A DNA stretch of 45,338 nucleotides from an uncultured Pseudomonadales bacterium (GTDB lineage: Bacteria; Pseudomonadota; Gammaproteobacteria; Pseudomonadales; Azotimanducaceae): assembly GCA_937921865.1 (NCBI GenBank), contig CAKZWF010000032.1, forward strand, positions 1-45,338, read 5' to 3'. Every line of letters begins with the position of its first letter. Position 1 is the first letter of the stretch. The notes below the pieces were generated by a model. It was given only the letters and a program-made list of their open reading frames with translations. It searched no databases and was not told the origin of the DNA. The position numbers and the translations under genes were made by a program. Shown in pieces: positions 1-45,338 of the stretch.

Positions 1-1
1 T

Positions 2-595
2 GCCGTCAAGCAGGAAGCCTCGGAGGAACACGGTTACTTTTGTGATTCGGGCTACACAAGAGTGAGCCGTGAGCTCGGAAAGCGCGGACCAGGTGGATCA
101 ATGCAACGGATCGACACAACAGTGGAAACCCAGATGAAGAGAGATCTGTTGCAGGAACTTGAAGCCTTGGTAAAGCATGAGCGACTGGATCACTCAAAAG
201 AGCTCAGACGCCTTTCAAAACTGGAATCCCTTCAATCATTCGCCAACTCGATGTCTGCTGAGCAGCTGTACCAGGTAGTCGAGGGCATAATCCGCGAACT
301 GCGTGATGAAGATGTTGTTACAAACAGAGTGAAACGATCAGAGGGGGCAAAGGCGATTGAAAGAATCGACGAGATCCAGATTGTCATCGAAAGTATTCTG
401 AGTGACGAATGGAGCCATTGGGGTAACCCGCGATGGTATCAGGAAAAAACTTCAAAACCTGATCTGTGTATTCGAAACGATACCATTGGTAGTAGAGAAA
501 ACGGGATCTGGCACCAGCGGCATGCTTTACAGATGTTCGAAGACCAGTGGCTGTACTGTCCTCCGAATCGCCAAGGCCAACGATCCACCGAATGA
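2..595 (+). CDS. Hypothetical protein, possibly 5'-truncated by the window edge
   Basis: I do not recognise this family. The frame is open from base 2, so the gene may begin upstream of the window. Internal start options are GTG at 62 and ATG at 101; the latter has AGGTGG just upstream. The product is hydrophilic and charged, with a probably helical part rich in Glu, Arg and Leu around the KELRRLSKLE segment and a Trp/His-rich C-terminal third. No signal peptide or membrane segment is visible. Its stop codon overlaps the ATG of the next gene (ATGA at 592-595), so the two are probably translationally coupled and co-transcribed. Function unknown. Confidence 0.5.
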   Translation, partial: AVKQEASEEHGYFCDSGYTRVSRELGKRGPGGSMQRIDTTVETQMKRDLLQELEALVKHERLDHSKELRRLSKLESLQSFANSMSAEQLYQVVEGIIRELRDEDVVTNRVKRSEGAKAIERIDEIQIVIESILSDEWSHWGNPRWYQEKTSKPDLCIRNDTIGSRENGIWHQRHALQMFEDQWLYCPPNRQGQRSTE

Positions 596-1644
596 CCAGC
601 GTCCTGATCTACGGCGCGACCGGTTTCACCGGTCGTGCCATCTCCCACGAGGCGAAACAGGCCGGCCTGGATTTTGTCGTAGCCGGCCGCAATCGCGAAA
701 AGTTAATGGAGCTTGCCGGCCAGCTGGATGTTCCGTTCATCACAGTTGGCCTTGACGACGCTGCTGGCCTGGACCGGGCGTTTGACGATGTCGACATCGT
801 AATCAATGTCGCCGGACCCTTTGTCGATACCGCACAGCCGGTGCTGGAAGCGTGCCTGCGAACGCAGGCTCATTATCTCGACGTATCTGGTGAGATGTCC
901 TCATTTGCGCTGGCATTCGGCTACGATAAGCGTGCCCGCGAGTGCGGCATCATGATCCTGCCTGGCGTTGGATTCGTGAATGCGCCCTCCGATTGTCTCG
1001 CCGCACACCTCAAGAAAAGAATGCCTGATGCGGAATATCTTAGATTCGGATTTTCCAAAGTAGACCTGGTTTCCCGCGGCACCATGCGAGCGATGTTTTC
1101 ACTGGTTCGTCGTGATGTCTGCATCAGACGGCATGCAGAACTGGTGACTGTACCGGTCGGTCGCCTGGAGCGCTGCTTCGATTTTGGCGAAGGACCGCAG
1201 ATGAGCGCCGCCCTGAGCTGGGCTGATGTGATCACCGCTTATCACTCAACCGGGATACCTAATATCGAAGCCTACGCGGAAATGAGTGTGCTCCTGCGCG
1301 GTGCTTATCAGCTGGGTTCGTGGTATGCGGATCCACTGCGTTTGCCACCTGCCCGCAAACTGATAGATCTGGCGGTAAGAGCCTGGCCAGAGGGGCCTGA
1401 CTCGACGGCGAGACAAGACAAACGAAGGGTCATTGTCGCGGAAGTGCAGAATCGAGGGCGCTGGACAATGTCTTCCCGACTGACGCTGCCGGACGGTTAC
1501 AGCATCACTCCTCCCATAGCGATACGCGCATTACAAAAGGTGCTGAACGGCGAAATAAGAAAAGGCTTTACCACTTCGGCGAAAGTGTTTGGCGCAGACT
1601 TCATACTGGATTTTGACGACGTCCTGCTGGAAGACGTGATTTAG
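592..1644 (+). CDS. Saccharopine dehydrogenase-like NAD(P)-binding protein
   Basis: A 350-residue protein starting directly with a Rossmann fold: the N-terminus has the G-A-T-G-F-T-G dinucleotide-binding loop (about residues 8-14), and an AGR motif about 20 residues later suggests NADP preference. The family includes saccharopine dehydrogenases and trans-acting enoyl reductases; the exact substrate cannot be read from sequence. The middle has the I-N-V-A-G-P-F and Y-L-D-V-S-G-E motifs typical of this family. The frame stays open upstream to a GTG at 547, but I chose ATG 592 because it overlaps the stop of the upstream gene (ATGA) and places the Rossmann strand at the N-terminus, as in homologues. 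It converges on the cyclase gene with a 19-base gap. Probably a cytoplasmic reductase acting on a lipid or acyl substrate (inference). Confidence 0.8.
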   Translation: MTSVLIYGATGFTGRAISHEAKQAGLDFVVAGRNREKLMELAGQLDVPFITVGLDDAAGLDRAFDDVDIVINVAGPFVDTAQPVLEACLRTQAHYLDVSGEMSSFALAFGYDKRARECGIMILPGVGFVNAPSDCLAAHLKKRMPDAEYLRFGFSKVDLVSRGTMRAMFSLVRRDVCIRRHAELVTVPVGRLERCFDFGEGPQMSAALSWADVITAYHSTGIPNIEAYAEMSVLLRGAYQLGSWYADPLRLPPARKLIDLAVRAWPEGPDSTARQDKRRVIVAEVQNRGRWTMSSRLTLPDGYSITPPIAIRALQKVLNGEIRKGFTTSAKVFGADFILDFDDVLLEDVI

Positions 1645-1663
1645 GCCAGTCTGGGTACGGTAA

Positions 1664-4600
1664 TTACTCGTTCGCTGCCAGCAGTCGTCGAGCTTCATCC
1701 AGGTCTGGTGATACCTCGCCTCGACTGACAAATTCTTCCACAAGCCCTGCCAGCGAGGTTTGCGTACCTTCATTTGAATCGCCGCTTTTTCGTTCCAGTT
1801 TTACAAGCGCGATCAGCGCCTGCAGCTCGAGCAAAGTGGCGCCCATCTGCCTGGACAGATCAATTGCCTTCGAGAAACACTCTCGTGCATTACCTATCAG
1901 GCCCATGGAAACCTGCAGCTCACCTTGAATCCGGTGCAAGGCTGGTTCATACAGACGTTCATTGAAACGCTCTACCTGCTGAAATCCCTGCTGCAATGCC
2001 GCATTCGCCTCGTTGTGAAGACCTTTCGTTAGATAAGTCCTGGCAACACAACCCTGCAGAAAAGGTCCAAACAGTCTCGCTCCAGAAAGTTGATAGAGCG
2101 TCACGTTCTCATTGATGAGATCGATTCGGTCTTGAGAGGGCTCTTCAGCGCTGTTTGAGAACGTTGCATAGACTTTCCCCAGGCATAGCCAGAGTCCGAA
2201 GCCATGTTCGTCTGAGAGCCGGGCTGAAGCTCTACCATGTGATTGCCCTTCTTCCGTTAGGCCCTGAATGTGATTAATCGACGAACAAAAATTCTCAACG
2301 TAGGCCTGGTCGAAAGGTCTACCGAGCTTTTTCCCAAGTGCGACCGCCTCGTCAATATGCTTCAAAGCCTGTTTCAGCTCGCCTCGAACAGATGAAATCA
2401 ATCCCATCATAGCCAAGACCGCCAGCAGAGGATTCTGTTCGGTTGGGTAAGAGAAATTCTGGCCGCCTTTAGTCTGATAGAGCAGCGCGGCGTGCTCCAG
2501 CGCTTTCATCGCATCGTCATATTGACCCTGGTAGCCGAGAACATAGCCGAGTGCATTGTAGCCTTCAATCAGATAGTCGGGGCGATCCCGTGATTCGCCC
2601 AGCTCAATGCATTGGTGAGCAAGTTCCCCAGCTCGATCAAGCTCGCCGCGCACGATAAAAAATGTACCCAAGCGTCTCTTGACGGCATAAAGGGATTCTT
2701 CATCACCAATCAGTTCGCAGAGCTCGAGTGCACGAAGTTGTGCAGCTTCTACCTCGGGAGCCGCATACCCCTGGGAGGCAGAGAGACTGAATCCGTACGC
2801 CCCGAGAAGCTTCAGCTCAAGGTGATGACGCTCGATCGATTCTGGTATTTTTTCGAGAAGAGCGAGAGCCTTCGATAAGTGATCCACGGCATCAGCATGA
2901 GCTGCGCGGCCGGCTGCCCGCTCCCCTGCCTTGACCCAATAGTTTATGGCGCGCTGCGCTTCTCCGGCCTCGGAAAGATGTCGAGCGATGGCTTCCGGCT
3001 GTTTTTCAAGTATCTCGGGGAATTCAGTCTCGAGCGCATGGGCAACTCGTCGGTGAATTTTTGCGCGCTCGATCAGGAGGATCGATTCATACGCAGCATC
3101 CTGCAGCAAAGCATGTTTGAAACGATACGTCGGTTCAATCAGATCAGAAGTGCGTTGGACAATGTCGGCATCGATCAGGCGTTCGAGAATGATTCCCAGT
3201 TCTGCCGTCGGTGTCTGTGTGGTAGCGGTCAGTAGATCGAGCGTGAATTCCCGGCCGAGCACTGCGGCGACCTGAGCAACGTTTTTATTGCTGGAGTGAC
3301 GATCCAGACGTTCGTTCAATGATGTCTGTAGTGATTCAGGAACCACTGACCGATTCAACTTTCCACCAGAAGAATCGGATTCAACCACGGAGGAAGTCAA
3401 CTCTTCGATGTACAGTGGATTTCCTTCACTTCTGGCAAGAATGCCCTGCTTCACAGCATTCGGCAGCGTGGCGGGTGCAGAGATATCATCGATAATCTTC
3501 ATGCTCTCGCGGTCACCTAGCCGCACCAGATCGATGATTGTTGAGTGTGCCAGCTCCTGCCAAGGTGGAGTGAATTCAGGTCTGCAGGTCACCAGCAGCA
3601 ACACCGGTAGCTTATCGATCATCTCGACAATTTTTATCAACAATTCCAGCGATGTAGGGTCGATCCAGTGAACGTCCTCAAAAAGCACCAGTAATGGCTG
3701 CCTGGCAGCCAGCGCCTGGATCTGCAGCAGGAGCATATCCAGCGTCCGTTCTTTCTGGCGTTCTGCACTCTCTTCGATGGGTGCGTATCGCTCAGCGAAC
3801 AGGATAGAAGTCAATGCCGCGATGTATCGAACGGAACCGCCGAAATCGTCTGAACCGGTGCGCGCAAGTAGCGCTTCGAGCTTGTCCAGTTTTTCGTCAG
3901 CACTATCGCCGCGTGCAAATTCGGCTGATCGTTCAATCTGGCTGATGAAGGGATATAGCGCGGTATTGCTGAAATGTGGTCCGCATTGATAGCTGAGTGA
4001 AATGTATTGTTCGTTAGCAAGTACTGCGGTGACTGCCAGTGTCAGGCGCGACTTCCCAAGTCCCGGCTCGCCTCGCAAACACACAACCTGGCCGTTGCCG
4101 ACTTTCATCAGCTCCCAGGATTGAATAATCTTTTCAAGCTCTTGATCGCGACCAACGAGATTCGCCAGCTGATGATTGACACGCGATGCCTCAAAGCGGT
4201 TTATGCCTGTATGTTCGGCGACTGCATGAGATAGCGGAACGGGTTCACCGAAGCCTTTCAGATCGTGAGACCCGAGATCTTCGAATTTGAACTGCCCACC
4301 GACCAGATTTCGCGTGGTTGGACAGACAACTACGCATCCACCCTGTGCCACTTCCTGCAGACGGGCAGCCAGATTCGGGGTGGAGCCAACAGCAGGTTCT
4401 CGATCAAAAAAGTTATTTGCGGTGAGATCACCAACAACAACCATACCGGAGGCGATTCCTACTCGAATTTCATAGCCGGAATCACTGCTGGCCACTTCGT
4501 CAACCAACTCCAGACCGGCTCTTACGGCACGCTCGGCATCGTCCTCGCGCGCGCTCGGATAGCCAAAATAGGCCAATATTCCATCACCCAGATACTGGGC

Positions 4601-4930
4601 CACAAACCCATCATGTTCTTCAACAACCTTTCTGAACATGTCGTGGTAGCTGATTATGATCGAGCGCAACTCTTCAGGGTCGAGGGTCGTTGAAAGCGCA
4701 GTCGAGCCGATGAGATCACAGAAGAGAATCGTCGTGAAGCGTCGCTCCGCCGATATCGAACGTTGCTGCACCTCTGGAGGACCGCCGATGGGTCGTCCAC
4801 AGCCTCCACAGAACCTGGCTCCCGGTAAATTCTCAAATCCGCAGACTTCACAACCTGCTAAACCGGTTCCACAATTGGAGCAGTGGCGATAGTTCTCTGG
4901 ATTAATCGTATCGCAATTACGGCAGCGCAT
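1664..4930 (-). CDS. Zinc-ribbon / class III nucleotide cyclase / AAA ATPase / TPR signalling protein
   Basis: A 1088-residue cytoplasmic signalling protein. Residues 1-50 form a double zinc ribbon with eight cysteines (C3, C6, C17, C20, C27, C30, C41, C44). Residues 60-235 are a class III adenylate/guanylate cyclase domain with both metal-binding aspartates (D72 in F-C-D-L-I-G and D116 in Y-L-G-D-G) and the transition-state N186 and R190. An AAA/NACHT-like ATPase follows with Walker A GEPGLGKS at 287-294 and Walker B around D419. The remaining C-terminal part is helical TPR-like sequence. The purine-specifying Lys position holds Q112 and the usual Asp/Thr position holds S183, so ATP versus GTP preference is unclear. 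The architecture is a known family of cyclase-ATPase proteins thought to sense ligands through the TPR region. It is a single gene with its own start at the R-C-R-N-C ribbon; no operon partner is evident. Confidence 0.92.
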   Translation of the reverse strand: MRCRNCDTINPENYRHCSNCGTGLAGCEVCGFENLPGARFCGGCGRPIGGPPEVQQRSISAERRFTTILFCDLIGSTALSTTLDPEELRSIIISYHDMFRKVVEEHDGFVAQYLGDGILAYFGYPSAREDDAERAVRAGLELVDEVASSDSGYEIRVGIASGMVVVGDLTANNFFDREPAVGSTPNLAARLQEVAQGGCVVVCPTTRNLVGGQFKFEDLGSHDLKGFGEPVPLSHAVAEHTGINRFEASRVNHQLANLVGRDQELEKIIQSWELMKVGNGQVVCLRGEPGLGKSRLTLAVTAVLANEQYISLSYQCGPHFSNTALYPFISQIERSAEFARGDSADEKLDKLEALLARTGSDDFGGSVRYIAALTSILFAERYAPIEESAERQKERTLDMLLLQIQALAARQPLLVLFEDVHWIDPTSLELLIKIVEMIDKLPVLLLVTCRPEFTPPWQELAHSTIIDLVRLGDRESMKIIDDISAPATLPNAVKQGILARSEGNPLYIEELTSSVVESDSSGGKLNRSVVPESLQTSLNERLDRHSSNKNVAQVAAVLGREFTLDLLTATTQTPTAELGIILERLIDADIVQRTSDLIEPTYRFKHALLQDAAYESILLIERAKIHRRVAHALETEFPEILEKQPEAIARHLSEAGEAQRAINYWVKAGERAAGRAAHADAVDHLSKALALLEKIPESIERHHLELKLLGAYGFSLSASQGYAAPEVEAAQLRALELCELIGDEESLYAVKRRLGTFFIVRGELDRAGELAHQCIELGESRDRPDYLIEGYNALGYVLGYQGQYDDAMKALEHAALLYQTKGGQNFSYPTEQNPLLAVLAMMGLISSVRGELKQALKHIDEAVALGKKLGRPFDQAYVENFCSSINHIQGLTEEGQSHGRASARLSDEHGFGLWLCLGKVYATFSNSAEEPSQDRIDLINENVTLYQLSGARLFGPFLQGCVARTYLTKGLHNEANAALQQGFQQVERFNERLYEPALHRIQGELQVSMGLIGNARECFSKAIDLSRQMGATLLELQALIALVKLERKSGDSNEGTQTSLAGLVEEFVSRGEVSPDLDEARRLLAANE

Positions 4931-5102
4931 CTCTAACCGGACGATCTGGTGGAAGAGACCGCATTGTACGACGCAACAATATCCAATGGCGAGTCGTTAA
5001 CAGCTTTACCAACTTTCTGCCGCGGCTTAACGTCAGACACCCAGATCTTGATTGTGGACAAGTCTTTTCGCTGGAATATCTGACTGCAGGCCAGGCTCTA
5101 CC

Positions 5103-5573
5103 CTAGCGCTGCAGCTCGCCGGAGATCGCCTTGACCATGTTGTGGTTAATCAGCTCGAGAATCTTCGGATTCGCCATCAGACTGAGATAGTCACCAGTAT
5201 TGATGGCCCGCTGGATCTCCGGATCCGCGATCACCGACTGGAACTGGGGATCAGTCTTCAGCGACTGGATAATCGACAGAATCGCCGGATTCGCCATCAT
5301 ACTTGCGCCCAGCGCATCCACATCGAGTGCTGGCTGAGCGCTCAACGTCCCGCCGGACAGTGCGGCTGAGGAAGCTCCGTACTGGATGCTGCGCACTTTG
5401 TCCTGGGAAATCTCAACACGGCCAAGCGATACGCCCTCGATCAGGTAAACACCGTTTTCGAGTGAGCGAACTTCGCCAACGACAGAGGACCCATCATTGA
5501 GCTGAAGGGTGGCCGTCTGCGCAGTTGCCGCCGCAGAATACAGAACCAGAAGCGAAACAGAAATCCATTGCAT
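5103..5573 (-). CDS. Small secreted protein with STI1-like C-terminal helices
   Basis: A 156-residue protein starting at the ATG read from 5573. Residues 1-19 are a signal peptide (hydrophobic VSLLVLYSAAATAQ stretch), so it is likely periplasmic. Residues 20-65 look like a small beta domain that begins TATLQLNDGSSVVGEV, reminiscent of SH3-like or Sm-like secreted modules. The C-terminal 80 residues contain two repeats around an N-P-A/K-I-L motif (MANPAILSIIQ and MANPKILELIN) and a D-P-E-I-Q-R-A-I segment, which resembles STI1/heat-shock chaperonin-binding DP helices. The frame is open further upstream to 5894, but that extension overlaps the sulfotransferase and would hide the signal peptide. 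Function is not known; a role in protein-protein contact in the periplasm is only a guess. Confidence 0.72.
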   Translation of the reverse strand: MQWISVSLLVLYSAAATAQTATLQLNDGSSVVGEVRSLENGVYLIEGVSLGRVEISQDKVRSIQYGASSAALSGGTLSAQPALDVDALGASMMANPAILSIIQSLKTDPQFQSVIADPEIQRAINTGDYLSLMANPKILELINHNMVKAISGELQR

Positions 5574-5651
5574 ATCAGGTACTTGCCGGCAAATTTGAAC
5601 GCGCCATACTAACGCACTATGGGAGACAATGACGACAATGAGGGGTATCTG

Positions 5652-6527
5652 ATGAAGAGCTACAACACAGCCGTGTATACAACTGATCGATGGCAGGGCT
5701 TCAAACACCGCGCTGGGGATATTTTCATCTGCACACCAGCGAAGTGCGGCACCACCTGGACCCAAACCATCGTCACCAACCTCATTTTTCCGAATGGGGA
5801 CTTTCCGGCACCGGTGATGGAGCTGTCGCCCTGGATCGAGATGAAAATGCGGCCGGCCGACGAGATGCACGCGGCGCTCGAAGCGCAGACGCATCGCCGG
5901 GTCATGAAGTCACACACTCCTGCAGATGGCATTCCGTGGTTCGATGACGCGCGTTACGTTTTTGTCTGCAGGGATGGCCGAGACGCCTTCATGTCCATGG
6001 TCAATCACATGGACCGGATGATTTTCACCGACGCTCTCAATGAGCAAGCGATCAAGGACGGCATTCCCCCAATGCCCAACTTCGAAGGCGACGTGCATGC
6101 TTTTTTCGAGCACTGGCTAGGCTCATCGGACGAGCAGTTTTTCAAGCTGGCAAGCAGCTACTGGGAAAGAAAAGATCAATCAAACCTGCTGCTGGTGCAC
6201 TTTAACGACCTGAAAAAGGACCTAGGTGGGCAGATGCGGCGTATTGCCGGTTTCCTCGACATCGAGATTCCCCAGGCAATCTGGCCGGATGTGATTTCAC
6301 GCTGCATGTTTGAAAACATGCGGGAAAACGAAGCCATGGTCGGCGACATGAGCTTCGGCTTCAAAGGCGGCACCAAAGGTTTTCTGTTCAAAGGCAGCAA
6401 TGGCCGCTGGCGCGATGTGCTGAGCGCTGAGGAACTCAAGCGCTATGACGAGCATCTTAACGCATCAATGCCCGCCGCTGCGGCACAGTGGGTGACCGAG
6501 GGTGGGCACCCGACTCGTAGTTCCTGA
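5652..6527 (+). CDS. Sulfotransferase domain protein (PAPS-dependent)
   Basis: A 291-residue cytosolic-type sulfotransferase that would move sulfate from PAPS to a hydroxyl of a small acceptor. The 5'-phosphosulfate loop is TPAKCGTTW at residues 28-36 with K31 present; it has Cys where most members have Ser. H88 in K-S-H-T is the expected catalytic base. The 3'-phosphate motif appears as CRDGRDAFMSMVNH. The C-terminal F-K-G-(x)n-G-R-W-R-D-V segment matches the family PAPS-binding end (usually RKGxxGDWK). ATG 5652 was chosen because AGGGG at 5641-5645 sits 6 bases upstream; an in-frame ATG at 5619 is possible. The gene converges on the phosphatase that ends the minus-strand aromatic operon, 15 bases away. 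The acceptor is unknown; proximity to a sulfatase suggests a sulfate-ester theme. Confidence 0.88.
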   Translation: MKSYNTAVYTTDRWQGFKHRAGDIFICTPAKCGTTWTQTIVTNLIFPNGDFPAPVMELSPWIEMKMRPADEMHAALEAQTHRRVMKSHTPADGIPWFDDARYVFVCRDGRDAFMSMVNHMDRMIFTDALNEQAIKDGIPPMPNFEGDVHAFFEHWLGSSDEQFFKLASSYWERKDQSNLLLVHFNDLKKDLGGQMRRIAGFLDIEIPQAIWPDVISRCMFENMRENEAMVGDMSFGFKGGTKGFLFKGSNGRWRDVLSAEELKRYDEHLNASMPAAAAQWVTEGGHPTRSS

Positions 6528-6542
6528 TCAGGCCGCGGCCGC

Positions 6543-7133
6543 TTAGCCCTGCACCTCGCGCAGGTGTACGGCTTCGTTCAGGGTAATCACTGAGCGCTCT
6601 CCGGTGCTGGCGCACTGGTAGCGATTAATACTGGTGTAGTCCGGATTGAAAAACATCCTGGGCGAAAAGCCGATCACGTGCGCGGTCCAGACATTGATGA
6701 CCCCTCCATGGCAGGTCACCGCGACGCGCTTACCCGGGTGGCGCTCCACGATGCCTTCAAGCGTTGCGACAACCGTGTTGCTGAATGCCTCGAAATCCAC
6801 GCCAACGTCGCCTTTCATCAGTTTAAGCCAGCGGTCGTAATCAACCTGTTTGAGCTTTTCCACAGGGACATAGGCTTCAGAGTTGCGGTCAAATTCAACT
6901 ACGCCTTCGCGTAATTCAATACTCAAACCCTGGGCGCGGGATAGCGGCTCTGCAGTCTGATGCGCGCGCGCCATCGGAGAAGAATACAGATGATCAATGG
7001 ATTCGTGCTGCAGCCAGGTAGCCATCAGGTCGGCCTGGGAGTGACCGATGTCGGATAAAGGGGGATCAGCCGGTTGGCCGTCACGGTTTTCTATGTGCAT
7101 GGGCAGGCCATGCCGAATGAGTATGAGTTCCAT
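6543..7133 (-). CDS. Histidine phosphatase family protein (phosphoglycerate mutase-like)
   Basis: A 196-residue member of the histidine phosphatase superfamily. The catalytic R-H-G motif is at residues 7-9 with H8 as the phosphoryl acceptor, an S-P-M-A-R-A-H-Q-T-A segment supplies the phosphate-pocket arginine, and a second histidine lies in T-C-H-G-G near residue 140. Length is normal for the small phosphatase branch (SixA, CobC, GpmB-like). It is the last gene of the minus-strand operon headed by TetR, starting 7 bases after the SDR stop. That position links it to aromatic catabolism, where a phosphatase is not a usual step; it may remove a phosphate ester or do metabolite repair. The substrate cannot be determined from sequence. 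Confidence 0.85.
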   Translation of the reverse strand: MELILIRHGLPMHIENRDGQPADPPLSDIGHSQADLMATWLQHESIDHLYSSPMARAHQTAEPLSRAQGLSIELREGVVEFDRNSEAYVPVEKLKQVDYDRWLKLMKGDVGVDFEAFSNTVVATLEGIVERHPGKRVAVTCHGGVINVWTAHVIGFSPRMFFNPDYTSINRYQCASTGERSVITLNEAVHLREVQG

Positions 7134-7140
7134 GGTGACT

Positions 7141-7917
7141 CTATATCAGCCCTGGGTAAGAACCGCCATCCAGCTGTATGTTCTGACCCGACATAAACCC
7201 CGCCTGATGACTGCACAGAAACGCACAGGTATCCCCAAATTCAGCCGGATCGCCAAGCCGTTTCGCGCAGATCGTGTCTGCAATCTGGCGCATGGCTTCC
7301 TCCATCGTGATGCCTGAGGCCTGCATCATCCGCTGCGCCATGTAGCGCTGCCTGTCGGTGTTGAAGCGTTCGGGCAGCAGATTGTTGATGGTGACGTTGT
7401 CGGCGACGACTTCCTGAGAGAGTCCTTTACAGTAGGCCGTCAGCCCGGAACGCGCTGCCGTGGACAGACCCATAGGCGCGCGCGGCGATTTCACCATGGC
7501 TGAGGTGATGTTCACCACCCGCCCAAACTTACGTTGACACATACCGGGCACCAATCCCTGAATCAACGCAATAGCGCCGAGCATGTTGGACTCAAGCGCC
7601 TGGTACCAGTCGTCAGTTTGCCATTTCTGGTAGTTGCCAGGTGGTGGTCCGGCATTGTTGTTAACGAGTATGTCGATCTCACCGGCAGCTTCCAGCAGGC
7701 GCGAACGCTCTTCGTGCTGATTCAGATCCGCCAGGACTCCGTCGACCTGTGCACCCGTTGCGCGCAGTGAATCGACGGCTGCGTCGAGTCGGCCGCGGTC
7801 GTGGCCATTGATGAGGACAGCACAGCCCTCACGCGCCAGGGCTTGCGCACAGGCATAGCCCAATCCGCGCGTTGACGCGCACACCAGCGCGCGCCGGTTG
7901 CGGATGCCGAGGTCCAT
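7141..7917 (-). CDS. Atypical SDR-family protein without the catalytic Tyr-Lys pair
   Basis: A 258-residue short-chain dehydrogenase/reductase fold protein. The nucleotide loop reads CASTRGLG (residues 13-20) rather than TGxxxGxG, and the N-N-A-G segment is kept (NNNAGPPPG). The conserved Ser is present (N-I-T-S), but the active-site Y-x3-K is replaced by S-T-A-A-R, so classical hydride-transfer chemistry is doubtful. This pattern matches the known 'BKR-like, SDR-like' subgroup that lacks a perfect cofactor motif and tetrad. The chosen ATG overlaps the stop of the dioxygenase gene by one base (TGATG), so the two are translationally coupled; a longer ORF to 7965 lies inside the dioxygenase gene. 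It may act as a dehydrogenase with altered chemistry or as a binding protein in the ring-cleavage pathway (inference). Confidence 0.85.
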   Translation of the reverse strand: MDLGIRNRRALVCASTRGLGYACAQALAREGCAVLINGHDRGRLDAAVDSLRATGAQVDGVLADLNQHEERSRLLEAAGEIDILVNNNAGPPPGNYQKWQTDDWYQALESNMLGAIALIQGLVPGMCQRKFGRVVNITSAMVKSPRAPMGLSTAARSGLTAYCKGLSQEVVADNVTINNLLPERFNTDRQRYMAQRMMQASGITMEEAMRQIADTICAKRLGDPAEFGDTCAFLCSHQAGFMSGQNIQLDGGSYPGLI

Positions 7918-8861
7918 CAGTCGGTAACCGTACGACCAAAGTCTGACGGCATCTGTGGTCCCCATTGGCTGGCAGCGCCAACGTCCGGACCGTGGATCTG
8001 AAACTCGTGCTCAGCGTTCATAATGTCACCGTCAACAAAATGCTCGTGGATCATGCCCCAGGGATCACGCCAGTAGTCAAAGATCTGACTGCCCAGGGTG
8101 TGTCGACCAATTCCCCAGCTGTGTTTGTAGCCCTGCGCCTCGAGGTGTTCGTTGCCGACGTAGATGTCGTTGATATCGACAACTTCAAACGAGCAGTGAT
8201 TGAAACCAGGTTCGTCGAATGTCTGCGCCAGCAGCACCGAGTGATGGTCAGTAAACTCCTCGCCGCGATCGAACCGGCAGAAATAGGCAAAATCTTTATC
8301 ACCCACACCCACGCCATCACTACGCACGATGCCCAGGTGCCGATAGTACCAGTCCCAGCTTCGGGACAGGTTCGCAACGTTGATGCCGACATGACCGAGA
8401 CGTTTAACGCGTGCCGGCTGGCGCGGGCATCGGACGGTGTCTCCGTGTCGCTCCTGGCGACCCCCGAAGTTGACGGGATCGGTATTCTGAAGCAGCGGCG
8501 CGTGCGTCTGGGTACGGTGGATGACTTCAATCTGGAACCCGTCCGGGTCCGTCAGGATGACGCGTTTGCCGCCGCCCGGCTCATCAATCGCTGCTACGTC
8601 GGATGCATCTGGTGACGCGCTCAGCGCCTCAAGATCACTCTCACTATTTGCGTACAGCGCAAAGCCGAGGAACGCAGCCTCGCCCTTTTCAACCACGTGC
8701 ACGACATAGTCGGGACCTGCACCCCTCAGAAAGAGCGCGTGGTCGTTTTTTTCAACAGTCGTGAGACCAAAGTCATTCAGAAACGCCTCCATGCGGTCGA
8801 GGTCGGGAACGCGAAGGCGGGTATAAGCGACTTCTCTGGCTTTCATGATCGGTGCGTTCAT
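7917..8861 (-). CDS. Type I extradiol ring-cleavage dioxygenase (VOC family)
   Basis: A 314-residue two-domain vicinal-oxygen-chelate protein, the usual size of type I extradiol dioxygenases such as catechol 2,3-dioxygenase and 2,3-dihydroxybiphenyl dioxygenase. The C-terminal catalytic domain carries the metal facial triad H157 (L-G-H-V-G), H222 (F-N-H-C-S-F) and E273 (I-H-E-H-F). The N-terminal VOC domain (residues 8-116) lacks an obvious metal triad, as expected. It would open a catechol-type ring next to the hydroxyls using Fe(II) and O2. A strong AGGAG lies 7 bases before the ATG. The hydroxylase stop is 3 bases upstream and the SDR ATG overlaps its stop, so it sits in the middle of a coupled operon. 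The true catechol substrate is unknown. Confidence 0.92.
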   Translation of the reverse strand: MNAPIMKAREVAYTRLRVPDLDRMEAFLNDFGLTTVEKNDHALFLRGAGPDYVVHVVEKGEAAFLGFALYANSESDLEALSASPDASDVAAIDEPGGGKRVILTDPDGFQIEVIHRTQTHAPLLQNTDPVNFGGRQERHGDTVRCPRQPARVKRLGHVGINVANLSRSWDWYYRHLGIVRSDGVGVGDKDFAYFCRFDRGEEFTDHHSVLLAQTFDEPGFNHCSFEVVDINDIYVGNEHLEAQGYKHSWGIGRHTLGSQIFDYWRDPWGMIHEHFVDGDIMNAEHEFQIHGPDVGAASQWGPQMPSDFGRTVTD

Positions 8862-8864
8862 TGG

Positions 8865-10424
8865 TCAACTCCTGTTAGCCGGTATAAGGGACATCTGCTG
8901 CGCAGCGTCGTGCAGCAGATCATTTACGCTGATCTGTTCGGTTGTGAAGCCGTACACGTACCGGTCGGGACGCACGACAACGGCGTCGTGCTCATCGAGC
9001 AGCCTGTCCCACTGTCCGCGTACAACTTCCAGTTCATCGATGCCAACCAGTCGGCCGCCCGTCGCTGCAAGTAACTCAGTGGATATGTCATCTATAGCTG
9101 GCACCTGGCCGCGATGGACAACAGCAAACCCGTTACCCAGAAGATCATCCAGACGTACCCGCTCACCGGCACTGGTGAGCACATCCGGCTGGCTGAACAG
9201 GAAACCGCAGGGGCGCTCCAGGCCAACCTGCTGGTGACAGATCACACCATCGCGCAAAGGTGGCACCGTGCGACCCTGGCCATAACCTGAGGACTGATCC
9301 ATTGGCGGCGGAGGCGGATTGCCATCACGTTCAGCCTGTTCTGTCGCTGCGAAAAACTCCATCAGCTTGCCGATGTTCACAGCCCAGTCCACCAGGTCAC
9401 GCGCGTGTGCATCACGCTCAGCCTGATAGCTGTCAAGCAACGCCTCGGTGGCTTTGCCTTGTTTTATCAGCTTGAATTTCCACGCCAGATTGAGGACATC
9501 GCGCATGCCTGCGTTCATACCCTGACCCAGGAAGGGCGGTGTCTGATGCGCGGCATCACCGGCAAGCAGCACTCTGCCCGCTCGCCAGCTTCCCGCCACC
9601 GCGGCGTGAAAGGTATAGAGAGCTGATCGCCGCAGGCTGTAGGTGCCTGGTGGAGTCCACTGCTCGATCAGCTCGCGGACGTTCGCTTCGGCGCAGAAAG
9701 CTTCAGGGTCTTCACCATCGTTCAGGCGGAATTCCCAGCGTCGGTAGGGATCCCGAGTCGCCACATAGGTGGCGAGTCGATCCGGGTCACAGACCTGCAT
9801 GGTTCGAGGGCCCAGGGTGTGTCCGGATTTCAACTCAATGTCGACCACCAGCCAATCCTGGTCGTAGCCCAGACTCTGCCAGCTGATCCCAAGCGATCTG
9901 CGCACAAGGCTCGAAGCGCCATCACAGCCAAGCAGATACTGTGCGCTGAAGCTCTCCCGCTGATTGGTGTCCAGATTGGTCGTCTGCAGCTCAACACCCT
10001 CTTCGACTTCGCTGAACGCGCTGACTTCATAACCGGTACGCATATCAACATCAGCTTCTGCTGCGGCTCGGTTGCGAAGCCAGCCATCAATGTCAGGCTG
10101 GTCAAAAAACGCGTTGGTGTCCCAGCCATTGACGCCACCGGCGGACGGCTCGAAGCCAAAGATGACCTCCCGCCGGGAATTAACAAAGCCGACCCACTCA
10201 CCTTCACGCAATCGTTGCATCATCGCGTTCAGCTCATCGCCCAACCCGAGCGCCTGAAAACCACGGATGATTTCACCATCCATGTTGACCGCCCGAGGCA
10301 GCAGGTAGACTTCTTTGTCGCGGTCAAACGCGATGACTTTCAGTCCGGCCCTGGCCAGGAGTACCGCCGCGGCGCTGCCTACCGGCCCGAGACCCAGAAT
10401 CGCTATATCGTAGTCAGGCGTCAT
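8865..10424 (-). CDS. FAD-dependent aromatic hydroxylase (MhpA/PheA-like class A flavoprotein monooxygenase)
   Basis: A 519-residue group A flavoprotein monooxygenase, expected to hydroxylate a phenolic ring using NAD(P)H and O2. The FAD-binding GxGxxG is GLGPVG at residues 11-16, the DG motif is C-D-G at 167-169 and the GD motif is A-G-D-A-A-H from 288. A C-terminal thioredoxin-like domain of about 120 residues (from about 390) is as in MhpA and phenol hydroxylases. It lies directly upstream of the extradiol dioxygenase (3-base gap), the expected order for a hydroxylase that makes the catechol which the dioxygenase then cleaves. It is preceded by the FAH-family gene (14-base gap). The specific phenol is not predictable from sequence. 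Confidence 0.92.
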   Translation of the reverse strand: MTPDYDIAILGLGPVGSAAAVLLARAGLKVIAFDRDKEVYLLPRAVNMDGEIIRGFQALGLGDELNAMMQRLREGEWVGFVNSRREVIFGFEPSAGGVNGWDTNAFFDQPDIDGWLRNRAAAEADVDMRTGYEVSAFSEVEEGVELQTTNLDTNQRESFSAQYLLGCDGASSLVRRSLGISWQSLGYDQDWLVVDIELKSGHTLGPRTMQVCDPDRLATYVATRDPYRRWEFRLNDGEDPEAFCAEANVRELIEQWTPPGTYSLRRSALYTFHAAVAGSWRAGRVLLAGDAAHQTPPFLGQGMNAGMRDVLNLAWKFKLIKQGKATEALLDSYQAERDAHARDLVDWAVNIGKLMEFFAATEQAERDGNPPPPPMDQSSGYGQGRTVPPLRDGVICHQQVGLERPCGFLFSQPDVLTSAGERVRLDDLLGNGFAVVHRGQVPAIDDISTELLAATGGRLVGIDELEVVRGQWDRLLDEHDAVVVRPDRYVYGFTTEQISVNDLLHDAAQQMSLIPANRS

Positions 10425-10438
10425 GAGCTGGCCCCGGC

Positions 10439-11311
10439 CTATTCGATGATGCAGCGAGCGTCTTCGACGACAACCCGGTTTTCGATGAATCCGAGCTTCT
10501 CAACTTCCACCTTGACGACGTCGTCTGCCTTCAGAAAATGCGGTGGCTGCATGGCAACGCCAACACCGGAAGGTGTCCCCATGTACAGCACGTCGCCCAC
10601 GTCCAGAGTGAACGCCTGAGTCAGGTGGGCGATAGCATCGAAGCAATCGAAGATCAGATGTCTGGTATTGGAATGCTGACGTTCCTCACCGTTCACCCAG
10701 CAGCGGATCTCCAGGTTGTGGGGGTCGCCAACTTCATCCGGGGTTACCAGCCAGGGGCCGAGCGGACCGTGAGTGTCGAAGGATTTGCCGATCTGCATGG
10801 TCTGAACTCGAAGCTGCCAGTCCCTGACGCTGACATCGTTACCACAGCAATAGCCGGCGATGACTTCGTGGGCCTTTTCTCTCGGCACATGTTTGCAGCG
10901 TTTGCCGATTACCACGCAGAGTTCCGCCTCGTAATCGAGCCGACTGGACGCCATAGGCAGATTAATATCCGCGTAGGGGCCGTTGATGCAGTTGTGCTGT
11001 TTGTTGAACCACATCTGGTGTTTGGGTTTTTCCATGCCACTTTCTGCGACGTGATCAGCGTAGTTCAGACCAATCGCAAGCACCTTGCCAGGATTCGGCA
11101 GTGGCGCGTGCAGAGTGACCGCATCGGCGCTGATCAATGCGGATGATCCAGCGAGTGCAGCGGCGCGTTGCATCCCGCTGTCACCCGCCTGCAGCAGTTC
11201 CATCATGGTTGCCGGCAGTCCAGCCGCAGCAAGATCGATGATTCCTCCTTCAACGAGGAGACCGGTGCGTGGCGTATCAGAATCGGCGTTGGAAAACGTT
11301 ACAAGTTTCAT
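10439..11311 (-). CDS. Fumarylacetoacetate hydrolase family protein (ring-fission product hydrolase/isomerase)
   Basis: A 290-residue FAH-family enzyme, the usual length for bacterial HpcE/acylpyruvase-like members. The metal-binding acidic residues are E128 and E130 (L-D-Y-E-A-E-L) and D159 (G-N-D-V-S). The core begins around G-K-V-L-A-I-G-L-N-Y-A-D-H at residues 75-87, with an N-terminal lid domain before it. Members hydrolyse or isomerise 2-hydroxymuconate or acylpyruvate-type ring-fission products with Mg2+ or Mn2+. The ATG overlaps the TetR stop (ATGA, 11308-11311), so TetR, hydrolase, hydroxylase, dioxygenase, SDR and phosphatase form one transcription unit. In the inferred pathway it acts after extradiol cleavage. 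Confidence 0.9.
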   Translation of the reverse strand: MKLVTFSNADSDTPRTGLLVEGGIIDLAAAGLPATMMELLQAGDSGMQRAAALAGSSALISADAVTLHAPLPNPGKVLAIGLNYADHVAESGMEKPKHQMWFNKQHNCINGPYADINLPMASSRLDYEAELCVVIGKRCKHVPREKAHEVIAGYCCGNDVSVRDWQLRVQTMQIGKSFDTHGPLGPWLVTPDEVGDPHNLEIRCWVNGEERQHSNTRHLIFDCFDAIAHLTQAFTLDVGDVLYMGTPSGVGVAMQPPHFLKADDVVKVEVEKLGFIENRVVVEDARCIIE

Positions 11312-11961
11312 GATGTCTCTTCCGCGGGTAAGGGTTGGTGGGCAAGTTCGTGGGCATCTTCAGCCGGCACGCCGAACACGCGCAGCATCAGTTCTGTGGC
11401 TGTGTCGACCTTCTCGTCAACATCTGCCTCGTCCAAACACTGCTTCACCACATTGATGAAGCCGCCAAAGCCGAAGTTAGTGGTCAGTTTGATATCTGAG
11501 ATTTCAAACCGGCCAGAGCGAATGCCCTTCTCGATATCGCGCAAACTGTAGGATCTGAATGCCATGGCCATCTCCTCCAGCGGAGCTGCCGAATGTTTGA
11601 GATACCAGCGCCAGATCGGATTGGTCTTCACTTCTCGAGCTGTGAGTCGAGCTGACAGCGCAATGATTGCTGCAGGGTCGCTCAGGTCTGCGGTGAGCCT
11701 CTGGAAGCGCTCGTCCATGGCGCTGGCGTACTCGGCGACTATCGGCGTGAGCACGTCGTGTTTTGATTTGAAGTGCAGATAAAACGAGCCGTGGCCAACA
11801 TCGGCAGCGCTGGTAAGGTCGGCAATGGTGATGTCATCAATGGGACGTTCGCTCAGCAGATCGGTGGCCGCAGCAATGATTCGGGCCTTTGCCTGCTGCT
11901 GTTTGCGCTCAACGCGGGAGAGTTTCTGCGGTTCCGATACCTGCTGCGCGGCCCTGGGCAT
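11308..11961 (-). CDS. TetR/AcrR-family regulator heading the aromatic operon
   Basis: A 217-residue TetR-type repressor. The N-terminal helix-turn-helix spans about residues 25-70, with the signature I-A-D-L-T-S-A-A-D-V-G-H-G-S-F-Y-L-H-F. The C-terminal two thirds is the ligand-binding and dimerisation region. ATG 11961 is preferred; a TTG two codons upstream (11967) is an alternative. No strong Shine-Dalgarno is visible, which fits low expression. It is the first gene of the minus-strand operon and is divergent from the sulfatase. Two copies of a TGACT-N2-AGTCA palindrome lie in the gap, at 22 bases upstream of this gene and 30 bases upstream of the sulfatase. It probably represses both units and is relieved by a pathway intermediate (inference). 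Confidence 0.9.
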   Translation of the reverse strand: MPRAAQQVSEPQKLSRVERKQQQAKARIIAAATDLLSERPIDDITIADLTSAADVGHGSFYLHFKSKHDVLTPIVAEYASAMDERFQRLTADLSDPAAIIALSARLTAREVKTNPIWRWYLKHSAAPLEEMAMAFRSYSLRDIEKGIRSGRFEISDIKLTTNFGFGGFINVVKQCLDEADVDEKVDTATELMLRVFGVPAEDAHELAHQPLPAEETS

Positions 11962-11982
11962 AGCCAAACACTCGAAAATAAA

Positions 11983-11994
11983 TGACTGAAGTCA
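11983..11994. promoter_or_regulatory. Operator copy 1 (TGACTGAAGTCA)
   Basis: A 12-bp inverted repeat, arms TGACT/AGTCA with a GA centre, 22 bases before the TetR ATG on the minus strand. It matches the arms of the second copy at 12015. I infer a TetR-family operator for autoregulation and operon control. Confidence 0.7.
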
Positions 11995-12014
11995 AAAATG
12001 ATTGCATATATTTA

Positions 12015-12026
12015 TGACTATAGTCA
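12015..12026. promoter_or_regulatory. Operator copy 2 (TGACTATAGTCA)
   Basis: A perfect 12-bp palindrome with the same TGACT/AGTCA arms as copy 1 and a TA centre. It starts 32 bases from copy 1, about three helical turns, so dimers on both sites would face the same side. It lies 30 bases before the sulfatase ATG at 12057. Confidence 0.7.
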
Positions 12027-12056
12027 ATAATGATTTCGTCCAAACCGGAGCGGCAG

Positions 12057-13667
12057 ATGAAACCTTTCAACATTCTGATGATCACCACTGATCAGGAGCA
12101 GTCATATGTCGATCTGCCGTCTGCTCTTGCGCTCCCCGGCCACAATCGCCTGCGCGAGCAATCGATCGCTTTTCGAAAATTCCAGGTGAACTCGACACCG
12201 TGCGGCCCGTCCCGGTCCGTCATCTACTCCGGTCAGCACACCCAGCGGACGGGATTGTTTGTGAACCCCAACGTGCCGCCGCATCCTGAATTGCCGCGCA
12301 ACATGCCCACCCTCGGCTCGATGTTTGCAGAGCTCGGCTACTACGCGGCGTACAAGGGCAAGTGGCATCTATCGCACCTGAACCACGGCATCGAGTTTGA
12401 TCAGCAACGTTTTCCAGAGACCACCCGGGCGCTGGAACCCTGGGGTTTCCATGAATACACCCACGATGGCGATCATCACGGCCTGGCCTGGGACGGCTAT
12501 ATGCACGATGGTGCCATTGCCGCCGATGCAGCCAACTGGCTGCTCGGCGCAAACGGCCGCAAGCCTGATGATCAGCCCTGGTTGCTGGCAGTCAACTTCA
12601 TTAATCCGCACGACGTAATGTTTTTCGATGCCACAGGCAGCATGGCCGAGGAGCGTCTCGACCCGGTCAGGGTCGCCCCGCTGCTGCCCGCCCCTCACGC
12701 GCCGATCTATCGCGACCAGCTCGATATACCACTGCCAGTCAGCTTTACCGACAATCTCGACCGCAAACCTTCCGCCCATCGGCAGGACCAGCGTCTGGCT
12801 GATCTGATGTATGGCCACCTGCCGCTCGATAACGAAGCGGCCTGGCGCAATCATCGCAATTTCTACTTCAACTGCATTCGCGACGTTGACCAGCACATCT
12901 GCCAGGTTCTGGACGCGCTGGAGCAGTCGGGCGAAGCAGACCGGACCATCGTCGTGTTCACCTCCGACCATGGAGAGATGGCTGGTGCGCATGGCATGCG
13001 GCAGAAAGGTGCGTCTATTTACAAAGAGAACGTGGGTGTCTCCTGCTTTGTGAACCACCCGGATATTCAGGGCGGAAAAGAAACTGACAGCCTGGCGACC
13101 TCGGTAGATCTGATCCCGACGCTGTTGGCTATTTCTGGCGCCGATGTGAGCGACATCTACGAACGCTGGCCGGATCTGAAAGGAGTGTCATTCAGTCCAG
13201 CTCTGACAGGACAAACCAGCGAACGCGACCAGCGCGGCATGCTGCTGAACTACACCGCCACCCTCGCCTGGGATGTTGATTTTGTCGAAACCCTGTTTCG
13301 TGGTCAGGTTCGCGGCGAGTTCACAGACCTCGAAAAACAGCAGCTGGCCGCCGGTCAGTCTCTGGAGCAGTTTGCCTGCTATCGGGGTATCTGTGATGGT
13401 CGCTACAAGTTTGCCCGCTACTTCAAGCCAGCAGAACATCACGTTCCCGAAGACTGGGACACGCTCCTGCGCCACAACGAACTGGAGCTGTATGACACCG
13501 AATCAGATCCGCACGAGTTGAATAACCTCGCGTTTGAGCCTGAATCGCATCGAGACCTGATCCTGACTCTGAATGATCGATTAAATGCGCTGATAGCTGA
13601 GGAAATCGGCGCCGACGATGGCAGCTGGTACTCGTCGCGCAGGAGCTACCGGCTGGGTGGAGCGTAG
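12057..13667 (+). CDS. Sulfatase (type I, formylglycine-dependent; aryl/choline-sulfatase-like)
   Basis: A 536-residue type I sulfatase with no signal peptide, so likely cytoplasmic. The maturation motif C-G-P-S-R at residues 49-53 (C-x-P-S-R) supplies the cysteine that becomes formylglycine. Metal-binding elements are T-T-D-Q near residue 12 and F-T-S-D-H-G-E in the C-terminal half; G-K-W-H and the YDxxxDPxExxN motif near the C-terminus are also present. ATG 12057 is preferred over ATG 12030 because GGAG at 12047-12050 is correctly spaced and because the second operator then lies upstream of the coding region. The gene diverges from TetR across the paired operators. It is expected to hydrolyse a sulfate ester, probably releasing a phenol for the divergent ring-cleavage operon (inference). 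Confidence 0.9.
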   Translation: MKPFNILMITTDQEQSYVDLPSALALPGHNRLREQSIAFRKFQVNSTPCGPSRSVIYSGQHTQRTGLFVNPNVPPHPELPRNMPTLGSMFAELGYYAAYKGKWHLSHLNHGIEFDQQRFPETTRALEPWGFHEYTHDGDHHGLAWDGYMHDGAIAADAANWLLGANGRKPDDQPWLLAVNFINPHDVMFFDATGSMAEERLDPVRVAPLLPAPHAPIYRDQLDIPLPVSFTDNLDRKPSAHRQDQRLADLMYGHLPLDNEAAWRNHRNFYFNCIRDVDQHICQVLDALEQSGEADRTIVVFTSDHGEMAGAHGMRQKGASIYKENVGVSCFVNHPDIQGGKETDSLATSVDLIPTLLAISGADVSDIYERWPDLKGVSFSPALTGQTSERDQRGMLLNYTATLAWDVDFVETLFRGQVRGEFTDLEKQQLAAGQSLEQFACYRGICDGRYKFARYFKPAEHHVPEDWDTLLRHNELELYDTESDPHELNNLAFEPESHRDLILTLNDRLNALIAEEIGADDGSWYSSRRSYRLGGA

Positions 13668-13712
13668 GATTATTCAAAACCTATGCCCCACATCCGACCT
13701 TTGATGACCTGC

Positions 13713-14621
13713 TCACGGCAGCAGCTTCAACACTTCATTGGAAAAAGCACTCTCGTTTCCTTCAGTATCGACCGCGCTCATGCTTACGTAGTACTCGCCG
13801 GATTTAGCCTCAAACTCATGCGAAGTGGCGCTCTTATCATTGACCACGATGCTGTCCTGGTAGGTGCGACTGCTGCTGCCAAAATAGATTCGGTATCCGG
13901 CGAGATCGGTCAAAGACGAGCCATCAACGTTCTCAGAAGGCGCGAGCCAGCTCAGCTGTACGCTGCCGATTCGGTCAATCTGCAACATGGCCAGAGCGCT
14001 GCCACCCGGACCTGAGCAGGTCAGGGTAAAGGTGCTGGCGCCGTCGAACGGACCAATCTGCTGCGAGCCTGCGACGGCTTTCTGACCAGACCAGTCGCCA
14101 CTTGCCTGGCAGGAATCTGCATCGGTCGAACTCCAGCTTAACGTAGCCAACTCATCTACACGCACTTCCCGTTGATCGGTCGAGAACGTGACAGAAGGCT
14201 CGGACACTGGCTCCGGAGTCGGTTCAGGCTCTGGCGCGGATGCCGGTTCCGGCACGGGTTCTGGCGCCGGATCCTCAACGGTCAGCACAAGGCTCTCGCT
14301 GACACCGCCACCTTTCGAACTGCACTTCAGATGGTAGGTTCCAGAAGCATTCAGCGGTGGGGTGCGATAAACCCCTTCGGTAGGCCACTTGCCGTCCCAC
14401 GCGCCGGACGCGTTACAGAACCGAGTGCCTGCTGATGCCCAGCTTAAAAGCGCACGCTCGCCTGTCTGGTAGATCGTCTTGTCGGCTGTGAACGATAAGA
14501 TCGCGTTACTCGAGCCTCCGCCATCGCCAGGAGGATTGTTACGCTTAGCTAGTGCAGGTTCGCTGCCTAACAGGCAAAGAACGGCAACGGTAATCAGTAT
14601 TCGCGCTGAATCCAATGTCAT
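13713..14621 (-). CDS. Secreted protein with two Ig/PKD-like domains, a Pro-Glu linker and a fibronectin type III domain
   Basis: A 302-residue exported protein. ATG 14621 gives an N-terminal signal peptide (hydrophobic ILITVAVLCLLG, cleavage near A-L-A) and has GGGGA just upstream; the frame continues to 14666. Two related beta-sandwich domains (about residues 40-115 and 145-215) each hold the pattern L-S-W-x-S/A...C-x-A-S-G-x-W...C-S, with a cysteine pair that could form a disulfide. Between them is a P-E-P repeat linker. The C-terminal 85 residues form an Fn3 domain (V-Q-L-S-W...A-G-Y-R-I-Y-F-G...S-A-V-D-T-E-G-N-E-S). Likely an envelope or extracellular binding protein; ligand unknown. It converges on the sulfatase with 45 bases between stops. 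Confidence 0.82.
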   Translation of the reverse strand: MTLDSARILITVAVLCLLGSEPALAKRNNPPGDGGGSSNAILSFTADKTIYQTGERALLSWASAGTRFCNASGAWDGKWPTEGVYRTPPLNASGTYHLKCSSKGGGVSESLVLTVEDPAPEPVPEPASAPEPEPTPEPVSEPSVTFSTDQREVRVDELATLSWSSTDADSCQASGDWSGQKAVAGSQQIGPFDGASTFTLTCSGPGGSALAMLQIDRIGSVQLSWLAPSENVDGSSLTDLAGYRIYFGSSSRTYQDSIVVNDKSATSHEFEAKSGEYYVSMSAVDTEGNESAFSNEVLKLLP

Positions 14622-14992
14622 ATTGTCCCCTACTGCTGGCGGTCCCGGCCAGCTGCTAACTGTCATGAGCAGAAGGTTAGGAGATTGGCCGTCTCGCTTC
14701 CGAGGAAGGCTTCACAGTAGAAGCGATACTCACTAGGTGTTTTGAAGAAACTTTGACGTCGTAGGGTCTGCGTCGATGTTCGACTGCCGCAGTTCTCAAT
14801 GACAGGTCACATCGAATAACGAGGCACGAGCATCGTCATCCCGCTACATTTCTCGCCAGGCCCGAACACGATTTCGACAACGAATTCTGGACCGCAGTGA
14901 AACAGGTATGCCTTGTGCCGTTTCATTACACTCGTGATGAATATTTGCCGATGGTAATGTGAATCAGTCGAACTGAATGTTGGGAGGTCGAG

Positions 14993-15613
14993 ATGAGCTG
15001 GCCAAAAACTGCAGCCTGGTGGTTCATGATGCTGCTGGCCTTCGCCATCGGTGTATATGCACTGAGCTACTTCTACTTTCCCGACATGATCGACCCGGAA
15101 TTCAAAACACGCTTCGATGCCATTCCCTGGTCGGCCAGATTGCACATCTTTCCAGGCGGCCTGGCGCTCATTGTAGGTGCATTTCAGTTTCACAGCGGCC
15201 TGCGTGAGCGCTGGACGAACATCCATCGAAACTGTGGGCGCGCTTATGTTGTTTTTGTGTTGTCCGGCGCGATGGGCGGTCTTTTACTGGCCTGGCATGC
15301 ACCACACAGCCCGGCGACGCGTTTAGGATTTGCGTCCCTGGCGGTGGTCTGGTTTTACTCAGGCGCTATGGCTTACTTCGCCATCCGAGCAGGGAATATC
15401 GCCTTACACCGGCAGTGGATGATTCGGTCTTACGCACTGACGCTGGCGGCGGTCACGCTGCGAATTCAGCTGCCGCTCTATCAAGGTGCTTTGGGCATGA
15501 GTTTTGACGAGGCTTACGCGATTGTTGCCTGGTTCTGCTGGATCCCCAATCTGATAATTGCTGAGTGGTTTTTTAATCAGGCTCCGCTGCGCCTTAATCG
15601 CCCAGCGGTTTAA
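14993..15613 (+). CDS. DUF2306 family membrane protein
   Basis: A 206-residue integral membrane protein with about five hydrophobic segments (for example residues 9-28, 48-68, 80-98, 110-128 and near the C-terminus). The H-R-x-x-G-R-A-Y-V segment after the second helix and a later H-R-Q-W-M-I-R-S-Y-A segment match the DUF2306 family, which is distantly like cytochrome b561-type heme proteins; the conserved histidines suggest but do not prove heme binding. GGGAGG lies before the ATG. Its 3' end overlaps the convergent methyltransferase gene by 20 bases. The 370-base gap upstream (14622-14992) holds no other gene I can support. Function unknown. Confidence 0.82.
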   Translation: MSWPKTAAWWFMMLLAFAIGVYALSYFYFPDMIDPEFKTRFDAIPWSARLHIFPGGLALIVGAFQFHSGLRERWTNIHRNCGRAYVVFVLSGAMGGLLLAWHAPHSPATRLGFASLAVVWFYSGAMAYFAIRAGNIALHRQWMIRSYALTLAAVTLRIQLPLYQGALGMSFDEAYAIVAWFCWIPNLIIAEWFFNQAPLRLNRPAV

Positions 15614-16451
15614 CAAACTTCAGCAGAAACCGGTCACTCTCCCCGATCGCCAGATAGCGCGCCCTATCCTTCTCACCGAGCGCCAGCGAAGGCGGCAGGG
15701 TCCAGACGCCCGCTTCATAATCTTTGCTGTCTTGCGGATTTCGCAAAATGGATGCCTCGGCAACGAGTTCGAAGCCAGCGGCTTGCGCCATCGCAATGGT
15801 GCGTTCTTTTGAAATGTAGCCGTTTGCGGCCAACGGATCTTCGTTGGCGACGTCGTCCCACTGATGATCGACGATGCCGAGAACGCCGCCAGGTTTCAGC
15901 ACATCGTAAGTCGCCTGAAAAGCCAGTCCTGCATGAGCGCCCTTGTCATAGAGATCCATAACCAGGTTGTGCACGTTCCGGAAGGTCAGTACCAGATCAG
16001 CACTGGCCGCTGGTGCCATACGCAGCGAATACGGCAGATCAAGTTCAGTAACAATGACTGAGCCATACAGGTCGGGGTGGGTGCCGAGCCTAGTCAGGTA
16101 AGCGCCCAGGCCACGACGCTGATAGCCGTAGGGTCCATTCGGACTGTATTGCGCAGCGTAGAACTTCCCACGATCTTTCAGAACCGGGGCAAGGATCTCG
16201 GTATACCAGCCGGCTCCAGGCCAGATCTCGACTACAGTCATGTCCGAGCGCAAGCCGACAAATTCCAGCACTTCATAAGGCTTCCGGTAAACGTCCCTGG
16301 CACGGTTCTCGTCGCTTCGGTGCTCTCCGGAAATAGACTTCTGCAACAGCGCGGCCGTCGCGCTATCCAGCTCTGCCTGAGCCGGAACTGTCCAGCCAGC
16401 CAGCAACAACATAGAGACAGCTGAAACCCAACTCAGCGCTTTCAAAACCAT
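15594..16451 (-). CDS. Signal-peptide class I SAM-dependent methyltransferase-like protein
   Basis: A 285-residue protein with a clear N-terminal signal peptide (residues 1-26, cleavage near A-Q-A) followed by a class I methyltransferase fold. Motif I is V-V-E-I-W-P-G-A-G-W-Y-T-E, with an acidic start and glycine pair; L-D-L-P-Y and D-L-V-L-T-F-R-N-V-H are later core strands. Such predicted exported methyltransferases occur in many Proteobacteria, but SAM is not expected in the periplasm, so enzyme activity there is open. It overlaps the DUF2306 gene by 20 bases at the 3' ends (convergent). No catalytic partner is visible nearby. Confidence 0.85.
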   Translation of the reverse strand: MVLKALSWVSAVSMLLLAGWTVPAQAELDSATAALLQKSISGEHRSDENRARDVYRKPYEVLEFVGLRSDMTVVEIWPGAGWYTEILAPVLKDRGKFYAAQYSPNGPYGYQRRGLGAYLTRLGTHPDLYGSVIVTELDLPYSLRMAPAASADLVLTFRNVHNLVMDLYDKGAHAGLAFQATYDVLKPGGVLGIVDHQWDDVANEDPLAANGYISKERTIAMAQAAGFELVAEASILRNPQDSKDYEAGVWTLPPSLALGEKDRARYLAIGESDRFLLKFVKPLGD

Positions 16452-17296
16452 GCCTTCTCTCCTCTCATGATTAAATTCATCGCCGTCGAGGCGACAACGG
16501 CCATTCTAGAGTGTATCGACGCTGTTTGGTTCGCGCAGACTAAGCGGATAGCCGTTTTCAATAGCAGAGGTTATCCGGGCGGAATTTCATCGTTTGCCCT
16601 GTCCAACGGGCGCGCGGTCAGCCAGCTCCCAAGGCAGCATATTGCAGGCTGAATACCAATTGCCAGATGAGCAGGCGAAAGCAGCACAGCAATTCACGTA
16701 AGACCGTCCTACGACCGACGGGGTCTCGTCGGCTCCGCCAGGTCCTTGCCTTCTGCCACCTGTTCAGAGAAGATGCTCGCCCGTGAAATAGTACGTCCTG
16801 CCGATGTTACTTGAATCAGTTATTGACCTGTCGCTGGCGACTTTTGTTGCACACGTGTTGCCGTGGCTCAACGACCTGGCCAGCTGGTTTGTCGTGGGTT
16901 TATCCGCATTTGACCTTTCTGACCTGGCGGTCGGAATGGTAATTTATCTTGTCGAAAGAACATTGAGCCGACGCGGGCACCTGCAATCGCGTCGGGTTCA
17001 ACCGAGACGCAGAGCCATGGCAGATCGTATCTATCCCACGCTGTCGCCTCTCTAAACAGTCGCCGTGCCGACACGCTTAGACGACCGGCGTGTAGCGTCC
17101 TAACTCCGGAACCACCAGCTTCGTCGCAAACAGCAACTGACCTTTCCGACTCTTACTTGTCAGTAGAGCAGATCGGGCTCGCTCCTCATTCTCGGCAATC
17201 TGCCTGCTGGTGCGCCGGCTGATATTGATCCCGATCATTTTCCGGACCAACAAGTGGTGTAGAACGGCTCGTACAGCGAAGATAAGGTGGAGGACT
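16452..17296. other. Intergenic region with no well-supported gene
   Basis: About 845 bases between the exported methyltransferase start and the lytic transglycosylase start. The only candidate is a weak 83-codon plus-strand ORF at 16804-17055 whose first 50 residues are hydrophobic; it has no Shine-Dalgarno and no recognisable family, so I do not call it a gene. GC-rich dyads around 16700-16730 may be transcription-related but are not convincing terminators. Confidence 0.45.
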
Positions 17297-18412
17297 ATGT
17301 TGTCGTCATCTATTCGCTCAATGCTGTCACTCATCGCGCTGCCGATTCTGCTCGGCTCTGCAACGGGTACCACGGTGTCGAGCTGGCGCGATGTCATCGC
17401 GGCGACGCCGTATTGGGAGAGTCAGGGTGTTTACGACAACCTGCTGACCATCCGCCGCTGGGTGCTTACCGGTCAAGCGTACTGCGAACAAGCAGACAGA
17501 CACATCCTGTTCGACCGTCGCATGCGCTTTCTCGGATATCTGACCGATGCCGGGAAACGGAAATCCAATCAGCGCCGAATCAACGAAGAGCGGCGCCGTC
17601 TGGCACTCGAGCAGAAGGTGGAGATCTGGGCGCCGGGTGAAGAGGATCGAATCGGCTACCCTTTTGTGCTGAGCTGCGATCAGCCCGATGCGTATCTTCC
17701 CGACCTGCTGGCGAGATATACCGGCGAAGAGTCGTCAGCTCGATTGTGGGGCACATGGGACGGGCTTAGCGTTGGCAATGAAGATCAGCCGGTATCTCTG
17801 CACCAGGCAATTCGCCATGTCTATGACGAGCGTCGACGGTCAGGCCGAATCGATCTGCCTGAGGGCGCGCTGGGCCGGCTCGCCGGTAAAGTCATAATCG
17901 AAAGTGGTGGTGTGCGCGAGGCTCTGTCGCCGGCGGGTGCGGTGGGGATCATGCAGCTGTCTCCCGCTGCTCTCGAGGATTGTCGTCTCGACGAGCGGTT
18001 TCACCTTCACCGACTGGCCCAGATCGACTGCGCGCTGTACCTGCTGCAGCAGAATCATCGGATCCTCGAGCCGGTATTTACCGAGTACTTTGGCCACCTG
18101 CCAGAGCATAAGGCGGAAGCGCTCTACTGGATGCTGCTTGTTCAGACATACCACACCGGCATTGGCCGGGTAACCTCGTTGCTGACCGATGAGTCGCTGA
18201 ATGGTCCAGCGCGGTACTTTGCCAGCCATCAGCAACGCTTCACCGCCGGCGACATTGCGCTGGGAATAGTGTTCCACAATCTCGGACGTGAGCAGCTCGG
18301 GTTTGCAACCCTCTACTACGTGGCTGACGTGGCGCTGGCGACAGAGGCAGCCTGCCAACGCATGGACGACCTGCCAGGTTGTGCTCGCGATCCCGGGACC
18401 AACGGGAACTGA
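17297..18412 (+). CDS. Lytic transglycosylase (SLT-like) with signal peptide
   Basis: A 371-residue protein with an N-terminal signal peptide (hydrophobic MLSLIALPILLG, residues 9-20). The lytic transglycosylase domain covers about residues 195-330: the catalytic Glu lies in I-I-E-S-G-G and the G-A-V-G-I-M-Q-L motif follows 15 residues later, as in SLT-domain enzymes that cut peptidoglycan glycan strands with 1,6-anhydro product. The first 170 residues are an unassigned helical domain. ATG 17297 was preferred because GGTGGAGG lies directly upstream and the signal peptide begins there; the frame is open back to 17210. A truncated GGGGTCGAACC repeat begins 7 bases after the stop. Confidence 0.85.
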   Translation: MLSSSIRSMLSLIALPILLGSATGTTVSSWRDVIAATPYWESQGVYDNLLTIRRWVLTGQAYCEQADRHILFDRRMRFLGYLTDAGKRKSNQRRINEERRRLALEQKVEIWAPGEEDRIGYPFVLSCDQPDAYLPDLLARYTGEESSARLWGTWDGLSVGNEDQPVSLHQAIRHVYDERRRSGRIDLPEGALGRLAGKVIIESGGVREALSPAGAVGIMQLSPAALEDCRLDERFHLHRLAQIDCALYLLQQNHRILEPVFTEYFGHLPEHKAEALYWMLLVQTYHTGIGRVTSLLTDESLNGPARYFASHQQRFTAGDIALGIVFHNLGREQLGFATLYYVADVALATEAACQRMDDLPGCARDPGTNGN

Positions 18413-18419
18413 GGAAAAT

Positions 18420-18456
18420 GGGGTCGAACCGAAGTTTTTCAGGACAGCCTGATTGG
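18420..18456 (+). repeat. GGGGTCGAACC repeat, copy 1 (truncated, lacks right arm)
   Basis: Starts GGGGTCGAACCGAAGTTTTT and continues with AGGACAGCCTGATT, matching the left arm and loop of copy 2 at 19658. The right-arm complement is missing, so this copy cannot form the hairpin. It sits 7 bases after the lytic transglycosylase stop. Confidence 0.7.
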
Positions 18457-18661
18457 GCCTGCGTCGCCACGGATGCTGCGAGCTACAGCACATATTCCAA
18501 GAGAGTGATGGAGTCAGAGCAAACTCACAAGCGCTCACATCTCAGAAGCACAACCTCAGCGGCTTGCGCCACCTCCAACCATGCCCTGTGCTGGGCGTGG
18601 TGCGAGGAGGTCCGGACACGCCAGTGCTGACGTGTCCGGATGCGATCATGTCAATCGTTGA

Positions 18662-19435
18662 CTAGAACTGCTCAGGTACGACGATCCAATAGCCATTCCA
18701 CATCTGATTTGTGCAAGTGCTGTGCTTGAAGAAGCGCTCGTCTGCCGCTTGTCCTCCCGCCGAAGAATCGTACGCGACTGAACCCTCCGCCCAGGTCTTC
18801 AAGTCCGGCGAATTGCCAACAAAGACAAAATCCGAGCCTGTCCCGCCTCTGTAGGCAGTCCAGAGATGTGCGCCGTACTTGTCTAAAGCCGGCGAGCCAA
18901 TCTTAGGGATCTGCCCTTTCCAATAGTCCAAGGCGCCATTTACATCATCCATGTCGGAGCCTTCATTGATTGTGCAGCTGAAGGTTTCGACCACGGCGTC
19001 CACAGTACGATCGGCAGTCATACCAATCGAGGCTTCTTTCAACTCTTCCACAGACATGATGGCTGAATCACAATCGCTAACCGTGTTCTCAAAACGCAAG
19101 TCATTAGCTTGGCCTCTTGCGGAAGCTGCATAAGCAGATCCCGCGTCTGCCATCGAAACCAAGTCAGAATTGAGTACCCCAAACGCGAAATCGTAATCGG
19201 TCGCGCCGCGAAAAGGTGCCCAGAAAAAAACCCCGAACGCCGGATCAGGCGGTGCGGCAGCGCCTTCCGGAGTGCCCAGTGCATCCATCAATGCCCAGAC
19301 GTTGTCCGTGGTTTGGCCATCCTGAAGCGTGCACCCAAAGACTTGCACAATGCCTCCGGGCGTTGCGTCTTCCGCCAGTGCATTTCCAGTCACAAATGCC
19401 AGCGATAAGATTGTCAGTGCGAATAGCTTTCTCAT
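18662..19435 (-). CDS. Secreted protein with two copies of an unassigned ~110-residue domain
   Basis: A 257-residue exported protein. ATG 19435 begins a signal peptide (MRKLFALTILSLAFVTGNALA) and has GAGGATG upstream; the frame is open to 19480. The mature part is an internal duplication. Repeat 1 starts V-Q-V-F-G-C-T-L and ends D-S-D-L... R-F-E-N-T-V-S-D-C; repeat 2 starts V-E-T-F-S-C-T-I and ends R-F-F-K-H-S-T-C. Shared landmarks are a Cys at the start and end of each repeat, F/L-W-x-A/T-(P/Y)-F/Y-R-G-x-T-x-x-D-F-x-F, and Y-x-x-S-A-x-G-Q-A-x-D/E. The domain may be ferredoxin-like; no function is known to me. Confidence 0.75.
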   Translation of the reverse strand: MRKLFALTILSLAFVTGNALAEDATPGGIVQVFGCTLQDGQTTDNVWALMDALGTPEGAAAPPDPAFGVFFWAPFRGATDYDFAFGVLNSDLVSMADAGSAYAASARGQANDLRFENTVSDCDSAIMSVEELKEASIGMTADRTVDAVVETFSCTINEGSDMDDVNGALDYWKGQIPKIGSPALDKYGAHLWTAYRGGTGSDFVFVGNSPDLKTWAEGSVAYDSSAGGQAADERFFKHSTCTNQMWNGYWIVVPEQF

Positions 19436-19657
19436 TTTCTCATCCTCAATATTGAGACAAGAAGGCGCATTAGATTGCACGACCTTTACCAGCGTGATCT
19501 TCGAATAAATCAGAATGCAATAATCAGCCCCTCCCCCAGCTGCAGTTTCCTACATTGCAGTTTGTCTAACAAGAGACTTACTCGTCCCCATGCCTGGGCG
19601 GATGAACTGCCCGACAGATACGTAACACTCAATACCGGATTCATAGGTTACGCAAAC

Positions 19658-19711
19658 GGGGTCGAACCGGAGTTTTTTTCGGGACAGCTTGATAAACCTC
19701 GGTTCGACCCC
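19658..19711. repeat. GGGGTCGAACC hairpin repeat, copy 2 (complete)
   Basis: Left arm GGGGTCGAACCGGAGTTT (19658-19675) pairs with right arm AAACCTCGGTTCGACCCC (19694-19711) at 16 of 18 positions, around an 18-base loop. It lies in the 433-base gap between the divergent secreted-protein and LLM genes. It looks like a REP-type intergenic element; a terminator role is less likely in this divergent gap. Confidence 0.8.
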
Positions 19712-19868
19712 GGTAATCCGACCCGGGTAATCTTGCGTTCCGTTAACCTGAAGCGCTCGAGTATCCGTTCGGCAGTCGCATCAGCTGCGCCCCACTTCCG
19801 CTGGCTTTCGCGTAAGCTTCAGGCTTGTCGGGCGTGAATATACTATTGCGCTAAAAGGAGAAGTAACT

Positions 19869-20723
19869 GTGAAAATTGGTGTGGTATTCCCACAGACTGA
19901 AATCGGTGCAGATCCGGATGTCGTAGCGAAATTCGCGACTACGGCTGAATCCCTCGGCTATGACCATCTCCTGGCCTATGACCACGTGCTGGGCGCAAAC
20001 ACCGCCAGTCGCCCGGATTGGCGCGGCCCCTACACCGCCGAGAGCATGTTCCAGGAGCCGTTGGTCCTGTTTTCTTATCTTGCTGGCCTTACGACCACGA
20101 TCGAGTTAGTGACAGCGGTGATTATCCTTCCCCAGCGTCAAACCGCATTGGTCGCCAAACAGGCCGCTTGCGTGGATGTTTTGAGCAAAGGGCGCCTTCG
20201 CTTAGGGGTAGGTACCGGTTGGAATGAGGTGGAATATGAAGCCCTGGGTGCGAACTTCCATGACCGCGGCCTCCGTTCGGAAGAGCAGATCGATTTGCTG
20301 CGCCAGCTATGGCGTGACGACGCGATCAGTTTTACCGGCGAGCATCACAAAATCACCGACGCTGGCCTGAACCCCTTGCCGATCAACAGGAATATCCCCA
20401 TCTGGTTAGGCGGTATGGCGCCCCAGGTGATTGACCGGGTGGGACGTCTTGCCGACGGGTGGTTTCCTTTTGTGAACAAAGACTTAAGTAATCAAATCGG
20501 GCAAATACACGCCAGTGCCAGGAATGCCGGTCGCGATCCGGCCAGCATCGGCATCGAATGTATGATTCCCGCAAACACCGACGCCGAGCGTGTGAAGAGG
20601 TTGCAGGATATGGGCGTCACTCATGTGGCACTGGTAACCATGAACCAGGAATTGGCCGATCCGGCCGCGCACCTGGATGCCATCTCGCGAGGCCACGATA
20701 CGCTCGCCGAAGCTCTTATTTAA
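19869..20723 (+). CDS. LLM-class (luciferase-like) oxidoreductase, F420-dependent-type
   Basis: A 284-residue TIM-barrel luciferase-like oxidoreductase. It begins M-K-I-G-V-V-F-P-Q-T-E-I-G and shows Y-D-H-L-L-A-Y-D-H-V-L-G, L-G-V-G-T-G-W-N-E-V-E-Y-E-A-L-G and I-W-L-G-G, all typical of the TIGR03619-type LLM branch often annotated as F420-dependent. Whether this organism makes F420 is not shown here, so FMN may be the real cofactor. The start is GTG 19869, with AGGAG 8 bases upstream. The CurA-like gene follows after 24 bases, so they are probably co-transcribed. The substrate is unknown. Confidence 0.87.
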   Translation: MKIGVVFPQTEIGADPDVVAKFATTAESLGYDHLLAYDHVLGANTASRPDWRGPYTAESMFQEPLVLFSYLAGLTTTIELVTAVIILPQRQTALVAKQAACVDVLSKGRLRLGVGTGWNEVEYEALGANFHDRGLRSEEQIDLLRQLWRDDAISFTGEHHKITDAGLNPLPINRNIPIWLGGMAPQVIDRVGRLADGWFPFVNKDLSNQIGQIHASARNAGRDPASIGIECMIPANTDAERVKRLQDMGVTHVALVTMNQELADPAAHLDAISRGHDTLAEALI

Positions 20724-20747
20724 AATGACTATAGGAACACACAAGCC

Positions 20748-21785
20748 ATGATCGATATCAGCTCGCTATCCAATACTCGTGTAGTGCTCAAATCACGCCC
20801 GGTTGGTATGCCTACCGATGACAACTTCGACATTCAGACGGTGCCGGTGACTCCGCCTGGTGAGGACGAAATGCTGCTCCGCACATTGTGGCTGTCGTTG
20901 GACCCATACATGCGCGGCCGTATGAGTGACCGCAAATCCTATGCTAAACCGCTGGATATCGGCGATGTCATTACCGGTGGCGTTGTCTGTCAGGTGGTGG
21001 CGTCCAATATCAACGATTATCCCGTGGGGACTATTGTCAGTGGCATGTACGGCTGGCAGTCCTACGCCATCGCCAAGGCGGATGACAACCGTTTGTTTAA
21101 GATCGATCCGGATTTAGCGCCGATCTCCACCGCTGTCGGTGTCACCGGAATGCCAGGGCAAACCGCATACTTTGGCTTGTTGCGCGTCGGTGAACCGCAA
21201 GCCGGTGAAACCGTGGTGGTATCAGCAGCCTCGGGTGCTGTGGGTTCTGTAGTAGGTCAGATCGCCAAAATCAAAGGCTGCCGCGCAGTTGGCGTGGCTG
21301 GCGGTAAGACTAAATGTGATTATGTGACCAATGAATTGGGTTTCGACGCCTGTATCGACTACAAAGCACCTGATTTTCCCGCACAGCTTGCGGCTGCCTG
21401 TCCGGACGGAGTGGATGTTTATTTTGAGAATGTCGGCGGCGACGTATTGGATGCGGTCGCCCCGTTGTTGAACGATGGCGCCCGGGTGCCGATTTGCGGC
21501 TTCATCTCAGCCTACAATGCCACCAGTTTTGACGATATTCGTACGCCCGAAGCGGTATTGGGCGCGTTGCCAAATCCGCCTGCGCACCGGTTCTTTGTAG
21601 TCACAGAATGGCTCGACGAGTTTGAAGAGGCCGCTGCAGAGCTGGGTCAATGGATTAAAGAAGGCAAGCTCAAATACCGCGAGACGATAGAAGAAGGTAT
21701 TGAAAACGCGCCGCGCGCATTCCGCATGTTGTTCACCGGCGACAACTTCGGCAAATTAATGGTGAAAGTGGCGGATCCGGAGTAG
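20748..21785 (+). CDS. NADP-dependent oxidoreductase (MDR family, CurA/LTB4DH-like)
   Basis: A 345-residue zinc-free medium-chain reductase of the CurA / leukotriene B4 12-hydroxydehydrogenase branch that reduces activated C=C bonds with NADPH. Landmarks are L-W-L-S-L-D-P-Y-M-R-G-R-M near the N-terminus, G-M-P-G-Q-T-A-Y-F-G-L, the nucleotide loop A-A-S-G-A-V-G-S-V-V-G and Y-F-E-N-V-G-G. Length is normal for the branch. It follows the LLM gene by 24 bases, consistent with a two-gene oxidoreductase unit, and the zinc alcohol dehydrogenase lies 87 bases downstream on the same strand. Its natural enone or enal substrate is unknown. Confidence 0.9.
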   Translation: MIDISSLSNTRVVLKSRPVGMPTDDNFDIQTVPVTPPGEDEMLLRTLWLSLDPYMRGRMSDRKSYAKPLDIGDVITGGVVCQVVASNINDYPVGTIVSGMYGWQSYAIAKADDNRLFKIDPDLAPISTAVGVTGMPGQTAYFGLLRVGEPQAGETVVVSAASGAVGSVVGQIAKIKGCRAVGVAGGKTKCDYVTNELGFDACIDYKAPDFPAQLAAACPDGVDVYFENVGGDVLDAVAPLLNDGARVPICGFISAYNATSFDDIRTPEAVLGALPNPPAHRFFVVTEWLDEFEEAAAELGQWIKEGKLKYRETIEEGIENAPRAFRMLFTGDNFGKLMVKVADPE

Positions 21786-21872
21786 CCCAGAGAAGATTCA
21801 ATTGGATCTATGAGGGAGATACCGGTCTTCGACTATGTCAGTATCAGGTTCTGATATCAGCCGGAGAGAACC

Positions 21873-22967
21873 ATGGGAACCGCAGCCAGAGTCGTCGTTC
21901 TTCCTCAAGACAGCCGGGAACTGAGAATAGAGGAACTGACCCTGCCCGATCCTGGTCCGAACCAGGTGGTGGTCAAACAGTTCGCCTCCGGTATCTGCCA
22001 CTCCCAGCTGCACCAGATGCACAATCCGCGCAAGAGCCCGGTGATACTCGGTCACGAAGCGACCGGCGTTGTCCTGAAAGTGGGTAGCAGCGTCACTCAT
22101 GTGGCGGAGGGTGACATCGTACTGGTCACCTGGGTGCCCAGAGACGCAGCCGCCGCAGCCGCACCACCCGAGCCCGCGATGCTGGACGTCAGCGATGGCG
22201 TGGCGGTTTCACAGAATGTCTTCACCTGGGCTGATCACACCATCGCCGACCAGCAGTACGCGGTGAAGGTGGACCCGAATGTGCAGCGCGATGTGACTTC
22301 GATTATCGGCTGCGCCGTCATGACCGGTGCAGGTGCGGTCATACGCACGGCCAACGTCCAGCCTGGACAGAGCGTGGCCATCTTCGGCGTTGGCGGCGTC
22401 GGCCTGTCTGCAGTCGTTGGCGCACGCGTTGCCGGTGCCAATCCGATTATTGCGGTCGATCTCGACGACAAAAAGCTCGAGTTCGCAAAAACTTTTGGCG
22501 CAACCCACGGTATCAACGCCAGCAACACCGATCCGATTGCTGCCATTCACGCGCTGACCACCAGGCCAGGCGAATACACGATTACCCGACAACCGGTCAG
22601 CGGAGCGGACTTTACCTTCGACTGTATTGGCATCAAAACAACGATGGAACAGATTATTCCCGCCTGTCGCAGCGGCAGGTTCGGCGCCACCGACGGCGGC
22701 ACCGGCGTGCTGGTGGGCGTGCCGGGCACCTCGGTGGAACTGAACGCCATCGACGTGCTGGTCAATGAAAAACACTTCATCGGCAGTATTGGCGGTTCCT
22801 GCGCACCCGACAGAGACTTTCCGATGTTTCTCGAGTGGCAGGCAGCCGGAAAGCTGGACCTGAACGCCATGGTGACAGCGCGTTATCGGATCGACGAGAT
22901 CAACGAAGCAACTGCGGCTCTCGAGGCAGGACAGATCAGCGGCCGGGCAATTCTTGAGTTCGATTGA
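21873..22967 (+). CDS. Zinc alcohol dehydrogenase family protein lacking the structural-zinc cysteines
   Basis: A 364-residue MDR alcohol dehydrogenase closest to the class III / aryl-alcohol dehydrogenase type. Catalytic-zinc ligands are present: Cys in S-G-I-C-H-S, the G-H-E motif and Cys in I-I-G-C-A-V. The NAD loop is G-V-G-G-V-G-L. The region that normally holds four cysteines for the structural zinc is instead T-W-V-P-R-D followed by an Ala/Pro-rich run (about residues 90-105), so this zinc site is absent. The product would oxidise an alcohol or reduce an aldehyde. AGAGAA lies before the ATG. It may belong to the LLM/CurA unit upstream. Confidence 0.88.
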   Translation: MGTAARVVVLPQDSRELRIEELTLPDPGPNQVVVKQFASGICHSQLHQMHNPRKSPVILGHEATGVVLKVGSSVTHVAEGDIVLVTWVPRDAAAAAAPPEPAMLDVSDGVAVSQNVFTWADHTIADQQYAVKVDPNVQRDVTSIIGCAVMTGAGAVIRTANVQPGQSVAIFGVGGVGLSAVVGARVAGANPIIAVDLDDKKLEFAKTFGATHGINASNTDPIAAIHALTTRPGEYTITRQPVSGADFTFDCIGIKTTMEQIIPACRSGRFGATDGGTGVLVGVPGTSVELNAIDVLVNEKHFIGSIGGSCAPDRDFPMFLEWQAAGKLDLNAMVTARYRIDEINEATAALEAGQISGRAILEFD

Positions 22968-23030
22968 TGCCAGGTAGGCCTGCAAGCAAAATTTCTCGAA
23001 ACTGCCCAGGTCAGACCGCCGCGCCGCAAC

Positions 23031-23258
23031 TTATCGGGCATCCGCTTGGCATCTGCTGCCAGGGAATTGTTCCCGCGCGAAGCGGAAGAAATCAGCCACG
23101 CCCGAGAATTGATAATTGTCGCCCATAGGCCGCAGCACCGGATCCATGCTCTGACCAGCTCCAAGCGAGTTCGGATACACATAGTCCGGATCCAGATACC
23201 AGTACACGGTGTACTCACAGGTATCGGTGACCGCGGCCAGATTGCGAAAGATACTCAT
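23031..23258 (-). CDS. Small hypothetical protein (75 aa), possibly a remnant
   Basis: An ORF starting M-S-I-F-R-N-L with AAGGA 9 bases before the ATG. The product is aromatic- and aspartate-rich in its middle (Y-T-V-Y-W-Y-L-D-P-D-Y-V-Y-P) and contains a Phe/Arg-rich end. I do not recognise it. A perfect 14-bp palindrome lies 24 bases upstream, which would suit an operator. Because the neighbouring DNA is decayed, this could instead be the surviving N-terminus of a longer gene. Confidence 0.35.
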   Translation of the reverse strand: MSIFRNLAAVTDTCEYTVYWYLDPDYVYPNSLGAGQSMDPVLRPMGDNYQFSGVADFFRFAREQFPGSRCQADAR

Positions 23259-23281
23259 CGTTGTGGATCCTTTTCTCCTGA

Positions 23282-23295
23282 TGACTCATGAGTCA
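23282..23295. promoter_or_regulatory. 14-bp perfect palindrome TGACTCATGAGTCA
   Basis: Arms TGACT/AGTCA are the same as in the TetR operators at 11983 and 12015, but with a 4-base rather than 2-base centre. It lies 24 bases upstream of the small ORF starting at 23258. A regulator-binding role is inferred only. Confidence 0.4.
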
Positions 23296-23521
23296 CGGGG
23301 GACCACGATGAGGTTCAACTCGATCTGCAGTTTCTCTTCGCACGAGTGGTATCGAGCCAGCTTCTCGCGTTGGGTTCCGACGCTTCCAAGACACAGAAGC
23401 TACAAAGGCTGGTGCGATTTACCCCGAGATACACCTGAGACATCGTCACCAGACTGTCCATAAGGAGATCTTCCACCTAAATTGGTCAATTGAACGACGG
23501 ATGGAGTTTAGACTAGCGTGA

Positions 23522-24098
23522 CGTCATCGAGCGGAGCTTGCCTTACAACGTCCATTCTCGGCTTATGAAGGCAGCGGGCAATATATATTCGTGTGCTATG
23601 CGCGTGCTGACGCCGCCCTTGTATATGCTGAAATTACGCGGTTAAAGGCCGAAAAATTTGACCTCTGGTATGACGAGGGTATTGCACCTGGCGCTGAGTG
23701 GTCTGAGACGCTTGCGATGCGCATCCGAGATTGCGCCCACTTTCTTTACTTTGTCACGCCGCACTCGGTTGCCTCCGAGCACTGCCGGCGAGAGGTCAAT
23801 TTCATACTGAGTCTAGCGCGATCCGCAGCACTGGTGGCGATCCATCTGGAACCCACAGAACTCACGGATGGTCTGGCGATTCTATGTATGGGGCAATACG
23901 GCCATCGGGCAGTACGCGCAGGCTGTGAACTGGATGGCGATCGGATGGGAGCACGGAGACCACTACGAATTCTGGGCGATGCGCAGTCATCCAGGAACAG
24001 CCTTCGACGAGATGTGGGCCACACCCGAATACCAGAACCTCATTGGACGTACCATAGGCCATCCACCGACCTGTCCAGGCTACACCGCTCTCAACTGA
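23522..24098 (+). pseudogene. TIR-domain protein remnant (start lost, interior deleted)
   Basis: From about 23549 one frame encodes a clear TIR domain: Y-I-F-V-C-Y-A-R-A-D, then F-D-L-W-Y-D-E-G-I-A-P-G-A-E-W, F-L-Y-F-V-T-P-H-S-V and S-E-H-C-R-R-E-V-N-F, which holds the S-x-x-C-x-x-E active-site pattern of TIR NADases. It ends at H-L-E-P-T-E-L near 23870. There is no in-frame ATG, GTG or TTG before the domain after the stop at 23519. Immediately after, the reading switches frame into a tail (23868-24098) with R-S-H-P-G-T-A-F-D-E-M-W-A-T-P-E-Y, which resembles the C-terminal end of TPR proteins that carry such TIR domains. I infer a TIR-TPR gene that lost its start and its middle. Confidence 0.6.
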
Positions 24099-24120
24099 TC
24101 CCAGCCCTCGTGCTCAATTC

Positions 24121-24226
24121 TCGCCGCCGAAGGTCTGGCGCAACGTTTCGGGTCGCGAATGCCGAGAAGCTCCCATTCTCCGACGACGATTTCGATGTAG
24201 CTATCGCGTGGCACATCGATCACTGA
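24121..24226 (+). pseudogene. Methyltransferase fragment
   Basis: A short in-frame stretch encodes A-T-F-R-V-A-N-A-E-K-L-P-F-S-D-D-D-F-D-V-A-I-A-W, the motif II-III region of a UbiE-type class I methyltransferase. It is cut off on both sides: no motif I precedes it and a stop follows soon after. It is a gene remnant in the degraded region. Confidence 0.5.
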
Positions 24227-24458
24227 TACCAGAGTCTAGACACACCACTGAACAGCAAGCAAACAATCGAGCAGAGCTTCCGCATCAACCCACCCGAGTC
24301 CGAGAAAGAGGTATGTGTGGTGCGGCATCGCGACGGTTCAAATCAACCTAAGCCTGGGAGTCGGACAGCGATTGAGTAACACCAACATTTCGCTTGTCAG
24401 TACCGCGCGCGGATATGGACTATGATGCTACCAACCAGTGACTTGAGGGTCGTGAATC

Positions 24459-25457
24459 TTGCGGGCATGGAAAGTGAAAAGTTACGGCGAGCCAACTGAT
24501 GTGCTGACGTTGGAAGGTAACGTTACACCATTTGAAGCCGGCATAGATCAGGTCAAAGTAAAGGTTGAAGCGGCTGGTCTCGGCTTGCCCGACGTCTTTT
24601 CGTGCCGGAACAGCTATCCGCTGACGCCGCCATTACCTTTCGTGCCATCTCAGGAAGCCGCTGGAATAATCGTTGAAGTGGGAGAGAACGTCGACGCGAA
24701 TCTGATCAACAAGCGCGTACTCGGTCCCACACTCTTTCAGCAACAAAGAGGTGGACTGGCTGAATTCTGTCTGATGTCGGCACAAGCAGTCTATGAGATT
24801 CCCGACGGCATGAGCAGTGAGGAAGCCGCCGGATTCTATATCCCCTATCAGACAGCCTGGGTTGGTCTAGTTCATCGTGGAAAGATTACCGCAGATGATA
24901 CCGTCCTGGTTCTCGGTGCCTCGGGCAGCTCCGGATGTGCCGCCGTGCAACTGGCAAAGGCGGTTGGGTCACACGTCATAGCGGTTGCCGGAGGTCCTGA
25001 AAAGCGTCGTTTCTGTCTGGAAATCGGCGCCGACGAAGTGATCGATCATCACAGCGACGATATCACCCGTTCAGCGATGGAACTCACTGGTGGACGGGGT
25101 GTTGACGTGATCTTTGATCCTGTAGGCGGCAAACCGGGTCGTGCCGCGTTCAAGGCCATAGCCTTTGAAGGTCGATTTGTCGTTATCGGCTTTGCCAGTG
25201 GCGAATGGGCCCGAGTAAGCGTATCCGATACGCTTCTGGATAATGTTTCGCTCATTGGAGCGATGCCTACTGGATTCAGCCCGGAATTCTATGTGGGTGC
25301 CCATCGTGATCTCATGAAATATTGGAACGACGGCAAACTGAAGGTGGTGGGTAATCAGGTTTTTGAATTCGACGATGGGCTGAAAGCGATCCAGCATATC
25401 GCCGCAGGCAAAGTTCAGGGCAAGGTAGTCGTTCGTGTTTCAACGACTGAGGGATAA
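24459..25457 (+). CDS. NADPH:quinone oxidoreductase family protein (zinc-free MDR)
   Basis: A 332-residue quinone oxidoreductase-like MDR protein. The TTG start at 24459 gives the typical M-R-A-W-K-V N-terminus and has GAGGG about 10 bases upstream; no ATG fits. The cofactor loop is G-A-S-G-S-S-G (A-x-x-G-x-x-G), and the family G-V-D-V-I-F-D-P-V-G-G is present. No zinc ligands are seen. These enzymes reduce quinones or enones with NADPH, or carry out related acyl-CoA chemistry. It stands alone on the plus strand, 24 bases from the convergent NTF2-like gene. Confidence 0.88.
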   Translation: MRAWKVKSYGEPTDVLTLEGNVTPFEAGIDQVKVKVEAAGLGLPDVFSCRNSYPLTPPLPFVPSQEAAGIIVEVGENVDANLINKRVLGPTLFQQQRGGLAEFCLMSAQAVYEIPDGMSSEEAAGFYIPYQTAWVGLVHRGKITADDTVLVLGASGSSGCAAVQLAKAVGSHVIAVAGGPEKRRFCLEIGADEVIDHHSDDITRSAMELTGGRGVDVIFDPVGGKPGRAAFKAIAFEGRFVVIGFASGEWARVSVSDTLLDNVSLIGAMPTGFSPEFYVGAHRDLMKYWNDGKLKVVGNQVFEFDDGLKAIQHIAAGKVQGKVVVRVSTTEG

Positions 25458-25481
25458 CCCCTGATAAATCAATCTCCCTCC

Positions 25482-25856
25482 TTAACCAGCAAAAACCTTC
25501 TTTGCGAGCGCAGTGTCTGCATACTCGGTGATATGCTGAATTAGACCATCTTTTACCTTATAGACTTGACAGTAAGTGTTGTTATACGGCTTACCGGTTT
25601 TGGTCATTCTGTCTTTGGCATAGGACTCAACGACCACGTAGTCTCCCTGTGCAACGATATTCGTGATTACTGAGTTCCCCATGCTTTCCATGAGGTTATC
25701 CGTTGGAGCCAGTAGTTTGGCGTATATATCCTGCTTGCCCTCATAGGTACCGAAACCCGGGATTACCCAGACAGCGTCTTCTGCCAGAAATTCCATGACA
25801 TTCAGACCACTGGCTACTAACTTCTTAACGAGTTCTATGTTTTCTTCAGTCGACAT
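25482..25856 (-). CDS. NTF2/SnoaL-like small protein
   Basis: A 124-residue protein with the cone-shaped NTF2-like (ketosteroid isomerase/SnoaL) pattern: an N-terminal helix, F-L-A-E-D-A-V-W-V-I-P-G-F-G-T-Y-E-G, later strands V-V-V-E-S-Y-A-K-D-R and Y-C-Q-V-Y-K-V-K-D-G-L-I, and a C-terminal helix. Length is standard. Members may be isomerases, cyclases or hydrolases, or simply bind ligands. GCGGGA precedes the start weakly. It lies just upstream of the P450 on other annotation logic: both are minus-strand, with the P450 transcribed first and 129 bases between them, containing a 31-bp repeat. The substrate is unknown. Confidence 0.8.
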   Translation of the reverse strand: MSTEENIELVKKLVASGLNVMEFLAEDAVWVIPGFGTYEGKQDIYAKLLAPTDNLMESMGNSVITNIVAQGDYVVVESYAKDRMTKTGKPYNNTYCQVYKVKDGLIQHITEYADTALAKKVFAG

Positions 25857-25889
25857 GGTCGCTCCCTGCGGGTGGCAAATTCTCAGTCA

Positions 25890-25920
25890 GGTACTGACAA
25901 ATTAAACGGTTCACTGGCAG
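25890..25920 (+). repeat. 31-bp interspersed element, copy A
   Basis: Begins GGTACTGACAAATTA. It carries CTGACA at 25894 and CTGGCA at 25914, half-sites exactly 20 bases apart. It matches copies at 27358 (24 of 31 bases) and 45058 (25 of 31). It lies in the gap between the P450 and NTF2-like genes. Confidence 0.65.
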
Positions 25921-25985
25921 CATATCGAGCTGATCAACATCTATAAGCGCCATCGATTCCCACCAACTGTCACGCCTGTCCTGAA

Positions 25986-27260
25986 TCAGGTACTTAGCTT
26001 AAGGGCGTCCACACCCCTGAAGAATGGATTGTTGCCCCACACCGGCGTTTCAGCCAGCTCAAGATGATCGTAACGCGCCAGGATCTCCTCGAAGGCAACT
26101 CTCGCCTCCATGCGTGCCAGCGACGCACCGATACACAAATGTATACCGTAACCGAAGGAGACCTGCTTCGGATTCTCCCGGTCGATGTGGAACTCTTCCG
26201 GCGAGTCATTAATGCTGGGGTCTCTGTTGGCGCCCGGTATCGAAACAAAAACCAGCTGCCCTTTCTTCAAAGCAGTCCCATGAAAATCCACATCCTCCAA
26301 CACGAACCGGCGCGTTGCCTGAACCGGGGGCTCGAACCTGAGCATCTCTTCGATGGCCTGGGGAATCATGTCAGGATTGGTCCGTAACTGCTCGAACTGG
26401 TCGGGGTGTTGCATCAGAAGGTACAGTCCGTTGCCGATCAGCCGCGTCGTTGTTTCGTGACCGGCGACCAGTAACAGGAGGCAGGTATTGTAGAGTTCGT
26501 TTCCGGACAACTTGTCGCCTTCCTCCTCTGCGCTGATGAGGCGAGAGATCATATCGTCCCCGGGATTCTCAGCTTTGGCTTCGGACACCTGCCGGAAGTA
26601 GTCGATCAGCGCATAGTTAGCTTTGAGCGACCTTTCCAGCTTGTCAGCATCCGCCGTCCCGGTACCGAGCATCAGTTCTTCTGACCAGTGCGCAAACTGG
26701 TCGTGATCTTCTTTGGGCAATCCAAGCATTTCGGCAATTACAATTGCGGGCAGTGGTTTTGCTAACGAATCCACAAAGTCGACAATTTTCTCGTTGCCAC
26801 TGGCATCAAGGCACCCGCGGACAATCTCCCGGATGCGAGGTTCCAGTGATTGGATAAATTTGTGTAAAAATCCCTGTTGCGCAAGTTTCCGGACCCGGGT
26901 GTGGTCTGGTGGGTCCAGGTCCAGCATGCTGGGATTATCAAAAAGTTCCCGTCGCCGCGGACTCATATACTTTGTTACCCGTTCATACCGTTTGGGATGC
27001 TGGCGGACATCGGCACCAAAGCGTTTGTCGCGCAGAATTTCCTGCACCCAGTCAAACCGGGATACCCAGTAGGCCTGCCAGGTGGGGGAATAATGGATCG
27101 GCCGAAGTTCCCTCATCCTGTTGTGTACTGGATAGGGATTTGAGGTCACTGATTTGTCGTACGGATTAAACGCTACACCGTGTTGCAGGCCCTCAATCGC
27201 TGACCTGCCATGGACATAGGCCTTTCCTACCGCCAGCTGGATTCGTTGCCGAATATGCAT
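25986..27260 (-). CDS. Cytochrome P450
   Basis: A 424-residue soluble bacterial-type P450 without a membrane anchor. The heme-thiolate motif is F-G-Y-G-I-H-L-C-I-G with C376, the I-helix oxygen-binding motif is A-G-H-E-T-T, and the K-helix E-x-x-R is E-M-L-R followed by F-E-P-P-V-Q-A-T-R. Family style is that of the CYP107/CYP109-like hydroxylases. It needs a ferredoxin and reductase, neither of which is next to it. It diverges from the PhyH dioxygenase (169-base gap with copy B of the 31-bp repeat) and lies upstream of the NTF2-like gene. The substrate is unknown. Confidence 0.93.
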   Translation of the reverse strand: MHIRQRIQLAVGKAYVHGRSAIEGLQHGVAFNPYDKSVTSNPYPVHNRMRELRPIHYSPTWQAYWVSRFDWVQEILRDKRFGADVRQHPKRYERVTKYMSPRRRELFDNPSMLDLDPPDHTRVRKLAQQGFLHKFIQSLEPRIREIVRGCLDASGNEKIVDFVDSLAKPLPAIVIAEMLGLPKEDHDQFAHWSEELMLGTGTADADKLERSLKANYALIDYFRQVSEAKAENPGDDMISRLISAEEEGDKLSGNELYNTCLLLLVAGHETTTRLIGNGLYLLMQHPDQFEQLRTNPDMIPQAIEEMLRFEPPVQATRRFVLEDVDFHGTALKKGQLVFVSIPGANRDPSINDSPEEFHIDRENPKQVSFGYGIHLCIGASLARMEARVAFEEILARYDHLELAETPVWGNNPFFRGVDALKLST

Positions 27261-27357
27261 GTGGAACCCTCTCTAAATCAGTTTACCCACTGTGACATGA
27301 ACAAAATCTGCTATCGCAATATAGACGAGAAGGCAGCGACTATGAAATCTCCGGTCT

Positions 27358-27388
27358 GGCACTGACAAATCAAGCGGTGCTCTGACTG
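27358..27388 (+). repeat. 31-bp interspersed element, copy B
   Basis: Begins GGCACTGACAAATCA. It has CTGACA at 27362 and CTGACT at 27382, 20 bases apart. It lies in the divergent gap between the P450 and PhyH genes, 41 bases before the PhyH ATG. It matches copy C at 26 of 31 bases. Confidence 0.65.
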
Positions 27389-27429
27389 TATGCTGATATA
27401 TTCACCAGCCCACATCTAAAGAAGAGTCC

Positions 27430-28197
27430 ATGGTGCCAAGTAAACTCAATGCAGACCAGGTAGCACAGTTTCACCAGCAGGGTTTTCTGGGGCCCTTCGA
27501 AGCCATGTCCGTTGAATCCATGAATAGTCTAAGAGGCGCGGTGACGGAATTGCTGCAAACGAAGCCGAATCCTTATCCTGAAGAAGGCTGGCATGCGAGC
27601 CTTATTCCACGACATCACAACCGGTTTCTTGATTCAGCCCTTGCTTATCGCTTATCGACACTACCGGAAATGGTGTCCAGAATGACCAGCATTGTTGGTG
27701 AAGATCTTCTGCTGTGGCGAGCGCACTTTTTTGACAAGGGACCTGGTGCAAAAGAAATACCCTGGCACCAGGACTACAATTACTGGCCCTTGGAACCACC
27801 TGTGATCATATCGGCCTGGCTGGCCATCGATCGCGTCACGCGTGAAAATGCCTGCATGCAGTTTATTCCCGGTTCACACCGGAAATTATTACCCCACATA
27901 AAAGCGACACCAGATATGGCGTTTCTCGAAATGGCTGACCCCGCTCATGTCGACACGAGTCTTGCCATCGATATAGAACTTGAACCCGGCCAGTTCATTT
28001 TGTTTAACGAACGGCTGTTGCACCATTCTGAGGTCAATACCTCAAACCTGCAGCGGTGTGGATTGTCGATTCGGCTTATCCCACCTATTGTGCGCGTCTT
28101 AAAGTACGACTCGCAAAATCACGTCCTGCCCATCGTCAGCGGGCAAGACCGAATGGGTTTTAATCAAACCAACGTCATTCCGCCACAAGACGACTGA
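27430..28197 (+). CDS. Phytanoyl-CoA dioxygenase (PhyH) family protein
   Basis: A 255-residue Fe(II)/2-oxoglutarate-dependent oxygenase. The iron facial triad is H-x-D in P-W-H-Q-D-Y-N-Y-W plus the distal His in L-L-H-H-S-E-V-N; an Arg in L-S-I-R-L-I-P would bind 2-oxoglutarate. The F-I-P-G-S-H motif is characteristic of PhyH. Members hydroxylate varied small molecules, so the substrate cannot be named. A GAAGAG stretch precedes the ATG. The 3' end overlaps the convergent SGNH hydrolase by 23 bases. Confidence 0.92.
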   Translation: MVPSKLNADQVAQFHQQGFLGPFEAMSVESMNSLRGAVTELLQTKPNPYPEEGWHASLIPRHHNRFLDSALAYRLSTLPEMVSRMTSIVGEDLLLWRAHFFDKGPGAKEIPWHQDYNYWPLEPPVIISAWLAIDRVTRENACMQFIPGSHRKLLPHIKATPDMAFLEMADPAHVDTSLAIDIELEPGQFILFNERLLHHSEVNTSNLQRCGLSIRLIPPIVRVLKYDSQNHVLPIVSGQDRMGFNQTNVIPPQDD

Positions 28198-29338
28198 ACA
28201 GTCCGCTGCCAAACGCGATGTCAGCATAGCGCTCGCCGATGCGAACATAACCCGATGCGTTTGGATGCAGGTCATCGGGCAGGTCGTGCTGGTCGTCGGC
28301 TGCGAACAAAGCAAGCCCATCCACATATCCCAGTGCAGCGTCGCCTGCTGCCTGGCGAGCTACCACAAGGTCGCTGATGATTGTGCGCATTTGTGTCAGT
28401 GATAATGAATTCTGGCGTACTTCTTCATGCCCCTGGATCGCCTCAAAGACGAGCCGTTTCTGCCCTTCTACTTCTTTAATAGAGGCACTGGTCGGGCCAG
28501 GCGCGTTTTCGCTGAAAGGGCAGAAAATTGGCGATATCAGAATGATCGGAGTGTCAGCGTGACCTTCTCGAATTGTATCTAAGAAACCATGCAGCGCCGA
28601 GGCAAACGCGCGTCTGCCAAGTGAGTTCTGATTGACGATGTTGATCCCTACTTTCAGGCTGATGTAGTCAGCCGGTAAGTCACGAATTGTCTGTGCAACA
28701 AATTGATCTAAATGACACTGACCACCAAAGCCAAGGCTTGTGAGTGAGACGTTGCCTTTGCGCGCCGCAATCGCCGGCCAGGTTTGTGTTGGAGAGAATG
28801 CTTCCGAACACTGGCTGATCGAACTGCCGTAATGAATCCACCTCGGCAGTTGCTCAACGACAGATTCAAAGCTGGCACCGGCATCAATTCGTAAACCGCG
28901 AACCTCAGCCACTGCATTCACCGGCAACCACAACGCAATGCGCTTTAATCCATTTTCAAGCCCGGAAAACCTGAAACAAACAGCAGGCCCGGGTTCTCTA
29001 TGCATTTCGTTAATAGTAATCATGCGAAGCAGATCACCTGTCGCATGTGACTGGGATTGCACACACTCACCGTCCACTGTCAGGTCAACGGTTGCGTCAG
29101 GTATCTTTCGCCCTGCCAGGATGAGTGACAGGTGAACATCAAGCTCAACCCGGGTGGTATCACTTAAAAACTCAATACGGATGCCTGATGGTGTTGCGAT
29201 CACTCGCTGCATCTCTTCAGGTACGCGTAACCTGGTGGAAGCAGGCAGCCGCCGCGGGATTATTCCAGCCTCTGTCTTATCAAAGTCAAAAGCCCCCACG
29301 AACTGAGATGCTGCAGCTTGTAGATCTATAGTCTGCAT
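28175..29338 (-). CDS. SGNH/GDSL-type hydrolase with N-terminal beta domain
   Basis: A 387-residue esterase-like protein. ATG 29338 is chosen because AAGGA sits 7 bases upstream; the frame is open to 29458. Residues 1-165 form a beta-rich accessory domain. The catalytic domain begins with I-H-Y-G-S-S-I-S (block I Ser), followed by G-F-G-G-Q (block II Gly), V-G-I-N-I-V-N (block III Asn) and D-D-L-H-P-N-A-S-G (block V Asp and His). No signal peptide is seen. Likely hydrolyses an ester or acetyl group; substrate unknown. It follows the DsbA-like gene by 16 bases, so the two are probably co-transcribed. Confidence 0.85.
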   Translation of the reverse strand: MQTIDLQAAASQFVGAFDFDKTEAGIIPRRLPASTRLRVPEEMQRVIATPSGIRIEFLSDTTRVELDVHLSLILAGRKIPDATVDLTVDGECVQSQSHATGDLLRMITINEMHREPGPAVCFRFSGLENGLKRIALWLPVNAVAEVRGLRIDAGASFESVVEQLPRWIHYGSSISQCSEAFSPTQTWPAIAARKGNVSLTSLGFGGQCHLDQFVAQTIRDLPADYISLKVGINIVNQNSLGRRAFASALHGFLDTIREGHADTPIILISPIFCPFSENAPGPTSASIKEVEGQKRLVFEAIQGHEEVRQNSLSLTQMRTIISDLVVARQAAGDAALGYVDGLALFAADDQHDLPDDLHPNASGYVRIGERYADIAFGSGLFSRLVAE

Positions 29339-29354
29339 CAGATATCCTTGGGGA

Positions 29355-30269
29355 CTAGCCAGCTTCCATGCGCCTATCCCAGTAAGCTGCCTCTGTGTCA
29401 TCAAGCCAGACATCTGCACCACCACCTTCAACGCGGCGCCCACTCTTCGGATCCTCAATTGACGAACCGCAGACTACCTCGAATTCTTTCGACGTCATGG
29501 TCGACCACCGTTCCAGTGCTTCCTCGGGAGTAGGGTCAGCTTGCGCTTGTTCGGTGATACCGGGGCAAACCGCTTCCAGGGCTTCTTCATATTCTGCGTA
29601 CGGACGATAGCCCGGAACCGTTCTTTCTCCTGCAGGACCTGTGAATATAAAGGTTGGCAGGTTGTAACGTTCGTGACCCTCTGAAACCATCATGCCGCCT
29701 TGAAGATGTTCCGTTTCCGCATCGGGCAGTCCTCTCACATAATCGTTAGGCTGGCGTGTTTCCTGCCAATCTGCAAGATAGGCAGCCTTGACCTCCTCTG
29801 ATTCAATATCACGTTCAAGCCTGTCGAAATCGAGACCTGGAAGACCTTCCAACGCCCTCTTCGTCTGATCAAGTGAATCAACCGGTGTGCCATACAGAAA
29901 TACCGACTCACGGAAGCGTCGCAACACTCGATCGGCCACATCAGAACCCTGACACTCCGCCGCCTTTACAACCAGACAGGGCGGATCTGTGGTGACTGCC
30001 ATATAACGAAGATCCTGCGGATACGGCATGCCGGTAATACCCGTTACCCGCTTCCAGACTTTCAGATAGGCTTGACCCGCCTTATAGGGGTCCCAGGGCT
30101 GGAACGCTTTGACCGTTGAGTTATCACCACAAAGCCCTGCCATCACGACCCGCCACTTGAGCTTTTCGCCAAAACGCGAGAGCAGACGGCGTTTATAGGG
30201 CTCTGTTCCCCAGGCGATGGAACATAGAGGGTCTGTATATTCCACAACTTCAATCATTTGATCACTCAT
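29355..30269 (-). CDS. DsbA-like thioredoxin-fold protein with degenerate active site
   Basis: A 304-residue DsbA-family protein related to the YjbH/SpxH and FrnE-type branch. The N-terminal thioredoxin strand leads into D-P-L-C-S-I-A-W-G, where C-x-x-C is C-S-I-A; the resolving cysteine is missing. A helical insertion and a second half (L-P-T-F-I-F-T-G) complete the fold. The C-terminal 65 residues form an extra acidic tail. ATG 30269 has AGGAG 8 bases upstream; the frame is open to a TTG at 30308. No signal peptide, so cytoplasmic. It could be an adaptor or an isomerase-like protein rather than a disulfide exchanger (inference). Confidence 0.82.
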   Translation of the reverse strand: MSDQMIEVVEYTDPLCSIAWGTEPYKRRLLSRFGEKLKWRVVMAGLCGDNSTVKAFQPWDPYKAGQAYLKVWKRVTGITGMPYPQDLRYMAVTTDPPCLVVKAAECQGSDVADRVLRRFRESVFLYGTPVDSLDQTKRALEGLPGLDFDRLERDIESEEVKAAYLADWQETRQPNDYVRGLPDAETEHLQGGMMVSEGHERYNLPTFIFTGPAGERTVPGYRPYAEYEEALEAVCPGITEQAQADPTPEEALERWSTMTSKEFEVVCGSSIEDPKSGRRVEGGGADVWLDDTEAAYWDRRMEAG

Positions 30270-30394
30270 ACATCTAGCTCCTGGCAATTGGCTGAAACCG
30301 AATTCCAAGCACCAACAATATCAGGAGTGGAGTTAGTCCGCCGAAGGCCATTCTGGCGATGAACGCCAAGGTGAAAAAACCGGGCAGCCAGCAA

Positions 30395-30997
30395 TCAGGT
30401 CTTCCCTAGAATTGTAAGTATGGCGGCGTCGGCAAATCGTCGAAGTGAGGTTTTTGACTCTCCAGCCCGAGCCCTTATCGCTAGACTGTGCAACACGGCC
30501 TGTATGAGCTTGCTCAACGACTTAGCGTCCACAATCGCAGATAACTGCCCTTGATCGACGGCCAGCTCAACGCGTTTAAGTATGCGTCTATCTAACTGCT
30601 CAATGACTTCCAGCAAATCAGACTGTACATCCAGATGCGTTATCGAAGCTGCGGGTGCTGTGCACATAACCATACAACCCAGTGCGGCCTCGCCAGATGA
30701 ATAGACCTCTAAAGCGGCCCTATAGAATCTTCTGAGCCCTTCTCGGAAGTCGGTTTCCTGCAAAACCGTGTGATTGAATCCTTCCTCCATTTGCCTGGTG
30801 AATTGCGCCAACGCTAATCGATAGACGGCCTCCTTGTCTCCAAAGGCTCGGTAAATGCTGGGCCGATTCATACCCATGGCGGCAGATAGGTCATCCAGAG
30901 ATGTGCCACTAAAGCCTTGCGCCCAAAATACACCTCCGGCCGCCTGTAAAGCCGTTTGAGGGTCGTATTTTTTAGGGCGGCCGCGCTGTGTGCTCAT
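30395..30997 (-). CDS. TetR/AcrR-family regulator
   Basis: A 200-residue TetR-type repressor with a basic start (R-G-R-P-K-K-Y) and the helix-turn-helix at about residues 25-55: T-S-L-D-D-L-S-A-A-M-G-M-N-R-P-S-I-Y-R-A-F. The C-terminal region is a ligand-binding domain with a conserved G-C-M-V-M-C-T-A. It is divergent from the GST-HD pair, whose first gene starts 85 bases away. Two short AT-rich dyads in that gap are possible operators. It likely controls itself and the GST-HD unit (inference). Confidence 0.9.
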   Translation of the reverse strand: MSTQRGRPKKYDPQTALQAAGGVFWAQGFSGTSLDDLSAAMGMNRPSIYRAFGDKEAVYRLALAQFTRQMEEGFNHTVLQETDFREGLRRFYRAALEVYSSGEAALGCMVMCTAPAASITHLDVQSDLLEVIEQLDRRILKRVELAVDQGQLSAIVDAKSLSKLIQAVLHSLAIRARAGESKTSLRRFADAAILTILGKT

Positions 30998-31007
30998 GTA
31001 TATATAC
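30998..31007. promoter_or_regulatory. Candidate operator GTATATATAC
   Basis: A 10-bp palindrome directly before the TetR start codon on its minus strand, in the gap with the GST gene. Too simple to be firm; listed because it sits where TetR autoregulatory sites lie. Confidence 0.3.
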
Positions 31008-31035
31008 CATTTCGCATATTATTTGTTGATTCCTT

Positions 31036-31046
31036 GAATAATATTC
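31036..31046. promoter_or_regulatory. Candidate operator GAATAATATTC
   Basis: An 11-bp inverted repeat (arms GAATA/TATTC) midway between TetR and GST, 37 bases before the GST ATG. A second candidate for TetR binding. Confidence 0.35.
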
Positions 31047-31082
31047 GAGATAGTACATAAATAGTCCGAACGGGTCACCTTC

Positions 31083-32003
31083 ATGCCGAAAATGGAATCC
31101 CCCAAAAGTCCGCTCGTTGCGCAGATTCAAGGCTTGCACCTTTTTCATTTCGACGGTGCACCCTGTGCACAGCGGGTTCGCTTTGCGCTTGGAGAAAAAG
31201 GTCTCGCCAGAGGCAGGGAAGAAAAGTTCGATTCGGCAACGCCTTCAGCGGTGAGCGGTGAACCCGGACACTGGGTGAGCCGCATCGTTTCCTTAGTTAA
31301 AAAAGACCATATGACTCCTGCTTACGCAGCCATTCACCCAAACATGGTTGTGCCCGCGCTCGTGCACGATGGCGATCTTTACCTGGAGTCCTTGGACATT
31401 ATTGAATACCTCGACGACACATTTGGCGGCAATCCGCTCATTCCAGGAGCGCCCGAGCTCCGAGCGGCCACCATGAGTCGGGTCGAACAAGCCAAGGAGT
31501 TGCACAAGTCAATTCGCTACGTCACGTTCTACTGGGGACTCGGCCGGTTGGCAATGCTGAATCCCAAAGAGCGCGTCGAACTGGCGACGTTGGCCCAACA
31601 AGGCAACGATGGCGAGAACCTCGTTGACTTTTACGAAGGCTACAGTAATCGCACGATCCCCGAGTCTGTCTATCAAGACCACCTCGCCAAACTCTATGCG
31701 GCGTTTTGTGATTTGAACTTAGAGCTCAGAGACGGTCGACAGTTTCTCATGTCAGATGAGCTTTCAATCGCCGATGCGTTCTGGTCTATGAAAATTCTCC
31801 GACTACTCGAATGTGGCTATCCAGTGCGAGAGCATCATCCGGAGCTGTTTGCGTGGTATCAGAGAATCTATCAAAGGCCATCGTTTCAGAACGAAGTCAT
31901 GGGTAACAATCGTCTGACCAATCGCGCATTTCGCGCCAAAGCGAGTATCGAAAATCTGTTTGGTAAAGGCCTGAAACAAGCGGTTAGTGCGCTGGCAGCC
32001 TGA
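31083..32003 (+). CDS. Glutathione S-transferase family protein
   Basis: A 306-residue protein with an N-terminal thioredoxin-fold GST domain: L-H-L-F-H-F-D-G-A-P-C-A-Q-R-V-R-F-A-L opens it, V-V-P-A-L-V-H-D-G gives the cis-Pro glutathione contact, and E-S-L-D-I-I-E-Y-L-D matches the E-S-x-x-I motif. An insertion of about 40 residues separates the first strands. The C-terminal domain is helical, with the D-x-x-x-A-D-A-F-W motif near 230. No good Shine-Dalgarno is seen; Met4 (31092) is an alternative start. It leads a GST-HD pair (5-base gap) divergent from TetR, suggesting detoxification or lipid-derived electrophile metabolism (inference). Confidence 0.87.
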   Translation: MPKMESPKSPLVAQIQGLHLFHFDGAPCAQRVRFALGEKGLARGREEKFDSATPSAVSGEPGHWVSRIVSLVKKDHMTPAYAAIHPNMVVPALVHDGDLYLESLDIIEYLDDTFGGNPLIPGAPELRAATMSRVEQAKELHKSIRYVTFYWGLGRLAMLNPKERVELATLAQQGNDGENLVDFYEGYSNRTIPESVYQDHLAKLYAAFCDLNLELRDGRQFLMSDELSIADAFWSMKILRLLECGYPVREHHPELFAWYQRIYQRPSFQNEVMGNNRLTNRAFRAKASIENLFGKGLKQAVSALAA

Positions 32004-32008
32004 AGGAG

Positions 32009-32746
32009 ATGAACAAGAACAACACCACGAATCTCGTCAGCGACCCCGGTCGACCATCTAAACCGGTGCTCGCAGGTCGACTTGTCCGTTCTGAGATTCG
32101 CGCTGGATTGCAGCGTTTATCGCGGAAGATGGGGTTTCGAAAGCTGTATGAGGCGGTCCCAGAGAACTGGGCGATCCCCGATAGTGCATTCGCCATGCAG
32201 GCAATCGACCTCGCGAATGCGTTGTGCCCTGAGTTCATGGTTAGACACTGTTATAGGGCGTATTGTTTCGGCGCAATCCTCGCGGCGCGCAACAAAATGA
32301 GCCTCGATAGAGAGACCTTTTTCGTCGCAGCCATGCTGCACGATCTAGGGCTGTGCGAAGCCCACGCTGAGGATCCTGGTTCATTCGAATGGGTCGGCGC
32401 CAGGCTTGCGCACACCATGTGCCTGAATGCTGAACAAACAGAAATCAGAGCGGCAACCGTACACAATGCAATTGCGCTTCATACCTCAGTCGGCATAGTC
32501 GAAGGCTTGCAGCCAGAAATCTCGCTGCTTCATTTCGGAACCGGTATGGATTTGTTTGGCACCCGTCTTGATGAAGTACCTGAAGATGCTCTGGATATGG
32601 TTCTGACGGACTATCCTCGAACACATTTCAAAGCTGAATTCTCGCCATGCCTACATCATCAAGCACAGCAAAAACCGGCAAGCCAAATTGCGGGCGCCGT
32701 TGGGGTTGGCATTATTGACAGGATAAAGGAGCAGTTAGCGGGTTAA
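32009..32746 (+). CDS. HD-domain protein (cyanamide hydratase-like)
   Basis: A 245-residue metal-dependent HD-domain protein. The H...HD...D metal set is visible: His in V-R-H-C-Y-R-A-Y, H-D in A-A-M-L-H-D-L-G-L and Asp in T-G-M-D-L-F-G, at spacings typical of HD hydrolases similar to cyanamide hydratase-type proteins. Further histidines (T-V-H-N-A-I-A-L-H-T) lie between. GGAG lies only just before the ATG, an unusually short spacing; coupling to the GST gene 5 bases upstream may aid translation. No fused effector domain, so it is not a cyclic-di-GMP enzyme. Substrate unknown. Confidence 0.82.
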   Translation: MNKNNTTNLVSDPGRPSKPVLAGRLVRSEIRAGLQRLSRKMGFRKLYEAVPENWAIPDSAFAMQAIDLANALCPEFMVRHCYRAYCFGAILAARNKMSLDRETFFVAAMLHDLGLCEAHAEDPGSFEWVGARLAHTMCLNAEQTEIRAATVHNAIALHTSVGIVEGLQPEISLLHFGTGMDLFGTRLDEVPEDALDMVLTDYPRTHFKAEFSPCLHHQAQQKPASQIAGAVGVGIIDRIKEQLAG

Positions 32747-32953
32747 GGCGGATAAACTGGTGCCGTGCATTTTCGTGAACTTAGCTCAGACTTACCCAAG
32801 ATCCTAAATCAACGATAAATCTCAGTTATAGGCGTAGGAGCACCTAAGGGTGGCTGACGCATGAACCTGGCTCAGGAACTCTAAAAGAAAACAAGTTCAC
32901 AAATACACAAGGCACCACCAGTCCAGTTTTGCTGACCTGCCAGCAGCTCCACC

Positions 32954-34678
32954 TTAGGTGATACTGCTGTGCGGAAAGGCGGTATCTATGACCTCGATCA
33001 CCCGGCCAATGGCTGGCGCGGCCTGTTGATAGCCATCCACATGGTTGCCAGCCTTGTCGAAATGCATGACTGGACCGTTCAGACCGTCATCAATGGACCA
33101 GGCGGGCCATGCGGGAACATTTTCGGACCCGTTCGGATCACCAGTCTTCACAAAGTCAGCAATGGCGCTGCGCATCGACCGGGCAAACTTCACCACCTCT
33201 GCGTTGGACTCGTTCAGAATCGTGCCGAACTTGAGTCCCATCTCCCAGCCATGAAAAGCATTCCTGTTGTTAAAGCCATCGAAGCGATAGACATACGTAT
33301 CTTCCCGGTGCATGGCCTGTCTTGCCGCCACCATCACAGTACTGGCGTTGAACGCGAGATCTGACGCAAGACGATTCCAGACATGCTGGGGTGAACCCTT
33401 CTCAGCGGCACCAGAGCCGTCCGCCTCAGCATCGTAGTAAGCGTTCACCAGATTTTCAGCCACCGCCCGACCACCGCCAAGAGGTTCTAACCGACCCCAG
33501 CCCATGAAAAACCAGTGTGCACGCCGAGCGGCGTCATCGAGGCTGTCCACTTTAGCTCCGTAGGTGAGGGGCGCTGTTATTTCAGAATCCGCCGGGTTGA
33601 CGCGAAATCCGGTCTCTTCCCGATTTGAGCCGACCAGTATCGAAATATGAGCCGCACCGCCATCAGCGATCAGATCGAGAGGATGGCCCGGCAGCAGTTC
33701 ACCATCCATCACAGGGTGGAATCCGGAGCCCAGCAGCGAATCACGTTCTTCGCCCGGGATCACATAATGAATGCCGTCAGCTTCGGCCGGTGTGTACCCG
33801 GTGCTGAGCTGAGGCAGGCTCGGCCCCTGCCAGCCAGGTGTGGTGTGCGCCACCGCGAAATCTTCATCCGGTGCTTCGTCCTTTATCCCTACCTGAGCTG
33901 CCACGAACTCCATACCGCTGAAACCGGCGAGATCTGTCGCGTTGGCGGAAGCGGCACCCAGAGCTCGGATAAATTGAGCGGTTCTGATCTTCGCCGTGCG
34001 TTCATCGTCCGTGCATTGCGCCACTGTGGACATGATCACAGCCCGGTGAAACAGTTTGTTAGCGATCGGCGACGCTACCAGACACGTCGAGCAACCTGCG
34101 CCCGCAGACTCACCACCAATGGTGACGCTGTCTGGATCTCCGCCAAAGCCGGCGATGTTTTCCTGAACCCACTCAAGTGCCCGAACCTGATCCCACAGCG
34201 CACAGTTCGGATCCCCATCGTCTGGCCACATGAAACCCAGCGCACCAAGTCGGTAATTGACGGTGACCACCACCATACCTTCCTGTGCCAACCTGGAGCC
34301 CTCGTAAGTGGGTTCCGATCCGCTGCCCGCCGTGTATGCACCGCCATGAATCCAGACGTATACGGGTAGAGGCGCCTTTGCGGAAGCTGCGTCAGGCACC
34401 CAGACGTTCAGATGCAGACAGTCTTCATCCAGCCCGCCAGGGTAAATGGCACTCACATCCACCCCTGGGAAGGTGGGCTGCAGAGAGCAGGCTCGGTACT
34501 GCGTGCAATCGAGCACCTCATCCCAGCCAGGGTGGGGAATCGATCGCTTCAGCCGCAGCTTGCCGGTGGGTGGCGCCGCAAACGGAATACCTCTAAAGAT
34601 GCGCAGTCCATCAGGGCTTACAGTCCCCTGAACGGCTCCCTGCGCGGTGTCTACGATGTCGCGTGCATGATCACTCAT
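32954..34678 (-). CDS. Type B carboxylesterase/lipase family protein
   Basis: A 574-residue alpha/beta-hydrolase of the type B carboxylesterase family. The oxyanion motif is W-I-H-G-G-A-Y, the nucleophile elbow is G-G-E-S-A-G-A, and the catalytic His lies in N-A-F-H-G-W-E; an acidic residue in N-R-E-E-T-G completes the set. Length is normal for the family. No signal peptide, so cytosolic. It diverges from the Baeyer-Villiger monooxygenase across a 304-base gap; an esterase next to a BVMO is a common pairing, since the BVMO makes esters from ketones that the esterase can open (inference for function here). Confidence 0.92.
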   Translation of the reverse strand: MSDHARDIVDTAQGAVQGTVSPDGLRIFRGIPFAAPPTGKLRLKRSIPHPGWDEVLDCTQYRACSLQPTFPGVDVSAIYPGGLDEDCLHLNVWVPDAASAKAPLPVYVWIHGGAYTAGSGSEPTYEGSRLAQEGMVVVTVNYRLGALGFMWPDDGDPNCALWDQVRALEWVQENIAGFGGDPDSVTIGGESAGAGCSTCLVASPIANKLFHRAVIMSTVAQCTDDERTAKIRTAQFIRALGAASANATDLAGFSGMEFVAAQVGIKDEAPDEDFAVAHTTPGWQGPSLPQLSTGYTPAEADGIHYVIPGEERDSLLGSGFHPVMDGELLPGHPLDLIADGGAAHISILVGSNREETGFRVNPADSEITAPLTYGAKVDSLDDAARRAHWFFMGWGRLEPLGGGRAVAENLVNAYYDAEADGSGAAEKGSPQHVWNRLASDLAFNASTVMVAARQAMHREDTYVYRFDGFNNRNAFHGWEMGLKFGTILNESNAEVVKFARSMRSAIADFVKTGDPNGSENVPAWPAWSIDDGLNGPVMHFDKAGNHVDGYQQAAPAIGRVIEVIDTAFPHSSIT

Positions 34679-34982
34679 ATCCGGCTCCCAAGTTGGAACT
34701 GGCGAGAATACGCTGATTCAGTGAAGGCTTGCCACTGCCGTAGCTACGCTGAATGATTCGAAAGCGATGGTGTACTGGCGCCCTGAAGGGGATTACGGAT
34801 ACGGCGCTAAACGCCCGGAAAGACCGTGAAGACGACGACCGCAAATGCCAGAAAAGTCTGAAGGCAGAACGTTGCCGGGGCTTGTTCCAGACACCCGTTA
34901 CGGTTTAGATACGAATTCGCCACTCACAGTTACGAATGGACCGCACGGGTGCGAGTGCTGCCCAAACGACGGAGGAAAAGCC
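34679..34982. other. Divergent intergenic region between esterase and BVMO
   Basis: About 304 bases with likely promoters for both genes. Two loose direct repeats (TACGCTGATTCAG and TACGCTGAATGAT) lie near 34710 and 34744. The plus-strand frame is open from 34845 but lacks coding character. Confidence 0.4.
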
Positions 34983-36644
34983 ATGGCCAAAAAAACACTG
35001 GGGATTGCAGAAGGTTGTCAACAGACTAATCCGCAGCCGGATTGGGAGGTAGTCGTGATCGGTGCCGGCGTCGCTGGTATTTATCAGATCAAGCGCCTGA
35101 AGGATCTCGGGATTCGTGCAACGGTGCTCGATGCCAACGGGGATCTCGGCGGTACCTGGTACAACAACCGCTACCCAGGAGCCCGGTTCGATTCTGAGAG
35201 CTTCACATACGGCTACTCTTTCTCCGCCGAACTGCTCGACGAGTGGCATTGGACCGAACAGTTCTCGCCCCAGCCGGAAACGTTGCGCTATCTGAACTAC
35301 GTGGCTGACAAATTCAGCCTTCGCGAGCACATGCAGTTCGGCTGCAGAGTCGATTCGATGGTATTCGACGAAGAGACAGACACCTGGAAGCTGCGCCTTG
35401 ACGACAACCGGGAGCTCACCACCCGATTTGTCGTGACGGCCCTGGGCGTACTGTCGATTCCGACACTACCCAGGTTTGAAGGCATGGACAGTTTCAGCGG
35501 CGCTTCCTTCCACTCTTTCGATTGGCCTCATGAACCCATCGACTTAGCCGGAAAGCGAGTCGCCGTCATCGGCACGGGCGCTACGGCTATCCAGCTCATA
35601 CCGGAAGTCGCTAAAGTGGCGGGCAGATTAACGGTGTTCCAACGGCGTCCTAACTGGGCAGCGCCGCTGAACAACGCGCCGATTTCTGAAACCGAGATGA
35701 CCGCGATTCGTGGTCGCTATGACGAGATCTTCGCGACCTGCGAGCGCACCCCTGGTGGTTTCGAGCATGAACCGGATCGACGCCATTTTTATGAGGTCAG
35801 CCCGGAGGACCGACGCAGGTTGTGGGATCGGCTCTATGATGAGCCAGGTTTTGGCATCTGGCTTAGGAATTTCGTAGAGATATTTGTCGACGAGCAGGCT
35901 AACGCTGAATTCTCAGACTACATCGCCGGTCGAATTCGCGAGCGCGTGAACAATCCTGACATTGCTGAAAAGCTCATTCCGAAGGACCACGGATTCGGTA
36001 TCCAGCGCGTTCCTCTCGAGACAAACTACTTCGAGACCTACAATCGGGACAATGTCGAACTCGTGGATTCTGAGCAGACGCCCATCGTCCGCGTCACGCC
36101 AACCGGGTTGGAAACCACCGACCGGTCCTTCGAGTTTGACGTTATCGTCTACTCCACAGGTTTCGACTCGTTTACCGGCGCCTTCGACCGGATCGATATT
36201 ACAGGGATTGGTGGGCGTCAACTTCGCGATAAGTGGGCGGACGGACCCGTTACCTACCTCGGCACCATGGTTCACGGGTTCCCCAACCTGCTCATGCTTG
36301 CCGGACCACAAACTGCAGCGACGAACTTTCCCCGCGGTGCAGAACTCGCGGTGAATTGGGTAACACCACTGCTGCAATACATGCAGGAACGCGGCTATAG
36401 CCGTTTTGATGCCGAGGAAAGCGCAGAAGCGACATGGTTAGAGCACGTCAAAGAGATGTATAAGGGGTTGCTCCTGCGCAAGGCTAAAAGCTGGATCACC
36501 GGATACAACTCAAACATCGACGGGCACGAGTATGGCAAGACCCGCTACAACATCTACAATGGTGGCGGCCCCAAGTACGCCGAGCGACTGAAGCAGGTGG
36601 CAAGCAACGACTACCAGGGTATTCGTTTTAGAACACGCCTTTGA
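34983..36644 (+). CDS. Flavin-containing Baeyer-Villiger-type monooxygenase
   Basis: A 553-residue type I BVMO. The first FAD Rossmann loop is G-A-G-V-A-G at residues 27-32, a second GTGATA loop near residue 200 binds NADPH, and the BVMO fingerprint F-x-G-x-x-x-H-x-x-x-W-P is F171, G173, H177, W181 and P182. The G-G-T-W-Y-N-N-R-Y-P-G motif (56-66) also fits, with N61 where W is usual. ATG 34983 was chosen for GGAGG just upstream; the frame is open to 34845. It inserts oxygen next to a ketone to give an ester or lactone. The esterase is divergent, and DUF1992 follows by 34 bases. Substrate unknown. Confidence 0.92.
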   Translation: MAKKTLGIAEGCQQTNPQPDWEVVVIGAGVAGIYQIKRLKDLGIRATVLDANGDLGGTWYNNRYPGARFDSESFTYGYSFSAELLDEWHWTEQFSPQPETLRYLNYVADKFSLREHMQFGCRVDSMVFDEETDTWKLRLDDNRELTTRFVVTALGVLSIPTLPRFEGMDSFSGASFHSFDWPHEPIDLAGKRVAVIGTGATAIQLIPEVAKVAGRLTVFQRRPNWAAPLNNAPISETEMTAIRGRYDEIFATCERTPGGFEHEPDRRHFYEVSPEDRRRLWDRLYDEPGFGIWLRNFVEIFVDEQANAEFSDYIAGRIRERVNNPDIAEKLIPKDHGFGIQRVPLETNYFETYNRDNVELVDSEQTPIVRVTPTGLETTDRSFEFDVIVYSTGFDSFTGAFDRIDITGIGGRQLRDKWADGPVTYLGTMVHGFPNLLMLAGPQTAATNFPRGAELAVNWVTPLLQYMQERGYSRFDAEESAEATWLEHVKEMYKGLLLRKAKSWITGYNSNIDGHEYGKTRYNIYNGGGPKYAERLKQVASNDYQGIRFRTRL

Positions 36645-36678
36645 GCGTCAGTATCCATAGGACAGAGGGAGGCAAGCT

Positions 36679-37002
36679 GTGGCTGGAGTTGACGACATTA
36701 TTGGTGGATGGATACGCGAAGCGGAAAAGTCTGGCGCTGTCAAAGACCTGCCTGGATATGGGCGGCCACTGGACCTTGAAGACGACCCGCACATCCCACC
36801 AAAGTACCGCATGGCTTTTCGGGTCTTGAAGAATGCCGGTTTTGCTCCCCCTGAAGTACAACTGTTTCAGGAAATCGCAGCTTTGAAAGAGCGCCTTGTC
36901 GCCGAACACAGCGACCATGAACGCTCATCCATTCAAACTGAGATCAACGCAGCCCAACAACATCTGGATGTTGCGCTGGATAAGTTCAAAAGTCGTTCCT
37001 GA
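36679..37002 (+). CDS. DUF1992 domain protein (DnaJ C28-like conserved domain)
   Basis: A 107-residue protein matching the DUF1992 family: I-x-x-W-I-R-E-A-E-K-S-G, then D-L-P-G-Y-G-R-P-L-D-L and I-P-P-K-Y-R-M-A-F-R-V-L-K-N-A-G-F-A-P-P-E. The second half is a helical, charged coiled-coil-like segment. The start is GTG 36679 with GAGGGAGG 6 bases upstream. Function is not established. It follows the BVMO by 34 bases, but the link may be chance. Confidence 0.9.
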   Translation: MAGVDDIIGGWIREAEKSGAVKDLPGYGRPLDLEDDPHIPPKYRMAFRVLKNAGFAPPEVQLFQEIAALKERLVAEHSDHERSSIQTEINAAQQHLDVALDKFKSRS

Positions 37003-37174
37003 TCACGGCAATAGCTCAGTTTCGGTTCCCGGTCTCAAAGCCATCAGACCTGCACGGCGCGAAGCGCTCCTGAGCCGACCAATGCTGGCGAATTGATAGT
37101 CTCTGCAATCGGCTCATGTCGAGGGCGATTCCAAACCTGTAAACTGCCAACTTTCCCACACGGAGAGACAGATC

Positions 37175-38191
37175 ATGGATGGGCACTACAGAGTCGTCGG
37201 CGGCCTCGGATCACCGTACTCCATGAAACTGCGGTCAGTATTCCGCTATCGGCGCCTCCCGCACATTTTCGAGATGCGCAACGGCACCGTTCGCGAAGAA
37301 ACAAGCCAGGTTAGGCCGCAGATAATCCCTATGGTTCGCGGTCCTGAAGATGCATCCTGGATGGTGGATTCCACACCGATCATCTACGAACTGGAAGACC
37401 GCCATGACAATGGCCGCTCAGTTCTGCCTGACAATCCCGGCGACCGTTTCATCGCCGAACTCATCGAAGACTTTGCCGACGAGTGGCTGACCAAAGCCAT
37501 GTTTCACTATCGATGGTACTACGCCACCGACCGGGATTTCAGCGCTTTCTGGATCGCTACCGATCAGGTGACCTCAGCAGACGGGTCCAGATCAAACCGA
37601 CGTGCGTTTGCAGATCAGATCAGCGAGCGACAGGTCAGTCGAATGCCCCTGGTCGGCTGCACCGATGAAAACAAACCGGTGATCGAGCGCAGTTACGAAG
37701 CTGTGCTGGATGCCCTCGAGTCTCATGTCGGCTTCGGGTGCTTTCTATTTGGCAGCCGACCTTCGATTGGAGACTTCGGGCTGTTCGGGCAACTCAAGAC
37801 GCTGGGCGACGACCCGACCCCGCAATGGCTCATGCGCCAGCGTTCACCGACTGTCTGCCATTGGGTTCGGCAGATGGATGATCTGTCAGGCATCAGCGGT
37901 GAATGGCGGTCCGAATCGGAGCAGATTCCGAAAGCTGTTGCGACGCTTCTCGAACTCTGTGCTGCCACTTATCTGCCGTTCCTGGCGGCAAATGCAAAAG
38001 CCATCGATGCAGGTGCCGATACGGTGGATCTGGAAATTCTGGGGCTGCCGTTTTCGCAGCCACCCTTTCGCTATCAGACCAAGTGCTACTCCCGACTCAA
38101 AAGTCTGTATACAAACCTTCCAGCGGCTGACAGACAACGGATCGATCCGCTACTTGAGCAGACCGACTGCATTCGCTGGCTGGCTGGCTGA
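37175..38191 (+). CDS. Glutathione S-transferase family protein
   Basis: A 338-residue protein with an N-terminal GST thioredoxin-fold (S-P-Y-S-M-K-L-R-S-V-F-R-Y-R-R-L-P-H, typical of this branch) and D-S-T-P-I-I-Y-E-L-E in the glutathione site. The C-terminal helical part is longer than in ordinary GSTs, with Y-R-W-Y-Y-A-T-D and F-G-S-R-P-S-I-G-D-F-G-L-F-G-Q-L. GGAGA precedes the ATG. A single gene after a 172-base gap and convergent with an enoyl-CoA hydratase. Substrate unknown. Confidence 0.86.
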   Translation: MDGHYRVVGGLGSPYSMKLRSVFRYRRLPHIFEMRNGTVREETSQVRPQIIPMVRGPEDASWMVDSTPIIYELEDRHDNGRSVLPDNPGDRFIAELIEDFADEWLTKAMFHYRWYYATDRDFSAFWIATDQVTSADGSRSNRRAFADQISERQVSRMPLVGCTDENKPVIERSYEAVLDALESHVGFGCFLFGSRPSIGDFGLFGQLKTLGDDPTPQWLMRQRSPTVCHWVRQMDDLSGISGEWRSESEQIPKAVATLLELCAATYLPFLAANAKAIDAGADTVDLEILGLPFSQPPFRYQTKCYSRLKSLYTNLPAADRQRIDPLLEQTDCIRWLAG

Positions 38192-38229
38192 CGGCGTCGG
38201 TTAGAGCAACGCTCAGTTTGTCAGCACCC

Positions 38230-39051
38230 TCAGACGCCTTGAAATTCCGGTGGCCGTTTCTCCGCAAATGCCCGGACGGCTTCTTTATGGTCCTGCGTGG
38301 TGCGTGCTTTCAGTAGACGATCAGCTTCTCGGTCGATGGCTGTTGCGTGATCTATGTCGAGCGCCTCGTCGAGATTGTCCTTGATGTAGGCGTAAGCCGC
38401 CTGCGGGCCGTTTGCAAGCGAGCGGGCAAGCTCAAATGCCGCGCGGTTGAGATTTTCGTCTGTCACTACTTCATTCACCAGGCCCATCTGCTCAGCCCGC
38501 TGGGCGTCGACCCGTTGCGAGGTGAGCATCAGCTCTCGAGCTCGTCCAGGACTGACAATGCGGCTGAGCAACCAGGCAATACCGTAGTCTCCGGAAAGTC
38601 CAATGCGTGCATAGCCCGTACTCAGGAATGCACTGCTGGCCGCCACCCTGAGATCACAGGCGAGAGCAATCGCCATACCAGCACCGGCGGCTGCACCCGG
38701 AAGCGCGGCGACCGAAGGCTTGCGCATGGCGCGTAACGCCCCGGCAATTTCGTGATGCCGAGCCCGCATGGTCTGGAACTGCATTTCGACGCTGGGCTGA
38801 TCTGCCGGGCTGGAACTGCGTTGTCCCATGGCTTTGACATCGCCGCCCGAACAGAATGCCCTGCCCGCACCGGTCACCAGAATCGCACCCACCTGAGGAT
38901 CTGAGGCTGCCCAGACAATGGCACGGCGGAATGCGCCGGTCAGCTCGTCCGACAGGGCATTGCGCGCTTCCGGTCGATTCATCGTAATAACCGCGACACG
39001 TTCATTGAGTTCCACCAGAAGCTGATTGGTACCCGATTCAAAGCTGGACAT
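38230..39051 (-). CDS. Enoyl-CoA hydratase/isomerase family protein
   Basis: A 273-residue crotonase-fold protein. Oxyanion-hole segments are A-F-C-S-G-G-D-V and P-G-A-A-A-G-A-G-M. The catalytic Glu pair of true hydratases is not obvious; the second position reads G-L-S-G-D-Y-G, so it may be an isomerase (PaaG/ECH-type variants) rather than a hydratase. GAGGGCA precedes the start. It and the downstream-placed PhyH on the same strand are 39 bases apart and could form a unit with PhyH transcribed first. Confidence 0.9.
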   Translation of the reverse strand: MSSFESGTNQLLVELNERVAVITMNRPEARNALSDELTGAFRRAIVWAASDPQVGAILVTGAGRAFCSGGDVKAMGQRSSSPADQPSVEMQFQTMRARHHEIAGALRAMRKPSVAALPGAAAGAGMAIALACDLRVAASSAFLSTGYARIGLSGDYGIAWLLSRIVSPGRARELMLTSQRVDAQRAEQMGLVNEVVTDENLNRAAFELARSLANGPQAAYAYIKDNLDEALDIDHATAIDREADRLLKARTTQDHKEAVRAFAEKRPPEFQGV

Positions 39052-39090
39052 TATTGCCCTCCAAAAGTGTAAGGTGTGCTCACCTGCCGC

Positions 39091-39876
39091 TCACGCGAAA
39101 ACGGTAAAACCCCCGGGAGACACGTCCAGTAACCTTTGCGCCTGCTCGGGCAATGCCAGGATGTCGGCGGGGTTGTTGGTGATCAACTGGTTTTCGATGG
39201 GCCGCAGCCAGCTGACAATGTAGCCGAGATACAGCCCCACTCGCGCTTCGACTTCGTGGTTTGCACCGCCAGAATGGAGCACGTTACCTGCGTAAATCAG
39301 GGCCGCGCCTCGCGGCATGGTGGCTAATGTGATCTCATCGTCCTGCGGTTCGCGATCAGACGGCCATCGGTGGCTGCCTGGAACCACGCGTGTTGCCCCA
39401 TTCGTGGCGGTGAATTCCGTCAACGCGCAATTTGCGCTGATCAGTATCTCGTGTTCCTCAGCCTGCTGAACACGCCGCCATGAGGCGGCATCGGCGTGAA
39501 ACGCCTGTACCACCTGGCCTTGATTGAGCACCATCAGCTCGGCGTTGCTCAAGCGGATGTCGTCTGCCATTTTCGAATCGATGAACAGGCGTTTACCGAG
39601 TTCGAGGAACAGCGGGTTGGTCAGCACGTCTACCATTCGGGGGGATTTACTGAAGAGCCCATGCAGGCGCTTGGTCCGCTCGCCATAGAACTCATTTCGA
39701 TAGCCAAGCTCGTCTTCTCCCCAGCGCATCTCACCCAACGCCTGATTGAAGTCGCTCATAAGGTGCTGACACAGCTCTACGTCCAGTACGTCCAGCGCGA
39801 TGCAGGCACCATCGTTCGCCACGGCAGCCAGAATATCGTCCACCCGACTGCTGTCGATCTGCTTGAGCTCGGGCAT
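39091..39876 (-). CDS. Phytanoyl-CoA dioxygenase (PhyH) family protein
   Basis: A 261-residue Fe(II)/2-oxoglutarate oxygenase, not close to the PhyH at 27430. Iron ligands are H-A-D in Q-A-F-H-A-D-A-A-S-W and His in V-L-H-S-G-G-A-N; the V-V-P-G-S-H-R-W motif is present and an Arg in E-A-R-V-G-L-Y probably binds 2-oxoglutarate. It is upstream of the enoyl-CoA hydratase (39 bases), suggesting acyl-CoA or lipid-side-chain oxidation, and divergent from the symporter gene. Substrate unknown. Confidence 0.9.
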   Translation of the reverse strand: MPELKQIDSSRVDDILAAVANDGACIALDVLDVELCQHLMSDFNQALGEMRWGEDELGYRNEFYGERTKRLHGLFSKSPRMVDVLTNPLFLELGKRLFIDSKMADDIRLSNAELMVLNQGQVVQAFHADAASWRRVQQAEEHEILISANCALTEFTATNGATRVVPGSHRWPSDREPQDDEITLATMPRGAALIYAGNVLHSGGANHEVEARVGLYLGYIVSWLRPIENQLITNNPADILALPEQAQRLLDVSPGGFTVFA

Positions 39877-39978
39877 TACTCTGCCGTCCTGGTTGTCCTG
39901 TTCGTCGGAGTATATTCCAAGTTCTGGTGCCGTGTTGATCAGAACTGGTACAAGGCGTTTCGACTGGTCACTTGAAAC

Positions 39979-41556
39979 TTGTTAGTGTTATCCAGACGTT
40001 CTGAAGAGAGGCAGAGCCATGGGTTTTTCAACGCTACCCCCCAATCTGGCAGCAGCAGGATAGACAGCCAGACAACCATTCTGCTCGGCGTAGTGATCTA
40101 CGTAGCGCTCATGCTTGTCGTTGGCATGCTGGCGTCACGAGGATCATTGACGATGAGTGACTTCGCGGTTTCAGGCCGCAATATGTCGCTCGGTGTCTGT
40201 TCGATTTCCATTATCGCCACCTGGTTTGGCAGCGGACCTATGATGGGCTCAGCGGCGGCCGCCTATCGAGGCGAAATGCTCGAGGTCCTCAGAGACCCAA
40301 TCGCCTCGGGAGTTTCCTTGCTCATCGCCGGGTTCTTCTTCGCGCGCACTTACCGCCGTTCAAGACGCTATACCCATATCGATTTTTACGAAAACAGAAT
40401 CGGCAAGCTGGCCGGTGTCATCTCGGTGTTTGTCAATCTGATCGCGGGTTCGATCTGGCTCGGCGCGGTACTGTTTGCCTTTGGTGTAGTTTTTGAAACC
40501 ATGACAGACCAGCCGGCTGCTCTCGGTATTCTCGGCGGCACCCTGATCATTGTCATCTATACCGTACTCGGTGGCCTCAAAGCTGTAGCCACCACAGACG
40601 TGGTGCAGATGGCGTTTATCGTGATCGGTATGCTGATTCTATTATTTGTGGTTGTCGACGACAGCGGCGGCTGGCAATCACTGCCGGAGAAAATGCCATC
40701 CCATGCCTTTCAATTTGCGCCTGAAGGCAAATCATTTGGTGATTTCTTTGCGTACTTCCAGGTCTGGTTCAGCTCCGGGCTGGTCGCAATTGGCGTAGTT
40801 TCGGTTGTTCAAAGGGCAATGGCGGCACGCAACGAACAGGTCGCGCAGAACGCTTTTTACCTTGCCGGGATCGGCTATCTGCTCTTTGGTCTGGTGCCGG
40901 TCACGTTGGGGTATATCGCTGCGACAACGATGCCGGGCATCGAAGACCCGAATGCTGTGGTGCCGATTCTGGCGGTCGAACATCTGCACCCGATACTTGT
41001 CGCGGTCTTCGTCGGTGCGGTCATCTCTGCAATCATGAGCACGTCAGACAGCATCCTGCTGGGTTGCGGAACCATCATATCGGTGAATCTGCTGCCGCGA
41101 ATCGTCAAAGACCCCACTCCGAAACTGCAGCTGACCGTTGCCCGCGTATCTGTGCCGGTGATGGCGATGATAGCGCTGTACACCGCGTTCAACACCGGCA
41201 GCGTTATATCTGCAATTGCGATCGCGGTTTCAATCGGTTTCGCCGGTCTGACGGGGCCCTATGTATTGTGCATCTGGTGGCCGAAGCTCAACAGTACCGG
41301 TGGCTTTTCAGGTATTGCTGCAGGTTTTGCCACATTCTTTGCCGTGACCGTCTGGTTTCCGGAAATATCAGCAAGCTTTGTTGGTTTCTGGGTATCACTG
41401 GTGGTGGCGATTGTGCTTTCGCTGTCAACTCAACAAACAGACCCACCAAAGCCGCTCTCCGACATAGACGATCAGGCCATGGATCGGAGCGATCGGCTCG
41501 GGACTCTGCCGTTATTCCGCAAGCAAACCCAGGTGGGTGGAACAGGCGATAGATGA
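39979..41556 (+). CDS. Sodium:solute symporter family transporter (start uncertain)
   Basis: A membrane protein of up to 525 residues from the SSS family, with about 12-13 hydrophobic helices. Landmarks are S-D-F-A-V-S-G-R-N-M-S-L-G near helix 1-2, A-T-W-F-G-S-G, and later S-A-I-M-S-T-S-D-S-I-L-L, which contains the Na+-site serines. The uninterrupted frame has only TTG/GTG starts without a Shine-Dalgarno. A well-placed ATG at 40019 (AGAGG 7 bases upstream) is in a different frame and runs into a stop; it would join this frame at the C6 run at 40037-40042 with one extra C or a -1 slip. The kinase follows on the opposite strand (convergent). Confidence 0.85.
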   Translation: MLVLSRRSEERQSHGFFNATPQSGSSRIDSQTTILLGVVIYVALMLVVGMLASRGSLTMSDFAVSGRNMSLGVCSISIIATWFGSGPMMGSAAAAYRGEMLEVLRDPIASGVSLLIAGFFFARTYRRSRRYTHIDFYENRIGKLAGVISVFVNLIAGSIWLGAVLFAFGVVFETMTDQPAALGILGGTLIIVIYTVLGGLKAVATTDVVQMAFIVIGMLILLFVVVDDSGGWQSLPEKMPSHAFQFAPEGKSFGDFFAYFQVWFSSGLVAIGVVSVVQRAMAARNEQVAQNAFYLAGIGYLLFGLVPVTLGYIAATTMPGIEDPNAVVPILAVEHLHPILVAVFVGAVISAIMSTSDSILLGCGTIISVNLLPRIVKDPTPKLQLTVARVSVPVMAMIALYTAFNTGSVISAIAIAVSIGFAGLTGPYVLCIWWPKLNSTGGFSGIAAGFATFFAVTVWFPEISASFVGFWVSLVVAIVLSLSTQQTDPPKPLSDIDDQAMDRSDRLGTLPLFRKQTQVGGTGDR

Positions 41557-41581
41557 CAGTTCGAACCAGCATCGCCTCAAC

Positions 41582-42562
41582 TCAGCCCAGAAACGCCAAT
41601 GAATCATGTTCGATCGCAGCATTAACGGCATTGGTGATCATGTATTGTGAGACAGGCTCCGGCATACCGGGGACCGTGGACATGCCGACAGCCACAATGA
41701 CAGTAAGCAGCAGGCAATTCTGATAGCGGGTATACACCTCCCTCTCCGTCAAGGGATGACCAAATTCTGAGCAGACAGCCGTGTACTGGCGCATCATCTC
41801 TTTTTCGTGGTTTGCACCGATGTGTCTCGGCAGATTCATCGCCAGGGCATGACACAGATCAACCTCCCCAGGTCCGATGACGGCAAGCGCCCAGTCGATG
41901 AGCACAGCATCATCGGTGCGATAGAAGGCGTTGCCGAAATGCGCATCGCCATGCACCAGCACACCGGGTTGAGACTGGAGCTGACCGCCCAGCGTGGGAA
42001 TCCCGTCGCGGATGCGCACAAGCATTTCAAACGTTCCGCGCGGCAGCGGCGCCGGATCTGCTGAGCGGAGAAAAGTGTCCAACAGCACAGGCACAAGTTC
42101 TGCACCATCACCGACGTGTATATCACCTTCGACAAGCGCGAACAGGTCGCTCAGAGGCAGAGTGGCACTTTGCGCGTGGGTCATCGCCAAAGCTCTGACG
42201 AAGTTTGCTATCTGCTCATCACTCGGTGGTTGCTTCGCGGGTTGATGAGAACGAGATACATCTTCGAAAATCAACCAGGGCAGATCAGCTTCAGCATCGC
42301 AGTCTAACAACACGGGCGCAGCCAGTTGCGGCAGTCGAGACAGTACGTCGCGGTTGATCACCAGCTCTTTGAGCATGCCTGGTGCGAAGTCGGCGCCGCC
42401 TGCCTGTTTGAAGATTACGCTGCGTCCATCTGTCCGAGTCAGCCTCGCGACATGGCTGTGAGGCAGAGTAGACAGGGCTTCGATGCTGGCACCCTCATAG
42501 CCACCGCCAAGGGTACTGAGAATTTCTTCGACGTTCCGATTGGCGTTTTCAGTTGGATCCAT
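41582..42562 (-). CDS. APH-type phosphotransferase (small-molecule kinase)
   Basis: A 326-residue protein with an aminoglycoside phosphotransferase/choline kinase fold. The catalytic loop is V-L-V-H-G-D-A-H-F-G-N (H-G-D-x-x-x-x-N) and the metal-binding motif is L-I-D-W-A. The nucleotide-binding Lys lies in S-V-I-F-K-Q. This branch phosphorylates varied hydroxyl compounds, and antibiotic resistance should not be assumed. It follows the GH172-like gene by 60 bases on the same strand, so they may be co-transcribed. The substrate might be a sugar released by that enzyme (inference). Confidence 0.88.
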   Translation of the reverse strand: MDPTENANRNVEEILSTLGGGYEGASIEALSTLPHSHVARLTRTDGRSVIFKQAGGADFAPGMLKELVINRDVLSRLPQLAAPVLLDCDAEADLPWLIFEDVSRSHQPAKQPPSDEQIANFVRALAMTHAQSATLPLSDLFALVEGDIHVGDGAELVPVLLDTFLRSADPAPLPRGTFEMLVRIRDGIPTLGGQLQSQPGVLVHGDAHFGNAFYRTDDAVLIDWALAVIGPGEVDLCHALAMNLPRHIGANHEKEMMRQYTAVCSEFGHPLTEREVYTRYQNCLLLTVIVAVGMSTVPGMPEPVSQYMITNAVNAAIEHDSLAFLG

Positions 42563-42622
42563 GATTCTCCAGCAATCCGATCACCTCGTGGCTGTCGGGT
42601 CTGGCGCTTCATATAGAAGCGG

Positions 42623-43738
42623 CTAAATAACCTCGAGGTAGTCCCGGTCCGGCAGTGGCGGAAAGGTTGTCGCGGGTAGCGTCTGATACCAGTAGGCGAC
42701 CGAGGCGATGTCATCCTGTAGCGGCAGATATTGCCGGTCCTTGTGGGTCCGCCAACCCAGCGCCTGTATGGTGACCTTAATATCCTGCTGAAAGCGGATC
42801 GGATCAGGAATGTGCCAACGGTACAAACCAAAGCGCTGCTGTGACGCATACAGACCATCGGGACGTATCACCTGAGGCATGCCTGCATACGGTGTATTAA
42901 ATGCCACGTATCCAGGTGGCGCAGCGCCAGGTTGGCCTCGCTCCATACCACCCGGATCAAAATTGTAGGCGCCGCAAAAATAGTCCTCCGTGCCGGTGCC
43001 ACATATGGTTGGAAACTCCTCATCTCCATCTATATAGAATTTGATTTCGCCTTCACCCCACCAACCTGCGTTGTTTACCCCCCAGGCCATATACGTACCC
43101 ACGTAGTGACCCTGCCCTTGAACATCGTCGAGGATGGTATAAACGTCTTTGTAAGGCAGTGGATTAACGCGCCGGAACTGCGCATGAAAATAGGCAACGT
43201 CTTCGGCCACTTCGGTCAGCGTGTAGTTAATCTGGTAATAAACCGTGATGGTTTCGTCACTGAGGTTCTGCATGGTCAGGCGCGCGCGTTCACGAAAAGG
43301 CATTTCCCAGTAACAGTTAAATGCACGGCCAGGGTTAACACACACTGCCAGCGAGGAAACCTGTGCATATTTTTCCCAGCCACAGGCAAAGAAATCCCCG
43401 ACAGGACATTCAACCGAGGGTTGTTCCTGGCCATCCCAGTACGCGCGCAGAATAGTATGCCGCCACTTGCCGCGTGCCAGAGTCATCCATATCTGTTGAA
43501 TGGCGCCGCTACCGGAGATATCCGCCAGGTCTATGGTCTGACCCGGCTCTATTCTGATGTACGGTGACACCTTCCAACCCTGGCCAAGGTCGCGGGCGGC
43601 GTTTGCTGCCAGGCCGTCTGTTGACTTACCAGCTTCACCCTTGGCGCCGGAGAAATTCTCCGGACTGATGGAACGTGTCTGCGCCGCTGACAACAGCGAC
43701 AGATTGCCCATGTTCATACCCAACCCGGAAAAAGCCAT
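42623..43738 (-). CDS. DUF2961 / GH172-family protein
   Basis: A 371-residue protein of the DUF2961 family, now also known as glycoside hydrolase family 172, which includes alpha-D-fructofuranosidases and difructose dianhydride I synthases/hydrolases. Diagnostic segments are S-P-E-N-F-S-G-A-K-G-E-A-G-K near the start, G-W-W-G-E-G-E-I-K-F and G-T-G-T-E-D-Y-F-C-G-A-Y; glutamates in the last two are the expected nucleophile and acid/base region. No signal peptide, so it should act on an imported carbohydrate. The neighbouring kinase (60 bases) and the sodium symporter suggest an uptake-hydrolysis-phosphorylation set (inference). Confidence 0.88.
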   Translation of the reverse strand: MAFSGLGMNMGNLSLLSAAQTRSISPENFSGAKGEAGKSTDGLAANAARDLGQGWKVSPYIRIEPGQTIDLADISGSGAIQQIWMTLARGKWRHTILRAYWDGQEQPSVECPVGDFFACGWEKYAQVSSLAVCVNPGRAFNCYWEMPFRERARLTMQNLSDETITVYYQINYTLTEVAEDVAYFHAQFRRVNPLPYKDVYTILDDVQGQGHYVGTYMAWGVNNAGWWGEGEIKFYIDGDEEFPTICGTGTEDYFCGAYNFDPGGMERGQPGAAPPGYVAFNTPYAGMPQVIRPDGLYASQQRFGLYRWHIPDPIRFQQDIKVTIQALGWRTHKDRQYLPLQDDIASVAYWYQTLPATTFPPLPDRDYLEVI

Positions 43739-44246
43739 CTGCCTGCCCTCCTGTTGCTATGTATTCATCATGAACATGCTATCACCCTGCACCCAAGGCT
43801 GCGTAGCGCCGAACAGCTTTATAGATTACTCAACGCGCGCCGACTACGGATGCGAGAGGTGCCTCCCGGCCGGAAAGAAGCAGCCGATATGCAGAGAATT
43901 ACCGGGCAATCATACTGCTTGTATTCAGTTAGAACCTGAATCCGAACTACCAAGCATGCGTTCGCTGAATTCTCGAATAAGTCAGTCCATCCTTAGTTCA
44001 AGTTATCCAGGAGTTCGTCGACTGCAGCCTCCATTTGGCTTATGCGAATGATCTGCTGAAGCCAGCTGGTTGGAATCCCTTAGTCTCCTCCTATCCCGAA
44101 TCGCGCGCTGCCACTGGTCAAACGCACCTCAAGGTCCAGTCATTCTCAACCAATCCCTTTATCCAGCATCGTCCCTCGCAGACGAACTCATTATCTCCGG
44201 CCAGCGTCACGCAAATCCCGGTCATGTTGAACAGGCAGCGTGCCTT

Positions 44247-44276
44247 CGCTTAATGGGGGTCCGCTTAATGGGGGTC
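44247..44276 (+). repeat. Tandem 15-bp duplication
   Basis: CGCTTAATGGGGGTC occurs twice in direct succession (44247-44261 and 44262-44276). The second copy runs straight into the GGGGTCGAACC repeat, suggesting a duplicated left boundary. Confidence 0.7.
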
Positions 44277-44323
44277 GAACCGAAGTATTCGCGAGATCTT
44301 TTTCTAAACCTCGGTTCGACCCC
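44271..44323. repeat. GGGGTCGAACC hairpin repeat, copy 3
   Basis: Left arm GGGGTCGAACCGAAGT (44271-44286) and right arm ACCTCGGTTCGACCCC (44308-44323) pair over most of their length, with a different loop from copy 2. Same family as 18420 and 19658. Confidence 0.78.
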
Positions 44324-44557
44324 AATTCTTCCGAACGGACCGTTTGAGATATCAAACTGACAAGGCACGCGTCAGCCGCCCGGCCCAGGTCAGTGGCGTG
44401 ATCGGTGAATCCCGATCATCTGCATGTTCAACTGCAACGGGAGTTGTCGTCTTCATTCGTTTCTTGGCGTTATCACGGAAGACTGGCCAGGAGACTTTTA
44501 TCACAGGCCATTAACTTAGCAGAGTGTAAGATTCTCGTGGAATAGCGGAGTCTGACT

Positions 44558-45025
44558 GTGAAGATAATACTGAATCTACTCGTTGTTGCGGTCCTTACAG
44601 GATGCGTGGCAGGGCCACGCGAACAGGCTTACCAGACCCCTGAGGCAGATCCCAGTTCGACCCGATGTCTGGCGCTCGCTATGTACTGGGAAGCACGGGG
44701 CGAAGGGCAAGAAGGTATGGAAGCCGTAGGTTCTGTGGTGTTGAATCGTGTGGAAGATGAGCGATTTCCAGATGATCCCTGTTCGGTGGTCTATCAAGGC
44801 GGTGAAACACCGCCCTGTCAATTCTCCTGGTGGTGTGACGGCAAAAGTGATCGGCCGGTCCACGAGGGGCTTTGGCAAACGTCGCTCGCTCTATCTACTA
44901 ATCTCTTGCACGAACGCTCTGCCGATCCAACTCACGGCGCCCTGTTTTTCCACAACACATCGATTAGTAAACCGTGGAAGCGCACCCGAACAGCCCGGAT
45001 TGGGAATCACATTTTCTACCGCTGA
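44558..45025 (+). CDS. SleB-like cell-wall hydrolase lipoprotein
   Basis: A 155-residue lipoprotein. The signal peptide ends in the lipobox L-T-G-C, so C16 would be lipidated and the protein anchored to the envelope. The hydrolase domain matches the SleB/Hydrolase_2 family: L-A-L-A-M-Y-W-E-A-R-G-E-G (with the likely catalytic Glu), V-G-S-V-V-L-N-R-V, C-S-V-V-Y-Q and Q-F-S-W-W-C-D-G-K. Such domains cut peptidoglycan. The start is GTG 44558; no strong Shine-Dalgarno is seen. Copy C of the 31-bp repeat lies 32 bases after the stop. Confidence 0.87.
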   Translation: MKIILNLLVVAVLTGCVAGPREQAYQTPEADPSSTRCLALAMYWEARGEGQEGMEAVGSVVLNRVEDERFPDDPCSVVYQGGETPPCQFSWWCDGKSDRPVHEGLWQTSLALSTNLLHERSADPTHGALFFHNTSISKPWKRTRTARIGNHIFYR

Positions 45026-45057
45026 GCGCCTTTTTGGAGCGCTAGAGCAATGTGGAG

Positions 45058-45088
45058 GGCACTGACAAATTAGCCGGTACTCTGACAG
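45058..45088 (+). repeat. 31-bp interspersed element, copy C
   Basis: Begins GGCACTGACAAATTA. It has CTGACA at 45062 and again at 45082, exactly 20 bases apart. It matches copies at 25890 and 27358 and lies between two convergent genes. Confidence 0.65.
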
Positions 45089-45157
45089 CCTGCTCAGATG
45101 AAAAACCTATACAAATGATATCGATTCGACTCTGGATCAATAAGTTTGACCTCAAAT

Positions 45158-45338
45158 CTACTCGACGCCTTCGACGAAGGCATGCTGGCTTCTCACACTA
45201 CGCCGCTGCCGATACCCAAGAAAGAATGGCAGCAACACCAGCAGTGTGAGAATGGCGATGAGCACATTGTCTGCGAATCGGTTGGACAGCATATTCAGCA
45301 GCAGTTGGCGCGCCTGCAGATAGTCGGACGGCATGGGC
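45158..45338 (-). CDS. C-terminal end of a membrane protein (partial)
   Basis: An open minus-strand frame runs off the window edge and ends at TAG (45158-45160). The visible 59 residues include D-Y-L-Q-A-R-Q-L-L-L-N-M-L-S-N-R-F and one hydrophobic helix (N-V-L-I-A-I-L-T-L-L-V-L-L-P-F-F-L-G) followed by a basic end (Y-R-Q-R-R). The pattern resembles the last helix and tail of a transporter, such as DHA2-type MFS permeases, but it is too short to assign. Confidence 0.5.
   Translation of the reverse strand, partial: PMPSDYLQARQLLLNMLSNRFADNVLIAILTLLVLLPFFLGYRQRRSVRSQHAFVEGVE

Follow-up and report, generated by a model that had tools for sequence, protein, structure and literature searches.

The dinitrotoluene enzymes DntD and DntG may be one precedent for the locus described here. 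The closest known pathway is encoded by the hcdABC genes of Pseudomonas mandelii 7HK4, which serve the catabolism of 7-hydroxycoumarin and 3-(2,4-dihydroxyphenyl)propionate (PMC6222606). According to the accessible part of that report, hydroxylation to a trihydroxyphenyl acid and subsequent meta-cleavage were demonstrated, and addition of the FAH-family protein removed the cleavage product to give products that were not identified (PMC6222606). A further relevant system is the ipp cluster of Rhodococcus sp. D-6, which acts on 2-isopropylphenol (PMC12442392).

We analyzed a 45,338-nucleotide stretch of bacterial DNA (hereafter the window) in which the genes for a class A flavin hydroxylase, a type I extradiol dioxygenase, and an FAH protein likewise lie in one operon. 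The hcdABC operon has the same composition, and its FAA-hydrolase-family protein acts after ring cleavage; the accessible text describes hcdABC without the sulfatase, the TetR operator pair, and the SDR that are present in the window (PMC6222606). The correspondence with HcdA–C is drawn at the level of enzyme families. Similarly, the ipp cluster shares with the window a flavin monooxygenase, a VOC extradiol dioxygenase with an H-H-E site, and a neighboring FAH-domain protein, all devoted to a phenol. However, as described in the portion of the source available, its monooxygenase is a two-component group D enzyme, its dioxygenase has 211 residues, and it has no sulfatase (PMC12442392).

A literature search that covered few subscription papers returned no description of a sulfatase within an extradiol cluster. 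In the accessible sections of two reports, sulfatases and oxygenases of SAR202 bacteria are treated as separate expansions, and marine sulfatases are usually discussed in connection with polysaccharides (PMC6946804, PMC9416657). We conclude, with a probability of roughly 60%, that the sulfatase of the window and the six-gene operon divergent from it constitute a single pathway for a sulfated phenol, probably under the control of one TetR protein acting at two palindromes.

The ring-cleavage operon and its divergent sulfatase

Six genes form one tight run on the minus strand of the window. The first encodes a TetR regulator (positions 11308 to 11961; PF00440 and PF21306) whose recognition helix reads VGHGSFYLHF and whose start is the ATG at 11961, the TTG listed at 11967 being two codons upstream. 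An ATGA overlap joins this gene to that of an FAH-family hydrolase or decarboxylase (10439 to 11311), which matches PF01557 with 232 bits, aligns to solved FAH relatives, and carries HxxE and ExE motifs. After a 14-bp gap comes a class A flavin hydroxylase (8865 to 10424; PF01494) that scores 478.2 bits against the MhpA-like subfamily model NF004829, for which the curated cut-off is 390. This predicted membership is at the subfamily level, and a substrate specificity derived from it would be presumed.

The dioxygenase gene (7917 to 8861; PF00903) follows after 3 bp. Its product has the two-domain VOC fold and the 2-His-1-Glu site of a type I extradiol enzyme, and residues H157, H222, and E273, which we take to be catalytic, are invariant across the 32 rows of alignment A2. 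The protein scores below the curated equivalog cut-offs for HpaD (63.5 bits versus 321), catechol 2,3-dioxygenase (54.8 versus 320), and BphC (50.2 versus 366). Substrate-specific curated models were passed by none of the dioxygenase, the FAH protein, and the sulfatase, and plasmid relatives of the first two bear generic names only among the matches listed. The type I extradiol identity of the dioxygenase led us to discount a gentisate or homogentisate route of the FAH-plus-GST kind. The run ends with a short-chain dehydrogenase (SDR; 7141 to 7917; PF13561), reached through a TGATG junction and 61% identical to the SDR of a related cluster (L037), and, 7 bp further on, a histidine phosphatase (6543 to 7133; PF00300, His_Phos_1) with its stop at 6543. 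Elsewhere, the window has genes for cytochrome P450, PhyH, and alcohol dehydrogenase.

Opposite the TetR gene, on the plus strand, is a gene for an S1-type sulfatase of 536 amino acids (12057 to 13667). The ATG at 12057 was chosen over a start at 12030, given that alignment A1 places the starts of 18 of 20 close homologs no more than 4 residues from it. The protein combines a PF00884 domain and an intact C-x-P-S-R motif (CGPSR) with a predicted alkaline-phosphatase-like fold, as is characteristic of S1 (formylglycine) sulfatases. Residues C49-G-P-S-R53, D12, K102, H104, D304, H305, and K317, presumably the catalytic ones, are invariant across the 34 rows of A1. An earlier note on this DNA had described a compact minus-strand operon and an intact, cytoplasmic sulfatase divergent from it; every gene and junction was recovered as described, and the cytoplasmic location is suggested by the absence of a leader peptide, which was judged by eye for the window and its relatives alike.

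The identity of the ester is less apparent from the protein itself. The sulfatase differs from choline-sulfatase BetC (6fny, 7pth) in that it scores only 124.2 bits against TIGR03417, well below the cut-off of 433.45, and has ring-cleavage genes rather than bet genes as its neighbors. It also falls below the cut-offs of the arylsulfatase models PRK13759 (87.2 bits versus 481) and PehA (76.4 versus 900). A choline-sulfatase and a glycosaminoglycan sulfatase are equally close to its predicted fold, and thus the modeled structure displays no preference for aryl esters.

The weaker sequence matches include steryl-sulfatase, which would be consistent with a sulfate on the aliphatic alcohol of a larger compound such as a sterol, terpenoid, or meroterpenoid. 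In that case, the SDR would oxidize the freed alcohol, and an aromatic or aromatized ring would be opened later. We consider this quite improbable, even though the operon and several linked clusters encode an SDR and the P450, PhyH, and alcohol dehydrogenase genes mentioned above would suit such a substrate.

Maturation of the sulfatase was also considered. The genome that contains the window (G000; 89.7% complete) yields five PF03781 matches, four of which were inspected by eye and resemble SUMF/PEGA, EgtB, or kinase fusions, and it has no match to TIGR03942 (anaerobic maturase). At this level of completeness, the genome thus yielded neither a recognizable formylglycine-generating enzyme nor an anaerobic maturase, a result that weighs against the pathway proposed below. 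Anaerobic maturase matches occur in 2 of 21 family genomes, both under the cut-off.

A candidate operator pair in the divergent gap

The start codons of the TetR and sulfatase genes are separated by 95 bp. Within this gap are two TGACTNNAGTCA palindromes spaced 32 bp apart, namely TGACTGAAGTCA (11983 to 11994) and TGACTATAGTCA (12015 to 12026), which are likely to be the two halves of a TetR operator pair. The second precedes the sulfatase ATG by 31 bp and is overlapped by one promoter-like site on the minus strand. The pattern has six exact sites in the genome, two of which are the window pair; this number is no excess over a reversed control.

Among 91 catabolic loci fetched, 10 (L144, L147, L151, L152, L162, L164, L169, L172, L173, and L175) have a pair that scores 16 to 20 of 20, and the other 81 score 15 or less, as do all 60 control loci longer than 10 kb. 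All 10 pairs sit at the TetR junction. Furthermore, the TetR proteins of these 10 loci, which are 39 to 43% identical to that of the window, have the recognition helix (V/I)GHG(S/T)FYLHF in common. An alignment of TetR proteins from 20 chosen loci revealed that the 10 from clusters without the pair differ at this helix. The pair is absent from a 5-kb contig (L174) that carries a TetR fragment with 48% identity to the window protein.

The position of the pair relative to the catabolic genes varies. It is found between the TetR and hydroxylase genes in nine relatives, whereas in L144 it separates a TetR-dioxygenase arm from an FAH-hydroxylase-sulfatase arm. In the window, the side opposite TetR is occupied by the sulfatase. 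Because the pair recurs at the TetR junction and the recognition helix matches, we consider it likely that one TetR protein jointly controls the sulfatase and the operon. The earlier proposal of a sulfatase under the same TetR is therefore probable, given a predicted operator pair in the shared gap and a matching helix in 10 related clusters. A putative operator that is conserved in a shared gap and that tracks regulator type is what a single regulon would be expected to exhibit.

Sulfatase linkage in related bacteria

Linkage was assessed in 206 genomes of the bacterial family of the window and was defined as a sulfatase within 6 kb. Expected numbers were derived from the sulfatase density of each genome (PF00884 counts at E ≤ 1e-15), and detection relied on a custom sulfatase profile at E ≤ 1e-8. 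The hydroxylase (E ≤ 1e-60) is present in 44 of the 206 genomes. One region per genome was fetched from 40 of the 43 other genomes and typed with profiles, and 6 of these 40 loci have a linked sulfatase, compared to 1.16 expected. All six are among the 10 loci with a dioxygenase, and none is among the 30 without (Fisher 5e-5, with related loci treated as independent). Because the loci are related, such p-values overstate the case.

The dioxygenase gives a similar picture. It occurs in 41 of the 206 genomes at 46 places including the window. Excluding the window, 18 of 45 places have a sulfatase within 6 kb, compared to 1.44 expected (16 of 43 when the near-copies L238, L239, and L240 are merged). 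Linkage is seen at 18 of the 33 places with FAH or hydroxylase genes nearby and at none of the 12 without. The other 15 of these 33 have no sulfatase within 6 kb, with many of their contigs cut; many contigs in the sample end within this distance, and the sulfatase genes of L220 and L228, as well as one of the two in L239, are truncated by the contig end. Outside the family, a sulfatase is linked to none of 13 dioxygenase loci, all of which have FAH or hydroxylase genes, although this zero says little alone because only 0.17 was expected. The typing profiles were built partly from loci later counted (L037, L138, L139, L140, L144, L075, and others); PF00884 independently identified the sulfatases in L138, L139, L140, and L144, and several others coincide with the places where PF00884 matches fall in their genomes.

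Synteny counts and the operator pair establish that the arrangement exceeds chance. The proposal had been exposed to refutation if the sulfatase were not conserved beside the dioxygenase, hydroxylase, and FAH genes, and the association held in relatives. Among the 18 linked loci, 13 have the sulfatase next to a catabolic gene and in the same orientation; in one (L236) it is divergent, and in four (L138, L139, L146, and L176) it is convergent and therefore not on the same transcript. A dioxygenase tree requires at least 10 changes of the sulfatase label, and therefore the sulfatase has been gained or lost often.

The linked sulfatases of the family are of three kinds, and SAR11 contributes a fourth, which adjoins FAH and hydroxylase genes. 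A sulfatase tree with 40 members (11 linked rows, without most dioxygenase-anchored loci) has supported branches that require the linkage label to change four times or more. One group comprises the window and L037 proteins, which have no leader; a second (L138, L139, L146, L176, and L140) mostly has leaders; a third is L144, without a leader and weakly placed on a long branch; the fourth is that of SAR11. In the SAR11 loci (L072, L074, and L075), a sulfatase whose leader resembles a twin-arginine signal adjoins FAH (46 to 47%) and hydroxylase (27 to 28%) genes, and no dioxygenase of the window's kind was found at them. Two sulfatase kinds occur within a single cluster in both L238 and L239. 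Moreover, the genome of the window has a second cluster (L223, on contig C40) in which an arm with a leader-bearing sulfatase and FAH-like, SDR, and hydroxylase genes faces a TetR-dioxygenase-FAH-GST arm. L037, which has the order TetR-dioxygenase-FAH-GST-VOC-sulfatase on one strand, contains the closest linked sulfatase among the matches listed (76%).

Close relatives of the window sulfatase were sought in several genome sets. In samples of the class (369 genomes), of relatives (57), and of the order (390), only the window gene itself exceeds 50% identity at full length, and in a scan of genome contigs only L037 among the 80 loci listed belongs to the close clade. Eight of these 80 loci have more than two of 17 window proteins, with a hydroxylase match in six, FAH in four, and the dioxygenase only in L037. 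Two long contigs (5,524,036 and 4,165,947 bases), paired across searches by their equal lengths, may each combine a sulfatase of 71% or 64% identity with a hydroxylase of 53%. Three loci with sulfatases of 44 to 49% identity (L038, L040, and L069) have no FAH, hydroxylase, or dioxygenase gene within their 21 kb, and therefore linkage is not a trait of the whole sulfatase superfamily. The search of all 206 family genomes recovered close-clade sulfatases at 67 to 77% identity in eight other genomes, giving 10 places in total (67 to 100%). Five are beside ring-cleavage genes (the window, L222, L238, L239, and L240), four are not (L277 to L280, with only about 1 kb on one side of L277), and the contig of the last (L272) is too short.

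These four separate homologs raise the possibility that the enzyme scavenges sulfur or acts on a non-aromatic sulfate ester of a sugar, choline, or alkyl compound, and that the operon adjoins it by accident. Sulfatases are indeed common, with 21 matches in the genome of the window, and the best structural and sequence neighbors of this one include choline-sulfatase and glycan sulfatases. We nevertheless regard this explanation as unlikely, albeit the most serious competitor: sulfatases near the dioxygenase are more than 10 times commoner than genome density predicts, they are absent where the dioxygenase stands alone, and the shared gap holds a conserved operator pair. A joint pathway for a sulfated phenol remains our preferred interpretation.

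A proposed pathway for sulfated phenols

In this pathway, a sulfate ester would be taken up before being desulfated in the cytoplasm, and either the ester or the freed phenol may relieve TetR at the two TGACTNNAGTCA sites observed in the gap. The sulfatase, with its intact motif and predicted fold, would hydrolyze the ester. The MhpA-type hydroxylase could then yield a catechol or trihydroxybenzene, which the type I dioxygenase, whose fold and metal ligands are evident, would cleave beside the diol. Finally, the FAH-family enzyme would split the cleavage product, which is the role proposed for HcdC downstream of HcdA and HcdB. The SDR may have a side chain or an aldehyde as its substrate, and the histidine phosphatase falls outside this scheme.

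Detoxification is a frequent target of TetR repressors, and it is conceivable that the cluster removes sulfated or free phenols without using their carbon. The GST genes that accompany several related clusters would fit such a role, and the locus itself contains no central pathway and no importer for a sulfate ester, the latter also counting against our own proposal. However, a ring-opening step that leads to an FAH enzyme matches the organization of carbon catabolic pathways, including hcdABC as described in the accessible text (PMC6222606), and we judge detoxification to be very improbable.

Sulfate esters are found among the phenols of algae and seagrass. Zosteric acid from seagrass is reportedly one phenol that occurs as a sulfate ester. 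Sulfated coumarins and phenolic acids exist, for example the 7-hydroxycoumarin-3,6-disulfate of the marine alga Dasycladus, according to the available part of the source (PMC6278426). We can only conjecture that the organism carrying the window meets such compounds.

The locus likely encodes a meta-cleavage pathway combined with a sulfatase module that recurs in relatives. Several sulfatase kinds accompany genes of this type in related bacteria, which therefore likely remove sulfate from aromatics prior to degradation. There is perhaps an even chance that hydroxylase/extradiol/FAH clusters of one family have repeatedly recruited S1 sulfatases of different kinds, with the one in the window sharing the TetR switch of its operon, and with SAR11 offering a comparable grouping of sulfatase, hydroxylase, and FAH genes. 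Phenol sulfates from sources such as algae and seagrass would then be direct growth substrates, and the system would be a previously undescribed one. Position and putative operator tie the sulfatase to the ring-cleavage operon and thereby allow a sulfatase to be assigned to aromatics in a direct and testable way. Gene neighborhood could then separate aromatic from glycan sulfatases in other genomes.

Neighbors of the operon

The phosphatase end of the operon is flanked by a convergent sulfotransferase gene (window 5619-6527, plus strand; PF00685, 130 bits), whose 3′ end adjoins that of the histidine phosphatase gene. Comparisons with the window proteins reported no relative of this sulfotransferase in the vicinity of the 40 hydroxylase loci, nor close to L037, the locus with the closest linked sulfatase. 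A histidine phosphatase with 67% identity to that of the window is encoded at 12631-13434 of locus L149, about 3 kb away from a related hydroxylase/FAH locus. The window also encodes an AAA ATPase with TPR repeats fused with a nucleotide cyclase domain (1664-4930, minus strand) and a TIR-domain protein (23591-24226, plus strand; PF13676, 50.6 bits).

Related gene arrangements

The window's own genome (G000) carries a second sulfatase cluster (G000:C40, L223 830-9315) composed of two facing arms. One arm includes a leader-bearing sulfatase with FAH-like, SDR, and hydroxylase genes, and the opposing arm has the order TetR-dioxygenase-FAH-GST. L223 (2279-3316), L238 (8934-9968), and L037 (2353-3399) each encode an FAH-domain protein, roughly 345 residues long, whose hydrophobic N-terminus resembles a membrane anchor. 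In L223 and L238, this gene immediately precedes the leader-bearing sulfatase gene.

Among SAR11 single cells (L072, L074, and L075), FAH and hydroxylase genes adjoin a sulfatase gene, together with GST; L075 additionally encodes a CMD-family protein and a VOC protein.

The TetR-dioxygenase gaps of L138, L139, L142, L145, L146, and L176 share a palindrome-like block of the type ACTTG-N8-CAAGT, which differs from the window's pair and accompanies a different TetR.

Sulfatase maturation

There are 21 sulfatase matches in G000. A search of this genome, which is about nine-tenths complete, yielded no recognizable formylglycine-generating enzyme (loci L001-L004 were inspected) and no match to an anaerobic maturase. 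Either a maturation gene resides in the missing tenth, or sulfatase maturation in this bacterium is unusual.
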